A stretch of DNA of 64,000 nt, taken from contig CAJOJE010000012.1 in the NCBI GenBank assembly GCA_905234865.1, positions 1 through 64,000 of the forward strand, written 5' to 3'. Below the pieces are notes generated by a model. The model was not told the origin of the DNA. It saw nothing but the letters and a program-made list of their open reading frames with translations, and searched no databases. This document shows positions 1 to 64,000 of this stretch, in pieces. The position numbers and the translations under genes are program-made. Origin of the DNA: Candidatus Gastranaerophilales bacterium. Its GTDB lineage: Bacteria > Cyanobacteriota > Vampirovibrionia > Gastranaerophilales > Gastranaerophilaceae. Numbering within the stretch: position 1 is the stretch's first letter; every line of letters starts with the position of its first letter.

Positions 1-158
1 TTATCCATAATTGAATTTTGTACGCCAAGAATTGCAATAACGGCTACAATTCCTATTATTGCAATGACGATTAGAGTTTCTGCCAAAGTAAAGGCGTTTT
101 TTTGAACAACATTGTATGCCAAAAAATCAGCACCAAAGATTGTCTTTTGTATATACAT
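1..158 (-). CDS. Prepilin-like protein, N-terminal part (cut by window edge)
   Basis: Only the first 52 codons are present; the gene continues past base 1. The start ATG is at 156-158. A leader of about 22 residues ends in KNA and is followed by FTLAETLIVIAIIGIVAVIA, the hydrophobic helix of type IV pilins and type II pseudopilins with the conserved Glu at mature position 5. A prepilin peptidase would cut between Ala and Phe; the usual -1 residue is Gly, so Ala is a variant shared by the three other prepilins in this window. It is closest to the gene at 3219-4361, since both continue with an ILGVQ-S-IMD segment. Pilus subunit or secreted pseudopilin cannot be decided from the N-terminus. Confidence 0.8.
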   Translation of the reverse strand, partial: MYIQKTIFGADFLAYNVVQKNAFTLAETLIVIAIIGIVAVIAILGVQNSIMD

Positions 159-232
159 AAAATCTGCAAAAACTAGACCAACTATTAACAGTATAAGCTC
201 TTTTTTAACAATTGACAATAAAAAAAGAGAAA

Positions 233-1366
233 CTATTTAAGAAAATTTATAAACGGATTTTCGTTATTGTTTTTTCCTATTGAGTTGTAGATTTGACTTG
301 TGATTTTTATGTTGTCTTTATTGATAATCGTTGTGTGAGCATAATAATCAGCATAGTTTCGTTCATCGTTATTTTGCGCATTTATTGCACGATTTTGCAC
401 AGGGGCATTATCGCCTAAATGTTTTTTCTTTGTCGTAATTTCATTTATTTTAGGCAATCCTAACCCTAAAAATCCAACGATTACTCCAAGCGACATCGTT
501 TCAAGGTTAGCGGAAAGCCTTCTTGCATAATCGGTTATCGGGTTATCTGCTTTGTTTAAAATACCTTCCGTTGTTCGCATGCCCGCTTGTTTGGCAGCAT
601 TAACACTTGACGTTCCGATTATTTCTAACATGCCTTGATATGCTTCCGGATTAGCGGAATCAACCTTTTCCACAGCTTTTATAAGATCGGCGTTAGACAT
701 TTTTGCAAGCTCTTCCTTGTTTGAAACTTGAAACATCTTTGCGGCAGCGTCTAAAAGCGGAGTTGATTTTTCGCTTTTATCATTTGTTATAAATCTTTTA
801 ACCTTATCAAAAATGCCTTCCTGTTTTTCAACGGAGAACATTTTTCCTATGTGTCCGCCCTCTTTATCGAGAGTTTTCAACATATTTAAAAGGGTTTCTT
901 TATCTTTAATATTAGAATATCTTGCAACGATTTCACCGGATTGCAAAGGCATAATTCCGCCTTCGGGATTAATATAGCCCGCAAGCCTTTTTAATGTACC
1001 TGCATCATGTCCTACGGTATCGCTTACGAGATTCATGCCGGCTTCTTTTTGAGCGGAAGCGCACATGCCTGCTTTAATACCTTTCATTGCAAATAGCATC
1101 GTTGCAACGGTCGTTACATCTCTTGTTAAAATTTCCCTGAATTCATCGGGTTCTCTTGCTTCAAGGAGCCTCGGAACAATAACGCAGCCCCACATCATAA
1201 AGTGGTATGCGCCTCTACCGGGGTTAATTCCTTCGCCTTGAATTACGCCGTTTACTTTTCTTAAAATATTGCCCGCATTTTTAGGGTCAGAAGTAGAATT
1301 AATGATTGTTTCGCCGATTTTTCCCGTTACATTGGAAGCGAATGAAGTAATTCTATTTATTGACAT
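233..1366 (-). CDS. Conserved hypothetical membrane-associated protein, paralogue of its neighbour
   Basis: 377 residues, family not recognised. There is no signal peptide. A hydrophobic stretch near residues 55-66 precedes a VPRLLEA motif, a second apolar segment lies at about 86-100, and a likely membrane helix sits near residues 290-310, followed by LPKI and a basic run. The upstream gene (1353-2441) has the same plan: an N-terminal FPRTYQA motif, an apolar segment and a C-terminal helix ending in IPKM. The two genes overlap by 14 bp in different frames, which indicates translational coupling and an old duplication. The C-terminal tail is rich in Asn. No catalytic motif is visible. A membrane-anchored structural role is possible but is only inference. 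Confidence 0.75.
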   Translation of the reverse strand: MSINRITSFASNVTGKIGETIINSTSDPKNAGNILRKVNGVIQGEGINPGRGAYHFMMWGCVIVPRLLEAREPDEFREILTRDVTTVATMLFAMKGIKAGMCASAQKEAGMNLVSDTVGHDAGTLKRLAGYINPEGGIMPLQSGEIVARYSNIKDKETLLNMLKTLDKEGGHIGKMFSVEKQEGIFDKVKRFITNDKSEKSTPLLDAAAKMFQVSNKEELAKMSNADLIKAVEKVDSANPEAYQGMLEIIGTSSVNAAKQAGMRTTEGILNKADNPITDYARRLSANLETMSLGVIVGFLGLGLPKINEITTKKKHLGDNAPVQNRAINAQNNDERNYADYYAHTTIINKDNIKITSQIYNSIGKNNNENPFINFLK

Positions 1367-2441
1367 TCTTTACCTCGCTTCCTTGCTGCTCTTGAAGTCT
1401 GAAAACATCCGTTTCGGGGTTTGTCTTATGAAGGGTGTACATTTTCGGAATTTGGACGATAAATAACGATGTAGCACCTACCATAAGAACATTGGTTAAA
1501 AATTTTGAGCCGACACGTCGCTTTTTAAATTCATCCATAAATGAACTGTATTTTATTCCCAATGAAGCAAGTCCGCCGTCCTTTGATTCTTTTTGAAGCG
1601 TGGTTACTGCGTCATTTCCGAAATTGGAAAAATCTTTCACCAAAGAGGATATGGATTTTGGTTTAAGCGTGCCGTTCATATCCGAAGACAAAAGAGTTGT
1701 ATAATCGGTTGTAAGTTTCTTTTTGGCATCGGAAAATTCATGGATTATTTCCGAAAAAATTTGGTCTTTCGCCTTAATTTCAACATCAGGTGCCCCATTT
1801 ACACCTTTTTGGATTAATTTTTTATCAAAAAACTGTTTAATAAAATTTCGGCTCGGGGCTTCATCATATTGTTGAAGCAAGCCTGCAAGTCTTTTTGCTC
1901 TTTCTTCTATGATTTGTTTTTCTTTATCCGACATCTCTCCGGTTGTGAGCGCCATTTTAAACATTTTTTCATAGAAATTAGCTTTAACGTCTTTTGCATA
2001 GCCTTCAACAGTCGTAGTTTCCGTAATCGGAACACCTTTCATAACACCTTTCATCTCATTCGAAAAGGCTTCAATGTGTTCAATCGGAACTTCGTTGGCG
2101 CTTCCTGAAAGTTTTTTTGCACCTGCGAGAACAAAAATCGGAATTGCACACATGGAAGGACCTGTCGTAAATTCCCTTATGGCAACTTCTGCCGCAGCTT
2201 TATAATTGTTTTCACCCGTTAAATCTTTATTTCTTTGAAGTGCTTGATATGTTCTCGGGAAGTTTGTTCCCGCCATATCCTGAACGGTAAAAGAAGCAGC
2301 AAAACCGCCTCTTGCAATGGAATCCCAAAAGGTAACAGCCAAAGAACCGCTCCCGAAAGAGGGTGAAGCTTGTTTTTTGTTTTTATAATCACATTGATTA
2401 TTATAGCTTACGCTATATTGTTGTACGTTGTTAACCTTCAT
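1353..2441 (-). CDS. Conserved hypothetical membrane-associated protein, first gene of a paralogous pair
   Basis: 362 residues, family not recognised. The first 25 residues are polar and rich in Asn, Gln and Tyr, followed by a short PSFG motif at residues 27-30. A hydrophobic region (about 95-112) follows FPRTYQA. The middle is helical and charged, and a likely membrane helix lies near residues 318-335, ending in IPKM. The gene at 233-1366 overlaps its stop by 14 bp and shares this order of elements, so the two are probably paralogues translated together. There is no cleavable signal peptide. Start choice is the first ATG; no clear Shine-Dalgarno sequence precedes it. Function unknown. Confidence 0.75.
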   Translation of the reverse strand: MKVNNVQQYSVSYNNQCDYKNKKQASPSFGSGSLAVTFWDSIARGGFAASFTVQDMAGTNFPRTYQALQRNKDLTGENNYKAAAEVAIREFTTGPSMCAIPIFVLAGAKKLSGSANEVPIEHIEAFSNEMKGVMKGVPITETTTVEGYAKDVKANFYEKMFKMALTTGEMSDKEKQIIEERAKRLAGLLQQYDEAPSRNFIKQFFDKKLIQKGVNGAPDVEIKAKDQIFSEIIHEFSDAKKKLTTDYTTLLSSDMNGTLKPKSISSLVKDFSNFGNDAVTTLQKESKDGGLASLGIKYSSFMDEFKKRRVGSKFLTNVLMVGATSLFIVQIPKMYTLHKTNPETDVFRLQEQQGSEVKNVNK

Positions 2442-2556
2442 TACTTATCCGCAACAAGACTATCTGACTGATATAGACATGGTATTAAACGAAGATGAAT
2501 AAAAAAAATTGCTAAATTTTTAAAAATAAGTTTACAAAAGTTTGTAAAATCTACAC

Positions 2557-2904
2557 TTATAGTATTTGGTTTTTAGAATTAACATGTACTATTTTCGGGG
2601 AAAAAGTTTCAATTTCTTTTTCATTCAAAAGCGCATAAGCAACTATAATGACAATATCGCCCTTTTGAACTTTTCTTGCGGCAGCGCCGTTCAAACAGAT
2701 ACATCCCGAATTTTCTTCGCCTTCAATAACATATGTATGAAACCTTTCACCGTTATTTACGTTTAAAATTTCAACCTTTTGATTTTCTCTGATATCCGCC
2801 GCTTTTAGTAAAGCCTTATCAATCGTAATTGAACCGACATAATTAAGGTTAGCGTCGGTTACGGTAGCTCTGTGGATTTTTGCAAAAAGAAATTCTTTCA
2901 TCAT
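2557..2904 (-). CDS. panD: Aspartate 1-decarboxylase
   Basis: 115 residues, a normal length for PanD. The enzyme decarboxylates L-aspartate to beta-alanine for pantothenate and coenzyme A synthesis in the cytosol. It is made as a proenzyme that cleaves itself between Gly24 and Ser25, turning Ser25 into the pyruvoyl group. Here residues 22-27 read YVGSIT with Gly24-Ser25 in the exact family position, and Lys9, Arg54, Tyr58 and Asn72 match the known active-site residues in numbering. No other pantothenate gene is adjacent; the gene stands alone between a hypothetical pair and a candidate small RNA. Start is the first of two Met codons; numbering supports it. Confidence 0.95.
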
Positions 2905-2994
2905 AACGTTTGCGATTTTATACCAAACAAAAATTCAACTCAATATCAATTATTAAGAAATGTAAAATAAAAATACCGGAAATGTTATAAATTT

Positions 2995-3123
2995 AATAAA
3001 TCGGGGAATAGTACTAATGTAATCAATCAAAAGTAATTGATTGGTTACTGCGGAAAAAGTTTCTCTCTCTAATTCCTCTCTCTAATATGTGGTAAATTTA
3101 ACCGACTATGTCGGTTTTTTTTT
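2995..3123 (+). ncRNA. Candidate small RNA with 5' hairpin, pyrimidine-rich middle and intrinsic terminator
   Basis: No gene on the + strand explains the terminator at 3100-3123. Upstream of it lie an 11-bp stem (3019-3029 with 3038-3048, one G-U pair, 8-nt loop) and a pyrimidine-rich single-stranded stretch at 3061-3083 with two CTCTCTCT blocks. A TATAAA-like -10 at 2986-2991 would start transcription near 2998, but its -35 is poor. This is a prediction from structure only; no known RNA family was recognised. The neighbouring genes panD and a prepilin both point the other way (minus strand). Confidence 0.4.
3100..3123 (+). terminator. Rho-independent terminator of the candidate small RNA
   Basis: AACCGAC (3100-3106), loop TAT, GTCGGTT (3110-3116), then an unbroken T run to 3123. 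The T run is on the + strand only, so it does not serve the minus-strand prepilin gene at 3219-4361. Confidence 0.7.
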
Positions 3124-3218
3124 GCAAAAAATTCCAAAAAAGTTTTAAATTTAAAGTTGTGCAAAAGAAAACGAATATATTTCACATGTTCGCACTCAAA
3201 AGGGCTTAAAACACAGTT

Positions 3219-4361
3219 TTACATTCTGCAAATTGCAAACGCAGTCATAGAATAATTATTTCTTGTTTTAGTGCCGTTTCCTATTCTTGAATTATCAAAA
3301 ATAATGTATTTTCCGATTGCATTTGAAGAAGCATTCATGGATTCGTCATAATTTGCCCAAACATAAGCGTCGCTTGATGATTCACTTAAGCCCAAACTTG
3401 CAAGAGTTCCCGAGTTATAATACCCCGAACACCCTCCGCCGTTAGAACTTGTATAGCTTAAACTTCTGCTGTATGAACTTGCCATAACTTTGCATATTTC
3501 GGTTGAATTTAACATATTAGCTTTTGTGCCGCATGCTTTAGCGGCTGCCGCATAAGAATCATAGGAAGAAGCCTGCTGAGAAGTTGTTTTTCCTTCGCCT
3601 TGGCAATACTGTAAGCCCCATGCCGATTTATTTGCCATACATTCCGAATAAGAAACGGGAGTTAAGGGTATAAAAGCGCCTGCGCAAATATCGTCAACTT
3701 CAAAAACACAATTTTTTCCGATACTGTAAGCATTTCCCAAAAAACTTACGTCTTTACCTACGGTATTCGGCGCTTTATTGCCGTCGATATCCATAACCGC
3801 AGCAACGCACACCATGGCTTCATGGTTTGTTTCATCAGTCCATTCGTATACTTTAGAGGGTACTTCTTTGCAGTTTTTATTAAAGGAAACAATAAACCTC
3901 GTGCCGTCAAGTCCGATTATTCCGACCGTATCGGAATCATAATCATCGCCCAAAGCGCCGCCTTCGCCTTGAAAAACTTTGCCGCTCGTTGCTTTTGTAA
4001 TATCGTAGGTACTTCCGTTTTGAAACTTAAATTCTTTATATCCGAAACATTCATCCAAATGTTCATTATCACATGTTCTAACCGTTTTATAATAATTGTT
4101 AAAAGTGTCGACAAATTGCTTTGTGGCATCCGAAGAACTGCCGTAGTAGGGGCCTATGTTATTATTTAACCCCATTTGTTCCATTGCTTTTGCAAATTTA
4201 TGCTTAGCAACTATGGTATGTTTTGTTCTTACATTATCCATAATCGAGCCCTGTACGCCAAGAATTGCAAGAACGGCAACAATCCCGATTACCGAAAGAG
4301 TTATTAACGTTTCCGCAAGCGTAAAAGCAGATTTTTTTAAAGGGGGAATCCCGTTATTCAT
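3219..4361 (-). CDS. Prepilin-like protein with large Cys-rich C-terminal domain
   Basis: 380 residues. A short basic leader ends in KKSA and is followed by FTLAETLITLSVIGIVAVLA, a class III signal for prepilin peptidase with Ala at -1 and Glu at +5. The mature protein has an N-terminal membrane helix and a long globular domain with many cysteines. A DIDGNKAPNTVGKD segment resembles the Asp-rich Ca-binding-like loop seen in many pseudopilins. The motifs IGPYY and D-x-DG-x-K-x-PN-x2-GKD-x5-G-x-A-x-SIGK are shared with the proteins at 53927-55138 and 55227-56402, so these are one paralogous family. It probably forms or decorates a surface fibre. No pilus assembly gene is adjacent, so partners must be encoded elsewhere. 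Confidence 0.85.
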   Translation of the reverse strand: MNNGIPPLKKSAFTLAETLITLSVIGIVAVLAILGVQGSIMDNVRTKHTIVAKHKFAKAMEQMGLNNNIGPYYGSSSDATKQFVDTFNNYYKTVRTCDNEHLDECFGYKEFKFQNGSTYDITKATSGKVFQGEGGALGDDYDSDTVGIIGLDGTRFIVSFNKNCKEVPSKVYEWTDETNHEAMVCVAAVMDIDGNKAPNTVGKDVSFLGNAYSIGKNCVFEVDDICAGAFIPLTPVSYSECMANKSAWGLQYCQGEGKTTSQQASSYDSYAAAAKACGTKANMLNSTEICKVMASSYSRSLSYTSSNGGGCSGYYNSGTLASLGLSESSSDAYVWANYDESMNASSNAIGKYIIFDNSRIGNGTKTRNNYSMTAFAICRM

Positions 4362-4401
4362 TCAAAAAATACCTACCATACATATTATTTAGCATATTCG
4401 C

Positions 4402-5130
4402 CTATTTTGCAACCCTTAAATTGCAATCTTCTCTTTTTCCCGTTGCCTGAACAATATCAATTATTCTTGAAGCAATTGATTTTGTTGTTTCTGATTTCGG
4501 GTTTCTTTCGATGTATTTTTTATAAAACCTTACGGCATTAGAATATTTTTCCATTTTATCAAAACAAATTCCAAGCCCCAAATACGCCCTTGAATAGTCG
4601 CTATCAATCGCAAGAATATGAAAAAATACCCTTGCGGCTTCTTCAAATTCTCCAAAGGTCATCAATAATCCCGCTTTGTGGTTATGCGCAACAATGTGAT
4701 AAGGATTTTCTTCAATAATTTTTTCATAAATTTTAAAAGCCATTTCAGGCTCATCCATAAGCTCATGAGAAATTGCCAATTGAATTTGAGAATCGTAAAA
4801 ATCAGGGTTTAGTTTAATTGTTTTTCTAAAATTTTTGTTTGCAAGGTAAAAATCCGAATTTAACAAATGGCAAAGCCCTAATTCGTAATAAATTTCATAA
4901 TCAAATGCGGATGTTTTTTTGGCTTTTTCAAGGTGCTTAACGGCTTTATCGTACTGTTGAAGTTCTCTGTATGCCCTTGATACGCCCAAATAAGATTTAA
5001 TGTTTACATCTTTTTTAAACATGGATTGCAAATATTCGCCTACGGCTTTTTTCGGCATATTCATTTCCATATATTCATCCGCTCTTTTTAGAGAGGGGTC
5101 TGTTATGTAGTTGGATTCACGCATTTTCAT
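4402..5130 (-). CDS. Tetratricopeptide-repeat protein
   Basis: 242 residues from the chosen start. It consists almost entirely of degenerate 34-residue TPR units with typical A/G-Y-L/Y spacing, such as segments beginning YYELGLCHLLNSDFYLANKN and AYLGLGICFDKMEKYSNAVR, giving about five or six repeats. TPRs form helical scaffolds for protein binding; the partner is unknown. The frame stays open upstream to 5286, but that would run into the promoter and start of the divergent MscS gene. The Met at 5130 has GAGGT/AAGAG purines just upstream and is preferred. No signal peptide or membrane helix is seen, so a cytoplasmic adaptor is likely. Confidence 0.85.
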   Translation of the reverse strand: MKMRESNYITDPSLKRADEYMEMNMPKKAVGEYLQSMFKKDVNIKSYLGVSRAYRELQQYDKAVKHLEKAKKTSAFDYEIYYELGLCHLLNSDFYLANKNFRKTIKLNPDFYDSQIQLAISHELMDEPEMAFKIYEKIIEENPYHIVAHNHKAGLLMTFGEFEEAARVFFHILAIDSDYSRAYLGLGICFDKMEKYSNAVRFYKKYIERNPKSETTKSIASRIIDIVQATGKREDCNLRVAK

Positions 5131-5198
5131 ATATTTTTCTCTTACCTCATCTTTTATAAGTTTAGTTATTTTTTGAAAAAAAATTATTAATCTCGAGG

Positions 5199-5226
5199 TT
5201 GATTTTGGGGGTATCTCAGGTATAAT
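5199..5226 (+). promoter_or_regulatory. Sigma-70-type promoter of the MscS gene
   Basis: TTGATT at 5199-5204 and a perfect TATAAT at 5221-5226, spaced by 16 bp. Transcription would begin near 5233 and leave a leader of about 27 nt containing AAAGGGG as ribosome-binding site before the ATG at 5260. Confidence 0.75.
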
Positions 5227-5259
5227 TTTTGTATCCGATGCGATTTTAAAGGGGAAAAG

Positions 5260-6117
5260 ATGATAGAGCTTTCCGATATAATGCAAAAACTAAACTGGGT
5301 ATTCGTAACAAGAATAACGGTTGAGTTTATTCTTTTTATAGTTTTCTTAAAGGTTATTAAAAAGATAATTGAATTATTTTTTACAAAAATTGTTTCAAGA
5401 ATTGACGATTATGAAACAAAACGGCAATATTCAACGATAAAGTTCCTTTTAAGGTCTATAATTAATACGGTCGTATCGTTATTTTTCCTCACCAATCTTC
5501 TTGAAGCCGTCGGCGTTAATATGAAACCTATTTTGGCAACGGCAGGAGTTTTCGGTGTTGCAATAGGTTTTGGCGCAAAAAGATTTGTCGAAGACATTAT
5601 AACGGGTTTAATCATTCTTGTAACGGGACAAGTAAGAGTGGGTGATTATATCACGATTGATAATTCAACGGGAACCGTCGAAAAAGTTGACCTTGCAATG
5701 ATAAGAATACGTTCTTTAAGCGGAGATGTATTTTTTATAAGAAACGGACTCGTAGATAAAGTTATAAATCACACAAGAGAATTTTCAAACCCGATAGTGG
5801 AAATCCCCGTTTCTTACAATTCGGATATCAGGCATGTTGTAGAAGTTTTAAAAGATTTATGCGAAGAACTCAAAAACAGTCCGACATATTCTCCCTACAT
5901 TTTAGGCGATGCGGATATTTTTGCAATTGATTCATTCGGAGATTCTTCGATTAATTTAAAAGTAAGATTAAAAACAACAACCCATGAACAATGGCTTATT
6001 CAAAGGCATTTCAGAATAATGGTGAAAGAAAAGTTTGATGAATTAGGAATTTCAATTCCTTTCAATCAGCTCGATTTACATTTGGATAAAGAGATTGCAT
6101 CTGCAATAAATAAGTAA
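5260..6117 (+). CDS. Small-conductance mechanosensitive channel family protein
   Basis: 285 residues, the size of a minimal MscS. There are three membrane segments at about 12-32, 62-84 and 88-122. The third carries the small-residue, Gly/Ala-rich pore helix (ATAGVFGVAIGFGAKRFVED) that packs the MscS pore. The following beta domain has the family pattern GDYITIDNSTGTVEKVDLAMIRIR. MscS channels open under membrane tension and release solutes on osmotic downshock, acting in the inner membrane as heptamers. The gene is a single transcription unit: consensus promoter upstream, AAAGGGG ribosome-binding site 5 nt before the ATG, and a hairpin terminator just after the stop. It is divergent from the TPR gene. 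Confidence 0.93.
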   Translation: MIELSDIMQKLNWVFVTRITVEFILFIVFLKVIKKIIELFFTKIVSRIDDYETKRQYSTIKFLLRSIINTVVSLFFLTNLLEAVGVNMKPILATAGVFGVAIGFGAKRFVEDIITGLIILVTGQVRVGDYITIDNSTGTVEKVDLAMIRIRSLSGDVFFIRNGLVDKVINHTREFSNPIVEIPVSYNSDIRHVVEVLKDLCEELKNSPTYSPYILGDADIFAIDSFGDSSINLKVRLKTTTHEQWLIQRHFRIMVKEKFDELGISIPFNQLDLHLDKEIASAINK

Positions 6118-6142
6118 AGCGGATATTTTAAACCGCTTTTTA
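6116..6142 (+). terminator. Terminator of the MscS gene
   Basis: AAAGCGG (6116-6122) pairs with CCGCTTT (6133-6139) around a 10-nt loop, followed by a short T-rich tract. It overlaps the stop codon. Confidence 0.65.
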
Positions 6143-6172
6143 AAATTAATTTATTTTAAAAGAAATTAAAAT

Positions 6173-6919
6173 TTAAGCCTCACAGGCATTGTAATCATTG
6201 TCATTTAAGGCAGGTATATCTTTTTCTATTGAAGAAACTTCATCGTCAATTTCTTTTTCGGCTTTAATTATTTTTTCATCGCTTGTTTTGTCTTGAACGG
6301 GGGATTCAGCTTTTAGCGGGGATATTGATTCTTTTTGCACTTGTGTATCAGGGGAAGTTTCTTTTTCATTGACAATATTTTTATTGCTTTTTCGGATTGA
6401 AAATTCCCTTGCAATCGAACCTGCTATAACGCCGCCTAAAACAGCAGCGCCTAAAGCCAACATTCTTGAAGCTCTTGTCGCTTTGCTTAAAGAAGATTTA
6501 ACATCGTCAATAAAGAGTTTATCTCTGTATTGAGCAGCTTTTTCCGATAATTTTTCTTTCGGAACGAATTCTGCAAGGGTATTTTCCGCTTTCTTTCCAT
6601 ATTCGCCCAGAACTTCAGCTACAACGCCCCGAACTTTTTCTCCCGATTTTTCGCAATTTTGACCGAGAGCCTTGTTTAATTTTCCGAAGAAGCCTTTTTT
6701 ACCCGTTTGTATAGCTTTTTTAACGGAAGCGTTTTTCGATACAAAAGTATCAAAATCCGCTGAGTTATTACTGCATGCAGCTTCAACGGTTTTCTTTGCA
6801 AGAGTGGAAAGGCGGTCATTTTGAACAATGGAAGTACCCGCACCAAAAGCGGCTGCGCCTAAACCTGCAGCTTTATATGCGTCTTGAGGTATATTGTTTC
6901 CGTTTGATTTAACTTCCAT
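6173..6919 (-). CDS. Hypothetical protein with glycine-rich membrane segment
   Basis: 248 residues, family not recognised. It starts with a polar, Asn-rich N-terminus, then a small-residue stretch (AAGLGAAAFGAG, about residues 17-28). A charged helical middle follows, with many Lys/Glu pairs. A likely membrane helix at about 152-168 (MLALGAAVLGGVIAGSIA) precedes an acidic, low-complexity tail rich in Glu, Lys and Ser. There is no signal peptide. The gene is transcribed alone, because a strong minus-strand terminator for pepA lies between it and pepA. It resembles other window proteins (1353-2441, 44874-46283) only in having a small-residue helix between polar regions; homology is not claimed. 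Confidence 0.65.
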   Translation of the reverse strand: MEVKSNGNNIPQDAYKAAGLGAAAFGAGTSIVQNDRLSTLAKKTVEAACSNNSADFDTFVSKNASVKKAIQTGKKGFFGKLNKALGQNCEKSGEKVRGVVAEVLGEYGKKAENTLAEFVPKEKLSEKAAQYRDKLFIDDVKSSLSKATRASRMLALGAAVLGGVIAGSIAREFSIRKSNKNIVNEKETSPDTQVQKESISPLKAESPVQDKTSDEKIIKAEKEIDDEVSSIEKDIPALNDNDYNACEA

Positions 6920-6950
6920 TTAAAATCAACCCGACTTCACTTTACTACAC

Positions 6951-6988
6951 AATAAAAAACGAAGCAACAAAAAAATTTGTTACTTCGT
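6951..6988 (-). terminator. Terminator of pepA
   Basis: ACGAAG/CTTCGT (6959-6964 with 6983-6988), one C-A mismatch, then AACAAA/TTTGTT, followed on the minus strand by TTTTTTATTG (6958 downward). It ends the trmFO-pepA transcript. Confidence 0.75.
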
Positions 6989-7008
6989 GTATGTTTTATT
7001 AATTTTTG

Positions 7009-8466
7009 TTAATTTTTTAACAGATAATTGATTAAACTTCTGAGCATAACGGCAGTTGCGCCTTTTTGAAACTCTTTATACGGTTTATCGATATAGGCGG
7101 TTCCCGCAATATCAATATGGAGCCATTTTTTTGATTTGGTAAAGTTTTGGAGAAATCTGCCCGCAACGCTTGAGCCCGCATATCTTGAACCTGTGTTTTT
7201 CATATCTGCGATATCGGATTTTAAATTTTCCTGCATATCTTCATAAATCGGAAGCTGCCAAACTTTTTCGCCCGTTTCGTTTGCGGATTTTTTGAATTCT
7301 TCGATTTGTTCCTGATTATTACCCATAATTCCCGTTATATTGTTTCCTAAAGCAACAATAACGGCACCCGTCAGAGTTGCTATATCAATCACTTCATCAG
7401 GATTGATTTCATCCGCATAAGTTAAAACATCCGCAAGAGTAAGCCTTCCTTCGGCATCCGTATTATCTACTTCAATTGTTTTTTTTGATTTTGAAATTAA
7501 TACATCACCCACTTTATAACTTGAACCCGACGGCATATTTTCGCACAATGCGGACATACAATGAAGTTCAATATCAGGCTTTAATTGCGCAATTGCTCTT
7601 ATTACCCCTAAGACCGTCGCACATCCCGTCATATCGGTTTTCATGGTAAGCATTGAGCTTGCAGGCTTAATATCAAGACCTCCGGAATCAAACGTAATAC
7701 CTTTTCCTATAAGCGCAATTTTTTTCTTTGGATTTTTTCCTTTATAAACTATGTGTATAAATTTTGGCTCTTGAATACTTCCTTGTCCTACGGCAAGAAA
7801 AGCATTGAAATTCATTTTTTTCAGTTCTTCCCTGTCATAAACTTTGATTTCAAGATTTAATTCTTCCGCCATATCTTTTGCAATTTCGGCAACTTTGGAA
7901 GGAGTCATAACTTCGGCGGATTCAAAAACCAAATCTTTGGTAAAATCCATTGAAGAATTTACGATGTTTGAAATATTTTCGCCGTCTTGAATTAAAATAT
8001 CGTTATAATTAATAATAATTTCAAGAGTTTTAATTAAATCCTGTTTTTTTGTTTTGTATTTATCAAATTTATAGTTTCCCATATTTACGCCGATTGAAGT
8101 CGTTGCAAACAATCTTTTTTTATCAAATTCAACATCAACAAGTTCAATTGCCGCAGTATCGATTGTATCAGATTTGACAAGGGAAGATACTTTTGATGCC
8201 GTTTCTCTTAATTTATCAAGAGTAAATTCCTCTTTTTTACCAAGCCCTAAGGCAATAATTTTTTCTCCCGAAGAAATGGGAAAAACCATGGAAGATAAAA
8301 ATTTACGGTCAAAATTTTTCATGACATTATCAAGAATGACATTTGAAAACTTTTTATTTATTTCGTTTTGTACGGGAGATAATCCATCCTCATTTTCAAA
8401 AAACATAAGAAAAATATTTTTTGAAACCGCACTGTCTATGGTTTTCATGGTGGTATACATTTTCAT
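7009..8466 (-). CDS. pepA: Leucyl aminopeptidase (M17 family)
   Basis: 485 residues, the usual length for PepA. The C-terminal catalytic domain holds the two-metal site: Lys255 and Asp260 (IGKGITFDSGG), Asp278, and the signature NTDAEGRL with Asp337, Glu339 and Arg341. The enzyme removes N-terminal residues, preferably Leu, from peptides in the cytosol as a hexamer. The N-terminal domain is more divergent. The start is uncertain by two codons: the first ATG is only 3 nt from AAGGAG and the third codon (ATG at 8460) has better 9-nt spacing. It follows trmFO by 34 bp in the same direction and probably shares its transcript. An added DNA-binding role, as for E. coli PepA, cannot be judged. Confidence 0.95.
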   Translation of the reverse strand: MKMYTTMKTIDSAVSKNIFLMFFENEDGLSPVQNEINKKFSNVILDNVMKNFDRKFLSSMVFPISSGEKIIALGLGKKEEFTLDKLRETASKVSSLVKSDTIDTAAIELVDVEFDKKRLFATTSIGVNMGNYKFDKYKTKKQDLIKTLEIIINYNDILIQDGENISNIVNSSMDFTKDLVFESAEVMTPSKVAEIAKDMAEELNLEIKVYDREELKKMNFNAFLAVGQGSIQEPKFIHIVYKGKNPKKKIALIGKGITFDSGGLDIKPASSMLTMKTDMTGCATVLGVIRAIAQLKPDIELHCMSALCENMPSGSSYKVGDVLISKSKKTIEVDNTDAEGRLTLADVLTYADEINPDEVIDIATLTGAVIVALGNNITGIMGNNQEQIEEFKKSANETGEKVWQLPIYEDMQENLKSDIADMKNTGSRYAGSSVAGRFLQNFTKSKKWLHIDIAGTAYIDKPYKEFQKGATAVMLRSLINYLLKN

Positions 8467-8500
8467 TAACTCCTTTTATTGCTTAAATCCGTCAGATTGT

Positions 8501-9826
8501 TTATATCACATTTTTTATATCTTGAATACAACTGATTGAGCGATTTGAAAGCAGGGTATTTTTTAAAGTTTTATCTTTTTTAACTTTTTTATCCGCTTCA
8601 ATATCATCAACTATACCCCAATTGGAATTTACGGGTTGGAAATTTTTATGGTCAGAGTATGTTATATAAGATGTCAAAGCACCGAGCATTGTAGTTGAAG
8701 GAAGTTCAATAAGCGGAAGATTTTTTATAAATCTTAAAATATTTATTCCTGCAAGAAGCCCCGTTGCAATACTTTCCGTATAACCTTCAACACCTGTTAT
8801 TTGTCCTGCAAAAAACAGTTTTTCGTTATTTTTTGTATTCAGGGTTTTATTTAAAATTTTAGGACTGTTTATAAAACTGTTTGCATGCATTACTCCGTAA
8901 CGAATGATTTCGGCGTTTTCAAGCCCCGGAATTGACTGAATCATTCTTTTTTGTTCGCCCCATTTTAAATTGGTTTGAAAACCGACTAAATTATACAAAT
9001 TTGCTTCTTTGTCGTCCTGTCTTAATTGGACAACCGCATAAAACTGCTGTTTTTTAAATTCCGTCGGTGTTCTTTTATCAAAAAGTCCGACCGGTTTCAT
9101 AGGGCCAAATCTTAACGTATCTATTCCTCTCTTTGCCATAACTTCAACAGGCATACAGCCTTCAAAGTATTTAGCTTCAAAATCCTTTAATTCGATTGTT
9201 TCAGCCGTTGTTAAAATTTGATAAAAATTTTCGTATTCTTCTTTTGTCATAGGGCAGTTTATAAAATCAGCTTCCCCTTTGTCCCAACGGGAAGCAAAAA
9301 ATGCTTTATCAAAATTTATGGAGTCTTTTTTTACGATAGGCGCTATCGCATCAAAAAATTTGAAATTTTCGCTTCCGGTTTCTTGAATAATTGCTTTTGA
9401 AAAATCTTCGCTCGTCAATGGTCCCGTTGCAATGAGGGTTATCTCATCTTTCGGAATTGACAAAACTTCTTCCTCGATATATTCAATATTGGGATTATTT
9501 TTAATTAAATCCGTAATTTTTTTTGAAAAACCCACTCTGTCAATTGATAAGGAAGCTCCGGAAGGGACTTTTTCAATAAACGCTTCTTTGATTAAAGTTG
9601 AACCCAAAAGACGAATTTCTTCTTTCAAAAGCCCTGAAGCAGAAGTCAGGGCAATCGCTCCGAGTGAATTTGAACATACAAACTCGGCGCAATAAGAAGT
9701 TTTATGCGCTCCCGTTGTTTTTTTCGGGCGCATTTCAAAGAGTTTTACTTTTATTCCGTTATTTGCAAGATATAATGCGGCTTCGGAGCCTGCAAGTCCT
9801 GCTCCTATAATATTTACTTTTTCCAT
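8501..9826 (-). CDS. trmFO: Methylenetetrahydrofolate-tRNA-(uracil-5-)-methyltransferase
   Basis: 441 residues. TrmFO makes ribothymidine at position 54 of tRNA using methylene-tetrahydrofolate and reduced FAD. Evidence: the N-terminal dinucleotide-binding loop GAGLAGSEAA (residues 8-17), the family block EMRPKKTTGAHKT, the conserved Cys51 in FVCSNSLG, and FEGCMPVEVMAKRG with the second conserved Cys. This enzyme replaces SAM-dependent TrmA in many Firmicutes and cyanobacteria-related lineages. It leads the transcript with pepA. Its start codon is only 29 bp from the divergent rlmN start and no Shine-Dalgarno sequence precedes it, so the promoter must lie inside rlmN or the mRNA is leaderless. 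Confidence 0.96.
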   Translation of the reverse strand: MEKVNIIGAGLAGSEAALYLANNGIKVKLFEMRPKKTTGAHKTSYCAEFVCSNSLGAIALTSASGLLKEEIRLLGSTLIKEAFIEKVPSGASLSIDRVGFSKKITDLIKNNPNIEYIEEEVLSIPKDEITLIATGPLTSEDFSKAIIQETGSENFKFFDAIAPIVKKDSINFDKAFFASRWDKGEADFINCPMTKEEYENFYQILTTAETIELKDFEAKYFEGCMPVEVMAKRGIDTLRFGPMKPVGLFDKRTPTEFKKQQFYAVVQLRQDDKEANLYNLVGFQTNLKWGEQKRMIQSIPGLENAEIIRYGVMHANSFINSPKILNKTLNTKNNEKLFFAGQITGVEGYTESIATGLLAGINILRFIKNLPLIELPSTTMLGALTSYITYSDHKNFQPVNSNWGIVDDIEADKKVKKDKTLKNTLLSNRSISCIQDIKNVI

Positions 9827-9855
9827 AATTCCATTTTATGTTAAAATTTTTAATT

Positions 9856-10884
9856 ATGAAAGAAAAAATTGTTTTAACAAAATTAACCGATGAAGAATTA
9901 AGTGAATTTTTATCCGATAAAGATGACAGAAAATTCGCCAAAGACCAGCTTTTGTCCTGGATATACAATAAATCCGCAAAAGATTTTGATTCAATGACAA
10001 ATATAAAAAAAGATTTAAGAGAAAAATTAAAACAGACAGCCGTTATAACGGATATTAAAATTAAAACAAAACAAATAAGTAAAGACGGCACAATAAAATA
10101 TCTTCTCGAATATAACGACGGGAACGTTGCGGAATGTGTTTTGATGAGGTTTGATAACAGGGGAAATTTAAGCGCCTGTGTAAGTTCTCAAGTAGGATGC
10201 CCCATGGGGTGCAAATTTTGCGCAACGGGAAAAAGAGGATTTATCAGAAATCTTCTTCCTTACGAAATAGTTGAACAAATTTTAGCAATTCAAAAAGATA
10301 CGGGCTTAAAAGTTACAAACGTTGTCTTTATGGGGCAGGGAGAGCCGTTTTACAATTTTGAAAACGTATATAAAGCAATAGAAATTATTAATTCAAAATT
10401 ACAAATCGGAATACGAAGAATAACCGTTTCAACATCGGGAATTATTCCAAAAATTAAAGAAATAGCGGAAAAGGAATTAATTCCGACACTTGCGATTTCG
10501 CTTCACAGCGCAAAATCCGACATACGAAAAGAAATTATGCCGATTGAAAGTAAATATAATCTTGATGAACTAAAAAAGGCTCTTAAATTTTATACCGATA
10601 AAACGGGAAAAAGAATTACGCTGGAGTATATTTTAATCGGAGGTTTAACCGATACGAAAGAAATGGCAGTTTTATTATCTCAATATATGAAAGATTTAAA
10701 ATGCAACGTCAATTTAATTCCTTATAATCCCGTTTGTGATACCGAATATAAAAAACCAAACAAAAAAGATATTATGCTTTTTAAATATATTTTGGAATCA
10801 TCGGGCAAAAAAGTTACGATACGACTTGAAAGAGGCGCAGATATCGATGCGGCATGCGGACAACTCGCAGGAAAGGAAAAATAA
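9856..10884 (+). CDS. rlmN: Dual-specificity 23S rRNA/tRNA adenine C2-methyltransferase
   Basis: 342 residues from the chosen ATG; six in-frame codons upstream (ATG at 9838) are less like the family N-terminus MKE...L..LT..EL. It is a radical-SAM enzyme with the C-x3-C-x2-C cluster motif CPMGCKFC (Cys115, 119, 122), conserved Cys94 and the C-terminal Cys334 (DAACGQLAG) needed for the protein-methyl intermediate. It methylates A2503 of 23S rRNA and A37 of some tRNAs. The MGQGEPFYNFENV and LIGGLTD blocks support RlmN. Its stop codon is followed directly by the last base of the convergent CDF gene, with no terminator between. No ribosome-binding site is apparent. Confidence 0.95.
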   Translation: MKEKIVLTKLTDEELSEFLSDKDDRKFAKDQLLSWIYNKSAKDFDSMTNIKKDLREKLKQTAVITDIKIKTKQISKDGTIKYLLEYNDGNVAECVLMRFDNRGNLSACVSSQVGCPMGCKFCATGKRGFIRNLLPYEIVEQILAIQKDTGLKVTNVVFMGQGEPFYNFENVYKAIEIINSKLQIGIRRITVSTSGIIPKIKEIAEKELIPTLAISLHSAKSDIRKEIMPIESKYNLDELKKALKFYTDKTGKRITLEYILIGGLTDTKEMAVLLSQYMKDLKCNVNLIPYNPVCDTEYKKPNKKDIMLFKYILESSGKKVTIRLERGADIDAACGQLAGKEK

Positions 10885-11766
10885 TCAGCTTCCGTAGGGT
10901 TCGCTGTGGATAATAACGTTTGTATGGTTTAATTCTTTTTCAAGCCTTGTTTCTATTTTATCGCAAAGAGTATGGGTTTTTGCAAGAGTAGTATCGGGAC
11001 ACAAATAAATTACAAGAACTATATTTTTTGTACTTCCCGATTTTGAAGTTTTTATCCTTTTAACACCCAATAATCCCTCTTTTTTGTATTCTTCCAAAAC
11101 ACTTTGAATAACTTCGAGATTTTCTTCGGGTAAACTGACGTCAAGAAGATTTGAAGTGCTTTTAACAAACAGAGAAAATCCCGTTTTTAAAATCATGGAA
11201 CCGGTTATTATTGCAATGAGAGGGTCTAAAATATAAAAGCCCGTATATTTAACCGCCAATATACCGAAAAACACTCCCAAAGAAGAATAAACGTCGCTTA
11301 AAATATGGAAACCGTCCCCGATAAGAGCGCTTGAATCGGTTTTTTCACCTATCCTTGTGACATAAATACCGACAATAAAATTTATTATGATAGAAAAAAT
11401 AATGGCATAAAGTGCTATATCTGCGGAAAATTCATGGTTATGCCCTTTTGTTATAATGTTTTTAAAAGCGACAAATATAATAAAAAAAGCACTTACTATA
11501 ACAAGACATGCTTCAATAAATCCCGCCAAATCCTCAAATTTTCCATGACCGAATTGGTGCTCAAAATCTGCAGGTTTTTCCGATTCAACAACGGAATAAA
11601 AAGCAATTAAAGAAGCAAGACAATCACCAAAAGAGTGCATACCTTCCGATAAAAGGCTGATAGAACCCGTTAAAATTCCTGTCAAAACTTTAAGAGCGGT
11701 CAAAAAACCGTTTGAAAAAAGGGAAATTGCACCTGTTACTTTTTTGCTTGATAAATTTAATTCCAT
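10885..11766 (-). CDS. Cation diffusion facilitator (CDF) family metal transporter
   Basis: 293 residues from the preferred start. Six membrane segments are followed by a cytosolic C-terminal domain of about 85 residues (after DVSLPEENLEVIQSVL). Metal-site motifs are HSFGD in helix 2 and HILSD in helix 5, the H-x3-D pair typical of Zn/Mn/Fe efflux carriers that exchange metal for protons; the DFEHQFGHGKFED loop is also standard. Which metal is carried cannot be read. A TATACT -10 box lies between the first possible Met (11784) and Met 11766, which argues for the later start and a very short leader. Convergent with rlmN with zero bases between the stops. Confidence 0.9.
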   Translation of the reverse strand: MELNLSSKKVTGAISLFSNGFLTALKVLTGILTGSISLLSEGMHSFGDCLASLIAFYSVVESEKPADFEHQFGHGKFEDLAGFIEACLVIVSAFFIIFVAFKNIITKGHNHEFSADIALYAIIFSIIINFIVGIYVTRIGEKTDSSALIGDGFHILSDVYSSLGVFFGILAVKYTGFYILDPLIAIITGSMILKTGFSLFVKSTSNLLDVSLPEENLEVIQSVLEEYKKEGLLGVKRIKTSKSGSTKNIVLVIYLCPDTTLAKTHTLCDKIETRLEKELNHTNVIIHSEPYGS

Positions 11767-11863
11767 ACTGTTAAAGTATACCATATTTTTGCATATTGTT
11801 TTAAAATAGAAGTTAGGAATTTTTATTCAAATTAGTATAAATTAATTCAGTAAGGAGTAAATT

Positions 11864-12613
11864 TTGTCTAAACAGCCCGTATCCGAAATTTTTTATAACA
11901 ACGTTTATGTAATGCCTTTATGGGTAAAACAGGTATTTTATCTTAAAACAAGGGACAGATTAAGAGTTGAGCTTGCAGAATTTATGGATGTTATGCTTGA
12001 AGACAATTTAATGCAATATTATGTTCCAAAACTGACCGGACAAGGCTTATCCGAATTTTCATCTTCGGCAAATACACTCCCGAAAGAGTTTCACTCGTTC
12101 ATTGAACATTGTACTCAAGAACATGACCTTTTTGAAATAACGCTTTCCAATTATTGGACTTTTGCGCAAACCTGTTTTGTCTTTGTGCGCTCTGTTGAAT
12201 TAGGGTTTATCGAACTTCCGAAAAATGACAGAATTTATGCCTTGGCACAATTTTTGGCAGGAAGAATAAGAACGGGCGAAATTTTGAGAAAACTCGGAAA
12301 AATAGATATAAAACAACTTGATGACGTTTTAAGAATACAAAAAGACCGAATTGCAGCGGGCAGACAGGTTAAAATTGCGGAATTAATGATACAATTGGGT
12401 TTAATTATCGAAAAGGACATAAAAATTCTACTCGCCTTTAAAGAAGATGCAAAAAGGCGCTTTACAATGGGCGTAGGCTTATCGCTTGTTAACAGCGAAA
12501 ATCAGGAAACCAATCAAACCGTTTTAAGCGGGCTCCAAAAAGAAATTAAAAGGCTTGATGAAGAAAACAGAATTTTAAAAGGAAGATTAAGAAAACTTTT
12601 AAATATTAATTAA
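11864..12613 (+). CDS. Stand-alone GspE/PilB N-terminal (MshEN-like) domain protein
   Basis: 249 residues, starting at TTG with AAGGAG 6 nt upstream. The first 130 residues are unrecognised and rich in aromatic residues. Residues about 138-205 hold two successive helical units of the kind GEILRKLGKIDIKQLDDVLR and AELMIQLGLIIEKDIKILLA, which resemble the paired helical motif at the N-terminus of type IV pilus and type II secretion ATPases (MshEN/GSPII_E_N). Some of those domains bind cyclic-di-GMP. The C-terminus is a short leucine-zipper-like coil (about 222-246). No ATPase domain follows. It is probably a regulator or adaptor of the pilin systems in this genome; this is inferred. The next gene follows after 15 bp. 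Confidence 0.7.
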   Translation: MSKQPVSEIFYNNVYVMPLWVKQVFYLKTRDRLRVELAEFMDVMLEDNLMQYYVPKLTGQGLSEFSSSANTLPKEFHSFIEHCTQEHDLFEITLSNYWTFAQTCFVFVRSVELGFIELPKNDRIYALAQFLAGRIRTGEILRKLGKIDIKQLDDVLRIQKDRIAAGRQVKIAELMIQLGLIIEKDIKILLAFKEDAKRRFTMGVGLSLVNSENQETNQTVLSGLQKEIKRLDEENRILKGRLRKLLNIN

Positions 12614-12628
12614 TAAGGACATACTATT

Positions 12629-13570
12629 TTGAACATACCTCCTTTTATGGACTATAAACCGCTTCTGACATCATTTAGGTCAGATTACCCCGACAATACG
12701 TTTTATGCAATATTCGGAATTTACGATAAAAACGGATTAATTAAAGGCAACGGCACGTTTCAAGACGGCTTTTTTTGGTTGAGAAGCCTTTTTAAACCCG
12801 TTCAGGCATTATTGATAAATAAAAATATAAGAGATTATTTTAATTTTACGGAAAAAGAACTTGCAATTATGCAATCTTCCCATGCCGGAGAAGAATATCA
12901 TATAGAACTTATTAAATCAATTTTAAATAAAATAAAATTAAGAGAAGAACATTTATTATGTCCTGAAATTGCTCCGTTAAACACTTCAAAATTCAAAGGG
13001 AAATCAAGGCTTCATAATAATTGTTCGGGCAAACACTGCATGATACTTTCATACTGCATTTATCACAATTTGGATATAACAGACTACATTAACGTTAATC
13101 ACCCCGCACAAATAAAAATAAGAGAAAATTTAATAAAATTATCCGAAACAAAAGATTTGATTTTAAGCACAGACGGTTGTTTAATGCCGATTTACGGAAT
13201 GAAACTTAACAATATTGCAAAAATGTTTTTAAATTTATATAAAGAAAATTCTTTTTTAACCGAAGCGTATAAAAATAACCCCCGAATTATCGGCGGAAGG
13301 GACGATTTTTCACTCAGAACCGATACAAAAATTATGCTGCTTGATAAAAATTTAATTTCAAAAGTGGGAGCGGGCGGCTTTATTTACGTTTATAATATCT
13401 TAACCGAACAAATTTTAATTTTAAAAACGGCGCAAAATAATAATCCCGAAAGGGAAATTTTAACTCTTGAAATTTTATACAGATTAAATTGGCTCAAAGA
13501 AAGATTTTATAAAAACGAAATAACGCTTGAAAACAATAAAAAAATCGGCGAGTACAGGTTTAATTTTTAA
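12629..13570 (+). CDS. Asparaginase II family (AnsA-type) protein
   Basis: 313 residues, TTG start with AAGGA 9 nt upstream. It matches the Rhizobium-type L-asparaginase II family: a WLRSLFKPVQAL segment near residue 50, SSHAGEEYH near 90, HNNCSGKH near 133 and the STDGCLMPIYG block near 183. These enzymes hydrolyse asparagine to aspartate and ammonia in the cytosol. The Ser/Thr/Lys/Cys residues of these motifs form the proposed active site. The match is distant, so substrate is not certain. The gene shares a transcript with the MshEN-like gene and ends 1 bp before the convergent small exported-protein gene. Confidence 0.8.
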   Translation: MNIPPFMDYKPLLTSFRSDYPDNTFYAIFGIYDKNGLIKGNGTFQDGFFWLRSLFKPVQALLINKNIRDYFNFTEKELAIMQSSHAGEEYHIELIKSILNKIKLREEHLLCPEIAPLNTSKFKGKSRLHNNCSGKHCMILSYCIYHNLDITDYINVNHPAQIKIRENLIKLSETKDLILSTDGCLMPIYGMKLNNIAKMFLNLYKENSFLTEAYKNNPRIIGGRDDFSLRTDTKIMLLDKNLISKVGAGGFIYVYNILTEQILILKTAQNNNPEREILTLEILYRLNWLKERFYKNEITLENNKKIGEYRFNF

Positions 13571-13571
13571 T

Positions 13572-14129
13572 CTATCCGTCATTATCATAAACATCATACA
13601 TTCTTCTTTTATGTTCCGACCAACCGTAATAAATATCAGGCGCATAGAGCTTTAACAGTCCGTCTATGAGCCCTAAATTATCTTCATTTTCATTTGTGGG
13701 CGTTGAATCGTTTTGTATTCTTTTCGGAGAAAAATGCTGTCTTAAAGAAGGGGGAATACTTGTTCCCGCAAGCATTTTTCTTTGACTTGCAAGTTTTAAC
13801 CTGTTCATTCTGTCTTGAAGGTTTGAATATTCCCAAGTTCTTTTTAAAAGATACTGCTCAAGTTTTGCAACTCTGTATTTTGGTTCGTCATAATCGTAAA
13901 TTTTCCCAAAATGTCTTTGTTCCATAACTTCAAGGTCATGGTTGTTCTTTTTTGTTAAATTAACTTCTTTTGGTGTCGGAACGGCATTTTTTATATCGCT
14001 TTCGGTTATATAAAAATCTTCCTGAGAATTAACTATATTTGCAAAAGAAAAAATTTGAGAAAATAAAAAACACAGAAAAACAGGGCAAAGCACCCCAAAA
14101 AATTGTTTTTTGCTTAACATAAGTAACAT
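13572..14129 (-). CDS. Exported hypothetical protein with coiled segment
   Basis: 185 residues. The N-terminus has Lys residues followed by a hydrophobic core and SFA-N (about residues 28-31), a plausible type I signal peptide. The mature part contains MEQRHFGKIYDYDEPKYRVAKLEQYLLKR (written here only to show the E-x3-FG-x-x-Y plus R-x2-KLE pattern, residues about 68-96). This resembles an FG-x2-Y / R-x2-LE repeat seen in exported proteins of cyanobacteria-related lineages. A helical R/L-rich stretch and a disordered acidic linker follow. It has no cysteine pairs or catalytic motif. The function is unknown; a periplasmic or cell-envelope role is likely from the signal peptide. Confidence 0.65.
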   Translation of the reverse strand: MLLMLSKKQFFGVLCPVFLCFLFSQIFSFANIVNSQEDFYITESDIKNAVPTPKEVNLTKKNNHDLEVMEQRHFGKIYDYDEPKYRVAKLEQYLLKRTWEYSNLQDRMNRLKLASQRKMLAGTSIPPSLRQHFSPKRIQNDSTPTNENEDNLGLIDGLLKLYAPDIYYGWSEHKRRMYDVYDNDG

Positions 14130-14177
14130 TTCCCGCTTGTGATAAACTTAATTTAAACTTTTTTGAGGATGAATTTT

Positions 14178-14252
14178 ATGGATAACAAGAGGGTTTTAAG
14201 AGTTTATATTAATTTTTGTAAAAATAGTAGAATTTTTTTTAAAGTTTTTTGA
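14178..14252 (+). CDS. Possible small protein of 24 residues
   Basis: ATG at 14178 with GAGG 9 nt upstream, ending at TGA 14250-14252. The product MDNKRVLRVYINFCKNSRIF... is basic and then hydrophobic. It lies ahead of the HExxH gene at 14296 and upstream of its possible promoter. Short frames like this occur by chance often in AT-rich DNA; the ribosome-binding site is the only support. Confidence 0.2.
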   Translation: MDNKRVLRVYINFCKNSRIFFKVF

Positions 14253-14271
14253 TAATTTGCCGTTATACTAA

Positions 14272-14291
14272 ACAAAGTTGGCGGACTTTGT
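14272..14291 (+). promoter_or_regulatory. Perfect hairpin at the translation start of the HExxH protein gene
   Basis: ACAAAGT (14272-14278), loop TTGGCGG minus one base, ACTTTGT (14285-14291); the stem is 7 bp and the loop holds the only purine-rich candidate ribosome-binding bases (GGCGG). The ATG follows 4 nt later at 14296. A TATACT box at 14264-14269 is close upstream. The structure could limit ribosome access. Confidence 0.4.
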
Positions 14292-14295
14292 GTAG

Positions 14296-14874
14296 ATGAA
14301 AAAGATTTTATCGTTAATTATTTTTATAGTTACGATTTTCCTCACAACCACTCTCGGGATTGCTGGGGATTATTCAAACATCTCCAAAAACTCGGAAATT
14401 ACCGCCGCATTAAACGCACTTGAGAGCATAGGAAAAACGGACGTTATAGCGATTTTAAACGGAAATAATTCAACGGGTCAGCCGATAAGAATTTTATTCA
14501 GAGATATGACAATATACGGAGCAAAGGACTGCGAAGCGGTTACAACACGAACGCAAGACGGCAAAAAACTTATCATCTATATTAACGCAGAACATAAAGG
14601 AGCGCCGACGGAAGCAATTGCCTGTTTAATAGCACATGAAAGCCAACACCACACTATGACAAATACAAGAGCGGAAGAAACAAGAGCATGGCTTAAAGAG
14701 GTTTCAACCTGGAACGCTTTTGTAAGACGGGACAGATCTGTTGCACTCGTCAAGCATCCGCTTGTTAAAAGAGAAAATTACATTGCAAAACTAAACGCAA
14801 GAGATAACGGGGCAGGTAATGAAATAAGAAAAATAGTTGCCCAAAATCCCGTATATGCAAGATTAGAAAATTAA
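14296..14874 (+). CDS. Exported protein with HExxH zinc-protease-like motif
   Basis: 192 residues. A clear signal peptide (MKKILSLIIFIVTIFLTTTLGIAG, about 24 residues, shown only in part here) directs export. The motif IACLIAHESQHH has HESQH at residues 114-118, the zinc-binding HExxH pattern, and two Glu at 127-128 (AEETRAW) could supply the third ligand as in gluzincins. This suggests a small secreted or periplasmic metallopeptidase, but no family was recognised and substrate is unknown. The fold N-terminal to the motif is alpha/beta-like. Start: ATG at 14296 right after a perfect hairpin, with no standard Shine-Dalgarno sequence. The gene appears to stand alone. Confidence 0.7.
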   Translation: MKKILSLIIFIVTIFLTTTLGIAGDYSNISKNSEITAALNALESIGKTDVIAILNGNNSTGQPIRILFRDMTIYGAKDCEAVTTRTQDGKKLIIYINAEHKGAPTEAIACLIAHESQHHTMTNTRAEETRAWLKEVSTWNAFVRRDRSVALVKHPLVKRENYIAKLNARDNGAGNEIRKIVAQNPVYARLEN

Positions 14875-15053
14875 TACTCAAAATTCGCCGATACGCTTTA
14901 AATAAATCCCCGTTTACTTATAAACGTAAACAATCAAAATCGAATAAATGCAAATTATGCCGTATGCCTTATTATGAACAATTAAACCGCTAAAGCATGC
15001 AAAAGATTAATGCGCCTTATTTTATGTTTTAAAAAAGACATAAAATATTCGAA

Positions 15054-15857
15054 TTAATCCGCTTCAATAATTTTTGTCGTTACGGAATAAGAGCCGTCAT
15101 TATTTTTAAATATTTTTAATTGTTCGTATTCGCCGTTCAATGCAAGAGAAGCAACGCTTATGTGTTTAATTCCCGCTTGTTCGATAACATTTTCAAAATG
15201 ATAATGTCCCGATACAACCGCAAGAACATTATTGTGTTTTTGAAGTTCGGCTAAATACATTTCAGGCTTATAAGGAGTTTTATCGATATCTTCTTTTGGG
15301 GGAACAATCGGAAAGTGTTGGAAAATAATTGCTTTTTTATCGGAGAATTTTGTCAAAGTTTTATTCAAAAATTCAAGCTCGGACGTTCTATAATTTCCCC
15401 TAAACGTCGGTACGGTTTCGTTTACGCCATACATAAAAATAAAAATTAAATCATCATGCTTAATATACGAAGGCGCTTTTTTTACTTTATTTTTTGAAAA
15501 TTTATTAACAATTCTATAATACTCTTTTTGGTCCAATCCGCCTTTTTTTCCGATATCACGATTACCCGCAACTACATACACCGGTTTTTTTATTTTATTG
15601 ATTGCTTTTGCAAAAAGTGCAACGTTCAACCTGTTTGGAGAATTAACGTTATCTCCGAGAAAAATAACACAGTTGCTCGAATCTTTATTCACTTGCGAAA
15701 TTGTTTGAAGTAATCGCAACGTAGCGGGAGTTGCCGCTTGTTCATCTTTCTTGTTAATTGAAACATGACTGTCTGCAATAACGGTTATAACTTCGCTATT
15801 TGCAAAAACGGGTAAATTGAAACAAAAAACCAAAAGAGTTAATAATATTTTTTTCAT
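15054..15857 (-). CDS. Exported calcineurin-like metallophosphoesterase
   Basis: 267 residues with a signal peptide (about 19 residues, ending VFA-N). The two-metal phosphoesterase motifs appear in order: D-S-H (IADSHVS, residues 28-30), GDN (LGDNV, near 69), GNRD (near 97), H in IFQHFP (near 195) and GHYH (near 225). Such enzymes hydrolyse phosphate esters; the signal peptide puts it in the periplasm or envelope. One residue is unusual: the third motif is normally GNH[D/E], and its His, the proposed general acid, is Arg here. The other metal ligands are in place. No linked substrate gene exists; neighbours are unrelated. Confidence 0.85.
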   Translation of the reverse strand: MKKILLTLLVFCFNLPVFANSEVITVIADSHVSINKKDEQAATPATLRLLQTISQVNKDSSNCVIFLGDNVNSPNRLNVALFAKAINKIKKPVYVVAGNRDIGKKGGLDQKEYYRIVNKFSKNKVKKAPSYIKHDDLIFIFMYGVNETVPTFRGNYRTSELEFLNKTLTKFSDKKAIIFQHFPIVPPKEDIDKTPYKPEMYLAELQKHNNVLAVVSGHYHFENVIEQAGIKHISVASLALNGEYEQLKIFKNNDGSYSVTTKIIEAD

Positions 15858-15905
15858 AAAAATATTATACTCTTAAAACAATTTTATGTCATATTTTTAA
15901 TTAAA

Positions 15906-16838
15906 CTACCCCGCAAGCATTTTCATAAGCAATTCGGGGAAATCTCCCGATAAAAATTCCGCAAAATCATTATGGTCAATTTGCGTTGCAACGACTTGAA
16001 TTAAATCTTTAGGTAATTGTTCCACCATAGGAGCCAAAAATTCAGGATCAAGGGTTTGCATAGTCTTGATTAAATCCTGTTTTTCAAGAAGCTGCGTCAT
16101 CGGGCGTGCCAAAACATTATTATCAAATTCCATGTAATAATCAGGATTTATGGTGCAAAGTCCTGCTATTGCTTCCATTTTTTCATTAACCTGCAAGTTT
16201 TGAAGAAATCTTTTATATTCATCATCTTCCATATTATTAATAAAATCAAGGTATTCATCGGCAGACTTATTTTCAAATTCGGCGCCGAATTGATTCATCA
16301 TGAGCTGTTGAAACTTACCGTATTCCATGCCTGCCAAATATTCCATAACATCTCTTTTTTCGAGATGAGTGCTTTCAAAAAACCTGTTCATTTCACCCGT
16401 TTCCATATAAGGAACAACATCTTCCATGGTAAAATGAACGAGCAATAAATCAATTAATTGCTCTTGCGGAAGTTGAACCATTAATTCGTTCAATCCTTCC
16501 ATGGTGAAATATTGAAGCCCAAAGGATAATTCTTCGCTGTTCAAATACGGTAAAAGTTTCAGCAAATCTTCTTCGTTCAATTGTTGGATAATCAAATATC
16601 TGTTATTCGGTTCTTCAAGCTTCATTATTTTTGCAAGTTTATCGGGGTCTTGCAAAAGTTTTTGAAGCAAAACGGGATCAACCGTCACCTGTCCTTCTTC
16701 GGTTACGATTGTTAAGGGTTCTTCGCCGGATTCCGTTACTTGAGGCTGATTTTGAACATTATAATTTCCGTACGGAAGAATGCTCGAAAGTCCGTAGTAA
16801 CGTGACAAATAAGAAATATCTATGGTTAAATCAATCAT
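15906..16838 (-). CDS. Helical-repeat protein, weakly like the MgtE N-terminal domain
   Basis: 310 residues, acidic and entirely helical by pattern. From about residue 50 onward it consists of short helix-turn units such as LLQDPDKLAKIMKLEEPNN, LNEEDLLKLLPYLNSEEL and LPQEQLIDLLLVHFTMEDV, which repeat about every 20-25 residues. This superhelix pattern recalls the cytosolic N-domain of MgtE and FliG-like repeats, but there is no CBS or membrane domain. No signal peptide and no catalytic motif. It is likely a cytoplasmic binding or assembly protein; function unknown. The gene is alone on its strand, followed by the phosphoesterase after 48 bp, so co-transcription is possible. Confidence 0.65.
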   Translation of the reverse strand: MIDLTIDISYLSRYYGLSSILPYGNYNVQNQPQVTESGEEPLTIVTEEGQVTVDPVLLQKLLQDPDKLAKIMKLEEPNNRYLIIQQLNEEDLLKLLPYLNSEELSFGLQYFTMEGLNELMVQLPQEQLIDLLLVHFTMEDVVPYMETGEMNRFFESTHLEKRDVMEYLAGMEYGKFQQLMMNQFGAEFENKSADEYLDFINNMEDDEYKRFLQNLQVNEKMEAIAGLCTINPDYYMEFDNNVLARPMTQLLEKQDLIKTMQTLDPEFLAPMVEQLPKDLIQVVATQIDHNDFAEFLSGDFPELLMKMLAG

Positions 16839-17040
16839 TTAATCAACTTCTTTGCCTTTTGTGGTGCGGCAACCCCTTATCTTATCTAAAAAATTATAAC
16901 GGGTTTAATTGTAAAAACTTTAGTTTTTGTAACATATCTTAAACATTCATTTCCGAGTCGATTAAATATAATATTAAGAAATATTACAATATAAGTATAT
17001 AAAAAAGCAATATTTTTGTCATACAAAACTTTATATAAGT

Positions 17041-17207
17041 ACAAGAGAGAATTAGAGAAAACCAAAAAACCACATAAAAAGAGAGCAAAAAGAGAGAAAA
17101 AACCGCAAAATACGAGGAACAAAGAGAAAAACCCTAACTACCACAACACAAAAAGAGGAACAAAAACCAAAATTTAACCCCCTTGCTTTTAAAAGCAAGG
17201 GTTTTTT
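17041..17207 (+). ncRNA. Candidate small RNA, purine-rich and almost free of U, with perfect terminator
   Basis: The stretch from about 17041 to 17165 contains only about six T in 125 bases and is made of A-rich blocks with repeated AGAGAG (17044-17050, 17080-17085, 17091-17096) and two GAGGAACAAA-like repeats (near 17116 and 17154). It ends in a strong + strand terminator. No reading frame of any size lies on this strand, and AT-rich sequence just upstream (TATATAAG at 17032-17039) could supply a promoter. An unstructured RNA of about 165 nt is the simplest reading. The AGGA motifs could bind CsrA-type proteins or mimic ribosome-binding sites; both are guesses. Bases 16839-17040 hold no recognised feature. 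Confidence 0.45.
17180..17207 (+). terminator. Strong intrinsic terminator
   Basis: A perfect 22-base palindrome at 17180-17201 (arms CCCTTGC and GCAAGGG around TTTTAAAA) followed by six T (17202-17207) on the + strand. The minus-strand flank is not T-rich, so it belongs to a + strand transcript. Confidence 0.8.
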
Positions 17208-17215
17208 ATTTTTAA

Positions 17216-17557
17216 TTACCATTTTTTAAAAATAAAAAATGCGGCAAGAATTATAAACAAAAATCCTATTAAATAATTCCATCTGAATTCTTCTTTAAGA
17301 TAAAGTACCGAAAAAAGGCTGAAAACAACAAGGGTGATAATTTCTTGTACGGTTTTCAGCTGTGCTGCGGAAAAAAATTCGTGCCCTATTCTGTTTGCGG
17401 GAACCTGAAAACAATATTCCAAAAAAGCAATTCCCCAGCTTACGACTATAACAATAAAAAGCGGTGCCGATTTGAATTTTAAGTGCCCGTACCATGCAAA
17501 TGTCATAAAAACATTTGAAATCGTAAGCAAAATAAAAGGCATAAATTGTCGCAACAT
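17216..17557 (-). CDS. DMT-like small membrane protein (DUF486 family)
   Basis: 113 residues with four predicted membrane helices (about 6-22, 32-48, 70-88 and 94-112). The block YCFQVPANRIGHEFFSAAQL between helices 2 and 3 is the hallmark of the DUF486 family, which resembles half of a drug/metabolite transporter and probably works as a dimer. Substrate unknown. It ends 9 bp after the terminator of the divergent candidate small RNA. A second possible reading in another frame of the same stretch was discarded. Upstream is the BASS transporter gene in the same direction, separated by 94 bp. Confidence 0.85.
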   Translation of the reverse strand: MLRQFMPFILLTISNVFMTFAWYGHLKFKSAPLFIVIVVSWGIAFLEYCFQVPANRIGHEFFSAAQLKTVQEIITLVVFSLFSVLYLKEEFRWNYLIGFLFIILAAFFIFKKW

Positions 17558-17651
17558 TTTTCATCCAATCTTTTAAACCAAACATTGTTGCAATTACCGT
17601 AAGTAATTGCATAAATTACCATACCAAACATGATTGAAGTTTACAATATAA

Positions 17652-18608
17652 TTATTTTTTTAAAAATTTGTCTTTCAATACGAATAAATTTGCCAAAATC
17701 GTACCCGATACAGAGTGCCATACGCAAGAAACGGCAGAAATAATTGCGGCTTCAGGAATATTTGAAAAATGTTTTACGGCTAATACGGTTGCAAGACCCG
17801 CATTTTGCATGCCGACTTCAATAGAAATCGTCCTTTTTTTCGCAGTTGACATTTTAGTAATTACACCCGTCAAAAACCCTGCAATGTAGCCTAATAAATT
17901 ATGACAGAATGCGGCAGTAAAAATCACAAAACTTGATTTCATAAACGTATCGCCAAAATGCGAAACTACTCCGCCCACTATACAGGCTAAGCCGATAACC
18001 GAAAATCCCGGCATTATTTTGCAAATTTCAGGAAACATTTTATTTGTTCCAAACGTATAATTTAGAAAAATTCCCGTCGCAACGGGTAAAATCGTAACGA
18101 TTAATACCGATTGAAACATTCCTAAAACATCAACATCAACCGATTCTTTCGCTAAAAAATAAACTAAAGAAGGGGTTAAAACAGGCGCAATCAAGGTTGA
18201 CACCGTAGTCATTCCGACAGAAAAAGCAACATCACCCCTGCAAAGATAAGACATTATATTTGACGAAACACCGCCGGGGCAACAACCTACCAAAATTAAA
18301 CCTATTGAAATTTCTTTGGGCAGATTAAAAAAATGCACAAGAAAAACGGCAATAAAGGGCATAAAAAGGTACTGCGCAAATACACCTATTCCGATATCGA
18401 AAGGACGTTTAACAAGAATTTTAAAATCTTCTACGGATAAAGTCATACCCATCGTAAGCATGATTATTCCGAGGATAACCGTTTGCACATTCCCTTTTAC
18501 CCAACCGAAAAGATTCGGACAAAAATATGTGACAACGGAAATTAAGATTATAAAAATTGACGTTTTAGAGGATAAAAATCCGCTTATTTTTTGTAAAGTT
18601 TTTAACAT
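17652..18608 (-). CDS. Bile acid:sodium symporter (BASS) family transporter
   Basis: 318 residues with about ten hydrophobic helices. Two family signatures are clear: CCPGGVSSNIMSYLCRGD near residue 108-125 and SIEVGMQNAGLATVLA near 264-279, the two crossover motifs that form the sodium sites in ASBT-like proteins. Bacterial members carry bile acids, pantoate or other organic anions with sodium; the real substrate is not readable. In a gut organism a bile acid role is plausible but unproven. AGGAGG lies 5 nt before the ATG, one of the strongest ribosome-binding sites in the window. tRNA-Arg lies directly upstream on the same strand. Confidence 0.92.
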   Translation of the reverse strand: MLKTLQKISGFLSSKTSIFIILISVVTYFCPNLFGWVKGNVQTVILGIIMLTMGMTLSVEDFKILVKRPFDIGIGVFAQYLFMPFIAVFLVHFFNLPKEISIGLILVGCCPGGVSSNIMSYLCRGDVAFSVGMTTVSTLIAPVLTPSLVYFLAKESVDVDVLGMFQSVLIVTILPVATGIFLNYTFGTNKMFPEICKIMPGFSVIGLACIVGGVVSHFGDTFMKSSFVIFTAAFCHNLLGYIAGFLTGVITKMSTAKKRTISIEVGMQNAGLATVLAVKHFSNIPEAAIISAVSCVWHSVSGTILANLFVLKDKFLKK

Positions 18609-18640
18609 GCTACCCTCCTAAAGCATTATATTTTAAATTC

Positions 18641-18713
18641 ACGCCCGATGCGATTCGAACGCATTCTCTTTGGCTTCGGAGACCAACGCTTTATCCTATT
18701 AAGCTACGGGCGC
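18641..18713 (-). tRNA. tRNA-Arg (anticodon CCG)
   Basis: 73 nt on the minus strand. The acceptor stem GCGCCCG pairs with CGGGCGT (last pair G-U). The D arm is GCTTAATAGGATAAAGC, the anticodon arm TTGGT-CTCCGAA-GCCAA has CCG at the anticodon, and the T arm is ATGCG-TTCGAAT-CGCAT. CCA is not encoded. It reads the CGG codon. Confidence 0.95.
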
Positions 18714-18753
18714 AAAAGATAAATATATTGTACAATAAAAAGTTTAATTCGGA

Positions 18754-19716
18754 TTACCTGACTTTAACCTTAGGTACGACGCTCATTCCGGGAATAATAT
18801 TATATTTGGTTTTATCGGGTAACTCGTCAAAAGTAATTTTAACCGGTATTCGTTGAACAATTTTTACAAAAGAGCCTACTGCATTTTCGGGCGGAAAAAG
18901 ACTTGATTTCGCCCCCGATAAGCGCTGGATACTATCAATTTTTCCTTTAAATTTAACGTTCGGGTAAGAATCGATTTTAATTATAACTTCTTGATTAGGC
19001 TTCATTTTTCCTACCTGATTTTCTTTAAAATTTGCAACAATCCAAACTTCATCGGGTACAATGGATAACATCGGAGAACCTGCTTGAATATAAGTTCCCG
19101 TCATTATTCTTTTATTTGAAACGGTTCCCGATTCGGGAGCATAAATTTTAGTATATTCGAGATTAAGCTCAGCTCTTTCCATTTGCGCCCTTAGAGCATC
19201 AATTTCGGCGTTTGCAACATTATTTTGTTTATCCGATAAAACGGCTTGAGTTGCTTGGACTTGATTTGCGGTATAAGTTTCTTGTTTTGAAATTGCATTA
19301 TCAAGAGTTTGCTTTGAAATTGCACCTTCTTTATACAAAGCGCTATACCTTGAAACATCCTCTTTTGCGGTATTAAGTTCCGTATTTACGGCTTTTAATC
19401 TTGCTTTTGCATTTTTTTGCGCATAAAGAGCTTTTTCATATTGGGCCTTGGCTTGATTATATTCAATTAAATAATCCCTGTCGTCAATTTCGGCGATTAA
19501 ATCACCTTTATTGACATATTGATTATCTTCAACATAAACTTTTTTAATTTCTCCTCGAACCTTAGGAGCAAGTTGGACGTATAAATTTTCAACATAAGCA
19601 TCATCGGTTGATTGATAAGTATAACCGTCGTACAAAATAAACCCCGCAGCGAACAAAAGGAGAAATGAACTTAAAATTATTATAATTTTTTTATCGGGTT
19701 TTTTGAAATTTTTCAT
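18754..19716 (-). CDS. Membrane fusion protein of a multidrug efflux system (EmrA-like, HlyD family)
   Basis: 320 residues: a short cytosolic N-terminus, one membrane anchor (about 10-30), and a periplasmic part beginning with the EmrA-typical STDDAYVENLYVQLAPKVRG. Lipoyl halves flank a coiled-coil hairpin (about 85-190), and the GTYIQAGSPMLSIVP and VWIVANFKENQ segments follow. The protein bridges an inner-membrane pump to a TolC channel. It lies 8 bp after a marR gene in one operon, and a TolC-like gene is divergent from that operon, so regulator, adaptor and channel sit together. No EmrB-type permease gene is present next to them. tRNA-Arg follows downstream. Confidence 0.9.
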   Translation of the reverse strand: MKNFKKPDKKIIIILSSFLLLFAAGFILYDGYTYQSTDDAYVENLYVQLAPKVRGEIKKVYVEDNQYVNKGDLIAEIDDRDYLIEYNQAKAQYEKALYAQKNAKARLKAVNTELNTAKEDVSRYSALYKEGAISKQTLDNAISKQETYTANQVQATQAVLSDKQNNVANAEIDALRAQMERAELNLEYTKIYAPESGTVSNKRIMTGTYIQAGSPMLSIVPDEVWIVANFKENQVGKMKPNQEVIIKIDSYPNVKFKGKIDSIQRLSGAKSSLFPPENAVGSFVKIVQRIPVKITFDELPDKTKYNIIPGMSVVPKVKVR

Positions 19717-19724
19717 AACTTGTC

Positions 19725-20198
19725 CTATATATCGATTTTTAAAAGTTTTCCCAAAACTCCCCGTATTTTTGAAAGTCCCAAAGAAATAACTTCGACATCG
19801 TTTTCCGTTATTTCGTCGGTTATATCATTAAGGAGAGTTCTTAATTCTTCAACAATATCAACGTACGCTTCTTCGCCGATTTTTGTCAGATTTACCATTT
19901 TGACGGGACGATTGCCTTTAAGAGCCAAAACTCTTTTAACAATTCCTTTTTTTTCGAGAGAATTTAAAATTTTTCCCATATTGGCCCTATCGACAAGCAT
20001 TTTAACGGCTAAATCCCTTTGACAAATACCCGAACTTTGATATAAAAAATCCATTGCGGCAAATTCCTCGGCAGAAAAATCAAAATTCAACTTACAAAAA
20101 AGTTGCTCACCGATTTTTTTAATATACTTACCGGTTAAAAATGTTTCATAAAAAATCGAATCGGTATATTTTTTATCTTCAATGGTGTCTATATCCAA
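19725..20198 (-). CDS. MarR family transcriptional regulator
   Basis: 157 residues, winged helix-turn-helix. The recognition region reads GICQRDLAVKMLVDRANMGKILNSLEKKGIVKRV and the wing KGNRPVKMVNLTKIGEE, both family-typical (each quoted by its core; positions about 56-105). The start is TTG at 20198 with AAGG 9 nt upstream; no nearby ATG fits. It probably represses its own operon with emrA and the divergent tolC-like gene through the palindrome at 20233-20248, and is relieved by a small hydrophobic ligand, as for most MarR proteins. The target is inferred from position. It is co-transcribed with emrA (8-bp gap). Confidence 0.92.
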   Translation of the reverse strand: MDIDTIEDKKYTDSIFYETFLTGKYIKKIGEQLFCKLNFDFSAEEFAAMDFLYQSSGICQRDLAVKMLVDRANMGKILNSLEKKGIVKRVLALKGNRPVKMVNLTKIGEEAYVDIVEELRTLLNDITDEITENDVEVISLGLSKIRGVLGKLLKIDI

Positions 20199-20210
20199 CT
20201 ATGTATACCT

Positions 20211-20263
20211 TTTATATGTTGTATAAAATACATGTTGCAAATGCAACAGTAATATGTTAGCAT
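20211..20263. promoter_or_regulatory. Overlapping divergent promoters with MarR-type operator
   Basis: A perfect palindrome TGTTGCA-AA-TGCAACA lies at 20233-20248. The hexamer TTGCAA at 20235-20240 is itself palindromic and fits as -35 for both directions: to the left with TATAAA (20211-20216, 18-bp spacer) for marR, and to the right with TAGCAT (20258-20263, 17-bp spacer) for the tolC-like gene. A bound dimer would block both promoters. Confidence 0.65.
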
Positions 20264-20269
20264 GTCCTT

Positions 20270-21637
20270 ATGAAAAATGCAACAAAAAAGAAAATCAAAG
20301 CAATCATCGTATTAATTTTGTTTTTGGAGTCAACCGGTTTTTCCCCCTGTTTTGCAATAAAAAATAAGGCTGAAAAAATTAATAAAAAGGATTATATAAA
20401 TATTGATTTTTGGGAAAAATATGACGACAATAACTTAAATTACTTTATTTTAAGAGCAATTGAATCTAATTATGATTTAAAAATTGCAGAAAAAAATACT
20501 CAAATTTATAAAGAATTAATCGGCATAAGCATATCATCCGAGCTGCCTTCAATCGGAGGGGGCTTTTCCCCGTCATACAATAAAATGCCAAACACAACAA
20601 AAGGCGACTCGTTTTTTGCATTTCCACTGTACGTTAATTGGGAAGCCGATATTTTCTTAAAAAATAAAGATAAAATTTTAATTTCAAGAAAAGATTACGA
20701 AATGAGCATGCTTGATGAAAAAAGCGCATACATTTCAATAGCTTCAATGACGGGAAGCATATATTTTAATATTTTAAAACTGAATAAAGCAATTGAAATT
20801 CAAAACGAGATTGTTGAATTAAAAAAAGAAATTTTACGTTTAACGACTATGCAACACAAAGAAGGGATAATATCTTACCAAGAAGTTATAAGAGCGCAAA
20901 AAGCATACATAAACGGAGTTATTGATTTAACCGAGTTTAAAAAACAAAGGCTGACTTTAATTAATGCGCTTTGTGTCTTAATCGGAGAAAATCCTGGCAA
21001 TGCAGAGAATTTTTCATACTCCGACATTGAAAAAATAGAATTTAAGGGCATAATTCCGAACGAGATTAATTCAAATGCAATAATTTACCGCCCCGACTAC
21101 ATAAAAGCCGAAAAAAATATCGAAAAGGCGGGACTTAACGTTCGTGTCGCAAAAAAAGAATTTTTACCTTCAATAAATTTAACGGGGCTTGCATTATTTA
21201 ACTCGGGTGATTTTTCCAAACTTCTTACGACAAAAAGCGCTCTTTTGGGTTTAGGCGGAATTATTACGGGTGACTTATTTTCAGGCGGGCAAAAAATTGC
21301 CAATTTAAAAATTAAAAAATCACAATACGAAATTGCGCTTCAAAACTACGAAAAAACAAACCTGATTGCAATTCAAGAAATAAACGATTCGATGATTGCA
21401 ATTAACCATGACAAAACAAAATACAACGACACCAAAGAGCAAAACAACCTTGAATTAAAAGATTATAATTTACATGAATTAAAATTTAATAACGGTACAA
21501 TTTCAAAACTTGACTTAATTCGTGCAAAAGAAAGTCTTTTAAGTGTAAAATTACTAATGCTTTTCAATAAAACCGATTGTTTTATTGATTATATTTCTCT
21601 TTATAAAGCTCTGGGCGCCAAAATCGACAACCTTTAA
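20270..21637 (+). CDS. TolC-like outer membrane efflux protein
   Basis: 455 residues. A long signal peptide with basic start ends near CFA-I (residue 29). The mature part shows the duplicated helical hairpin plan of outer membrane efflux factors: long heptad-like helices with EIVELKKEILRLTTMQHKEGIISYQEVIRAQ and a second half LKFNNGTISKLDLIRAKESLL, each typical by the G-x-(I/S)-x-x-x-(E/L)-(V/L)-x-x-A signature (cores near residues 205 and 405). No lipobox is seen, so it is TolC-type, not a lipoprotein. The ATG lies 7 nt after the -10 box and has no Shine-Dalgarno sequence, which suggests a leaderless mRNA. It is divergent from marR-emrA. Confidence 0.88.
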   Translation: MKNATKKKIKAIIVLILFLESTGFSPCFAIKNKAEKINKKDYINIDFWEKYDDNNLNYFILRAIESNYDLKIAEKNTQIYKELIGISISSELPSIGGGFSPSYNKMPNTTKGDSFFAFPLYVNWEADIFLKNKDKILISRKDYEMSMLDEKSAYISIASMTGSIYFNILKLNKAIEIQNEIVELKKEILRLTTMQHKEGIISYQEVIRAQKAYINGVIDLTEFKKQRLTLINALCVLIGENPGNAENFSYSDIEKIEFKGIIPNEINSNAIIYRPDYIKAEKNIEKAGLNVRVAKKEFLPSINLTGLALFNSGDFSKLLTTKSALLGLGGIITGDLFSGGQKIANLKIKKSQYEIALQNYEKTNLIAIQEINDSMIAINHDKTKYNDTKEQNNLELKDYNLHELKFNNGTISKLDLIRAKESLLSVKLLMLFNKTDCFIDYISLYKALGAKIDNL

Positions 21638-21644
21638 TTTTCAC

Positions 21645-21678
21645 AAAAAAACACTCTTTTTAAGAAGAGTGTTTTTTT
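21645..21678. terminator. Bidirectional terminator between the tolC-like gene and the aquaporin gene
   Basis: ACACTCTT (21651-21658) pairs with AAGAGTGT (21665-21672), flanked by A and T runs that give U tracts on both strands. Confidence 0.85.
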
Positions 21679-21696
21679 AAATTATAGAGTTAAGTT

Positions 21697-22356
21697 CTAT
21701 TCATCATCGTCATTTTTTGCGCTGATAAATCTGAATACGCAGGCTGCACAAATTCCGCCCAAAAGATTAGCTAAAATCGTCATACCGACAATTGCCGTTG
21801 ATGTAACGCCGAGCATTCCGACAGAAAGTGCAACCGCAGGATTAAAAGCTCCCGCACAAAGCGTTCCGCCGACGGCAAAAGCTCCGACCGTAACGGTTGA
21901 ACCGATTGCAAAGCCGTAATATTGATTTCCTTGAACTTCTTTTGAAATGGCACACATAAGAACAACATAGCAAAGAGCAAAAGTAAATAAAAATTCTGCA
22001 AGCATGAGTCCGGAGGCATTTTCAAACAATGCAGGTTCAACAAGCAAGATATTATCGTTTGCCATTGCATTAAATGCATATACGGCAAGAACGCTTCCTA
22101 TCAATTGAAATAAAACATAAGGTAAAAATTGGTCCCATGAAAGAGCGCCTTTTATTGCTGCAGCAAGAGAAACCGCAGGGTTATAATGTCCGCCCGAAAC
22201 ATATCCGCCGGCATAAACCATAACCGCAAGAACCGTACCTATTGCTAAGGGTGCAATAACCGTATTTGAACCCAAAAGTGCAGTACATGCTATTGTTAGC
22301 ACAAGAAAGAATGTTCCTACCATTTCAACCAAATACTTTTTTAAATTTTCATTCAC
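21697..22356 (-). CDS. Aquaporin / MIP family channel
   Basis: 219 residues, six membrane helices. Both pore signatures are present: GGHYNPAVSLA near residue 54-64 and GAFNPAVALSVG near 167-178, the two NPA boxes that form the water pore. The residue before the second NPA is Phe, with no extra Asp after it, which favours a water channel over a glycerol facilitator (which usually has NPARD), so AqpZ-like is more likely than GlpF-like; this is a family rule, not proof. The start is GTG at 22356 with AAAGGAGG 6 nt upstream. It is a single gene ending at a shared bidirectional terminator. Confidence 0.92.
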   Translation of the reverse strand: MNENLKKYLVEMVGTFFLVLTIACTALLGSNTVIAPLAIGTVLAVMVYAGGYVSGGHYNPAVSLAAAIKGALSWDQFLPYVLFQLIGSVLAVYAFNAMANDNILLVEPALFENASGLMLAEFLFTFALCYVVLMCAISKEVQGNQYYGFAIGSTVTVGAFAVGGTLCAGAFNPAVALSVGMLGVTSTAIVGMTILANLLGGICAACVFRFISAKNDDDE

Positions 22357-22468
22357 AAGTAACCTCCTTTTTATAATTTTTAAATAAAGTCTAGCATTTA
22401 TAAATTTCTTTGTAAATCCGAAAAAAATATGAATAACCTCATCAGGTATTATCTTTTAAGTTTATATT

Positions 22469-23764
22469 TCATTCCTGATTTTTTAACTGCGCAAATTTTT
22501 CCTTCATTGTGGGATTATTCTTTGTCAATCTCTTAATGGATAAATCTTCAGCTTTATTGTTTGCAAGGCGCAAATTGCTTTCGGAAGACAAAAGTGCCTC
22601 TTTAGTTTTTTGCAGATGATCAATCGTTTTATCAATCTCATCTATGGCGGTTTTAAACTTTTTACTTGCGAGTTCAAAATTTCTTGAGAATTTTTCTTTA
22701 AAATCGTTCATTTCCGCTTCAAAATTTGAAATATCTATATTTTGAGCCTTTATAAGTTCTAATTCTTTTTTATATTCAAGAGAATTAAGCGCCGCATTTC
22801 TAAGAAGCGTAATTATCGGTATAAAAAATTGGGGGCGGACAACATACATTTTTTCATACTTGTAAGAAACATCGACAATTCCCGTATTATACAGTTCATT
22901 GTCCCCCTCGAGCAAAGAAACCAAAACCGCATACTCGCACTTTTTTTCCTTACGGTCTTTATCCAACTCTTTAAAAAAATCTTCATTTTTCTTTTTTGTT
23001 GAAGTCGTATCTGTTTCGTTTTTCATCTCAAACATAATGGATATAAATTCATTACCGTATTCATCTTTATCTCGAAATATATAATCGCCTTTACTGCCCG
23101 TTTTTGCATCGTTATCTTTTTCAAAATAGGCATTTTTAAAACCTGCCGTTCTAAGCTTGTTAAATTCCGTTTTACAATGTCTTTCAAGGCTCTCGCCAAT
23201 CATTTTGGTCGACATTTTTGATTTAAAATCTTTGTATCGCTCAATTTCTTCTTCTTTAAACCTTAATTGAGCTTCATACTTTTCTTTTATTGATTGCTCT
23301 TTAATTTGATATTCTTTCTCGAATAAAATTTTATCGTTTTGAAGTTTTACGATATCATTATTTTTTTTAACGAGCTCGAGATTCATCTTTGTTTCAAACT
23401 TATTCAATTCAAGTTCTTTATCTTTATTAAAAGAATCTATTTTATTTTTTAATTCAACAATTTCTTTATCCTTTTTTGTAGAAATTTCCATAACTGCATT
23501 TTTTAAATTCATTTGTTCTTCTTTAATGTCGGATTTTAGTTTTTCGATTTCTCCTTCTTTTTTATTAATTATTTCATCATATTTTTTTTCAACCTCTAAC
23601 TTTACAAGCTGAATTTCGTTTTCATGTTTTGCTTCATATTGAGCTTTCATGTTTGATACCTCTTTTGAAAACTCGTTATCTCTCACCTGCTTCAAAATTG
23701 CGGCATATCCCGACTCATCAACTTGAAAAATTTCTCCGCATTTTGGACATTTTATTTCTTGCAT
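22469..23764 (-). CDS. DUF2130 coiled-coil protein
   Basis: 431 residues. It opens with a small zinc-ribbon-like CPKCGEIF (residues 5-12), has a long Lys/Glu-rich coiled coil (about 30-185), then a compact alpha/beta domain with [27 protein letters not shown] and [17 protein letters not shown], followed by a second coil to about residue 405. This layout and the KGDYIFRD...FEMKNE block match the DUF2130 family, whose compact part resembles a nuclease-like fold; catalytic activity is not shown. Cytoplasmic, no signal peptide. It lies 30 bp downstream of the autotransporter fragment, same strand, and could be co-transcribed. Function unknown. Confidence 0.85.
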
Positions 23765-23794
23765 TTTATTTTCCTTGTTTAACCGTTTTTGTAT

Positions 23795-24682
23795 CTACCT
23801 GCCCAAAGCCCAACGGAAACCGGATTGAACGCCGATACCGTTTCTGCCGCCGTTTGTAAAATACGTCTGCAAAAAGCCCGTAAGCCTTTCACCCCACATT
23901 TTTCTTACACCGAAACCGTATTTAACGTAAGGTTTAACGGATAATTCGGGAAGGGACACGTCATTTGCTTTGAATTTCGAATCATCCAAAATATTCCATA
24001 TCATAGCAGCGCTCATATACGGCTGCCAACCGTTTTTTAAGTTTCCGATAAGTTTTAATTCAGGTTGCACTTGAATTGCATGCAGCGGGTCTGATGTAAT
24101 TTTTACGCCCGATTTATTATGGTAATCGGAAGTATTTACAAACGAATAAGAAACCGATACATTAGGCTGAATAATGAATTTCCCGTCCGCTAATTCAAAA
24201 TTGTACCCGGTTTTTGAAGCAACACCCGTCATAAACATCCCAAAATCAGCGCTTCCGTTTACTCCCGATTCTCTTGCACCTTGAGCGCCGATATTTGCCG
24301 TTAAGCCTTCAAAGAAATTTCCTTTATAAAACATGCCTGATAAGCCGAATGTTCCGCCGTTTTGATATACGCTTATTCCGTCATAGTTTTGGTGCGAGCC
24401 GTTATAACCGATGTATGTTCCGAACATTCCGTCAAAACCGCCTTTTAATTCGTAAAGTTTCGATTCACCGCCCAAATATGATCCGTAAGAAATGTTTTCA
24501 ACTTTCGGGCCGTTTTTCAAAGGAACTTTTTCAAATGTCGCATAAGGTCTGAACCACCCTGCGGCATTTTCCTGCCTTGTTAATGAGGGGTCGTAAGTTA
24601 AATTATTGTCAATTGAAACATATTTATTTTTAAATTTCATTGCCTGACGTTCTTTTTTTGTCATAAGCATGTATGTATCCAT
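23795..24682 (-). pseudogene. Autotransporter C-terminal part (linker and beta barrel), out of frame with its N-terminus
   Basis: This frame encodes 295 residues starting at MDTYMLMTKKERQAMK, a linker followed by beta strands: alternating hydrophobic/aromatic residues and Gly turns, ending in YGFGVRKMWGER, QTYFTNGGRNGIGVQSGFRWAL, an autotransporter-type outer-membrane barrel with terminal aromatic strand. It overlaps the end of the upstream frame (24661-28062) by 22 bp. Adding one A to the A5 tract at 24708-24712 would join the two as a protein of about 1,420 residues. No ribosome-binding site precedes this ATG. It is either the second half of a frameshifted gene, a product of -1 slippage, or a sequencing artefact. 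Confidence 0.75.
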
Positions 24683-27600
24683 ATTACGGAATGCCTCATC
24701 ATAAGAATTTTTAACTGGGTTAGATATCCGCCCGCCTGCGCTGCAACAGCACCCGTTAAAACGGACGGGTTGTAATCTTCGTAGCCGCCTGTTGAAAGCC
24801 TTGCAAAATTAAAATCGCCGCTTTCCGTATCATACCCCACATTATATTTGTATAAGGGCGAAAGAGCCGTTAATCCTTGAGCGCCCGAATACCTTACTTT
24901 GGTTTTTAAATCGGCATTATCGGTAAAATTAATCGAGGTATTTGAATTTTTAGCATCGGATATTAAATTTAAACCTGCAACATTTAATATACCTTCTCCC
25001 GTTACTTGGTTATTGACGGTAAATTTATCCATTACTTGATTTTCAAGGTCAACGTCGCCGTAAAAGCGGGATACCGTACCATTTGTTCCCAAATTCATAT
25101 CAGAAAGCAAAAAGTTTGTCGCAACGCCGTTTACGGTATTCATTGAACCGCCGTTAAAATTAACCGTATTAAGGTTAGCCGCAGCATGGTGAGAGACATC
25201 GTACAAAATAGTATCATTTGCAAAATTTACGATACCGCCTGCATTGATATTATATACAACCGATTCGTCATACCCCGAGGCTCTGTTTTCGATACCGTTT
25301 ACTTCAACCGTTACGGGGTCTAAAAGACCGTTATGATTTACGGTTGTCCCCCTTGCAATTGTTAAAACATTATTAACGTCATCAGATTTAATATTGCCCG
25401 TTATATTTATCGGATTGTTTGATTTTCCGCTCAACGTGACATTACCCGATTTTATTTCGATAACCGTTTCGTTGTCGGCACCCAAGGATATTTCTTTATC
25501 GTCCGACAAAATTAATAAACTGCCGTTGTTCATAACGGTTAAATCACTGTCATTTGCGCCGTATATACCCGTTTTTAGAGTTGTACCGCTTTCGTTTGTC
25601 GCACCGTCTATAACAAGACCTTTATTTCCGTTGACGTTAATATTGTTGCCCGTTATCGTGAATTCTTCGCTGTTTACAACTCCCGCATCTTTTAAAAGGG
25701 AATTTTCTTTTACGATATAATTTATACTTGCTCTGTCTCCCGCCGCATCGCTTAATTCAAATACGGTTGACATGTCTTTTGTAATTGAAATTACTTTTTT
25801 ATTCTCGTCACTTTGCTTAATTTCATATTTATTGCCGTCGTAGTAAATATTTGTATAACCGTCCAGATTAACGGCAACATCCGTAAATAACGGAATTTCA
25901 CTTACATTTTCAATTGTTTTTACCAAATTGTCATCAACTTTTAATATAGGAACTTTTACCGTATTTTTTCCCTCGATTGATTCATTTTCAATTGTGAATG
26001 TATCGCCTAAATCAAAAATTAGATTTGCGTTATCAGAATTTAACTGCCCCATTTTTACGTTTTGTATTTTATTATTCACAAAAGACAGAGTTGAATTTTC
26101 TTCCAAATTAACAATATCTTTAAGCTCTGTCGTATTTCCCGAAAGATTAATCGTGCCCGAGTTATTTAAAGTGTTAACGTTGATTTTATTGCCGTCAATG
26201 TTTACGACTCCCGCATTATTCATAATCAAAGTGTTGTAAACTTCGTTTTCACCTGTGATATTACCGTTTATTTTACTTTCACCCGTAAAATTCAAATTGG
26301 TATACAAAATTTCATCAGAATTCGATATATCTCTCGGCAGATAATCATTAAAACCGTATTCCTCATCGTATTTTTCCGACAGAACTTTTGCATTTGCAGT
26401 AGATGATATTGAATTCCAATTCGATTTTATATCACCGTATATTTCGGCACCGTCTTGAATATTAATGTTTTTAACCCAAGCGTTATCGGAAATGTATATC
26501 GCAGCACCGCTTCCGCTCAAAGTTCCCGATACGTTAAAATTATCGACCAGAGCGCCTTGAGTATCAATCTCAGGAGTTAAATTGTAATCAACATCATAAT
26601 TATAATTAATGTAGCTTCCTTTGGTATCTGTATATATCCCAAAAATATTATGTCCGAAATCAAAACTTGCGGCAATTCCATTCTCTCCCGTTGCACTTAT
26701 AAGGGAATTGTTTTCAAGATTGATGGTATGGTTTTTTCCCCACGTTACGCCAAGTCCGATATTTTCCTTGCCGCTTGATAAGATATAATGGTTTGTTGCT
26801 AAAGTATATTGATTATTAACACCGTCCATACGAACACCGAAAGACCCTTCGCCGTTGGTTAAAATATTTGAAGCTTGAGTTATACTGTTTTTATTTCCGT
26901 ATATATGAATACCGACGGCTTGAGCTACGTTGGAGGGGTTTGTTGTATAATTTGTACCGTTCCATTCCGCAAACCCTTGTTTATATACATCTTCTACATT
27001 ATCCAAATAATAGGATTTGCCGAAAAATTCCCTTAAATCAACATCATATCCGATATCTTTCAATACCGCAAGCTCTGCTTCCATTGGCACGACCCAATTT
27101 CTGTATCCTTGGTGTGACATATAACTGTTGCGCAATTCCACATGAGATAAATCAATTTCATCATCGCTGTCATAAGGATGTATCGGTAAACCGTATACTT
27201 TCGGACGTTCATTAACGGAATATGCGCTTGAATAATTTGTTAAGCCTCCGTTATTGATAATCGCCTGTTCGGCTTCATCATAATTATCTTTTCCGCCCAA
27301 AACTTTTATTGTTTCTTTTCCGGTATAATACGGTGAATAATTTACCACATCAAAATCTGAAAAATCATCCCCCGCAATCATACCCTCCTGATACACAATT
27401 TCTTTATTTTTATCAAATGCGGCATCAGTATCACCTTTATAAATTCTAAAATCTTTATCAAAAGCGCCGTACGGAACACCGCCAAACAATTCAACAACTG
27501 CGGGAGCACCGTCTATATAACTTACAAGACCGATTGAATGCATAAGCTCATGAAGTACTACAACGTTTAAATCGGGAATATCGCCATGGTAGAGAGCATG

Positions 27601-28062
27601 ATGGCCGGTAAAAGGCGCCCAACCCGGATGTTCTTCATTTATTCCGAGCCCGAGCAATATCATGGCATCAAAGGGTTCGTATGTATAAGCCTGCTCAATC
27701 GTATTTTGATTTATGGCTGCATTAACGGCAGTGACATAATTCGGAATTTCCACAGTCTTAACATACAAGCTCACTGCAGCCGCATTATAATCGTCATACG
27801 AAAGTACGGCATATTTTACGGGTTCATTTGTGCTTGATTTTATTATTTGAGCCCACTTTTGCGCAGCAGAGTAAAAAGGTTGAGTATATTCATCCGTTAT
27901 CTCGAAACTGCTTTCCATATATCCGATATAATCGGTAAATTCACCCGGTTTAAATATATTAAATTCATAAGAAAAATTATCGCCGTCAACATAATGAATA
28001 TCATAAGCTAAAGCGCCATTGATACTAAAACCTAACAAACAAAACAGTAAAAATTTTTTCAT
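24661..28062 (-). CDS. Autotransporter passenger with N-terminal metalloprotease-like domain, frameshifted before the barrel
   Basis: 1,133 residues in this frame. A signal peptide (about 19 residues, ending ALA-Y) is followed by a protease-like domain with VVVLHELMHSIGLV (His171, Glu172, His175, Gly178) and then a MEAELAVLKDIGYDVD block. About residues 340-1080 form a long right-handed beta-helix-like region rich in N, G, T and I with repeated short strands. The last 15 residues after TQLK are a frameshift tail. A homologous full-length form is expected to continue as TQLKNSYDEAF into the linker and barrel at 23795-24682. AAAGGGA precedes the ATG by 4 nt. The metzincin third ligand (position 181) is Ser, not His. 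Secretion of the passenger would fail without frame correction. Confidence 0.8.
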   Translation of the reverse strand: MKKFLLFCLLGFSINGALAYDIHYVDGDNFSYEFNIFKPGEFTDYIGYMESSFEITDEYTQPFYSAAQKWAQIIKSSTNEPVKYAVLSYDDYNAAAVSLYVKTVEIPNYVTAVNAAINQNTIEQAYTYEPFDAMILLGLGINEEHPGWAPFTGHHALYHGDIPDLNVVVLHELMHSIGLVSYIDGAPAVVELFGGVPYGAFDKDFRIYKGDTDAAFDKNKEIVYQEGMIAGDDFSDFDVVNYSPYYTGKETIKVLGGKDNYDEAEQAIINNGGLTNYSSAYSVNERPKVYGLPIHPYDSDDEIDLSHVELRNSYMSHQGYRNWVVPMEAELAVLKDIGYDVDLREFFGKSYYLDNVEDVYKQGFAEWNGTNYTTNPSNVAQAVGIHIYGNKNSITQASNILTNGEGSFGVRMDGVNNQYTLATNHYILSSGKENIGLGVTWGKNHTINLENNSLISATGENGIAASFDFGHNIFGIYTDTKGSYINYNYDVDYNLTPEIDTQGALVDNFNVSGTLSGSGAAIYISDNAWVKNINIQDGAEIYGDIKSNWNSISSTANAKVLSEKYDEEYGFNDYLPRDISNSDEILYTNLNFTGESKINGNITGENEVYNTLIMNNAGVVNIDGNKINVNTLNNSGTINLSGNTTELKDIVNLEENSTLSFVNNKIQNVKMGQLNSDNANLIFDLGDTFTIENESIEGKNTVKVPILKVDDNLVKTIENVSEIPLFTDVAVNLDGYTNIYYDGNKYEIKQSDENKKVISITKDMSTVFELSDAAGDRASINYIVKENSLLKDAGVVNSEEFTITGNNINVNGNKGLVIDGATNESGTTLKTGIYGANDSDLTVMNNGSLLILSDDKEISLGADNETVIEIKSGNVTLSGKSNNPINITGNIKSDDVNNVLTIARGTTVNHNGLLDPVTVEVNGIENRASGYDESVVYNINAGGIVNFANDTILYDVSHHAAANLNTVNFNGGSMNTVNGVATNFLLSDMNLGTNGTVSRFYGDVDLENQVMDKFTVNNQVTGEGILNVAGLNLISDAKNSNTSINFTDNADLKTKVRYSGAQGLTALSPLYKYNVGYDTESGDFNFARLSTGGYEDYNPSVLTGAVAAQAGGYLTQLKILMMRHSVIWIHTCL

Positions 28063-28290
28063 ACGTTCCCTTTTTAAGTTAATTCCATTACAATTTATAT
28101 TACATTTTTAAGTGTTAATTGTACATAATTGTTATAATCGGTAACAATTACATTAGCCTTGAAGGTTAAGGCTTAAATTCTCGCCAAACATAATAGAGTT
28201 GAAAAGAAAAGTACGCAAAAAATAATACGAGAAGCTGCCGGATAAGGTTTAAAACACCTTGTAAAACCGCTACATTTGCTTAGATGAGCG

Positions 28291-28347
28291 ACAATTTAAA
28301 AGGTTCAAATCTACTAAATCGGAAGTAAAAACAAAAAATCGGGATGA
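28291..28347. repeat. 57-bp direct repeat, copy 1
   Basis: Identical to 28535-28591. The right end (TCGGGATGA) matches the 3' end of tRNA-Pro. Both copies contain GGTTCAAATC, a T-arm-like sequence. The stretch 28063-28534 has no gene I can support. Confidence 0.9.
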
Positions 28348-28466
28348 TACCGATATCGTAGGCGAAGAATGAGCCGTACGAGAGAGGTATGCAGCCAGTT
28401 AGTTTGAGTTTGAGCGAAGCGAATTACTCAAACAACGTGCGTGCTCAGGATGTAATTCCGGCAGAG

Positions 28467-28500
28467 CGATTTTTTGGCACAAAAAATCGGGATGACAGGA
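28467..28500. repeat. Hairpin plus third partial copy of the tRNA-Pro 3' end
   Basis: CGATTTTTTG (28467-28476), loop GCA, CAAAAAATCG (28480-28489) is a perfect 10-bp stem. The 22 bases at 28479-28500 are identical to 28575-28596, which run into the tRNA-Pro 3' end. Confidence 0.8.
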
Positions 28501-28534
28501 CATTAAAACGGCTCGACGTTTTAAGCAGACTTGC

Positions 28535-28591
28535 ACAATTTAAAAGGTTCAAATCTACTAAATCGGAAGTAAAAACAAAAAATCGGGATGA
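28535..28591. repeat. 57-bp direct repeat, copy 2, running into tRNA-Pro
   Basis: Second copy of 28291-28347, 244 bp away. Its last nine bases are the 3' end of the tRNA-Pro gene, as expected for an integration-type or tandem-duplication junction. Confidence 0.9.
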
Positions 28592-28656
28592 CAGGATTTG
28601 AACCTGCGACCCCCTCGTCCCAAGCGAGGTGCGCTACCAAGCTGCGCTACATCCCG
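28583..28656 (-). tRNA. tRNA-Pro (anticodon TGG)
   Basis: 74 nt on the minus strand. Acceptor CGGGATG pairs with CATCCCG, discriminator A. D arm GCGCAGCTTGGTAGCGC, anticodon arm CCTCG-CTTGGGA-CGAGG with TGG, T arm GCAGG-TTCAAAT-CCTGT. CCA is not encoded. It reads CCN codons. Confidence 0.95.
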
Positions 28657-28692
28657 ATATAATCTATGCAATTTTCAATTTTTCCATGGACC

Positions 28693-28714
28693 GCAGCTTG
28701 GTAGCGAAGCTACC
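28693..28714. repeat. Inverted copy of the tRNA-Pro D-arm with hairpin
   Basis: GCAGCTTGGTAGCG at 28693-28706 is the reverse complement of 28632-28645 inside tRNA-Pro. It leads into GGTAGC-GAA-GCTACC (28700-28714), a perfect 6-bp stem with a 3-nt loop. Confidence 0.8.
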
Positions 28715-28767
28715 TGCTCCCTCCTCCTCACAACTTGACATTTAGTCAACTTGTTCGGGGAGTCCTT

Positions 28768-28783
28768 GCTACATCCCGATATA
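28768..28783. repeat. Copy of the tRNA-Pro 5' end
   Basis: GCTACATCCCGATATA at 28768-28783 is a direct copy of 28646-28661, the 5' end of tRNA-Pro with flank, 122 bp away. The rest of the tRNA is absent here. Confidence 0.8.
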
Positions 28784-28786
28784 TAT

Positions 28787-28819
28787 ATGACTATACCGTA
28801 CAAATTACGGCATAGTCAT
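28787..28819 (-). terminator. Hairpin downstream of metY, possible terminator
   Basis: ATGACTAT-A-CCGTA (28787-28800), loop CAAAT, TACGG-C-ATAGTCAT (28806-28819). The stem is stable but no U tract follows on the minus strand, so termination is uncertain. Confidence 0.4.
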
Positions 28820-28847
28820 ATAATACCAAATAAATACCGCATTTCAA

Positions 28848-30113
28848 CTATAAGTTTTTTAAACTGTTTTCGATATCCGCAATAATGTCGTCAATATTTT
28901 CCAAACCGACGGATAATCTCACCATGCCGGGGTTAATTCCGCAATCGGAAAGCTGTTTATCGGTTAATTGCCTGTGAGTAGAGCTTGCAGGATGAAGAAT
29001 ACACGTCCTGATGTCGGCAACATGGACTTCATTTGAAGCGAGTTTTAATCCGTCAATGAATTTAACCGCTTGCTCCTTGCCGCCTTTAACGGTTAAGGAC
29101 ATTACTCCGGAGCATCCGTTCGGTAAGTATTTTTGAGCCAATTTATGATATTTATTTTCTTTTAAGGCGGGGTATCCGACTTCATCAAATTTACCCGTTG
29201 TTACAAGAAATTCTGCGACTTTTTTAGCATTTTCGCAATATTTTTGCATTCTTAAAGCCAATGTTTCCAGCCCGATATTAAGCAAAAATCCCGAATGCCC
29301 TGCGGGGTACGCCCCAAAATCCCTCATTAATTGCATTCTTGCTTTAATTATATAGGGCGCAAAAGCATAGTCTTTCGTATAAATTGTGCCATGGTAAGAC
29401 TCATCGGGTTCCGTAAATTCCGGAAATTTGCCGTTCGTGAAATCGAACTTGCCCGAATCAACAATAACCCCGCCTACTTGAAGCGCATGCCCGTCCATAT
29501 ATTTTGAAGTAGAATGTATAACAATATCTGCGCCCCATTCAATGGGTCTGCATAGAATAGGGGTTGGGAAAGTATTGTCGACAATCAGGGGAATTTTGCA
29601 TTTGTGTGCCGCATTTGCAAATTTTTCAATATCTAAAACCTGCATTGAAGGATTTGTTAATGTTTCCCCGAAAACAGCTTTTGTATTGGGTTTGATTGCC
29701 TTAATAATTTCTTCTTCGGTTGAATCAACATCAACAAAAATACATTCAATGCCGAACTTTTTCATGGTTTGAGCAAACAAATTTACCGTTCCGCCGTAAA
29801 TTGAAGAGGACGACACAAAGCTATCCCCTGCGGAGCACAAATTTAAAATCGACATTAACGAAGCCATTTGTCCCGATGTTGTACACATTGCCGCAACCCC
29901 GCCCTCAAGATCGGCGATTTTTTTCTCGACGACATCAACGGTGGGATTAGTAAAACGTGTATAAATATGCGCTTTTGTAGGGTCGTTAAACACATCTCCG
30001 ATTGCATTTGAAGAATTAAATCTAAAAGTCGTACTTTGATATATAGGCATTACCCTTGGTGCGCCGTTTTCAGGGGTATACCCCGAGTGCAAACATTTTG
30101 TTTCGTTTTTCAT
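28848..30113 (-). CDS. metY: O-acetylhomoserine sulfhydrylase / aminocarboxypropyltransferase
   Basis: 421 residues, a PLP enzyme of the Cys/Met metabolism family. It makes homocysteine from O-acetylhomoserine and sulfide (or methanethiol). Evidence: MPIYQSTTFRF, IYTRFTNPTVDVVEKKIADLEGG, SSSIYGGTVNLF, and the PLP lysine in IHSTSKYMDGHALQVGG near residue 205; the longer loop after this lysine (YHGTIYTKDYAFAPYI) is typical of MetY and not of MetB/MetC. AAGGAGATATAGACAA gives a ribosome-binding site 10 nt from the ATG. It follows the PBP1A gene by 14 bp, so it is probably in the same transcript as the glycosyltransferase-like and PBP1A genes, without a clear functional link. Confidence 0.93.
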   Translation of the reverse strand: MKNETKCLHSGYTPENGAPRVMPIYQSTTFRFNSSNAIGDVFNDPTKAHIYTRFTNPTVDVVEKKIADLEGGVAAMCTTSGQMASLMSILNLCSAGDSFVSSSSIYGGTVNLFAQTMKKFGIECIFVDVDSTEEEIIKAIKPNTKAVFGETLTNPSMQVLDIEKFANAAHKCKIPLIVDNTFPTPILCRPIEWGADIVIHSTSKYMDGHALQVGGVIVDSGKFDFTNGKFPEFTEPDESYHGTIYTKDYAFAPYIIKARMQLMRDFGAYPAGHSGFLLNIGLETLALRMQKYCENAKKVAEFLVTTGKFDEVGYPALKENKYHKLAQKYLPNGCSGVMSLTVKGGKEQAVKFIDGLKLASNEVHVADIRTCILHPASSTHRQLTDKQLSDCGINPGMVRLSVGLENIDDIIADIENSLKNL

Positions 30114-30127
30114 TTGTCTATATCTCC

Positions 30128-32287
30128 TTAATTTGCTCCGGGCAAAGGTATCAAACCTCCGCCGTCTTCGTTTTCGGTGTTGACGTTAAACGGTTTATTG
30201 ACGGTTGCTTCCTTTTTGTCTACTTTTTTTAATTTAATACCGCTTGTTAAATCCGAGTTTTCTTTTTCGCCGCCTGAGGTATTTTCATCAATTTTAATAT
30301 TGGGTGAAGCAGTACTTTGAGTATCGTCAAACCCCTCTTTTGCATCTTCTATGATAATTGCACCCTGAATATCTTCCTGTTCATCATTTGAATAAACGAC
30401 TTCCGTATTGGAAGATTGAGCCTTGCTTGAAAAATCGGGGTAATCAAACACGGAATCAGGATAATCCCCAATGGCGCTTGTCATATAATTTGCCCAAACC
30501 CTTGCAGGTAAGCCGCCGCCCGTTATCCCGGGTAATTTTGAATTATCGTCGTTACCAAGCCAAACACCCGTTACGATATCCGGACTAAAGCCCATGAACC
30601 AAGCGTCACGATAATCATCCGTCGTGCCCGTTTTTCCTGCAACTTCTCTTTTAATGTCTGCGGCTCTGCCGGTTCCGATTTCGACTACTTTTTTCAACAT
30701 GAAAGTCATGCCTGCAGCCGTATCAAAACTTAAAACCTTTGTTGCCTTCGGGGGCTGAGCTTCGTATATTACTATACCTCTTGAATTTTCAACCCTTACA
30801 ACAGAATACGGACGAACTTTAAATCCGCCGTTTGCAAAAGCACCGTATGCAACCGCCATATCATACAATTTAACGCCGTTTGAACCCAATGAAATCGTAA
30901 GGTCGTATTGAAGCGGGGTTGTAATCCCTAATTCCTTTGCTATATCAATAACGGAAGAAATACCTACTTTATGGATTAAACTTGCGGCAACAACGTTTGA
31001 TGACACCGCAAGAGCTTTCCAAAGGGGGATTTTTCCCCTGAATTTATCTCCATAGTTCCTTGGAGCCCAATTATTAAAATTAACGGGCTTGTCTTCCACG
31101 ATATCATTAACGCTGTACCCATGCTGAAGTGCGGCAGCATAAACAAACGGTTTAAAAGATGAGCCGGGGGGTCTTATGGCATCAATAATTCTGTCGTATT
31201 GACTTTTTTCATAATTTTTTCCCCCTACATAAGCAAGAATTTTCCCCGTTGTCGGAGAAAAAGAAAAAAGCGCCATTTGAGTTTTATCGGATGTCAACCC
31301 CGAATCAATAAGTCCTTTAGTTACCGCTCTGTCCGCCGCAAGCTGGTCTTTATAATTAAGAGTTGTATAAATTCTCAAACCGCCTTGGGAGATTTCCCTT
31401 TCATCAAAGCCTATATCCTCAAGTTCCCTTAAAACATAATCTACAAAATACGGCGCCTTGTTATAAGAATAAATTGCGGGCTTTTTATTTAAATTGAGTT
31501 CTTCTTTAAGTGCTTCCTCGTACTGTTTTCTTGTAATACAGCCCGTTTTTAACATCCTTTTTAAGACCTGATTTCTTCTTTTTATCGCAGCGTCAGGGTT
31601 TGTAAAAGGCGAATAGACGCTCGGCGCCTGAGGTAATCCCGCAATCAGGGCGGCTTCGGCTAAAGTAAGTTCATCAAGCTCTTTATCAAAATATGTTTTT
31701 GAAGCCGACAGAACACCGTATGTTCCCGAACCCAAATATACCGAATTAAGATACATTTCGAGAATTTGATTTTTTGAAATCGTTTTTTCGATTCTATGGG
31801 CAATAATCAGCTCTTTAATTTTCCTGTCAAAAGTTCTTTCGTTAGACAAAAACAGAATTCTTGCCAATTGCTGCGTAATCGTACTCGCACCTTGCTTTAC
31901 GCTTCCCGCTTTAATGTTTGTTATAAGCGATCTTATAAGCCCCAGCGTGTCAAAGCCTCTATGATAATAAAAGTTTTTATCTTCGGTTGCTATTATTGCA
32001 TTTTTTAAATTGTCGGGAATATCATCTATTGAAACTTTTTCAAATTTGTATGCCGTAAAAGTTTTAATATTCTCACCGTCCGAAGAATAAATAGACGTAA
32101 CGGGGTTGGGCTGTATACTGCTGAAGTTACTTATCGGCTTCAAACTTGCAAGATACAGGTTAAATGCAACGACAACCGCAAGAACCGCAGAAAATGAAAT
32201 AACGACAAAATACGAAAAACATCCGCCGCCCGATTGTTTCTTCTTTCTTTTTTTTATTGAAACTCTTTGTACTCGATATCCGCTCAT
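30128..32287 (-). CDS. Penicillin-binding protein 1A, bifunctional transglycosylase/transpeptidase
   Basis: 719 residues. A basic cytosolic N-terminus and one membrane anchor (about 25-47) precede the GT51 domain with catalytic Glu102 in IATEDKNFYYHRGFD and QGASTITQQLARILF. The transpeptidase domain has Ser376 in GSSFKPF (SxxK), SSN at 429-431 and KTGT near residue 555. It polymerises and crosslinks peptidoglycan in the periplasm. The C-terminal 100 residues are a low-complexity, acidic, Ser/Thr/Asn-rich tail ending in PGAN. No Shine-Dalgarno sequence is obvious before the ATG. It lies between a glycosyltransferase-like membrane protein and metY in one direction, likely one transcript. Confidence 0.95.
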   Translation of the reverse strand: MSGYRVQRVSIKKRKKKQSGGGCFSYFVVISFSAVLAVVVAFNLYLASLKPISNFSSIQPNPVTSIYSSDGENIKTFTAYKFEKVSIDDIPDNLKNAIIATEDKNFYYHRGFDTLGLIRSLITNIKAGSVKQGASTITQQLARILFLSNERTFDRKIKELIIAHRIEKTISKNQILEMYLNSVYLGSGTYGVLSASKTYFDKELDELTLAEAALIAGLPQAPSVYSPFTNPDAAIKRRNQVLKRMLKTGCITRKQYEEALKEELNLNKKPAIYSYNKAPYFVDYVLRELEDIGFDEREISQGGLRIYTTLNYKDQLAADRAVTKGLIDSGLTSDKTQMALFSFSPTTGKILAYVGGKNYEKSQYDRIIDAIRPPGSSFKPFVYAAALQHGYSVNDIVEDKPVNFNNWAPRNYGDKFRGKIPLWKALAVSSNVVAASLIHKVGISSVIDIAKELGITTPLQYDLTISLGSNGVKLYDMAVAYGAFANGGFKVRPYSVVRVENSRGIVIYEAQPPKATKVLSFDTAAGMTFMLKKVVEIGTGRAADIKREVAGKTGTTDDYRDAWFMGFSPDIVTGVWLGNDDNSKLPGITGGGLPARVWANYMTSAIGDYPDSVFDYPDFSSKAQSSNTEVVYSNDEQEDIQGAIIIEDAKEGFDDTQSTASPNIKIDENTSGGEKENSDLTSGIKLKKVDKKEATVNKPFNVNTENEDGGGLIPLPGAN

Positions 32288-32331
32288 GATAAAAATTATT
32301 CTATTATATAAATTTTAATTTTCCAGTAATT

Positions 32332-33918
32332 TTACTCTTTTTTTAACGACTCGATAACCGTTTCCTTATTTTCCGACGTAAAATAAGGACAACAATTCCA
32401 AATAAGCGTTTCAAAACGTTCCCCTCCCGATTGAAGATTAATTGAGCACATTCCCTGTAATAAATCAACCGTACCGTTTTGGGTAATTTGGAAATATTTG
32501 CAATTATCGCAAATTTTAAGCGTCAAGCCATGACCTTTAACTTTTTTTGATATGCTCCATACGGCATCACACATTCTTATTGATTCATCGGAAATAATTC
32601 TTTTCTTCCTAAATCTTAAAATAACTCTGCGCATGCCGTCTTCCGATATTAAATCCATTTTACATTCGACATTTTTCTTACCGTCCGTTACAAGTGTATC
32701 AATCGTAGCGGATTTTACGTTCTTTTCCTCCGTTATCGTTCTTTGGAGCGCCGTTTTAGAAACGTCCGTCGTAATTTTTTGAAAATTATACCCGATTGAA
32801 TAAAAAGGGTATAAAAGAAAAGACAGTATTTGTTTAAAAGAAAGTTTCGAAGCAATAAGTCCGATTGACCAAACCACAAGATAAAAAATACCGAGATGAA
32901 TAATGTATTTTCCGTTTATGGCTCCGGTTAATGTGCTTACCTGTCTGAATGAAGCGTACAAAAGCCATAAATACATTACCGTAATTAAGGCAACATTCGG
33001 ATGCAAAAGAGAAAAAACAAATTCTATAAAATACCATGGTTTTTTCGGAAGAAGTTTAAAATAATATTTAAACAACGACAATCTCACCTGTACGTTTGAC
33101 GTTGTGGGGTTATAATTTTCGGCTTCGATAAAAGTTTCAAAATACGGAAGGTATAAGGGTTTAATTTCATTTGAAGCCAAAAATAAAGAATACTTTAACT
33201 CATCCTCTCTTGTTTCAAAACAAACTCTGCCGGTTCTTTCGAGAATATCTTCGGTTATTATGCAATTTTCGGAATCTATAACCGTTGACAATTCAAACAT
33301 TCTTCTTGCAACTTTAACCGTATTATTTAAAAAAGTTTGTTTTGCCTCAAGAACTTTTCCCCTGATGTTATGTTCCTTAAAAATCGGAAGAAGAACCGTT
33401 TTGCCCGTAAAAACTCCCGTTTTATACTTTTGAACGCATTTATTCGCACATTCCAAATATTTGTTATCAACATACCTGTCTGCGCCTAAGAATATGTAAG
33501 CGTCAAATTTTGAATCGGGAATGAGCCTTTCTATAAAAACATTAAGAGCTTTATTTTTATTAAAAAATTCTTCATTTTCAATACAGTGTATTTGAGCACC
33601 CAGTAAACATTCGGGAGTGTAAACGGGGGTGTTTGAATCTTTTGCAAAAATACAGTGTACGGAATAATTTTCTTTTGAATAAGTTTGATTGTTTAAAGCA
33701 TTTAAAAGTCTTTCCAAATTTTTTGTCTTAGAATTTGCAAAAATAATAATGCAAAATTTTTTATACTGATTGCCGACATAATAATTTTCAGGATTTATCC
33801 CCGATAAAAATTTGGGGGCGCCGAGGCATGCCTTAACGTTTATCGTTAGCAGGTAAACTCCGTACAAAAGCAAATATACGAGTATTAAAAAAGAAATAAA
33901 ATTCAATATTGAAAGCAT
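32332..33918 (-). CDS. Membrane glycosyltransferase family 2-like protein with Cys-rich C-terminal domain
   Basis: 528 residues. An N-terminal membrane helix (about 4-24) precedes a GT-A-like domain with IIIFANSKTKNLERLLNALNNQT and the DxD-like FLGADRYVDNKY. Two or three helices follow in the middle (about 300-360). The last roughly 120 residues hold a CDNCKYF...GMC...WNCCPYF arrangement (C-x2-C, then C, then CC), a probable metal-binding or disulfide unit that I do not know in this family. The GT motifs are degenerate, so activity is not certain. The product would be a membrane-bound sugar transferase acting at the inner face. It sits 44 bp upstream of PBP1A, consistent with cell-envelope work. 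Confidence 0.65.
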   Translation of the reverse strand: MLSILNFISFLILVYLLLYGVYLLTINVKACLGAPKFLSGINPENYYVGNQYKKFCIIIFANSKTKNLERLLNALNNQTYSKENYSVHCIFAKDSNTPVYTPECLLGAQIHCIENEEFFNKNKALNVFIERLIPDSKFDAYIFLGADRYVDNKYLECANKCVQKYKTGVFTGKTVLLPIFKEHNIRGKVLEAKQTFLNNTVKVARRMFELSTVIDSENCIITEDILERTGRVCFETREDELKYSLFLASNEIKPLYLPYFETFIEAENYNPTTSNVQVRLSLFKYYFKLLPKKPWYFIEFVFSLLHPNVALITVMYLWLLYASFRQVSTLTGAINGKYIIHLGIFYLVVWSIGLIASKLSFKQILSFLLYPFYSIGYNFQKITTDVSKTALQRTITEEKNVKSATIDTLVTDGKKNVECKMDLISEDGMRRVILRFRKKRIISDESIRMCDAVWSISKKVKGHGLTLKICDNCKYFQITQNGTVDLLQGMCSINLQSGGERFETLIWNCCPYFTSENKETVIESLKKE

Positions 33919-33971
33919 AGCATGATATTAAATAAAAATATTTCAAAAATCCAGCATTTTTTAAGTTTTTT

Positions 33972-33980
33972 TGATATAAT
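33972..33980 (+). promoter_or_regulatory. Extended -10 promoter of ilvE
   Basis: TGATATAAT: a perfect TATAAT at 33975-33980 with TG one base upstream (33972-33973). It lies inside the longer open frame, so the real start must be the ATG at 34009. Confidence 0.65.
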
Positions 33981-34008
33981 TGCACTGAAAATTCGGAGGA
34001 AAATATAT

Positions 34009-34926
34009 ATGGATAAAGAATTCTATTTTATGGACGGAGAATATGTGGAAAGCACAAAAGCAATGATTCCAGTAAGAACTCATGCTTTCTTATACGGAAC
34101 ATCCGTTTTTGAAGGAATAAGAGGATATTACAACGAAGAAGAAAACCAAATTTATATTTTTAGGGCAAAAGAGCACATAGAAAGGCTTTTTAACAGTACA
34201 AAAATAATGTTTATGGAACCTAAATATTCATCGGAAGAATATTTGGACATTATTAAAAAACTTATTCAAAAAAACAATTACAGGGAAAATTGTTATATTC
34301 GACCACAGGTTTATAAATCCGCATGCAAGATTGGTCCTTCGTTATCGGACAATACGGACAGCGTTCTTATTTTTACGATAAAACTCGGAAACTATTTTAA
34401 AAACGACAAAGGATTAAACGTTTGCGTTTCAAATTGGAACAGATTATCCGATAATACAATTCCGCCGAGAGCAAAAGTGACGGGAGCATACGCAAATACG
34501 GGACTTATGATAACCGAAGCAAAAAAATCCGGCTTTGACGATGCAATTTCAATTTCCTCAGACGGCAAAGTTGCGGAAGGCTCCGCCATGAACTTTTTCC
34601 TTGTAGAAGGAAATACACTTGTTACAACCCCGGCCGTAAGCAATATTTTGGTAGGCGTTACGAGAAATACGGTCATGGAACTTGCAAAGGAAGAACTGGG
34701 TTTAAATGTTGTCGAAAGAGAAATAAACAGAACGGAATTATATATAGCGGACGAAGCGTTTTTCTGCGGAACGGGAGCTCAAATCGCTCCGATTTCATCG
34801 ATTGACCACAGAATTGTAGGAAACGGCTCAACCGGAGAAATAACAAAGAAAATACAAGCTCTGTATGACGATGTCGTAAGAGGAAAAGTCGCAAAATACA
34901 AAAAATGGTGTATCGCTGTATACTAA
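34009..34926 (+). CDS. ilvE: Branched-chain amino acid aminotransferase
   Basis: 305 residues from the ATG at 34009, which has GGAGG 9 nt upstream; the open frame continues to 33922 but that part holds the promoter. Class IV PLP aminotransferase: GTSVFEGIRGYYN near residue 37, the PLP lysine in PPRAKVTGAYANTG near 158, and SDGKVAEGSAMNFFLVEG and AFFCGTGAQIAPI in the C-terminal half. It transfers amino groups between glutamate and the keto acids of Leu, Ile and Val, the last step of synthesis or the first of breakdown. D-amino acid aminotransferase is a related alternative, but the FFCGTGAQ ending favours IlvE. Single gene with its own terminator. Confidence 0.92.
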   Translation: MDKEFYFMDGEYVESTKAMIPVRTHAFLYGTSVFEGIRGYYNEEENQIYIFRAKEHIERLFNSTKIMFMEPKYSSEEYLDIIKKLIQKNNYRENCYIRPQVYKSACKIGPSLSDNTDSVLIFTIKLGNYFKNDKGLNVCVSNWNRLSDNTIPPRAKVTGAYANTGLMITEAKKSGFDDAISISSDGKVAEGSAMNFFLVEGNTLVTTPAVSNILVGVTRNTVMELAKEELGLNVVEREINRTELYIADEAFFCGTGAQIAPISSIDHRIVGNGSTGEITKKIQALYDDVVRGKVAKYKKWCIAVY

Positions 34927-34934
34927 TTAAATTT

Positions 34935-34968
34935 AATGCCCTCTTTAAATCAATAAGAGGGCATTTTA
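34935..34968. terminator. Terminator of ilvE, overlapping the end of the XRE gene
   Basis: AATGCCCTCTT (34935-34945), 9-nt loop, AAGAGGGCATT (34955-34965), then T-rich bases. The 11-bp stem is perfect. It runs into the stop codon of the convergent XRE gene. Confidence 0.75.
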
Positions 34969-35190
34969 ACCATCGTTATTTTCTTCAAAAAACTTCTGCG
35001 GTAATATATCAAGCGCCTTTGCAATCAAGAGAAATCTTTTCAAACTCGGAGTTCTTTTTCCTCTTTCGATTTCAGACAAATAATCACAGGATATACCGCA
35101 CAATTCACTTAATTTCTCCTGAGTCAAACCTTTTTGAATTCTGTATTTTTTAATATTACTTTGCATAAGTTTTATCGTGCTATTTGTCAT
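34966..35190 (-). CDS. Small XRE-family (Cro/C1-type) transcriptional regulator
   Basis: 74 residues, one HTH_XRE domain: IKKYRIQKGLTQEKLSELCGISCDYLSEIERGKRTPS-LKRFLLIAKALDI (cores of the helices; residues 14-62). Such small regulators dimerise and bind direct or inverted repeats. The start may be the Met at 35166 instead of 35190; the upstream Met is close to the operator-like repeats described separately, and no Shine-Dalgarno sequence decides. It is convergent with ilvE and divergent from a 75-residue gene, a layout typical of regulator-plus-small-protein modules. It is probably autoregulated, judged by three TCRTGCTAT sequences between the two genes. Confidence 0.88.
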   Translation of the reverse strand: MTNSTIKLMQSNIKKYRIQKGLTQEKLSELCGISCDYLSEIERGKRTPSLKRFLLIAKALDILPQKFFEENNDG

Positions 35191-35241
35191 ACAAATATTT
35201 TCATGCTATTTAATAATTTAATTAACAGGCATATAGCACGA
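35175..35241. promoter_or_regulatory. Three TCRTGCTAT repeats between divergent XRE and small-protein genes
   Basis: TCGTGCTAT at 35175-35183, TCATGCTAT at 35211-35219 and the inverted ATAGCACGA at 35233-35241. Spacing is 36 and 22 bp between starts. They fit an operator array for the adjacent XRE protein. Confidence 0.55.
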
Positions 35242-35255
35242 CAAAAGATTACATC

Positions 35256-35483
35256 ATGCGTTATTCAACAAATTATTTTATAAATATTTATATAAGAGAA
35301 ATCAAGGAAATTCACACAAAATCCGTTGTATTGAACAGGCTTATACATTCTCTCTATGACGGAGGAGGGAAAGAAATAATCGAAGATATGTCAAAGAGTA
35401 TCGAGTTCGGGCTTGAAAAACTCGTTATTGAAGGCGGAATGATAAAAGAGGAATTGGAAGAAATTTTGGATAAAAGTTTATAA
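35256..35483 (+). CDS. Small hypothetical protein divergent from XRE regulator
   Basis: 75 residues, helical by pattern, with no signal peptide or cysteine. The middle is IHSLYDGGGKEIIEDMSKSIEFGLEKL and the end is acidic (EELEEILDKSL). No family is recognised and no strong ribosome-binding site precedes the ATG. The position opposite a small XRE gene with shared repeat sequences suggests co-regulation, as in antitoxin-like or phage-type switch modules, but no toxin signature is visible, so that is only inference. It ends 44 bp before homoserine dehydrogenase, same strand, and might be read with it. Confidence 0.55.
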   Translation: MRYSTNYFINIYIREIKEIHTKSVVLNRLIHSLYDGGGKEIIEDMSKSIEFGLEKLVIEGGMIKEELEEILDKSL

Positions 35484-35527
35484 AACATGTTTTTACATTT
35501 AAGAAATATTTATTGTATAATTAATCT

Positions 35528-36790
35528 ATGGAAAAAAATATTTTGAAAATAGGAATTATAGGGCTTGGAACGGTCGGTACGGGAGTTGTAAAAGCCCTAA
35601 GACAATTCAAGAATATAGAAATTGTCGAATGTGCGGTGAAAAATCTCAACAAAAAAAGGGAAGTTGAAGTTAATAAATTAACAAACGACCCGATGGAAAT
35701 TGCAAGCAACCCCGAAATTGACGTTGTAGTTGAAGTTGCGGGCGGAGTTAATCCTTGTTTGGAAGTTTTAAAAACGGCAATCAACAATAAAAAACATATT
35801 GTAACCGCCAATAAAGAGCTTTTAGCCAAATACGGCGACGAGCTTTTTGAACTTGCAAACAAAAATAACGTATCCATATTATACGAAGCTGCCGTTGCGG
35901 GCGGAATACCCATAATCGGACCTGTTAAAACAACTTTGAGAGGAAACGAATTTAAAAAAGTAATGGGCATCTTAAACGGTACGACAAATTACATTTTAAC
36001 AAAAATGGAATCGGATAATCTCTCATACGAAGAGTGTCTAAAACAAGCGCAAGAATTGGGTTACGCCGAAACCGACCCTACAAACGATGTTATGGGATAT
36101 GATACGATGTATAAAATCTCCATCCTTGCAAACATTGTTTTCAGAAAACAAATTGATTATTCCGAAATATATGTTGAAGGAATTACAAAAATCACGAGCG
36201 AAGACATTAAATGTGCTGACGAATTGGGTTATAAAATTAAGCTTTTAGGTCTTGCTCAAAAAATCGAAGAAAATGCTTCGCTTGATATAAGAGTTCATCC
36301 CGTTTTGGTTTCAAAAGAAAATACTATTTCAAAAATAGATAAAGCGACAAATACGGTTTATCTTGAAGGGTACCCCGTCGGAGAAGTCATGTTTACGGGC
36401 CCCGGAGCAGGTGAAGCACCTACGGCAAGTTCCGTTATCGGAGATATCCTTGCAATAGCAAACGAAATATCATTAACGGATACCATTTTACCTTCTCAAA
36501 GAGTTAAAACGGAAGAAAAGGCCGTACAGGAAAATATTTTAAATACAAAAAATTCTTATTATATGGCATTGAGTGCAAAAAACATAAGAGGCGTTATCGG
36601 AGTTATAGGCTCGATTTGCGCTTCAAATAACATCAATTTACAAAGTATAATTCAAAGAGGAATAGCAAAGGATAATACCGCTTTTATAGTTGTTATAACC
36701 GATACAACGCTTGAAGCGGATATCCAAAATGCCATTAAGGAATTAATATCAAAAGATATTAAGGTGAAAAATTTAATCAGAGTAATTTAA
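35528..36790 (+). CDS. hom: Homoserine dehydrogenase
   Basis: 420 residues. The NAD(P)-binding Rossmann loop GIIGLGTVGTGVV is at residues 9-21. The catalytic domain has the conserved KTTLRGNEFKKVMGILNGTTNYIL near 138-161 (quoted as its core) and the E/D-rich GYAETDPTNDVMGYD near 180. A C-terminal ACT domain (about 345-420) is the usual site of threonine feedback. The enzyme reduces aspartate semialdehyde to homoserine for Thr and Met. It is followed after 12 bp by threonine synthase in the same direction, forming a small threonine operon. metY, which uses acetylated homoserine, is elsewhere in this window. Confidence 0.96.
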   Translation: MEKNILKIGIIGLGTVGTGVVKALRQFKNIEIVECAVKNLNKKREVEVNKLTNDPMEIASNPEIDVVVEVAGGVNPCLEVLKTAINNKKHIVTANKELLAKYGDELFELANKNNVSILYEAAVAGGIPIIGPVKTTLRGNEFKKVMGILNGTTNYILTKMESDNLSYEECLKQAQELGYAETDPTNDVMGYDTMYKISILANIVFRKQIDYSEIYVEGITKITSEDIKCADELGYKIKLLGLAQKIEENASLDIRVHPVLVSKENTISKIDKATNTVYLEGYPVGEVMFTGPGAGEAPTASSVIGDILAIANEISLTDTILPSQRVKTEEKAVQENILNTKNSYYMALSAKNIRGVIGVIGSICASNNINLQSIIQRGIAKDNTAFIVVITDTTLEADIQNAIKELISKDIKVKNLIRVI

Positions 36791-36802
36791 AAGGAACAAA
36801 AA

Positions 36803-37858
36803 ATGAGATATCAGGGATTAATCGAAAGATACAGAGAATATTTACCCGTTAGCGAAGATACTCCAGTGGTAACGCTTTGCGAGGGAAATACTCCTTTAAT
36901 TAAAGCCGATAACATCGCTAAATATTTAGGTCTTGATTCATGCGAAATTTATTTAAAATATGAAGGTTCAAACCCTACGGGAAGCTTTAAAGACAGAGGC
37001 ATGACAATGGCGGTTACAAAAGCTAAAGAATCAGGTTCAAATGCGGTTATTTGCGCTTCAACGGGAAATACCTCAGCATCTGCCGCTGCATATTCCGCTC
37101 GTGCCGGATTAAAATGTTATGTTTTAATTCCTGACGGTTATATTGCGCTTGGCAAATTATCTCAAGCAATGATGTACGGCGCTGAAGTAATTGCAATTTC
37201 GGGAAATTTTGACGAAGCGCTCGAAGCTGTCAGAGAAATTTCGGCCAATTACCCCATAACCCTTGTAAATTCAATTAATCCGTTTAGAATTGAAGGGCAA
37301 AAAACAGGTGCGTTTGAATTAATCGATGCACTTGACGATGCACCGGATTACCACTTTATACCCGTCGGTAATGCGGGAAATATAACCGCATATTGGAAAG
37401 GATATAAAGAATGGTTTGAACTTAAAAAATGTTCAAAATTACCCAAAATGATGGGTATTCAAGCAGAAGGCTCCGCCGCTATCGTTAAGGGTCATAGAAT
37501 TATGCACCCTGAAACAATCGCAACCGCAATCAGAATAGGTAATCCCGCAAGCTGGAAAAAGGCGGAAGCCGCAAGAGATGAATCAAAAGGCACAATTGAT
37601 ATGGTGTCTGATGAAAAAATTATCGAAGCATACAATTTACTCGCAAACCTTGAAGGAGTATTTTGCGAACCTGCAAGTGCAGCAAGTGTTGCAGGGCTAA
37701 TCAAATTAAAAAATGAAATCAAACCGAATTCTAAGATTGTCTGCATTTTAACGGGTAACGGATTAAAAGACCCTGATTGCGCAATTAAAAACGCAAAATC
37801 ACAAGTGCAAAAAACAACATCGAATATTAAAGATATCGTAAAATTAATGAATTTATAA
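36803..37858 (+). CDS. thrC: Threonine synthase
   Basis: 351 residues, a PLP fold-type II enzyme converting O-phosphohomoserine to threonine. PLP lysine is Lys63 in [32 protein letters not shown] (core STGNTSAS) binds phosphate, and the VGNAGN loop near residue 190 is also typical. Its length fits the short class of threonine synthases lacking an S-adenosylmethionine domain. AAGGAA precedes the ATG by 6 nt. It is the second gene after hom, and both end at one strong terminator, so threonine feedback would act on Hom through its ACT domain. No homoserine kinase gene is seen next to them. Confidence 0.96.
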
Positions 37859-37880
37859 TTTTTATAAAATTTTAATCAAA

Positions 37881-37915
37881 AATAAGGAAGCCTTAATACT
37901 TCCTTATTTTTTTTT
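37881..37915 (+). terminator. Terminator of hom-thrC
   Basis: AATAAGGAAG (37881-37890), 8-nt loop, CTTCCTTATT (37899-37908), then T to 37915. Confidence 0.85.
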
Positions 37916-37929
37916 AACGACAATAATTA

Positions 37930-37966
37930 ATAAAAAATTTCCGCCATAAAATTAAGGCGGAAATTT
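37930..37966 (-). terminator. Terminator of the glutamate-synthase-type gene
   Basis: AAATTTCCGCC (37935-37945) pairs with GGCGGAAATTT (37956-37966); minus-strand T tract follows from 37936 downward. Confidence 0.75.
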
Positions 37967-37982
37967 AAAATATAAATAAGAC

Positions 37983-39356
37983 TTAATTTAAAAGGGCTTC
38001 AATAATTGATTTTGCGGCTCTTTTACCTGCTCCCATAGCATTAATGGCGGTTGATTCGCCTAATGGTGCAACGTCGCCCCCTGCCCAAATTTCATTAATT
38101 GAAGTAGCACCTTTTTCATTAATTACGATATAGCCTTTTTTATCGGTATCAAGGCTTAAAGAATCGGATTTTGCGCTGTCTTGAATAATAGGGTTGGGTC
38201 CGGTTCCTAAAGAAACAATAACGGCATCAAAATCCATGGTAACAAATTCGCCCGTTCCGACAGGTCTTCTTCTTCCCGACGCATCAGGTTCGCCAAGTTC
38301 CATAATTTCAAACTTCATGCCTGAAACATAGCCGTTTTCGCCCAAAATTTCAACAGGGGCATGGAGAAATTTAAAAATAACTCCTTCTTCTTTAGCATGC
38401 CTGATTTCTTCTTTTCTTGCAGGAAGTTCTTCTTCGGTTCTTCTATACATTATATAAACTTCTTTATACCCGACCCTTACGGCCGTTCTTGCAGCATCCA
38501 TCGCAACATTTCCGCCACCTATAATTGCAGCTTTCATGCCGACTTTTAAAGGTGTGGGTGTTGTATCTTCATTTGCATGCATTAAATTAACTCTTGTTAA
38601 AAATTCATTGGCACTATATACGCCGTTTAAATTTTCTCCTTGAATATTCATCATTTTGGGAAGTCCTGCGCCCGAGCATATAAATATTGCATCGTAATTT
38701 TCGTCTTTTAATTGTTTTAGAGTGATTGATTTACCGACAACAACGTTTTTTACGATATCTACGCCTTTATTTTTTAAACCGTTTATTTCTCTGTCAAGAA
38801 CGGTCCTCGGAAGTCTGAAAGGAGGGATGCCGTATCTTAAAACGCCGCCTGTTTCATGCAAGGCTTCAAAAATCGTAACGTCAAAGCCTGCATTTCTAAG
38901 GTCATTTGCAGCGCTCATGCCGGCACAACCCGAACCTACGATTGCGACTTTTTTGCCGTTAGGTTTAATTTCAACGTCAACCGGTTTTGAATTATCTCCG
39001 ACGTATCTTTCAAGCGCACCTATTGCAACGGATTTTCCTTTAATTCCCAAAACACATTTTGATTCACATTGTCTTTCCTGAGGACAAACTCTGCCGCACA
39101 CGGAAGGAAGCATGTTTGTTTCTCTTATGATTTCACCGGCTTTTTGAATATCGCCTTTTTTAACTTCTTGAATAAATTCGGGAATATTGACGCTAACGGG
39201 ACATCCCTTTTTGCACATCGGATTTTTACAGTTCAAACATCTTGAAGCTTCAAGTTTAGCTTGTTCGTCCGTAAAATTTTCCTCAACGGGACTAAAATTA
39301 CTTCTTCTTAATACAGCGTCCTGCTCTTTAGGCGCTTGACGTTCAACAGTTGCCAT
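37983..39356 (-). CDS. NADPH-dependent glutamate synthase beta-subunit-type flavoprotein
   Basis: 457 residues. The N-terminal cysteine-rich region (CLNCKNPMCKKGCP near residue 40-53 and VCGRVCPQERQCESKC near 87-102) binds two 4Fe-4S clusters. An FAD-binding GSGCAGMSAANDL at about 142-154 and an NADPH-binding GGGNVAMDAARTAVR near 285 follow, ending in AGGDVAPLGESTAINAMGAGKRAAKSI. This is the small-subunit fold of glutamate synthase (GltD), also used in NfnB and related electron-transfer enzymes. No large subunit or NfnA is adjacent, so it may act alone or with a distant partner; the exact role is not settled. Single gene with its own terminator. Confidence 0.85.
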   Translation of the reverse strand: MATVERQAPKEQDAVLRRSNFSPVEENFTDEQAKLEASRCLNCKNPMCKKGCPVSVNIPEFIQEVKKGDIQKAGEIIRETNMLPSVCGRVCPQERQCESKCVLGIKGKSVAIGALERYVGDNSKPVDVEIKPNGKKVAIVGSGCAGMSAANDLRNAGFDVTIFEALHETGGVLRYGIPPFRLPRTVLDREINGLKNKGVDIVKNVVVGKSITLKQLKDENYDAIFICSGAGLPKMMNIQGENLNGVYSANEFLTRVNLMHANEDTTPTPLKVGMKAAIIGGGNVAMDAARTAVRVGYKEVYIMYRRTEEELPARKEEIRHAKEEGVIFKFLHAPVEILGENGYVSGMKFEIMELGEPDASGRRRPVGTGEFVTMDFDAVIVSLGTGPNPIIQDSAKSDSLSLDTDKKGYIVINEKGATSINEIWAGGDVAPLGESTAINAMGAGKRAAKSIIEALLN

Positions 39357-39425
39357 TAATACATTCTCCTAATAAATTGGTTTAATAATTTTATTGTATA
39401 ATAAAAAAAGAAAATGGAGTAATTA

Positions 39426-40223
39426 ATGATTAAACTTTTAATAACCGATATAGACGGAACCGTTCTAAACGAAAAATGCGAGTACACTCCAAAATTAAAA
39501 AATTTATTTCAAGAAATAACAAAAAAAGGTGTAAAAGTTGTTCTTGCAACGGGAAGAATGTTTATGGGGGCCGACCCCGTCAGAGAAGAATTGGGTTTAA
39601 ATACTCCCGTTGTTTGCTATCAGGGGGCAATGATACGGGAAAAAGATAATATTCTTTACGAAAAATCCGTTTCAAGCGACATTGTAAAAGAAATTATTAA
39701 AATTTCAAGAGAAAAAAATTTTCACTTAAATCTATATAATAACGATAAATTAATTGTGGAAGACGACAATAAACTTTTTATGAAAGATTATACAAACGGG
39801 CGCCATACGACTTATACGGTCGTAAATTCTTTTGATGAAGTAAAGTTGGGAGTTGTATCAAAATTATTGGCAATCGTCTATGATGAAAGGGAATTACTCA
39901 ATTTAAGAGATGAAATGCAAGAGAGGTTTAAAAACAAGCTTGCCGTCGTAAGAAGCCATAAATATTACCTTGAATTTACCGATAAAAACGCAACAAAAGG
40001 TTCTGCGCTAAATTTTTTAAAAGAATATTGGGGAATAAAAAAAGAAGAAGTCATGGCATCAGGCGATCAAGACAATGATTTTGAAATGTTAAAAAACGCA
40101 GGCATTAAAATTGCGATGGGAAATGCAAGCGAAAAACTTAAAAGCATAGCAGATTATGTTTGTCCTCCGATTAATGAGGACGGATTATCGAATGCAATAG
40201 AAAGGTATATATTGTGCGAATAG
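39426..40223 (+). CDS. Cof-type HAD-IIB family phosphatase
   Basis: 265 residues. Catalytic aspartates are Asp8 and Asp10 in ITDIDGTVLN; motif II is ATGRMF (near 40), a cap domain lies between about 85 and 185, and motif IV is SGDQDNDFEMLKNAG near 213-227. Members dephosphorylate sugar phosphates, flavin or pyridoxal phosphate; the actual substrate is unknown. It overlaps the start of ispF by 10 bp (stop TAG inside the GTG-started next gene), so the two are translationally coupled. The first codons are preceded by AATGGAGTAATT, a GGAG ribosome-binding site 6 nt from the ATG. Confidence 0.9.
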   Translation: MIKLLITDIDGTVLNEKCEYTPKLKNLFQEITKKGVKVVLATGRMFMGADPVREELGLNTPVVCYQGAMIREKDNILYEKSVSSDIVKEIIKISREKNFHLNLYNNDKLIVEDDNKLFMKDYTNGRHTTYTVVNSFDEVKLGVVSKLLAIVYDERELLNLRDEMQERFKNKLAVVRSHKYYLEFTDKNATKGSALNFLKEYWGIKKEEVMASGDQDNDFEMLKNAGIKIAMGNASEKLKSIADYVCPPINEDGLSNAIERYILCE

Positions 40224-40681
40224 GTCAAGGCTACGATATTCATAAACTTGTCGAAAACAGAAAACTTATTATGGGCGGAGTTGAAATTCCTTTTGAAAAA
40301 GGTCTTTTAGGTCACTCAGATGCCGATGTTTTAATTCATGCCGTTATTGATTCAATCTTGGGCGCAATGAATATGGGGGATATCGGAGAGCATTTTCCCG
40401 ACAATGATATTAAATATAAAGGGATAAACAGTATAAATCTTTTAAAAAAAACGGGGGAAATTCTTTTAAAAGAAGAATATAAAATAGTTAATATCGATAC
40501 TACGATAATATGCGAAAAGCCAAAACTTTCTCTCTACAAGGAAAAAATGGCGGAAAATATCGCAAATGCCTTAAATATTTCAAAAAAAGACGTTTCGATT
40601 AAAGCAAAAACAAAAGAAAAACAGGATTCTACGGGTCTTGGGCTTTCAATAGAAGCGTACGCCGTTTGTTTAATACAATAA
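40214..40681 (+). CDS. ispF: 2-C-methyl-D-erythritol 2,4-cyclodiphosphate synthase
   Basis: 155 residues, GTG start at 40214, overlapping the upstream HAD gene by 10 bp. Zinc ligands are Asp8 and His10 (GYDIH) and His43-type in LGHSDADVLIHAV. The block LGAMNMGDIGEHFPDND (near residues 60-76) and the C-terminal KAKTKEKQDSTGLGLSIEAYAV fit the family, the latter slightly unusual since the common pattern is T-x-E-x-LG-F-x-GR-x-EG. The enzyme acts in the non-mevalonate isoprenoid pathway as a trimer. No other MEP gene lies beside it. glyQ follows after 47 bp in the same direction. Confidence 0.95.
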   Translation: MRIGQGYDIHKLVENRKLIMGGVEIPFEKGLLGHSDADVLIHAVIDSILGAMNMGDIGEHFPDNDIKYKGINSINLLKKTGEILLKEEYKIVNIDTTIICEKPKLSLYKEKMAENIANALNISKKDVSIKAKTKEKQDSTGLGLSIEAYAVCLIQ

Positions 40682-40728
40682 AAATTAAACTTGTAAAATA
40701 TTTTTGACCGTAGTATTATGCAAAAGTT

Positions 40729-41604
40729 ATGGCACTTACATTTCAGGAATTAATTTTAAATTTATCAAAATACTGGTCCGACTGGGGTTGTATCATTCAA
40801 CAGCCTTATGACATCGAAAAAGGCGCAAGCACTATGAACCCTGCTACTTTTTTGAGAGCTTTGGGGCCTGAACCTTATTCAACGGCAATGGTTGAACCTT
40901 GTCGTCGTCCGACGGATGCAAGATACGGCGAAAATCCGAACCGTTTGGGACATTATTTTCAATATCAGGTTATCTTAAAACCTTCGCCCGAGGATAGTCA
41001 GGGAATATACTTAAAATCTCTTGAAGCCATGGGTATAGATTTGTCAAAGCATGACGTAAGATTTGTTGAAGATAACTGGGAATCACCGACATTGGGCGCA
41101 GCCGGAGTAGGCTGGGAAGTTTGGCTTGACGGTATGGAAATTACACAATTTACATACTTCCAACAAGTAGGCGGACTTGAAGTTAAACCTGTTGCACTTG
41201 AAATAACTTACGGTTTGGAGAGAATTGCAATGTACCTTCAAAACGTTGATTCCGTTTATGACGTTATGTGGAATAAAAAATTAAAATACGGCGATATTTA
41301 CCTTCAAAACGAAATTGAACAATCAAAATATAACTTTGAATATTCAACGGCAGAAAGACTTTTTAAATTGTTTGATTTAGCGGAAGCCGAAAGTTATTCT
41401 TGTATAGAAGCAGAAATTGTTCTTCCTGCTTACGATTGGGTTTTAAAATGTTCTCATACATTCAACCTTCTTGATGCAAGAGGCGTTATAAGCAAAGATG
41501 AAAGAATTAATTATATTAACAGAGTCCGCAAAATGGCTTCAATGGTCGCACGCCTTTATGTCAAACAGAGAGAAAAACTGGGGTATCCGCTCCTTAATAA
41601 ATAA
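40729..41604 (+). CDS. glyQ: Glycyl-tRNA synthetase alpha subunit
   Basis: 291 residues, the normal size of GlyQ. Class II signature blocks: [21 protein letters not shown] (core), [22 protein letters not shown] near 60-81 and [25 protein letters not shown] near 123-147. The alpha subunit binds glycine and ATP and needs the beta subunit GlyS for tRNA charging; glyS is not in this window, unlike the common adjacent arrangement. The downstream genes are amino-acid permeases. No clear ribosome-binding site is seen before the ATG. Confidence 0.96.
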
Positions 41605-41622
41605 CGGGGTAAACAAAATATA

Positions 41623-43239
41623 ATGGACAAAAAAAACTTTCGAGAGTTTGGAAATTTATCCGAACATGCAGAGGTTAGCCCAAAAGAGATACTTTCCGTT
41701 AAAAGTATCGGAAAAAATCTTTTTAAAACAAAAAACCCCGACGAAATGATTGAAAGAGCAGATAAATCAAGTTTAAAAAAGACTCTTGGTGCATTTGATT
41801 TAGTAATTTTAGGAGTCGGTTGCGTTATAGGTTCGGGCATATTTACCGTAGTAGGTGTTGCGGCGGCAGGCGGCGCAGAAACAACGGGGGCAGGACCCGC
41901 TCTTATTATTTCGATGGTTTTGGCTTCACTTGCGTGCATATTTTCGGCTATGTGTTATTCGGAATTTGCAACAATGATTCCCGTAGCAGGTTCGGCTTAT
42001 CTTTATACTTACGCCACAATGGGAGAATTTTTCGCTTGGGTTATAGGCTGGGTTTTACTTCTTGAATATACGGTAGGATACATTGCCGTAGCAACCGCAT
42101 GGACGGGGTATTTCTTTGAATTTTTAAGAGGTTTTTCAAAATATTTACCCGAATATATTACAAACCCTCCTTTGTGGTTAATCCATGATTATAAAACCGC
42201 TTCTCAAATTATGACATCGCAAGGGCTTGACCCTGCAACAAACGTTCCGCATATTTTTAACATACCGATTTCGTTAAATGCTCCCGCAATTGTTATAACT
42301 CTTATTATTATGATGTTTTTAATAAGAGGAATTAAAGAATCGACCAAAATGGCAGGCGCATTGGTTGTCGTGAAATTAACGGTAATTGGTCTTTTTCTTG
42401 TAACGGGAGCATTTTACATAAAACCCGAAAATTGGATAGGAACGGGCGGAAATTGGTGGCAAACGTTTGCTCCAAACGGATTTTCAGGGATATTCATGGG
42501 AGCTTTTATAATATTTTTTGCATACATCGGTTTTGACGCAATAGCAACCGCAGCCGAAGAAACAAAAGACCCGCAAAAAAATCTTCCGATAGGAATAATC
42601 GGAACTTTGGGAGTATGCACCGTAGTATATGTTTTAGTGGCGCTTGTTTTAACGGGAATTTGTCCGATAGATAAAATAGATATTCAAGCTCCCGTTGCAA
42701 GTGCAATAACGGCGGTGGGTCAAGGCTGGGTTGCAGGATTAATTTCAATAGGCGCCCTTACGGGTTTAACCTCCGTTTTACTTGTTATGATGCTGGCAGC
42801 GACAAGAACGGCACTGGCGATGAGCAGGGACGGTTTTTTGCCGAAAATCTTAAAAACAATTCACCCAAAATATAATACTCCGCACGTTTTAACGGTTTTG
42901 GTCACGATAATTTGTATAATAGGAACAACGTTTTTGAGCTTGTCAACTTCGGCGGAACTTTGTAACTTCGGAACGTTTACATCATTTATAATTGTTTGCG
43001 TTGCCGTTTTAATTTTAAGAAAAAAAGACCCGAACAGACCTCGTCCGTATAAAGTTCCTTTTTCACCATGGTTTCCTTTAATGGGAATAATTTGCTGCGG
43101 AGGTTTAATGTTGCATTCAATGAAATCATTGACGACATCAAAAATTTTATTCCCGCTTTGGATAATTCTTGGAATAATAATTTATTTTTCATACGGATAC
43201 AAAAAATTAAGAGAAAATAATTGCGGAGATGAAGAATGA
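41623..43239 (+). CDS. APC family amino acid permease, first of a tandem pair
   Basis: 538 residues with a polar N-terminal tail of about 60 residues and 12 or so hydrophobic helices. APC signatures: GVGCVIGSGIFTVVGVAAAGG near 72-92 (core GCVIGSGIF, unwound helix 1) and ITALTGLTS-like sequence in helix 8, with a helix 6 block AYIGFDAIATAAEETKDPQKNLPIGI. It is like the cationic amino acid transporter group (YfnA-like), which takes up amino acids by proton symport, but the substrate is not readable. It overlaps the next gene by four bases (ATGA), and both are closely related. Co-transcribed after glyQ is possible (18-bp gap). Confidence 0.92.
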   Translation: MDKKNFREFGNLSEHAEVSPKEILSVKSIGKNLFKTKNPDEMIERADKSSLKKTLGAFDLVILGVGCVIGSGIFTVVGVAAAGGAETTGAGPALIISMVLASLACIFSAMCYSEFATMIPVAGSAYLYTYATMGEFFAWVIGWVLLLEYTVGYIAVATAWTGYFFEFLRGFSKYLPEYITNPPLWLIHDYKTASQIMTSQGLDPATNVPHIFNIPISLNAPAIVITLIIMMFLIRGIKESTKMAGALVVVKLTVIGLFLVTGAFYIKPENWIGTGGNWWQTFAPNGFSGIFMGAFIIFFAYIGFDAIATAAEETKDPQKNLPIGIIGTLGVCTVVYVLVALVLTGICPIDKIDIQAPVASAITAVGQGWVAGLISIGALTGLTSVLLVMMLAATRTALAMSRDGFLPKILKTIHPKYNTPHVLTVLVTIICIIGTTFLSLSTSAELCNFGTFTSFIIVCVAVLILRKKDPNRPRPYKVPFSPWFPLMGIICCGGLMLHSMKSLTTSKILFPLWIILGIIIYFSYGYKKLRENNCGDEE

Positions 43240-44801
43240 AATTTAACCCGCAAGAATTTAAAAAAAACCTTCTGGATAAAAAATCTCCCGATGAAATTTT
43301 GCAATCTGCCGAAAAAGCCGAATTAAAAAAAACCTTAAACGGTTTTGACCTTATTATGCTTGGAATTGGCGCCGTTATAGGAACGGGGATTTTTACCATA
43401 ATCGGCGTTGCTGCAGCAGGGGGGCCTGAATCTCAAGGGGCAGGGCCCGCACTTATTATATCAATGCTTATTGCAATGCTGGCATGCCTGTTTTCCGCAC
43501 TTTGTTACTCTGAATTTGCCTCAATGATACCCGTTGCGGGCAGCTCGTATACTTATACATATGCCACAATGGGCGAATTTGCGGCTTGGATGATGGGCTG
43601 GGTTTTAATGCTTGAGTATGCCATCGGAAATATTACGATAGTATCGGCATGGACAGGGTATTTCTTTGAGTTTCTGAAAGGTTTTTCGCACATTTTGCCG
43701 GAATGGATAATAAACCCTCCCGTATACCTTATAAATGATTACAGAACAACGGTAAGCATACTGACTTCTCAAGGGCTTGACCCGAATACCGTCATTCCTC
43801 GATTTTTAGGAATACCGATAGCCGTTAATATTCCGGGGATTACATTTATTTTAATTGCAACAATAATACTTGCAAGAGGAATAAAAGAATCTACAAAAGC
43901 AGCAACAATTATGGTTATTGTTAAAATGCTCGTTATATTTTTATTCATATTTGCGGGAGCTTTTTATGTTACCCCCGAAAATTGGGTAGGAACAGACGGA
44001 AACTGGTGGCATACGTTCGCTCCAAACGGCTTTAAGGGGATTTTTTCGGGAGCCTTCATAATATTTTTTGCATACGTCGGGTTTGACGCAATTTCAACAG
44101 CGGCAGAAGAAACAAAAGATCCCCAGAAAAATCTTCCGATAGGTTTAATCGGAACGCTTGTAATATGTACCGTCGTCTACATCTTAACTTCTCTTGTATT
44201 AACAGGGATTGTTCCCATTAACGAAATAAACATACTTGCTCCGATATCCGCTGCCATGAGGATGACGGGAAATAACCATATAGCAAGCTTGGTATCATTG
44301 GGAGCGCTTGCAGGATTAACTTCGGTTTTAATCGTTTATCAAATAGGAACAACGAGAATTTTATACGCAATCAGCAGGGATGGCTTTTTGCCTGCAAAAT
44401 TACGGGAAATTCACCCAAAATACAAAACTCCGTATTTAATTACATGGATTTCAGGATTAATTATAATTTTTGGAGCTCTGTTTATGGACTTAAATATTGC
44501 GGCAGAATTATGTGATTTTGGAACATTTGCCTCATTTACGGTCGTTTGCATTGCCGTTTTAATTTTGAGAAAAACAGATCCGAACAGACCTCGTCCTTTT
44601 AAAGTTCCTTTTGTACCTTTGTTTCCGATATTGGGAATTTTGCTTTGCGGCGGATTGATGATTTATTCCCTTTTTACGCTCGGAACAAGCGCCGTTTTAT
44701 TCCCGTTGTGGCTTATTTTGGGTGGAATTATTTATTTTGTGTATTGTTATAAAAATTTAAGAAAAATTAAAGCAGAAAAAACCGCAAGAAACACAGATTA
44801 A
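43236..44801 (+). CDS. APC family amino acid permease, second of a tandem pair
   Basis: 521 residues, a close paralogue of the preceding gene: LGIGAVIGTGIFTIIGVAAAGGP (core GAVIGTGIF) and AYVGFDAISTAAEETKDPQKNLPIGL blocks align, and GNHIASLVSLGALAGLTSVLIV follows. The N-terminal tail is about 40 residues shorter. Start is the ATG of an ATGA overlap, so the pair is translationally coupled. Differences are mostly in the outer helices, including TTRILYAISRDG against TRTALAMSRDG in the first. Two similar permeases could differ in substrate or form a heterodimer; neither can be shown. Inner membrane. Confidence 0.92.
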   Translation: MKFNPQEFKKNLLDKKSPDEILQSAEKAELKKTLNGFDLIMLGIGAVIGTGIFTIIGVAAAGGPESQGAGPALIISMLIAMLACLFSALCYSEFASMIPVAGSSYTYTYATMGEFAAWMMGWVLMLEYAIGNITIVSAWTGYFFEFLKGFSHILPEWIINPPVYLINDYRTTVSILTSQGLDPNTVIPRFLGIPIAVNIPGITFILIATIILARGIKESTKAATIMVIVKMLVIFLFIFAGAFYVTPENWVGTDGNWWHTFAPNGFKGIFSGAFIIFFAYVGFDAISTAAEETKDPQKNLPIGLIGTLVICTVVYILTSLVLTGIVPINEINILAPISAAMRMTGNNHIASLVSLGALAGLTSVLIVYQIGTTRILYAISRDGFLPAKLREIHPKYKTPYLITWISGLIIIFGALFMDLNIAAELCDFGTFASFTVVCIAVLILRKTDPNRPRPFKVPFVPLFPILGILLCGGLMIYSLFTLGTSAVLFPLWLILGGIIYFVYCYKNLRKIKAEKTARNTD

Positions 44802-44873
44802 TTTTTTTACCCCAAAAACAAGAAATCTCTCAAATTTGCGCAATTATTTTTATTTTAGTATTTTTATAAAAAT

Positions 44874-46283
44874 ATGAAGGGATTTTTTGACATTAACAAT
44901 AGGGTAAATTTGCCGTTTTTTAAGGGCGAACAAGATCAAAATTTATGCGTTCAATCAACGCTCCTTCGAAATTATATACAAAGCGTATCAAACAACCCCG
45001 CAAAATTAAACCCTCCTTTAAATAAAGATGTATTTGAATTTTCAAATACAAATAACAACCCGATTAAACAAGTTTCCGACACAGAAAAAAACGAAGAAGA
45101 CACAAACTCTTTAAAACTCGATACGGATACCAAAATACCCGATAAAAAAGAGGACAAGAAAAAATTAAAAGCTGCAATGATAGCAACTGCGCTGGCTTCG
45201 GGAGCAGCCGGCGTAAGCTTTATTTTAGGTGCGGCTAAATCGGGTAAATTAACCCCGACAACCATTTTCAGAAACATTGATGAAAATTCAACGTTTCAAC
45301 CTGCAAAAACAGTCAAAGAAGCTGTTGAATACGGTAAAAATACACTCAAAATCAAAAATTACATCGGTTTTGACAAAGGCTCGGAAGAAGAAAATTTGCA
45401 AGTTATAAACTGGATAAACGAAGGACTTACAAATACCGCAAAAAGACATAACGGAACGCTTTTAATGCCCAATGAAATTGTTTATACAACTGCTAACGAT
45501 TCGAATACGATTGCTTATATGTCAAGAGGTTACACTCTTGACGGCGCTTTAGTGAATGCAACGCTTGGAATAAACAGTTCAATTTTAGGTAAAATAGATG
45601 ACGAGGTTAACGAACTTTTAAAACATCTTAAAAGGGCAAATTTATACGCAACGGGCAGACAAAAAGCCTCAAATACAATTTATGATACCGAAGAATATAC
45701 GGGCATGGCAAAATTAATCGAACAATACAGGAAAAATAACCTCTCTTACAATGAAAAGATTAGATTGTATAATATAATGAGAGGCTTTGCAAATAATTAC
45801 AACGCATTAATCGAACAACCCGCCATATGTCTTAAAAATTTCCTGAAAGAAGAAGGCATACCATGCACTGAAGAGTATATGAAGCGCTTCACGACAGGCA
45901 ATATTGAAAAAGACAGAGGTGAAGTTTTAAAAGAATTAAGAAAATACATCACAAACGGCAAATTCAGAATTAAGACGCCGAACGCTTCACCGTTCCAAAC
46001 CTTATACCACGAAATGGGGCACCTGCAAGATACGACAAAAAGAGCGCCCGCAACAGTTGATTTTAAAGAAGGCGAAACATTCCCAAAAGAGTTGGAAGAT
46101 TGGCTCAACGACCCTAAAAATATGGAAGCTGCATATTCCGTATCAACGTATGCTACAACGGGCCCGGGCGAATTTATTGCGGAAGTTTATGCAAGACTTA
46201 TGGGCGGCGCTAAACTTCCAAATCATGTTCTTGATTTATATAAAAAAATGAACGGACCCGTTATACAAGGAATGCAAACATAA
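44874..46283 (+). CDS. HExxH metallopeptidase-like protein, paralogue A
   Basis: 469 residues, no signal peptide. The N-terminal 90 residues are polar with NLPFFKG (residues 12-18). A small-residue membrane-type helix near 100-122 (MIATALASGAAGVSFILGA) follows, then a helical domain. The C-terminus has YHEMGHLQD with HEMGH at 379-383 and GPGEFIAEVYARLMGG with Glu433 and Glu437, the order of a zinc gluzincin-type site: two His plus a downstream Glu. Family not recognised. The paralogue at 46311-47651 follows after 27 bp with both motifs intact. It could be an intracellular or membrane-tethered peptidase; substrate unknown. Confidence 0.75.
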   Translation: MKGFFDINNRVNLPFFKGEQDQNLCVQSTLLRNYIQSVSNNPAKLNPPLNKDVFEFSNTNNNPIKQVSDTEKNEEDTNSLKLDTDTKIPDKKEDKKKLKAAMIATALASGAAGVSFILGAAKSGKLTPTTIFRNIDENSTFQPAKTVKEAVEYGKNTLKIKNYIGFDKGSEEENLQVINWINEGLTNTAKRHNGTLLMPNEIVYTTANDSNTIAYMSRGYTLDGALVNATLGINSSILGKIDDEVNELLKHLKRANLYATGRQKASNTIYDTEEYTGMAKLIEQYRKNNLSYNEKIRLYNIMRGFANNYNALIEQPAICLKNFLKEEGIPCTEEYMKRFTTGNIEKDRGEVLKELRKYITNGKFRIKTPNASPFQTLYHEMGHLQDTTKRAPATVDFKEGETFPKELEDWLNDPKNMEAAYSVSTYATTGPGEFIAEVYARLMGGAKLPNHVLDLYKKMNGPVIQGMQT

Positions 46284-46310
46284 CAATAAACCGCACTTAG
46301 AGAAAAAAAT

Positions 46311-47651
46311 ATGCAAAATACCAACTATTCAACTATTTTAAGAAATACCGTTCAAAACATTAACGTAAATTCCTTCTTAGACAATAACGACAAAAAAGTT
46401 TTCGGGGAATTTTCAAATTATTACTTGACAATTCAAAAAGAGGATAATTTTAATTCATCAAAACCAAAAGAAAATAAAGGAAATAATCTTGTTTTTAAAG
46501 GAATAACAGGAATATTAGCGCTCGGTGTTTGTGCATTCGGAATTAAAAAACTGATTAACGGTCAAAAAATACAGACAAAAGGGCAAAATTCGCCAAATAT
46601 AAATACAACTCAACAGAACCCGAACGTAGATGTACAAACTCCCGTAATCCAAAATGCAGATGAAAACAACATCCGATTTTCTCCCGCTAAGACAATAGAA
46701 GAAGCAATCGAACATGGCATGCAAACATTAAAAATAAAAAGTTATTCGGGGTTTGAATATGAAGATGAAAAATGTGCCCTTGATATATTAAATTTTATAA
46801 ATGAAGCGCTTACGAGAGTTAAAAATGCAACCAAAGGACAGGTTAGAATGCCCGAAGAAATAGTGTACAAAAATTCCCCAAACTCAAAAGAAGTGGCATA
46901 TATGAGAATATCAAGAAGTTCAAACGGGGATACAAAAGGAATTTTAGGATTGAATAAGTCCGTTTTCGGCAACTTGGACGAGAAAATTGAAGATAAAATA
47001 ATGGATTTAGAAGATTTGGACGTTATAGGATACGAAGGAAAAATCGAAAATCCGATATATGATACAAAAAGTTCAAAAATACTCTTAGAAATGATTGAAA
47101 AATTAAGAGCAAACACTCTTTCATATAAAGAAAAATTTGAATTATTCAACAAATTAAGAAGTTTTCATGACAGAGCAGCGTATTTTGAAAAACACACCAT
47201 AACAATGGCGGAAGATTTTTTCAAACAAAACAAAATTGCATTTTCAAAAGATAATGTAGACTCTATAAAAGCGCTTCCAAAAATTTTACAAAGAGAAAAA
47301 GCAAAAGAACTTTTAAAACCCTACATTCAAGACGGCTCGTTCAAAATTGAAGTACCCTATTCTTCACCGTACAGAAGCATATACCATGAAATGGGCCATC
47401 TTCAAGACGACGTTGAAAGAACGTCGGCAAAGGGCTGTTACAAAAGTGAAGCGGACTATCCGAAAGAATTAAGGGATTGGCTCGACAATCAAAAAAATAT
47501 GGAGCTTGCAAGTTCGGTTTCAATTTACGCATCCTCGGGCCCCGGCGAATTTATTGCGGAAGTTTATGCAAGGATAATGAGCGGAAACAAAGTTTCCGAT
47601 GAAGTTATTGATTTATACAAAAAAATGAACGGCCCGAAAATATTTAATTAA
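46311..47651 (+). CDS. HExxH metallopeptidase-like protein, paralogue B
   Basis: 446 residues, 27 bp after paralogue A. It has a short polar N-terminus with LVFKGITG (about 63-70) followed directly by a small hydrophobic helix (ILALGVCAFGIKKLI), then an Asn/Thr/Gln-rich linker. The catalytic end is nearly the same as in A: YHEMGHLQDDVERT with HEMGH at 359-363, and SSGPGEFIAEVYARIMSG with Glu413 and Glu417, ending in LYKKMNGPKI. Between the linker and the motif both proteins share FSPAKTIEEAIEHGMQTLKIKSYSGFE-type sequence. No signal peptide. Function unknown; the pair is likely the result of a tandem duplication. Confidence 0.75.
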   Translation: MQNTNYSTILRNTVQNINVNSFLDNNDKKVFGEFSNYYLTIQKEDNFNSSKPKENKGNNLVFKGITGILALGVCAFGIKKLINGQKIQTKGQNSPNINTTQQNPNVDVQTPVIQNADENNIRFSPAKTIEEAIEHGMQTLKIKSYSGFEYEDEKCALDILNFINEALTRVKNATKGQVRMPEEIVYKNSPNSKEVAYMRISRSSNGDTKGILGLNKSVFGNLDEKIEDKIMDLEDLDVIGYEGKIENPIYDTKSSKILLEMIEKLRANTLSYKEKFELFNKLRSFHDRAAYFEKHTITMAEDFFKQNKIAFSKDNVDSIKALPKILQREKAKELLKPYIQDGSFKIEVPYSSPYRSIYHEMGHLQDDVERTSAKGCYKSEADYPKELRDWLDNQKNMELASSVSIYASSGPGEFIAEVYARIMSGNKVSDEVIDLYKKMNGPKIFN

Positions 47652-47671
47652 CAAATAACGGCAAAAACATA

Positions 47672-47712
47672 ACTAAAAAGGATAAGGAAGCACGATTACT
47701 TCCCTATCCTTT
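47672..47712 (-). terminator. Terminator of adhE
   Basis: AAAGGATAAGGAAG (47677-47690) pairs with CTTCCCTATCCTTT (47699-47712) with one mismatch; minus-strand T run below 47677. It may also end the + strand metallopeptidase transcript. Confidence 0.7.
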
Positions 47713-47730
47713 AATTAGTACAAAATTATA

Positions 47731-50364
47731 TTAATATTCACCGTTGAATGCTTTTAAGTATAATTCTTTAATGTCCGTCATTAAAGGATAAACGGGATTT
47801 GCGCCCGTACATTGGTCATCAAAAGCAAGTTCAACCAATTCATCAAGTCTGTCAAAGAATTCTTTTTCATCTTTTCCGTTTTTCTCAAACCACTCTTTGA
47901 TAGATGTAGGAAGTTCGATATCTCTCATTAAACCGTCAATCCATTTTAATAAAAGTTCGGTTTTTTCTTCGTCGGTAGAACCGCCTAATTGCAACTCATC
48001 GGCAATTTGACCGTATCTTTTAATAGCACAAGGGAATTTATATTGAGGGAATGTTGCCTGTTTTTTCGGGCAATCGGTTGCGTTGTATCTGATAATTTGT
48101 TTAATTAAAAGCGCATTTGCAACACCATGCGGAACATGGAACATAGAACCCAATTTGTGCGCCATAGAGTGGCATAAGCCTAAAAATGCGTTTGCAAAAG
48201 ACATAGCGGCAATTGTTGCGGCATAGTGCATTTTTTCTCTTGCAACAGGGTCGTTTGCGCCTTCATGGTAAGAGCGGCTCAAATATTTATAAACCAACTT
48301 GCATGCTTCCAGAGCATTTGAATTTGTGAAATTCGTTGCCATACACGAAACATAAGCTTCAATTGCATGAACCAAAGCGTCAATTCCGCTTGCAGCCGTT
48401 AAACCTTTTGGCATACCGTCTACAAAATTCGGGTCAACAATTGCCATTGTAGGAGTTAGGGCATAATCTGCAATTGCATATTTAACGCCTGCCTTATCGT
48501 CGGTTATAATTGAAAAAGGCGTAACCTCGGAACCCGTACCCGATGTTGTCGGAATTGCAACCATAATAGCTTTTTTGCCGAGCTCAGGGAGTTCACAAAT
48601 TCTTTTTCTGATATCCATAAATCTCATTGCAATATCTTCAAATACGGTATCAGGTTGTTCATATTTTAACCAAAGTATTTTAGCCGCATCCATGGGAGAA
48701 CCGCCGCCGATTGCAATAATCGTATCAGGTTCAAAGGGTTTTAAAATAGCGTAGGCTTCTTCAATCGTAGATAAAGTCGGATCGGGTTTAACATCAAAAA
48801 ATACTTCATGATCAATTCCGATTTCATCCAACACTTTTGTAACGTTATCAACCGCACCGGAATTAAAAAGAAACCTGTCGGTTACGATAAACGCTTTTTT
48901 TCTTCCTTTTAATTCTCTAAGCGCCAAATCGACGGATCCTCTTTTGAAATAAATTTTTTGAGGAACTTTAAACCAAAGCATATTTTCTCTCCTTTCCGCA
49001 ACTCTCTTATAATTTAATAAATCCATAACTCCGACATTGCCCGATACGGAATTTTTGCCCCAAGAGCCGCAGCCTAAAGTTAATGACGGTTCAACCCTAA
49101 AGTTATACAAATCGCCGATACCGCCTTGGCTTGAGGGTTGGTTTATAAGCACTCTGCAAGAAGGCATTTTGTTTCCGTAAGCAACTATTCTGTCGGTTTT
49201 ACGTTCATCCGTATGCAAGACGGATGTATGACCCGCACCGCCTTTTGAAACAAGGGTATATGCAATTTCCGTCGCTTCGTCAAAATTTGCGGCTTTATAC
49301 ATTGCTAAGATCGGAGATAATTTTTCTCTTGAAAAAGGATCGTCCCAATCAAGAACAGGTCTTTCAGCTATCAAAACTTTTGTATTTTTACAAACTTCTA
49401 TTCCTGCCATTTTAGCAATTTCATAAGCGGGCTGTCCTACGATTTTAGGGTGTGCCGTTCCTCTTTGAGGGTCAATAAACCCAAAATCAATTAATTTTCT
49501 TATTTCATCCTCGCTCATAATATGAGCGCCTCTGTATCTGAATTCATCTTTTACTTTGTCATAAACATCCTGAACAACGACGACGGATTGTTCGGAAGCA
49601 CAAATCATACCGTTATCGAAAGTTTTTGACATTAAAATTGAAGAAACGGCCATTTGAATATCTGCCGTTTCGTCGATAACGGCGGATGTATTTCCGGGAC
49701 CAACACCGACTGCGGGGTTACCCGAAGAATAAGCGGCGTTTACCATGCCCGGACCGCCCGTTGCCAAAATGCAGGCAATTTTTTTATTTTTCATCAATTG
49801 TCCGGAAAGCTCAATCGTCGGATTATCAATCCAGCCGATAATATCTTTCGGAGCTCCTGCTTCTATTGCAGCGTTTAAAACAAGTTTTGCCGCTTCTATC
49901 GTAGACTTTTTAGCTCTCGGATGCGGAGAAAAAATTATGCCGTTTCTTGTTTTTAATGCAATTAATGATTTAAAAATTGCGGTAGATGTCGGGTTTGTCG
50001 TAGGAACAATGCCGGCAAGAACTCCCAAGGGTTCTGCCACTATTTTAATTCCGTTAATTTTATCTTCTTCAATCACACCACAGGTTTTTGTATTCTTATG
50101 TTTATTGTAAATATATTCGCTTGCATAGTGGTTTTTAATGATTTTATCTTCAAGAACTCCCATGCCTGTTTCTTCCACAGCCATTTTGGCAAGAGGGATA
50201 CGAGCTTTATCGGCAGCCGTTGCCGCAGCTTTGAAAATTTTATCAACTTGTTCTTGAGTAAATGTTGAAAAAATTCTTTGCGCCTCTTTCACTCTGTCTA
50301 TAAGAGCATCCAGCTGTTCTGCCGTTTCGACGGCTTCGTAATGAGTTTCGGGCATAGTCGTCAT
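47731..50364 (-). CDS. adhE: Bifunctional acetaldehyde-CoA/alcohol dehydrogenase
   Basis: 877 residues from the ATG at 50364, which has AAGGAGA 6 nt upstream; the frame is open to 50439 but that part contains an operator-like site. The N-terminal half is an aldehyde dehydrogenase with the catalytic Cys in DNGMICASEQS near residue 246; the C-terminal half is an iron alcohol dehydrogenase with IGGGSPMDAAK, HAIEAYVSC and GLCHSMAHKLGSMFHVPHG (metal ligands). It converts acetyl-CoA to ethanol and reoxidises two NADH, as spirosome filaments in the cytosol. A near-consensus Rex site lies at its transcription start. Single gene ending at a hairpin. Confidence 0.96.
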   Translation of the reverse strand: MTTMPETHYEAVETAEQLDALIDRVKEAQRIFSTFTQEQVDKIFKAAATAADKARIPLAKMAVEETGMGVLEDKIIKNHYASEYIYNKHKNTKTCGVIEEDKINGIKIVAEPLGVLAGIVPTTNPTSTAIFKSLIALKTRNGIIFSPHPRAKKSTIEAAKLVLNAAIEAGAPKDIIGWIDNPTIELSGQLMKNKKIACILATGGPGMVNAAYSSGNPAVGVGPGNTSAVIDETADIQMAVSSILMSKTFDNGMICASEQSVVVVQDVYDKVKDEFRYRGAHIMSEDEIRKLIDFGFIDPQRGTAHPKIVGQPAYEIAKMAGIEVCKNTKVLIAERPVLDWDDPFSREKLSPILAMYKAANFDEATEIAYTLVSKGGAGHTSVLHTDERKTDRIVAYGNKMPSCRVLINQPSSQGGIGDLYNFRVEPSLTLGCGSWGKNSVSGNVGVMDLLNYKRVAERRENMLWFKVPQKIYFKRGSVDLALRELKGRKKAFIVTDRFLFNSGAVDNVTKVLDEIGIDHEVFFDVKPDPTLSTIEEAYAILKPFEPDTIIAIGGGSPMDAAKILWLKYEQPDTVFEDIAMRFMDIRKRICELPELGKKAIMVAIPTTSGTGSEVTPFSIITDDKAGVKYAIADYALTPTMAIVDPNFVDGMPKGLTAASGIDALVHAIEAYVSCMATNFTNSNALEACKLVYKYLSRSYHEGANDPVAREKMHYAATIAAMSFANAFLGLCHSMAHKLGSMFHVPHGVANALLIKQIIRYNATDCPKKQATFPQYKFPCAIKRYGQIADELQLGGSTDEEKTELLLKWIDGLMRDIELPTSIKEWFEKNGKDEKEFFDRLDELVELAFDDQCTGANPVYPLMTDIKELYLKAFNGEY

Positions 50365-50404
50365 AGTTTGTCTCCTTTTGTTATGCGAAATAAATTTAAT
50401 TAAT

Positions 50405-50455
50405 TCGTGACAATTTTCACAAAATACATTATAAACCATAATCAGGTTTTTTCAA
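50405..50455 (-). promoter_or_regulatory. adhE promoter with Rex-like operator
   Basis: On the minus strand: -35 TTGAAA (50450-50455), 16-bp spacer, -10 TATAAT (50428-50433). An 18-bp site TTGTGA-AAATTG-TCACGA (50405-50422) covers the expected start. Rex, the NADH sensor, recognises TTGTGAnnnnnnTCACAA; one base differs here. Confidence 0.65.
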
Positions 50456-50607
50456 GTGTCAATATTACAATTTTTAATATAATTTTTTCTTGATTTTAAT
50501 AATATTTTTGTTAGAATTAGTGTATCGGTTAATTTCGAGTGTCAATGACAACAATTTCACATTTAAGATTTTAACTTGTTTGGTTTATAGTTTTTTTAAA
50601 TTAAGAC

Positions 50608-53600
50608 GTGAGATACATTTTTAATAACAAATTCATCAAAGACTCATCAAAACCCGGAAGCTGGCGAAGGGGTTACGAGTGTTTGCAAAAAGGATTGGTC
50701 GAGAATTTAGAAATCAAAGATTCTACGATTAAAGGAATTGTAAAAGGAAATTTTAAAGACCACTACGAAGTTTCCGTTAAGTTTAACAAAACGGGCGTAA
50801 AACCGAATTGCACCTGTCCTTTGGATGAACCTTGGTGCAAACATACGGTTGCTTTGGGGCTTGCCGCATTAAAAGACCATTATGTTGACGAGATAATGTA
50901 TGAAAAATACGATATCGAACCAAAATTAATCGACGAAGATATTCCTATGACCGAAAACCCCAAAGGCGGATATATTTTCCATTTCAATCCAAAAAGAAGA
51001 CAGAATTTTTTCTCGATTCTCGTAATGGATAGAGCCACAAAAAGGGTTATAAGAGATTTAGAGGGAGTATTTAAGGCGGTTTTGGAAGCGCAAAAGCAAG
51101 ATCCGGATTTCCGATTAAACGATGCGCAAAAACTTGAAGCTCTGATGTTCAGAATGCTTTTAAAACAATCGAGATTGGATAAAAAATCCGGTTGGTACGA
51201 TGTTCAAATTAATAAATTTGACGAATTTTTCAAAATGCTCTCCAAAATGGAAGATGTAATCGATGCTAAAACCCACAAGAAAATTCTTTTCACCGACGAT
51301 ATTTGGAAATTATGTTTATCGGTAAATGTTTCATATGTCGGAAACGTGCTTTTATCTTTATATTGGAAGCGCCCCGATTGCGATGAAATATATCCCTTTG
51401 AAGAAATAAGATATTTTTCGAGAGGGCTAAAATGGGGAAGATACAAAGACAGAATTTTTCAAACGGACGTTTTGGTTTCCGTTTTACCGCAAAACCTTAT
51501 TAAGGCTTCTTTTACCGATATAAAAGATGCCGAAGGCGGAAAATTCATATATGAAGAACTCCCTAAATTAAGGGAAGTAATGACGGTTGAATTAACGGAA
51601 GAAATGGAAAAACTTTCGTTTGAAAAAAGACCGCCAAAATGCATTGTGGAACTTGGAATTGATTATGACCAGTCTTTAAAAGCCTCTCTTGATTTTGAAT
51701 ACGACGGAGTAAGGGTTCCGTATTCAAGAACTCCGAAAACTCCGTATATCACGATTAAAGACCCTGAAAAAGACTTGTTGTATTGGGTTAAAAGAGATAA
51801 CGACTTTGAACAAAACGCATATAAAATGCTTTTGGCTTGTCGTTTTGCACCTATGCAAACAAATAATTTAGCCCTTGAAAAAGAATATGCGATTGATTTT
51901 TATAATTATTACATAACTCAGGCAGGCCCGAATTGGGAATTTATCGAAAAAGACGATATGTCCGTATATAAATTAACCAAAAAAGAACTCACACTTTGTG
52001 CTAACGTAGATTTTTCAACGGATACGACGGACAAATTTGAAATTGAAATGTACGGGGAAGTTGAGGGCGAAAGAATTGAATTTGATAAAATTCAAGATTT
52101 GGTTTACGAAGGACAAAGATATTATCAATCCAAAAATCAAGGTCAATCCATTCTGCCCGTTGATAACGTATTTACGCTTTTAAAATCCTTTAACACTTAT
52201 GACGTTTACAGAAACGACGAAGATAAGTACATTGTAAAAACGTATCGTGCAGGCGTTATTTCAGAAATGGAAACAATGAAAATCAAAATGAAAATGTCGA
52301 GAAAATTCTCCAAATTCTGGAAAGAAATTTCAACATTTTCAAATATGGAAAATACTCCGCTTCCGAAAAACACCATTGCAACTTTGAGAGAATACCAATC
52401 AAAAGGGTATTCTTGGCTTTGGTTTTTATATAAATACGGATTAAACGGAATTTTAGCGGACGATATGGGACTTGGGAAAACCCTTCAGACTTTAACTTTA
52501 TTACAAAAAGCAAAAGAAAAAGACGGAAAAGAAACTTCGCTCGTTATTTGTCCGACGTCGGTCGTTTTTAACTGGGAAAACGAAATTGAAAAATTTGCTC
52601 CGAATTTAAAATATTTAACACTGTCGGGAGCCGAGAGAAAAGAAAAATTCAAAGATATTTCAAAATACGACATAGTAATTACAAGCTATGCTTTAATAAG
52701 GCGTGATATAGACTGTATGAAAAAACATAATTTCAGATATGTCATTTTGGATGAATCTCAAAATATTAAAAATTCTCAAAGCCAAACCTCAAAAGCGGTT
52801 AAAGCAATAAAAGCAAAACATAAACTTGCTCTATCCGGTACACCTATTGAAAACAGACTTGAAGAATTATGGAGCGTATTTGACTTTTTAATGCCCGGCT
52901 TTCTTTTTGACCCGATTGAATTTAACCACAGGTATGTTTATCCTATTGTGGAAAAAGAAGATAAAGCAGTTGAGAAGCGCTTAAAATCACAAATTTTCCC
53001 ATTCATTTTAAGACGTATGAAACGAGATGTTGCAAAAGATTTGCCCGACAAAATCGAATCGGTTGCATATTGCGAGCTTACTCCAGAACAAAAAGACCTT
53101 TACTTGCAAGTTTTGGATTCTACAAAAGAAGAATTGTTCAAATCAATTGAAACCGTCGGCTTAGAAAAATCAAGAATGTCAATTTTCTCAGCTTTATTAA
53201 GATTAAGACAAATTTGCTGCCATCCGAGATTGTATGATAAAGACGGAACTTTAGGCATAAACGAAAGCGGAAAATTTGAACACCTTCAAAATATGCTCGA
53301 AGAAATCATATCCGAAGGACACAGAATACTTTTATTCAGTCAATTTGTCGGAATGCTTGATATTATTAAGCTTTGGCTTGAAAATAAAGGTATTAAGCAT
53401 GAATACTTATCGGGAGCCACAAAAGACCGTCAGCAGGTTGTAGAGAGATTTAATACAGACCCTACAATTCCTATTTTCCTTGTTTCTTTGAAAGCGGGCG
53501 GAACAGGTTTGAATTTAACGGGGGCAGATTATGTTATACATTATGACCCATGGTGGAACCCTGCAGTTGAAGATCAGGCAACGGACAGAGCTTATCGTAT

Positions 53601-53775
53601 CGGACAAACCAAAAAAGTTTTTGTATACAGACTTATTACAAAAGGTACGGTTGAAGAAAAAATTCAAAAATTAAAATCGAAAAAACGTTCTCTTGTAGAT
53701 TCCGTTATATCGGTAGACAGAAACATTGCAAAAACATTAACATTCCAAGACATTAAAGACATTTTCTCGGTTTAA
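50608..53775 (+). CDS. SWIM zinc finger / SNF2 family helicase
   Basis: 1,055 residues, GTG start. The N-terminal SWIM finger is [12 protein letters not shown] (Cys68, Cys70, Cys77, His79), then a poorly conserved middle, then the SNF2 ATPase: Walker A DDMGLGKT near 618, the DESQ box (ILDESQNIK) near 714, [19 protein letters not shown] and, in the second lobe, [42 protein letters not shown]-type sequence (cores near 965-1000). It is an ATP-driven DNA translocase probably acting on DNA-protein complexes in transcription or repair; the target is unknown. An 8-bp perfect stem spans its stop codon. Divergent from adhE, 168 bp apart from its preferred start region. Confidence 0.92.
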   Translation: [1055 protein letters not shown]

Positions 53776-53926
53776 CCGATTAAACCGTATCAAATGTTAC
53801 GGCAAATAACTAAAACTTTTGTTTTAAATAAATTTTTATAGCATAACCCGTATAACATGTCGAAAGCTTTTTTAAGATAACGACATTACAATATTTTGAA
53901 CCGTTTTCATCTTACATAGGCAAAAA

Positions 53927-55138
53927 TTATTGCTTACAAAAAACGTAACTTTCGGGTATCGGAATATAATCGAATTGTGTTGTGCCCGAAACTCTGTTTA
54001 TACCGTCACTGAATAAAACGGCATCCGTAAAAAAATATTTACTTGCGCCGCTATTGCCATACGCATAAAAATCGGTCGTTGCAATATGAATACCCGAATA
54101 TTGAGTAGCGGTTGCCCTTGAATCGGGAAGTCCGAATTCGGAAGCACGAGCAGCGGAAGCATCATTATAAGGTAATCCGGATACCGTACTTCCGTATCTT
54201 CCTACCGTATAAGAGCTTCCTCCGTAAATATAATTTACGATTTTAGCAATTTCTTCATTTGTTGCCATTTTATCTATACCGCCGCATTCTCTGATTATTG
54301 AAGCATACCCTTGAGTATTTGCACGAGATTCATACTTATATTCGCAAAAATCATCCGGTAAACCCCACTTTGATTTATTTGCTTCGCATTCAGAATAAGA
54401 CACAAACCCTTTAGAAGTTAATATATCAGCAACGCTTATCGGGTAAGACAAACAAAGCCCGAGCGATTTGCCGATACAAACTTTGCCGATACTTTTGGCT
54501 GAACCTATAAGATAAACATCTTTTCCGAGTTGATTGGGTTTTTTATCCCCGTCAACGTCAACCATGCCTGCAATACATCCGGCTGCAGCATTTCCTTCCA
54601 TCACTTTTGGTTCAACTTCGGGGCATTTTGTGTTATACGAAATAACGTATCTAACGCCGTCAATCGTGTAAAAGGCAACGGATGGAGTATTCCAACTGTT
54701 TGTATCGTCTTCAAGTTTAATGCCGAAAGATTTTCCGCCGTTTGCCAAACTTGATATTTCCACTTCTTCACCGTCTGATGTTCTTACGACAGAATAATTA
54801 TCCCCGAGACATGATTCAAAAGACGGCAATTCCGAAGGATTATCGCCAACTTTGCACACCAAATTAATCTTTAGATGTTTTCCCAAATTTTGAACAAAAT
54901 CCAAACCGTCTGAATAATAAGGTCCGATTGCACTGTTTAAAGCCATTAATTGAGCAGCTTTATTGAATTTAACTTTTGAAACCTGAACTTGTCTTTCTCT
55001 GACTCTTGTTTGAATACTTGCCGTCATTGAAGGTATGACAAGAATCGCCACTACTCCTATAATTGCAAGCGTTATAAGAGTTTCCGCCAGAGTAAATGCT
55101 TTTATTTTACCATTTTTAGCAATACCGTGTTCTGCCAT
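53927..55138 (-). CDS. Prepilin-like protein, paralogue family member
   Basis: 403 residues from the chosen ATG at 55138; an open frame to 55198 would add a hydrophobic extra start that does not fit a prepilin leader. The leader ends GKIKA and is followed by FTLAETLITLAIIGVVAILV, with Glu at +5. The mature part shares LNSAIGPYYSD, AGCIAGMVDVDGDKKPNQLGKD and YLIGSAKSIGK with the gene at 55227-56402 and, more weakly, with 3219-4361. Many cysteines suggest disulfides in an extracellular domain. The following gene (55227-56402) lies 88 bp upstream in the same direction. It is likely a secreted or fibre-associated pilin. Class and partner unknown. Confidence 0.85.
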   Translation of the reverse strand: MAEHGIAKNGKIKAFTLAETLITLAIIGVVAILVIPSMTASIQTRVRERQVQVSKVKFNKAAQLMALNSAIGPYYSDGLDFVQNLGKHLKINLVCKVGDNPSELPSFESCLGDNYSVVRTSDGEEVEISSLANGGKSFGIKLEDDTNSWNTPSVAFYTIDGVRYVISYNTKCPEVEPKVMEGNAAAGCIAGMVDVDGDKKPNQLGKDVYLIGSAKSIGKVCIGKSLGLCLSYPISVADILTSKGFVSYSECEANKSKWGLPDDFCEYKYESRANTQGYASIIRECGGIDKMATNEEIAKIVNYIYGGSSYTVGRYGSTVSGLPYNDASAARASEFGLPDSRATATQYSGIHIATTDFYAYGNSGASKYFFTDAVLFSDGINRVSGTTQFDYIPIPESYVFCKQ

Positions 55139-55226
55139 AAATACTCGATACATACCAATTACCATTATAATTGTAATTGTTTTTAAAATAGAATGCAAGT
55201 TATTATTTGTATCGGGCTATTTGCGG

Positions 55227-56402
55227 CTAATCGGCTTTACAAAACAGAAAAATCGTATTTCCGATGGTTTCGACCGAATAAGTTGTACCTGCATTAGACA
55301 TTCCCGTACCGATACTATCGGAATGAAGACTTGCAAATTTTACATATTTCATATTTGATACGGTCGATACATCAGTTGACATCACCTGCCAATTATTAGT
55401 CAAAGTTGTTAAATCGGGTATACCGAATTCAGCCGCTCTTGCTGCCATACTGTCATTCCAATGAACACTATATATACTCTGATAGAAAGTGTACGAATTA
55501 AGTCCGTATATGTACTTTATCATGCCTGCCGCATCTTCGGGCGACATGATTTTTGAAAATCCTCCGCAGTATTTTGCGGCAGATGCAAACCAATTGGCGC
55601 TCGTATCAATAACGGCAGTACAATATTCCGTAGGAAACCCCCATGAATTAGATTGACACTCGGATAATGTAACATAACCTTTAGCAAGAATCATCTCTTG
55701 AACGGAAATCGGCGCATTATAACAAAGTCCGGCATTTTTACCCAAGCAGTTTCCCGCACCTAAACTTTTTGCAGAGCCTATAAGATAAATATCTTTTCCT
55801 TGTTGATTAGGTTTTTTGTTGCCGTCAACGTCCACCATGCCCGCAATACACCCTGCGGCAGCGTTTCCCTGATATACGGCAGGCTGCACTTCATCACATT
55901 TGGAATTGTAAGATAAAATATATCTTGTACCGTCTATCGTATAAAAAGCAATGGAAGAAGACGACCAGTCGTTATTATCGTCATTTTCCTTAAGTCCAAA
56001 GGATTTTCCGCCTAAACCCAATGATGATATTTCAACTTCATCACCGTCAGCCGTTTTGGCTGTCGTATAATTCTCCCCCAAACAGGACCCGACGGGGGGC
56101 AAATTTGAAGGGTTATCGCCCACACGACATACTAAATTGATTTTTAAATATTTTCCCAAATTTTGAACAAATTCATAAGTATCTGAATAATACGGACCTA
56201 TCGAATTATTCAAAGCCATTAATTGAGCAGCTTTATTAAACTTAACTTTTGAAACTTCGACTTGTCTTTCTCTTGCTTTATTTGTAACGGAAACGGTAAG
56301 AGAGGGGATAACAAGAACTGCGACTACGCCGACTATTGCAAGAGTAATGAGGACCTCAGCCAAGGTGAAAGCTTGTTTATTTACGGAGAAACCATACATC
56401 AT
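55227..56402 (-). CDS. Prepilin-like protein, paralogue family member
   Basis: 391 residues from ATG 56402 (ATG 56399 is an equal choice); the frame is open to 56465, but the stretch overlaps the promoter region of the ankyrin gene. Leader MMYGFSVNKQA then FTLAEVLITLAIVGVVAVLV. It shares NNSIGPYYSD, AGCIAGMVDVDGNKKPNQQGKD and YLIGSAKSLG with the neighbour at 53927-55138. The large C-terminal domain differs most near its end, as would be expected of exposed surface. Tandem gene with its neighbour and divergent from two ankyrin genes. -1 residue is Ala, the same as in the other window prepilins. Confidence 0.85.
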   Translation of the reverse strand: MMYGFSVNKQAFTLAEVLITLAIVGVVAVLVIPSLTVSVTNKARERQVEVSKVKFNKAAQLMALNNSIGPYYSDTYEFVQNLGKYLKINLVCRVGDNPSNLPPVGSCLGENYTTAKTADGDEVEISSLGLGGKSFGLKENDDNNDWSSSSIAFYTIDGTRYILSYNSKCDEVQPAVYQGNAAAGCIAGMVDVDGNKKPNQQGKDIYLIGSAKSLGAGNCLGKNAGLCYNAPISVQEMILAKGYVTLSECQSNSWGFPTEYCTAVIDTSANWFASAAKYCGGFSKIMSPEDAAGMIKYIYGLNSYTFYQSIYSVHWNDSMAARAAEFGIPDLTTLTNNWQVMSTDVSTVSNMKYVKFASLHSDSIGTGMSNAGTTYSVETIGNTIFLFCKAD

Positions 56403-56472
56403 ATTGGAACACTTCAATCTTACATTGATATTATAACTGTTTTTATAACAAATTACAACACGCAAGAACGCT

Positions 56473-56500
56473 TTGATAAAAAAAATATAAATGGTAGAAT
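56473..56500 (+). promoter_or_regulatory. Promoter of the ankyrin operon
   Basis: TTGATA (56473-56478), 16-bp spacer, TAGAAT (56495-56500). It is followed by AAAGGAA and the TTG start at 56535. Confidence 0.6.
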
Positions 56501-56534
56501 TAATTTAATTCATAAAGGTAAAGGAACAGTTGAG

Positions 56535-57287
56535 TTGAAAAAGAGTTTAGTTGCAATCGGAGCATTATTGCTTATTATTACGGTTTATTCAAATGTTTGC
56601 GCAAACGAATACGACGTCAATTTATTTGAAGCACTTGAAAACGGTGATTTTGCCCAAGTTGAAGCCATTATCGAAAAAGGCGCAAATTTGGACAAAAAGA
56701 ACAAAGAAGGTGATTCGGCACTAATTGTTGCCATTAACAACAAGAATGAAAAAATTGCAAAATACCTTATAAATAAAGGCGCAGACGTAAATACCCCCGA
56801 CAAAGCGGGAGAAACGGCATTAATGCTTGCGCTTGATATGGAAGAATACGGCATAGCAAAAACACTAATAGAAAAAGGCGCCGACGTTAACGTAAAAGAT
56901 AAATTCGGCGAGCCCGTTTTTTTACGCGCCGCAAGTGATGCTAAAACGTTAGAATTATTGCTTCAAAAAGGCATAAGCATAAATACGACAAATAAAAACG
57001 GACAAAATGCGCTTCTGTATGCTGCTGCAAGCGAACAATACGACAGCGTCAAAGTTTTAATCGAAAACGGTGCGGATATTAACGCCAAAGATAACGATAA
57101 CACAACGGCATTAATGCTTGCTTCAGTCAGCGGTAACACAAAAATTGCAAAATATTTAATTAAAAACGGTGCGGAAATTAACGTAAAAGACAACAGGGGA
57201 AGAACCGCTCTTGATTTTGCGGAAGATATAAAAATGCAGCAATTATTAATTAAAAACGGAGCAAAAAAAGGAGAGGAAATAAAATGA
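56535..57287 (+). CDS. Exported ankyrin-repeat protein A
   Basis: 250 residues from TTG at 56535, with AAAGGA 9 nt upstream; this gives a clean signal peptide (KKSLVAIGALLLIITV then SNVCA-N). The open frame reaches farther upstream but that part overlaps the prepilin gene and promoter. The mature protein is six ankyrin units of about 33 residues, such as GADVNTPDKAGETALMLALD and GADINAKDNDNTTALMLASV. Ankyrin proteins bind other proteins; a signal peptide puts this one in the periplasm or outside. Its stop overlaps the next start by ATGA, so the two ankyrin proteins are translated together. Confidence 0.85.
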   Translation: MKKSLVAIGALLLIITVYSNVCANEYDVNLFEALENGDFAQVEAIIEKGANLDKKNKEGDSALIVAINNKNEKIAKYLINKGADVNTPDKAGETALMLALDMEEYGIAKTLIEKGADVNVKDKFGEPVFLRAASDAKTLELLLQKGISINTTNKNGQNALLYAAASEQYDSVKVLIENGADINAKDNDNTTALMLASVSGNTKIAKYLIKNGAEINVKDNRGRTALDFAEDIKMQQLLIKNGAKKGEEIK

Positions 57288-57994
57288 GAAAAAAAATAAT
57301 AACTGCGGCAATATTACTTTTTTTAGCAGGCATGGTGTCTGAAAGTTACGCAAGCGCAACAAGCAATTTGTCGACAAATTTATTTAATGCGGTGTCGGGC
57401 GGAGATATTTCCGCACTCAAAACACTTGTACAAAACGGAGTTAATATAAATTCAACGGATTCTAACGGAAATTCCGCACTAATTGTTGCAATATATACGG
57501 GCAATGAAACTATGGTAAAATACCTTGTTGAAAACGGCGCCGACGTTAATGCAACTTTCGATAACGGGATTACGCCGTTAATGTATGCGCTTGATAAACG
57601 GCAATATCAGATTGCAAAATATTTAATCCTTGAAGGTGCGGATATTAATGCGGTAGATAAAAACGGAAACAGCGTATTAATCCATGGAATAACAAATTCA
57701 AATATCGTAAAAACTTTAATTCAAAAAGGCGCAAATATTAACGCCGTAAATAATTTAGGGCAATCGGCGCTTATGCTTGCGGTTTTAAACAGTAACTTTA
57801 ATACAATTAAAACTCTTGTTCAAAACGGTGCGAATATTAATGCAACGGACAACAACAATCGTTCCGTATTATCTTTGGCGGATGAAAACGGGAATAATAA
57901 AATTATAAAATATCTTCTTGAACAAAATAATACCGAAACAAGTCAAAATTCAGGATTATTCGGCATATTTAAAAGTTTATTTATCGGAAATTAA
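57284..57994 (+). CDS. Exported ankyrin-repeat protein B
   Basis: 236 residues. The signal peptide (RKKIITAAILLFLAGMV...SYA-S) is followed by five to six ankyrin units including GVNINSTDSNGNSALIVAIY and GADVNATFDNGITPLMYALD. The end (SQNSGLFGIFKSLFIGN) is a short hydrophobic tail that could sit on a membrane. It overlaps the preceding ankyrin gene by four bases (ATGA) and ends at a strong terminator, so the two form a two-gene operon. They are paralogues but differ in many units, which suggests different ligands. Export is predicted; the partner is unknown. Confidence 0.85.
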   Translation: MRKKIITAAILLFLAGMVSESYASATSNLSTNLFNAVSGGDISALKTLVQNGVNINSTDSNGNSALIVAIYTGNETMVKYLVENGADVNATFDNGITPLMYALDKRQYQIAKYLILEGADINAVDKNGNSVLIHGITNSNIVKTLIQKGANINAVNNLGQSALMLAVLNSNFNTIKTLVQNGANINATDNNNRSVLSLADENGNNKIIKYLLEQNNTETSQNSGLFGIFKSLFIGN

Positions 57995-58010
57995 TTTTCT
58001 CTTATATAAC

Positions 58011-58046
58011 AAAATGACCGTTTAACTTTAAACGGTCATTTTTTGT
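58011..58046 (+). terminator. Terminator of the ankyrin operon
   Basis: AAATGACCGTTTA (58012-58024) pairs with TAAACGGTCATTT (58029-58041), then T-rich bases. Between here and 58364 I see no gene; small AT-rich hairpins occur at 58259-58279 and near 58200. Confidence 0.85.
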
Positions 58047-58364
58047 AATTTACTTGTTTAAAACACATTCTTTAAGATTTCAAAAAAACTTAAAGGTTAT
58101 CGATAATTTTAAAATAAAATGATTATATATTTACGTTACGATAAAAACCGGTTGAATACTGTCGTAATATCATCATAAATTTGCCTTAATCCGTAAAATC
58201 TTTGATTTTATGCAAATACAATCTGTCGGAACAGTTTTTAACCTTTAAAAGTCGTAAAATATCAAAACAATTTTGATATGAGAGCCCTGAAAGTTTTACC
58301 GTAACATTTGATAAAGCAGGCTAAAACAATTATTTATACTATAAAATCTAAACAATTACGGTTA

Positions 58365-60353
58365 TTAGAGTTGATCGCCCATACCAAACGTGAAGAAGCC
58401 CGAACTTCTCGAACCTTTTGTATTTGTGAGCGGGAAGCCGTAATCAAGATTGATTGGACCAAGCCCCGGTATAAATATTCTGACCCCTGCACCGACTGAA
58501 ATTGCATATCCCGGTCTATCATACAACTTATCCGAAATTGACTGCGAGAAGATTTTACCGCCGTCAACAAATCCTGCAAGCCTTATATTGTTTACAAAAG
58601 TATTGGATGTCAAACGGTCAATAAAAGGAATCGGCGTTCTATACTCTAAACTTGCCATCATATATCCTTTGCCTACGCCGACCTCAGATATATTGAAGCC
58701 TCTGATTGAATAAGGACCGCCTAAAGAGTACATTGCAAATTCAGGCAAACTGTTTGTAAGTGCGCCGCCGCCGCTTGCCGTTACGACAAACGAAGATTTA
58801 CGCCCGGCGGGGATAAATTTTCTCACGCTTGCTTCCAATTTTGTATATGATTTTGCACTGCCCAAAGAAAGTGATTCATCCAAACTGATTTTGCCGATGA
58901 CGCCATGCCTCGGGTTAATTGTTTCATTTCTTGTATCATAAGTAAGAGTAGGGATTGCTCTTATGTAAAATCCGCCGTCAAGTTGTTCTTGTCTTTTTTG
59001 CATAGAAATGCCATGGGCGCTGAAAAGGTTTTTAATTTGTCCTTCATCACCCTCTTTTAACTTGATATTTTCTCCTTCAAGAGTAATTGAACCTTGAAGG
59101 TGCGGATATTTTTCAAAAACTTTACCCAAAGTAACGCTTCCGCCAAACCTTTGTTCAATTGCAAGAGGCACCTGATAGCTGCCGAAACTTCTATAAAAAG
59201 CGTTAAATCCCAAATATTGATTTTCTTTCTTAAAATGAGGCTCTAAGAATGATAATTGTGCTTGCCAGTTAGCACGCCTCAAAACGCTGTTGTCATTCAT
59301 AAGAACGCCGGTGCCTGCCATAAGGTTAAAATTAAGCTTTTGCCCCATGCCACGAAAATTATTTGCACCGAACCCGACGGAACCGAAGAAACCTGAACTC
59401 GAATCAATACCTACGCCCAATGAAACGGTTCCGGTCCTTGCTTCTTCAACTTCAATCGTGACATCATACATGCCTGTTTCTTCATTCAGCTTAACGTCTT
59501 TATAAACGTCTGCAAATGCCTGAGTTCCCACAAGGCGCATAACGTCCGATCTTAAAACATTTTCATTGTAAACCTGCCCCGGTGCGGATAAAATATTCCT
59601 TTTAACAATAAAATCTTTTGTTTTAGTGTTTCCGACAACTTTAATATCACCTATGGTACCCTCGGTTATTTGCAAATTAACATAACCGTCCGGATCGTCG
59701 TTTATTTGAGTAACTCTTGCAAGAATATATCCTCTTGAATTATAAAGGTCTTGAATTCTCTCGATTGCAAGATTTAATTCAACGATATTTTGCGGTTTCC
59801 CTTCTAAAGGCGATAAAACTTCCAATATATCGGCAGTAGGAATCGACTCGTTTCCCGTTATCGTAAAGCCTTCAATGGGCTGATTTTCTTCAACGATAAT
59901 TCTCAAACGAATATTTCCGTCGCTCATTTTGAGAGGAACGGCACGAATATTTTGAGTAAAATATCCTGTCGAATATAATTTGTTTAAATCCTCGGCGATA
60001 GCTTTTCTGTCGTATACATGCCCTTCTTTTGAAGAAATATATTCTCTGATAAAAGAGGTTTCGATTAAATTATTACCCATGATTTCAAAATATTTAACGT
60101 ATGAAAGATTGCTATCTTCCGTATCCAAATCGGATTCATCAACATTATCTTCCTTTAAGGACTTTTCCTGTTTATTTGCATCAACGGTCGTTTCGTCATC
60201 CCTCGAAGAAGAGTTGTTTTCGTTAACGGGAGCTTCGTTTTGAGTTTTATCCTTATGGAAAAATTTTAACCCTTTGGCACAAGCGGGACTTTGCACTCCT
60301 AAAGTGCAAAACATCAAAAATATGAGTAGTAATCGTTGAGTTTCCTTGTGCAT
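58365..60353 (-). CDS. bamA: Outer membrane protein assembly factor BamA / Omp85 family
   Basis: 662 residues from ATG 60353. The open frame extends to 60404 but that part holds the -10 box, so it is not coding. A signal peptide (HKETQRLLLIFLMFCTLGV...CA-K) is followed by a low-complexity Asn/Asp/Glu linker (about 30-90), then three POTRA domains (about 90-310) and the 16-strand barrel. SLGGPYSIRGFNI carries the lid-lock RGF motif and the barrel ends in FFTFGMGDQL. Three POTRAs are typical of cyanobacterial-type Omp85, while proteobacterial BamA has five. It inserts barrels into the outer membrane, including the autotransporter, TolC-like channel and prepilin-linked proteins if those are outer-membrane bound. 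Single gene. Confidence 0.95.
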   Translation of the reverse strand: MHKETQRLLLIFLMFCTLGVQSPACAKGLKFFHKDKTQNEAPVNENNSSSRDDETTVDANKQEKSLKEDNVDESDLDTEDSNLSYVKYFEIMGNNLIETSFIREYISSKEGHVYDRKAIAEDLNKLYSTGYFTQNIRAVPLKMSDGNIRLRIIVEENQPIEGFTITGNESIPTADILEVLSPLEGKPQNIVELNLAIERIQDLYNSRGYILARVTQINDDPDGYVNLQITEGTIGDIKVVGNTKTKDFIVKRNILSAPGQVYNENVLRSDVMRLVGTQAFADVYKDVKLNEETGMYDVTIEVEEARTGTVSLGVGIDSSSGFFGSVGFGANNFRGMGQKLNFNLMAGTGVLMNDNSVLRRANWQAQLSFLEPHFKKENQYLGFNAFYRSFGSYQVPLAIEQRFGGSVTLGKVFEKYPHLQGSITLEGENIKLKEGDEGQIKNLFSAHGISMQKRQEQLDGGFYIRAIPTLTYDTRNETINPRHGVIGKISLDESLSLGSAKSYTKLEASVRKFIPAGRKSSFVVTASGGGALTNSLPEFAMYSLGGPYSIRGFNISEVGVGKGYMMASLEYRTPIPFIDRLTSNTFVNNIRLAGFVDGGKIFSQSISDKLYDRPGYAISVGAGVRIFIPGLGPINLDYGFPLTNTKGSRSSGFFTFGMGDQL

Positions 60354-60395
60354 TCTCTGACTAAATCCAAATAGCTCATTAAATATTATAGTAAA

Positions 60396-60424
60396 ATTAT
60401 ACATTTAATATTTTTTATGTACAA
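60396..60424 (-). promoter_or_regulatory. Promoter of bamA
   Basis: On the minus strand TTGTAC (60419-60424), 17-bp spacer, TATAAT (60396-60401). The first possible Met codon lies on the -10 box itself, which supports the start at 60353. Confidence 0.7.
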
Positions 60425-60441
60425 ATTATTTACATTACTGC

Positions 60442-62355
60442 TTAATAAAATTTAAGTTTTGACGTAATCGGTTGATTGTATTCTGTTTTATTGATTGAAC
60501 GAGAATCAATAATGGGAGAAGGGGGCATTATAGACCATTTAAACAATGCCGTTTGCACCCTTTTGTAAAATTTATCAATCCATTCGGATTTTTGTTTATT
60601 CGTAATCGGATTTTTTTGCTCGTACAAAAACCATTCTTTAAGCATGGCTTCTTTTGTCTGATGTAAATTTTCTATTCTCCAAATTACTTCATCCAAAAAT
60701 TCATAAGGCATAAGCGCATCTTCCGCCAACAAAGGTTTGCCTGTTTTCGGATCAATCGCAAGTTCTGCTCCCGGGCGCTTTGTTATAACCGAACGGGGGA
60801 TAACGTCTTTTTGAAGCCTGTTTGAATTTAACCATCTTGCAAGAGCAAAGAGCTTGGTTTTCGTGACATCACCAATCGGCGCAAAACCTCCGGACATATC
60901 ACCGTTTATAGTTGCATAACCCATATATAATTCGGATTTATCGCTTGTTGCAACAGGGATTATACCCTCAAATTCGTTTGAAATACCCCAAAGTATCATG
61001 GCTCTGCTTCTGGCTTGAATATTATCCATTGTAAGGGGTTTTTTAAACCTTTTATCCCAATTATTTTGCACTTGCTCAAAAGCGGTATCAAACGTGCCTT
61101 TTGAAGCCTCTACCATATCTTTTATCGGAATTTCCAAAAAATGTATCCCCAGATTTTCGCACAATTCTTTAGCGTCGTTTTTACTCTCGTCACTTGTGAT
61201 TTTTGAAGGCATGGAAACTGCATAAACATTTTCCTTCCCGAGCGCATCAGCCATTAAAACCGCACAAACGGAAGAATCCAATCCGCCCGATACCCCTAAA
61301 ACCGCACGATAAAAGCCGTTTTTGGAAAAATAATCTTTAATTGATTTAATTATTGTTAAATAAGTTCTTTCTAAATCGGGCCCGTAATCTAAAGAAAATG
61401 CTTTTTGTTCGTTTAAGCTCATCTCTAAGCCCGAGGGAAGAGAAAAGATATGATTTATGCATTTTTTTTGGTGTTTTTTAACGGGAACCTGAAGCAAAAA
61501 GAACTGTTCTTCAAAAGATTTTGCTCTTGCTATAATATTTCCGTTTGAATCGTAGCACCTTGAAGAACCCGAAAAACAAATGTTATCGACCGCACCCACC
61601 TGATTAACGTACACAATGGGCGTTGAATGTTTTTTGGATACAAATGAGAGCATGTTATTTAAAAGCTGCTCTTTTTTGGCTCTTGTGGGAGATGATGAAC
61701 AATTTATCATTAAATCGGGTTTTTGATCTTTTATTATCTCATCAACGGGGTCAAACCCGTAAACAGGGATATCAAAAAAGTCTTTATCCGCCCAATTTTC
61801 TTCACAAATTACAATTCCCGCTTTTTGAGAACCGATTTGAATAATTCTGTCTTTCGGATTAAATTCCGCGGATTGAAAATATCTTCCGTCGTTAAATTCG
61901 GAATATACGGGCAATAAAGTTTTTCTTATTATTTTTTCTATTTTTTTATTTGATAAAACCGCAACCGAATTAAAATACCTTTTTCCGACATACAAACGGT
62001 TAAATTCGCAAAAACCGATTAAAACTTTTGTGTCCCCCGTAAGTTTAGCCAGTTTTTCCAAATATTCTATATTTTTTTCAACGATAATCGGAAACCTGTC
62101 CAGCATATCAAAAACGGGATACCCGACAAGAAAAAGTTCGGGAAAAACAATTGCGCCCAATTTAAGCTCATTTGCCCATTTTATATATACTTTTGCTTTG
62201 TTAAAATTTTGCTCGATATCGCCTACAATAGGGTCAACTTGAGCAAGAGCGATTGTATTTGCGTCAACCATGGGCTTTAAGCGCCTTACGGTTTCTTTGA
62301 TATCAACTTTTTCACCCTTTAGTTCTAAATTTATAAGACTTGTAATTTCATGCAT
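60442..62355 (-). CDS. nadE: Glutamine-dependent NAD synthetase
   Basis: 637 residues: an N-terminal nitrilase-type glutaminase domain (Glu73 in FPELF, Lys in IRKTLLP, Cys near 181 in GIVICEENWAD) and a C-terminal NAD synthase with the P-loop SGGLDSS near 353, followed by DGMSGGFAPIGDVTKTKLFALARW. It amidates deamido-NAD with ammonia from glutamine, the last step of NAD synthesis. An extra 28 residues precede the family start at Met29 (MVDANTIALAQ); no Shine-Dalgarno sequence decides between Met1 and Met29. It is divergent from gyrA, and the two start codons are 128 bp apart. Single gene. Confidence 0.94.
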   Translation of the reverse strand: MHEITSLINLELKGEKVDIKETVRRLKPMVDANTIALAQVDPIVGDIEQNFNKAKVYIKWANELKLGAIVFPELFLVGYPVFDMLDRFPIIVEKNIEYLEKLAKLTGDTKVLIGFCEFNRLYVGKRYFNSVAVLSNKKIEKIIRKTLLPVYSEFNDGRYFQSAEFNPKDRIIQIGSQKAGIVICEENWADKDFFDIPVYGFDPVDEIIKDQKPDLMINCSSSPTRAKKEQLLNNMLSFVSKKHSTPIVYVNQVGAVDNICFSGSSRCYDSNGNIIARAKSFEEQFFLLQVPVKKHQKKCINHIFSLPSGLEMSLNEQKAFSLDYGPDLERTYLTIIKSIKDYFSKNGFYRAVLGVSGGLDSSVCAVLMADALGKENVYAVSMPSKITSDESKNDAKELCENLGIHFLEIPIKDMVEASKGTFDTAFEQVQNNWDKRFKKPLTMDNIQARSRAMILWGISNEFEGIIPVATSDKSELYMGYATINGDMSGGFAPIGDVTKTKLFALARWLNSNRLQKDVIPRSVITKRPGAELAIDPKTGKPLLAEDALMPYEFLDEVIWRIENLHQTKEAMLKEWFLYEQKNPITNKQKSEWIDKFYKRVQTALFKWSIMPPSPIIDSRSINKTEYNQPITSKLKFY

Positions 62356-62405
62356 AACAAAGTTATTTTATACCAAAAGAAAAAATTTAAAAGTTTTTCT
62401 CCGAT

Positions 62406-62434
62406 TTGCTTCAAAGTTTTGTCCATAGTATAAT
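62406..62434 (+). promoter_or_regulatory. Promoter of gyrA
   Basis: TTGCTT (62406-62411), 17-bp spacer, perfect TATAAT (62429-62434). It is followed by GAGGAG and a TTG start codon. Confidence 0.7.
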
Positions 62435-62483
62435 AATCTTATAGAATTTTAAGGCATATATTATTTACTTGAGGAGTTGAATT

Positions 62484-64000
62484 TTGAGCCAAACTAATTT
62501 ATTTGACCATGGAAAAATAGTTCCCGTCAACATAAGAGATGAAATGAAACGTTCCTACATCGATTATGCAATGAGTGTTATCGTAGGACGTGCACTTCCG
62601 GATGTCAGGGACGGGCTTAAACCCGTTCACAGAAGAATACTTTTTGCTATGAACGAACTTGGCATGGCGCCTGATAAACCGTTTAAAAAATGCGCCAGAA
62701 TAGTCGGTGAAGTTTTAGGTAAATATCACCCCCATGGCGATTCTTCCGTTTACGAAGCGCTTGTGCGCATGGCACAGGATTTTGCGACAAGATATTTAAC
62801 GGTAGACGGGCATGGAAACTTCGGTTCGATAGACGGCGATTCTGCGGCAGCTATGAGGTACACCGAAGCCAGAATGCACAAAATTACGACTTCCATGCTG
62901 GCAGATATTGATTGCGAAACGGTTGAATTTATGCCAAACTTTGACGGTTCCCTGCAAGAGCCTGCGGTATTACCCGTAAGACTTCCGATGTTATTGTTAA
63001 ACGGAGTATCCGGTATTGCAGTCGGCATGGCAACAAATATTCCGCCTCACAATCTATGTGAAATAGTTGAAGGTACAAAAGCATTAATAGACAACCCCGA
63101 CATCACAAACGAAGGTTTAATGCAATATATTAAAGGTCCCGATTTCCCGACGGCTGCAACAATTATCGGAACATCGGAAATCAAAAAAGCTTACGAAACA
63201 GGCAGAGGCTCAATTAAAATGTCTGCCGTTTCTTCAATCGAAGAAATTCAAGGCGGTTCGGGCAGACAATCAAAAACCGCAATAGTCATAACGGAATTGC
63301 CTTATCAGGTAAACAAGGCTCAATTAATCGTAAAAATAGCCGAACTTGTTAAAGACGAAAAAATTAAAGGCATATCCGATATAAGAGATGAATCGGACAG
63401 AGAAGGCATAAGAGTCGTAATTGAATTAAAACGTGACGCAAAGCCCGATGTCGTAAGAAATAACTTATATAAACAAACGGCTTTATTATCAACTTTCGGC
63501 GTAAATATGGTTGCGCTTGTCGGACAACAACCGAGGCTTCTTAACTTATACGAAGTGTTAAACGAATTTGTCGAACACAGAGTTGAAGTTATTACGAGAA
63601 GAACGGTATTTTTCCTGAAAAAAGCAAAAGCCAGAGCTCATATTTTGGAAGGATTGATGATTGCCCTGAATGCTCTTGATGAAGTTATTGAACTTATTAA
63701 AAAATCCAAAACGACGGAAATTGCAAGAGAAGGATTGATGACCCGCTTCGGACTTGACCTTGATCAGGCTAATGCTATTTTAGAAATGCAATTAAGACGC
63801 TTAACAGGCTTGGAACAAGATAAAATCAGGGCCGAATATAACGAATTGTTGGAAAAAATCAAAGAATACGAAGCAATTTTAGCCGACAGGAATAAAATTT
63901 TGGCAATAATCAAAACGGAACTTGACGAAGATAAAGAAAAATACGGAGATGACAGAAAAACAAGAATTCTCCCCGAACAAGGCGAATTTAACATTGAGGA
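62484..64000 (+). CDS. gyrA: DNA gyrase subunit A (cut by window edge)
   Basis: The first 505 codons are present; the gene continues past base 64000. Start is TTG at 62484 with GAGGAG 7 nt upstream. The N-terminal breakage domain has [20 protein letters not shown] and catalytic Tyr126 in [11 protein letters not shown], with the [21 protein letters not shown] quinolone region. The Ser87 position matches E. coli Ser83 and Glu91 matches Asp87, as in wild-type Gram-positive enzymes. Gyrase supercoils DNA; ParC is the alternative, but the [18 protein letters not shown] region and lack of ParC features favour GyrA. The C-terminal wrapping domain is not visible. Divergent from nadE. Confidence 0.93.

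What the first reader, a model, noticed from the sequence alone, without database searches (positions are those of the whole stretch)
17041..17207. Nearly U-free, A/G-rich small RNA candidate with a perfect terminator
Seen: about six T in 125 bases on the + strand, repeats of AGAGAG and GAGGAACAAA, no reading frame, then a 22-base palindrome and T6. Such strand bias is not expected by chance, and A-rich open RNA with AGGA repeats looks built to bind a protein or to compete with ribosome-binding sites. Known families of similar look exist (CsrA sponges), but none is recognised.
Basis: inference. Interest (0 to 1): 0.55.

Follow-up and report, generated by a model that had tools for sequence, protein, structure and literature searches.

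The report
U-poor sRNA family of Gastranaerophilales
The stretch looks like a real small-RNA gene, one of a multi-copy family in gut relatives of cyanobacteria: an almost unfolded, U-poor RNA behind a conserved promoter, sharing short words with the messages that have the same promoter, in a genome where the usual RNA-handling proteins CsrA, Hfq and ProQ were not found.

Summary
Window 17043-17207 is one of at least 4 copies in this genome; I collected 18 from the 9 genomes of its genus (order Gastranaerophilales). They share a nearly invariant promoter core, a mostly unfolded body and a terminator. Bodies repeat the words AAGAGAG (17 of 18) and ACCAC (18 of 18) and end in a GAGGA-type word 13-20 nt before the terminator; in three orthologous groups words are better conserved than linkers. 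One copy is syntenic in 8 of 9 genomes. The promoter also precedes protein genes, and some of their leaders carry AAGAGAG and AAGAGGA. A direct repeat resembling the cyanobacterial RpaB box (HLR1) lies at -71 in 17 of 18; the genome encodes RpaB. The CsrA-sponge idea fails: no CsrA in the 9 genomes, and its ANGGA motif is depleted. Hfq, ProQ and RRM proteins were not found in this genome. Best reading (0.4): a leader-mimic decoy that titrates a factor recognising the regulon's leaders. Expression and partner are untested. In passing: a second, ultraconserved CU-rich sRNA with the same promoter type.

The parts
16972..16987 (+). direct-repeat box TATTAAGAAATATTAC, RpaB/HLR1-like, -71 to -56 from the presumed start
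   Evidence: best match to TRTWAMGAAATRTWAM at -71 in 17 of 18 sRNA promoters (3 of 18 score no better than shuffles) and at -68/-69 in 12 of 12 promoters of the CU-rich sRNA; HLR1 definition seen in passages of PMC9241938 and PMC13421787
16996..17017 (+). core promoter element TATATAAAAAAGCAATATTTTT
   Evidence: 20 of its 22 columns invariant in 18 copies of 9 genomes (the copies were collected by the first 17 bases, so these are invariant by choice)
17030..17042 (+). -10-like/initiation element TTTATATAAGTAC (presumed +1 = A17043; start site inferred, not measured)
   Evidence: shared with protein-gene promoters; 18 nt after GCAAT
17043..17179 (+). sRNA body, T-poor, nearly unfolded
17043..17049 (+). 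AAGAGAG word 1 (at presumed +1)
17079..17085 (+). AAGAGAG word 2
   Evidence: 33 in 18 bodies after the first 8 nt, shuffles 2.3
17090..17096 (+). AAGAGAG word 3
17069..17073 (+). ACCAC word 1
   Evidence: 42 in 18 bodies, shuffles 5.5
17140..17144 (+). ACCAC word 2
17114..17118 (+).
17153..17159 (+). AAGAGGA, 3' Shine-Dalgarno-like word, ends 20 nt before the terminator stem
   Evidence: the last GAGGA (AAGGATT in copy L033) ends 13-20 nt before the stem in 18 of 18
17180..17207 (+). intrinsic terminator, 9-bp stem and T6

Best explanation
An independently transcribed, trans-acting small RNA of about 165 nt, switched on with an RpaB-type regulon. Its promoter carries an OmpR-family-like direct repeat at -71. 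The RNA is kept single-stranded and presents several copies of words also found in leaders of genes with the same promoter (AAGAGAG; AAGAGGA, which there can serve as Shine-Dalgarno) plus the sRNA-specific word ACCAC, but has no start codon at a usable distance. It most likely works by titration: made from 1-4 loci per genome, it occupies a factor that recognises these leaders (an unidentified single-strand RNA-binding protein, or the 30S subunit) and so damps or retunes translation or stability of the regulon's mRNAs. Shown here: the gene family, its promoter, motifs and openness, the sharing of words with leaders, and an RpaB gene. Inferred: transcription, RpaB binding, and the decoy action and its partner.
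For: Family: 18 copies in 9 genomes with near-invariant promoter core and terminators; a copy divergent from a ~700-aa gene in 8 of 9 genomes; outside the training set the family model finds four genomes of genus g52 (E 3e-15 to 1e-13; another g52 genome, G066, has no match). Motifs: AAGAGAG 33 vs 2.3 +- 1.4, ACCAC 42 vs 5.5 +- 2.2, GAGGA in 18 of 18; words better conserved than linkers in classes A, B, C; the full word set in 7 of 26 loci of other genera (g48, g52, g53). Openness: body less folded than mononucleotide shuffles in 16 of 18. Leader likeness: in 52 leaders AAGAGAG 10 vs 2.3 and AAGAGGA 7 vs 2.2 by shuffle, 0 and 0 in 43 control 5' flanks of the window; leaders are also T-poor (19% vs 33%). 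No start codon 4-13 nt after the last GAGGA-type word in 17 of 18. Regulation: box at fixed position, RpaB equivalog 362.6 bits, cut-off 330.
Against: No transcript, binding partner or phenotype is known. Hfq (0 of 58), CsrA (0 of 9 in the genus), ProQ and RRM (own genome) were not found, so the supposed protein partner is hypothetical. ACCAC is not enriched in leaders (2 vs 0.9), and the leaders were picked by requiring a Shine-Dalgarno-like word before the start codon, which favours GAGGA, AAGAGGA and GAGA; the control flanks were not so picked. In three own-genome copies AAGAGAG and ACCAC are less conserved than linkers (0.71 and 0.81 vs 0.85). The shuffles do not remove shared ancestry. 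The window's box scores no better than shuffles against HLR1 itself (12/16, p 0.44), though it fits the family's consensus 16/16 (partly circular); 3 of 18 boxes fail even that. Start codons are no rarer than in dinucleotide shuffles.
Confidence: 0.4

Rival explanations
1. A base-pairing sRNA family (multi-copy siblings): the purine words AAGAGAG and AAGAGGA act as seeds on pyrimidine-rich (UCUCU, UCCUC) stretches of target mRNAs or of other sRNAs.
For: Open, repeated short words and several copies per genome fit sibling sRNAs; words conserved in variable linkers.
Against: Pairing with the obvious pyrimidine-rich candidate, the own genome's CU-rich sRNA, is not better than shuffles (window -6.3 vs mean -8.7 kcal/mol; stronger than the shuffle mean in 3 of 18 copies). 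No Hfq or ProQ found. Targets were not searched genome-wide.
Confidence: 0.22
2. A 30S decoy in the strict sense: the unfolded A-rich RNA with AAGAGGA but no start codon binds initiating 30S subunits in unproductive complexes.
For: AAGAGGA stands at the Shine-Dalgarno position of some genes with the promoter; body unfolded; no start codon at usable distance in 17 of 18.
Against: Would need very high abundance (inference); start codons in the bodies are as rare as dinucleotide shuffles give (ATG 4 vs 4.4), so no selection against them is shown; AAGAGAG and ACCAC are not explained.
Confidence: 0.15
3. The RNA itself does little: what matters is the promoter, and the U-poor body is only the usual initially transcribed leader of this regulon (for example a leader whose gene was lost), ended by a terminator.
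For: Leaders of the regulon have a similar make-up and words; the promoter is better conserved than the body, and BLAST matches in relatives are mostly promoter.
Against: Body words conserved above linkers in three orthologous groups, GAGGA-type word at a kept distance from the terminator in 18 of 18, ACCAC in 18 of 18, word set in other genera.
Confidence: 0.15
4. CsrB/RsmZ-type sponge of CsrA.
For: A-rich RNA with GGA words and terminator; some genomes of the order have CsrA (25 of 58).
Against: CsrA not found in the genus (0 of 9); ANGGA 1 vs 11.6 by shuffle; body mostly unfolded, so GGA is not in stable hairpin loops; no Rfam match at gathering score.
Confidence: 0.02

Closest known systems
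PsrR1 and the RpaB regulon of cyanobacteria
   Same: sRNA in an RpaB (HLR1) regulon; PsrR1 is described as a trans-acting sRNA in a feed-forward loop with RpaB (passages of PMC13421787). A box of this type and an RpaB equivalog are present here.
   Different: PsrR1 base-pairs with photosystem and phycobilisome transcripts; this is a U-poor, unfolded, multi-copy RNA in Gastranaerophilales. The box spans -71 to -56 (described activating position -66 to -45) and reads mostly on the reverse strand (13 of 18). The RpaB found has no cysteine in its translation, whereas a conserved Cys59 is described in cyanobacteria.
CsrB/CsrC/RsmZ sponges (features recalled)
   Same: Titration by repeated short words is the proposed logic.
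   Different: No CsrA found, ANGGA depleted, words AAGAGAG/ACCAC instead, no hairpin presentation.
Yfr1 of cyanobacteria
   Same: Short RNA with a conserved unpaired word and a terminator (abstract and passages of PMC2190773).
   Different: Yfr1 carries ACUCCUCACAC between two stem-loops; this RNA lacks it and has no 5' stem. The CU-rich second sRNA seen in passing is the nearer analogue, by sequence character only.
Multi-copy sibling sRNAs and mRNA-leader sponges (recalled, no call)
   Same: Several similar copies per genome; decoy of mRNA signals.
   Different: Here the copied signal is the purine-rich leader of the sRNA's own regulon.

Membership tests
CsrB/RsmZ-type CsrA sponge | CsrA encoded in the genome | tested here: not met
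   no match in G000 nor in the other 8 genomes of the genus; 25 of 58 genomes positive
CsrB/RsmZ-type CsrA sponge | many ANGGA motifs, in hairpin loops | tested here: not met
   1 in 18 bodies vs 11.6 by shuffle; body mostly unfolded
Hfq- or ProQ-dependent sRNA | Hfq or ProQ present | tested here: not met
   Hfq 0 of 58; ProQ no match in own genome
Any Rfam family | match at gathering score | tested here: not met
   (whole window: two tRNAs only); highest-scoring sub-threshold match PyrG_leader 30.8 bits, gathering 65
RpaB (HLR1) regulon member | RpaB encoded | tested here: met
   NF045944 362.6 bits, cut-off 330
RpaB (HLR1) regulon member | HLR1 KTTACAWW-N2-KTTACAWW upstream | tested here: inconclusive
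   18 sRNA promoters mean 13.4/16 vs 11.5 shuffled, 16/16 in one (L033), window 12/16 not above shuffles; fixed-position repeat in 17 of 18
RpaB (HLR1) regulon member | RpaB binds and regulates the promoter | not testable with these tools
   needs EMSA or ChIP
Intrinsically terminated sRNA gene | promoter plus terminator around a non-coding conserved body | tested here: met
Intrinsically terminated sRNA gene | transcript detected | not testable with these tools
   no RNA data
Yfr1 | ACUCCUCACAC between two stem-loops | tested here: not met
   sequence and fold; definition

The most novel reading that the evidence does not exclude
A new class of RNA sponge: an sRNA that copies the leader words (Shine-Dalgarno included) of its own regulon, is co-activated with it by an RpaB homologue kept in a lineage outside the photosynthetic cyanobacteria, and titrates a still unknown leader-binding factor in a genome where CsrA, Hfq, ProQ and RRM proteins were not found.
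Probability: 0.22. Interest if true: 0.78.

Novelty: new variant of a known kind. Interest (0 to 1): 0.55.

Why it matters
The Gastranaerophilales are gut bacteria related to the cyanobacteria, and two searches of the held open-access library found no paper on their regulatory RNA (0 papers; 9 papers, none on it by listing). The locus gives a promoter, a regulon, a candidate regulator (RpaB) and two conserved sRNA families to test. It raises two questions: what RpaB does without photosynthesis, and which protein handles sRNAs where Hfq, CsrA and ProQ were not found.

Tried and rejected
CsrA sponge: rejected. Hfq, ProQ or RRM partner: not found; KH-domain and other RNA-binding proteins were not searched. 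Sponge for the CU-rich sRNA: duplex energies no better than shuffles. Small protein on either strand: no conserved ORF seen. Sigma-70 promoter: the consensus scan lists no + strand site at 16972-17042 (one on the - strand, 17022-16994) and in the region as many sites as shuffles (12 vs 11.9). Known Rfam family: none at gathering score; sub-threshold matches only. Literature: 'Gastranaerophilales' with 'regulatory RNA' 0 papers, 'Melainabacteria' with 'small RNA' 9 papers, none on sRNAs of this group by listing, 'Vampirovibrionia' with 'RpaB' 1 paper, on thioredoxins; some searches served context. Three papers were opened, passages only.

Faulty steps and limits: the pattern was misspelt and replaced. 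Alignment A1 held several loci on the wrong strand and was dropped for A2. The 18 copies were collected by an exact 17-base core, so more divergent copies may be missed and the core is invariant by choice. In one search the terminator of copy L034 was placed one hairpin too far, so its body there is too long; searches used a hand-cut body (in one search with the first bases of the stem left on). The windows missed the box of the CU-rich set and of part of the protein set; one search repeats the scan with a wide window. The consensus was read from these promoters, so its scores are partly circular; 3 of 18 sRNA, 1 of 12 CU-rich and 4 of 12 protein promoters (the last picked by hand) score at p above 0.05. 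In one search, of 112 promoter hits 57 were classed as protein genes and 38 as sRNA-like; 52 leaders were kept (at least 12 nt, first 25 nt unique, Shine-Dalgarno-like word required); one gene (L151) is counted twice, and a few hits are probably chance. In one search, 24 of the 26 loci are those fetched outside the genus and two (L088, L094) were picked because they looked alike; 20 were called sRNA-like, 3 protein, 3 undecided, and L225 among the 20 is a protein gene by eye.

Full report
Observation. The sequence at 17041-17207 is as described: 6 T in the first 125 bases, the T-poorest such stretch of the window, and below all of 50 shuffles at 139 bases; AGAGAG three times, GAGGAACAAA twice; a perfect 22-base palindrome and T6. 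Mechanical ORFs exist, but no ORF common to the copies was seen.

Organism. A collection scan with the promoter pattern returned 12 stretches: 10 titled Candidatus Gastranaerophilales bacterium, one Candidatus Galligastranaerophilus intestinigallinarum and one uncultured bacterium.

A gene family. BLAST of 16990-17215 hit 33 of 58 genomes (own included), mostly through the promoter. In the genus (9 genomes) I collected 18 copies: 4 in this genome (window; G000:C9, 94% identical; C7, 80%; C2) and 1-2 in each other genome. In 39 alignment columns all 18 agree, 33 of them in the promoter, of which the first 17 were the collecting pattern. Three syntenic groups appear. Class A is divergent from a gene of 662-757 aa in 8 of 9 genomes; its N-terminus looks prepilin-like by eye, but Pfam found no family in the one tested (725 aa), and it seems to have a sigma-70-like promoter of its own (by eye). 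Class B lies beside the 310-aa gene found at window 15906-16838, in 4 genomes with changing orientation. Class C lies between a gene of about 575 aa (a 172-aa ORF in G008) and a phosphomannomutase-like gene (name by eye, no call), in 4 genomes. Two copies of this genome (L021, L022) fit none. The family model hit 73 of 146 genomes of the family at E <= 0.001, but many weak hits are promoters of protein genes. Of 26 loci of other genera, 7 (genera g48, g52, g53) carry at least 2 GAGAG, 2 CCAC and 1 GAGGA with T at most 18%. At E <= 1e-6 the model found 3 of 117 genomes drawn from the order: two of the window's genus and one more of its family.

Anatomy. Body: 55% A, 14% T pooled, from about 6% T in this genome's L022 and window copies to 21% in L029. 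AAGAGAG occurs 33 times after the first 8 nt (shuffles 2.3; 17 of 18 copies), ACCAC 42 times (5.5; 18 of 18), GAGGA in 18 of 18, while ANGGA, the CsrA type, occurs once (11.6). Between orthologues the words AAGAGAG/ACCAC/GAGGA are better kept than linkers: class A 0.71/0.80/0.82 against 0.63, class B 0.67/0.70/0.83 against 0.55, class C 0.95/0.90/1.00 against 0.82; in the three related own-genome copies only GAGGA is (0.71/0.81/1.00 against 0.85). The last GAGGA (AAGGATT in one copy) ends 13-20 nt before the terminator stem in 18 of 18, with no start codon 4-13 nt further in 17 of 18; start codons as such are no rarer than in dinucleotide shuffles. The bodies fold less than mononucleotide shuffles in 16 of 18; the whole window transcript has z -2.1, its main structure being the terminator.

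Promoter and regulon. The promoter GCAAT-N18-TTTATATAA(A/G)TA was found 11 times in this genome with up to 3 mismatches against 1 for the reversed control. Besides the sRNAs it precedes a ribbon-helix-helix (CopG) gene (RHH_1, 43.2 bits) and small proteins of which three were tested: two without Pfam match, one with a sub-threshold match. In 52 leaders of such genes across loci AAGAGAG and AAGAGGA are enriched (10 vs 2.3; 7 vs 2.2) and absent from 43 control flanks; ACCAC is not enriched; the leaders were picked by a Shine-Dalgarno-like word, which favours AAGAGGA. So the sRNA shares two words and its T-poverty with mRNAs that share its promoter. A repeat like TGTTAAGAAATGTTAA lies at -71 in 17 of 18 sRNA promoters, at -68/-69 in the 12 promoters of the CU-rich sRNA with the exact 21-mer, and near -60, -70 or -80 in 12 protein promoters, that is in steps of one helical turn; 3 of 18 sRNA, 1 of 12 CU-rich and 4 of 12 protein promoters score no better than shuffles at p 0.05. 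In 4 of the 12 CU-rich promoters its reverse complement is GTTACATTTCTTTACA, which fits HLR1 (definition). This genome has four OmpR-family regulators over the cut-off, one of them RpaB by NCBIfam's equivalog (362.6 bits against 330). HLR1 scored directly is weaker in the sRNA promoters (13.4 of 16 against 11.5; the window copy 12, not above shuffles).

Partners. CsrA 0 of 9 in the genus (25 of 58 in all), Hfq 0 of 58, RRM and ProQ no match in the own genome. The CU-rich sRNA is not a partner by duplex energy.

Interpretation. What is shown is a conserved non-coding gene family with a regulon promoter. That it is transcribed is very likely (0.9, inference). Its action is inferred. A titrating decoy of leader-binding factors explains the openness, the repeated words, the Shine-Dalgarno-like word without start codon and the several copies; base pairing, a strict 30S decoy, and an inert leader remain possible. 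It may work like a sponge; it is not a member of the CsrB family.

Noticed in passing
L179:1501-1521 (G000:C2:27995-28015, + strand); not in the window: A second sRNA family: CU-rich, with the 21-mer CTTCCTAACCTTCCCTTCCTA identical once in each of the 9 genomes of the genus and within 3 mismatches in 25 of 58 genomes (0 in the reversed control), behind the same promoter type and before a terminator; no Rfam match in L179 beyond a tRNA. It looks like an anti-Shine-Dalgarno RNA, in character like Yfr1.
   Followed up: partly
L218, L227, L231 (other genera): CU-type RNAs with CCTATTCCTACCTTCCTA that also carry GAGAG words: a mixed form of the two sRNA families.
   Followed up: no
L024 (G000:C8) and homologues in L014, L015, L016, L073, L076, L079, L081, L084, L093, L095, L161: A ribbon-helix-helix (CopG) protein, 62 aa in this genome, under the same promoter in many genomes; its leaders in G013 (L014) and G027 (L016) hold AACCACAGGAGGA, close to the sRNA words.
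   Followed up: partly
L010, L101, L153: Small proteins under this promoter end in G(T/S/N)NFIA (read); the one tested (L153) has no Pfam match.
   Followed up: no
L157:1191-1979: A gene under a weaker match to the promoter encodes a calpain-like protein (Peptidase_C2, 23.7 bits, just under the cut-off of 23.8); the regulon may include secreted proteins (inference).
   Followed up: no
L197:1486-2232 (G000:C19): RpaB equivalog whose translation has no cysteine, while a redox Cys59 is described in cyanobacteria.
   Followed up: partly
L152 (G000:C7, upstream end of the match at 2181, - strand): A weak promoter match followed by TTTACTCTCTCTTAATATCCTCGTG and a terminator-like end: complementary in character to AAGAGAG and GAGGA, possibly an anti-sponge, possibly chance.
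   Followed up: no
window 44840-44880: Another promoter match (2 mismatches) overlapping the first possible start of the unknown ORF 44874-46283; neither this nor the next ORF 46311-47651 has a Pfam match.
   Followed up: partly
L094, L088, L213, L215, L217, L222: In other genera a GAGGA word sits in GGAATG...CATTCC or a near variant, a possible hairpin before the terminator, after ACTTCAC-like repeats.
   Followed up: no
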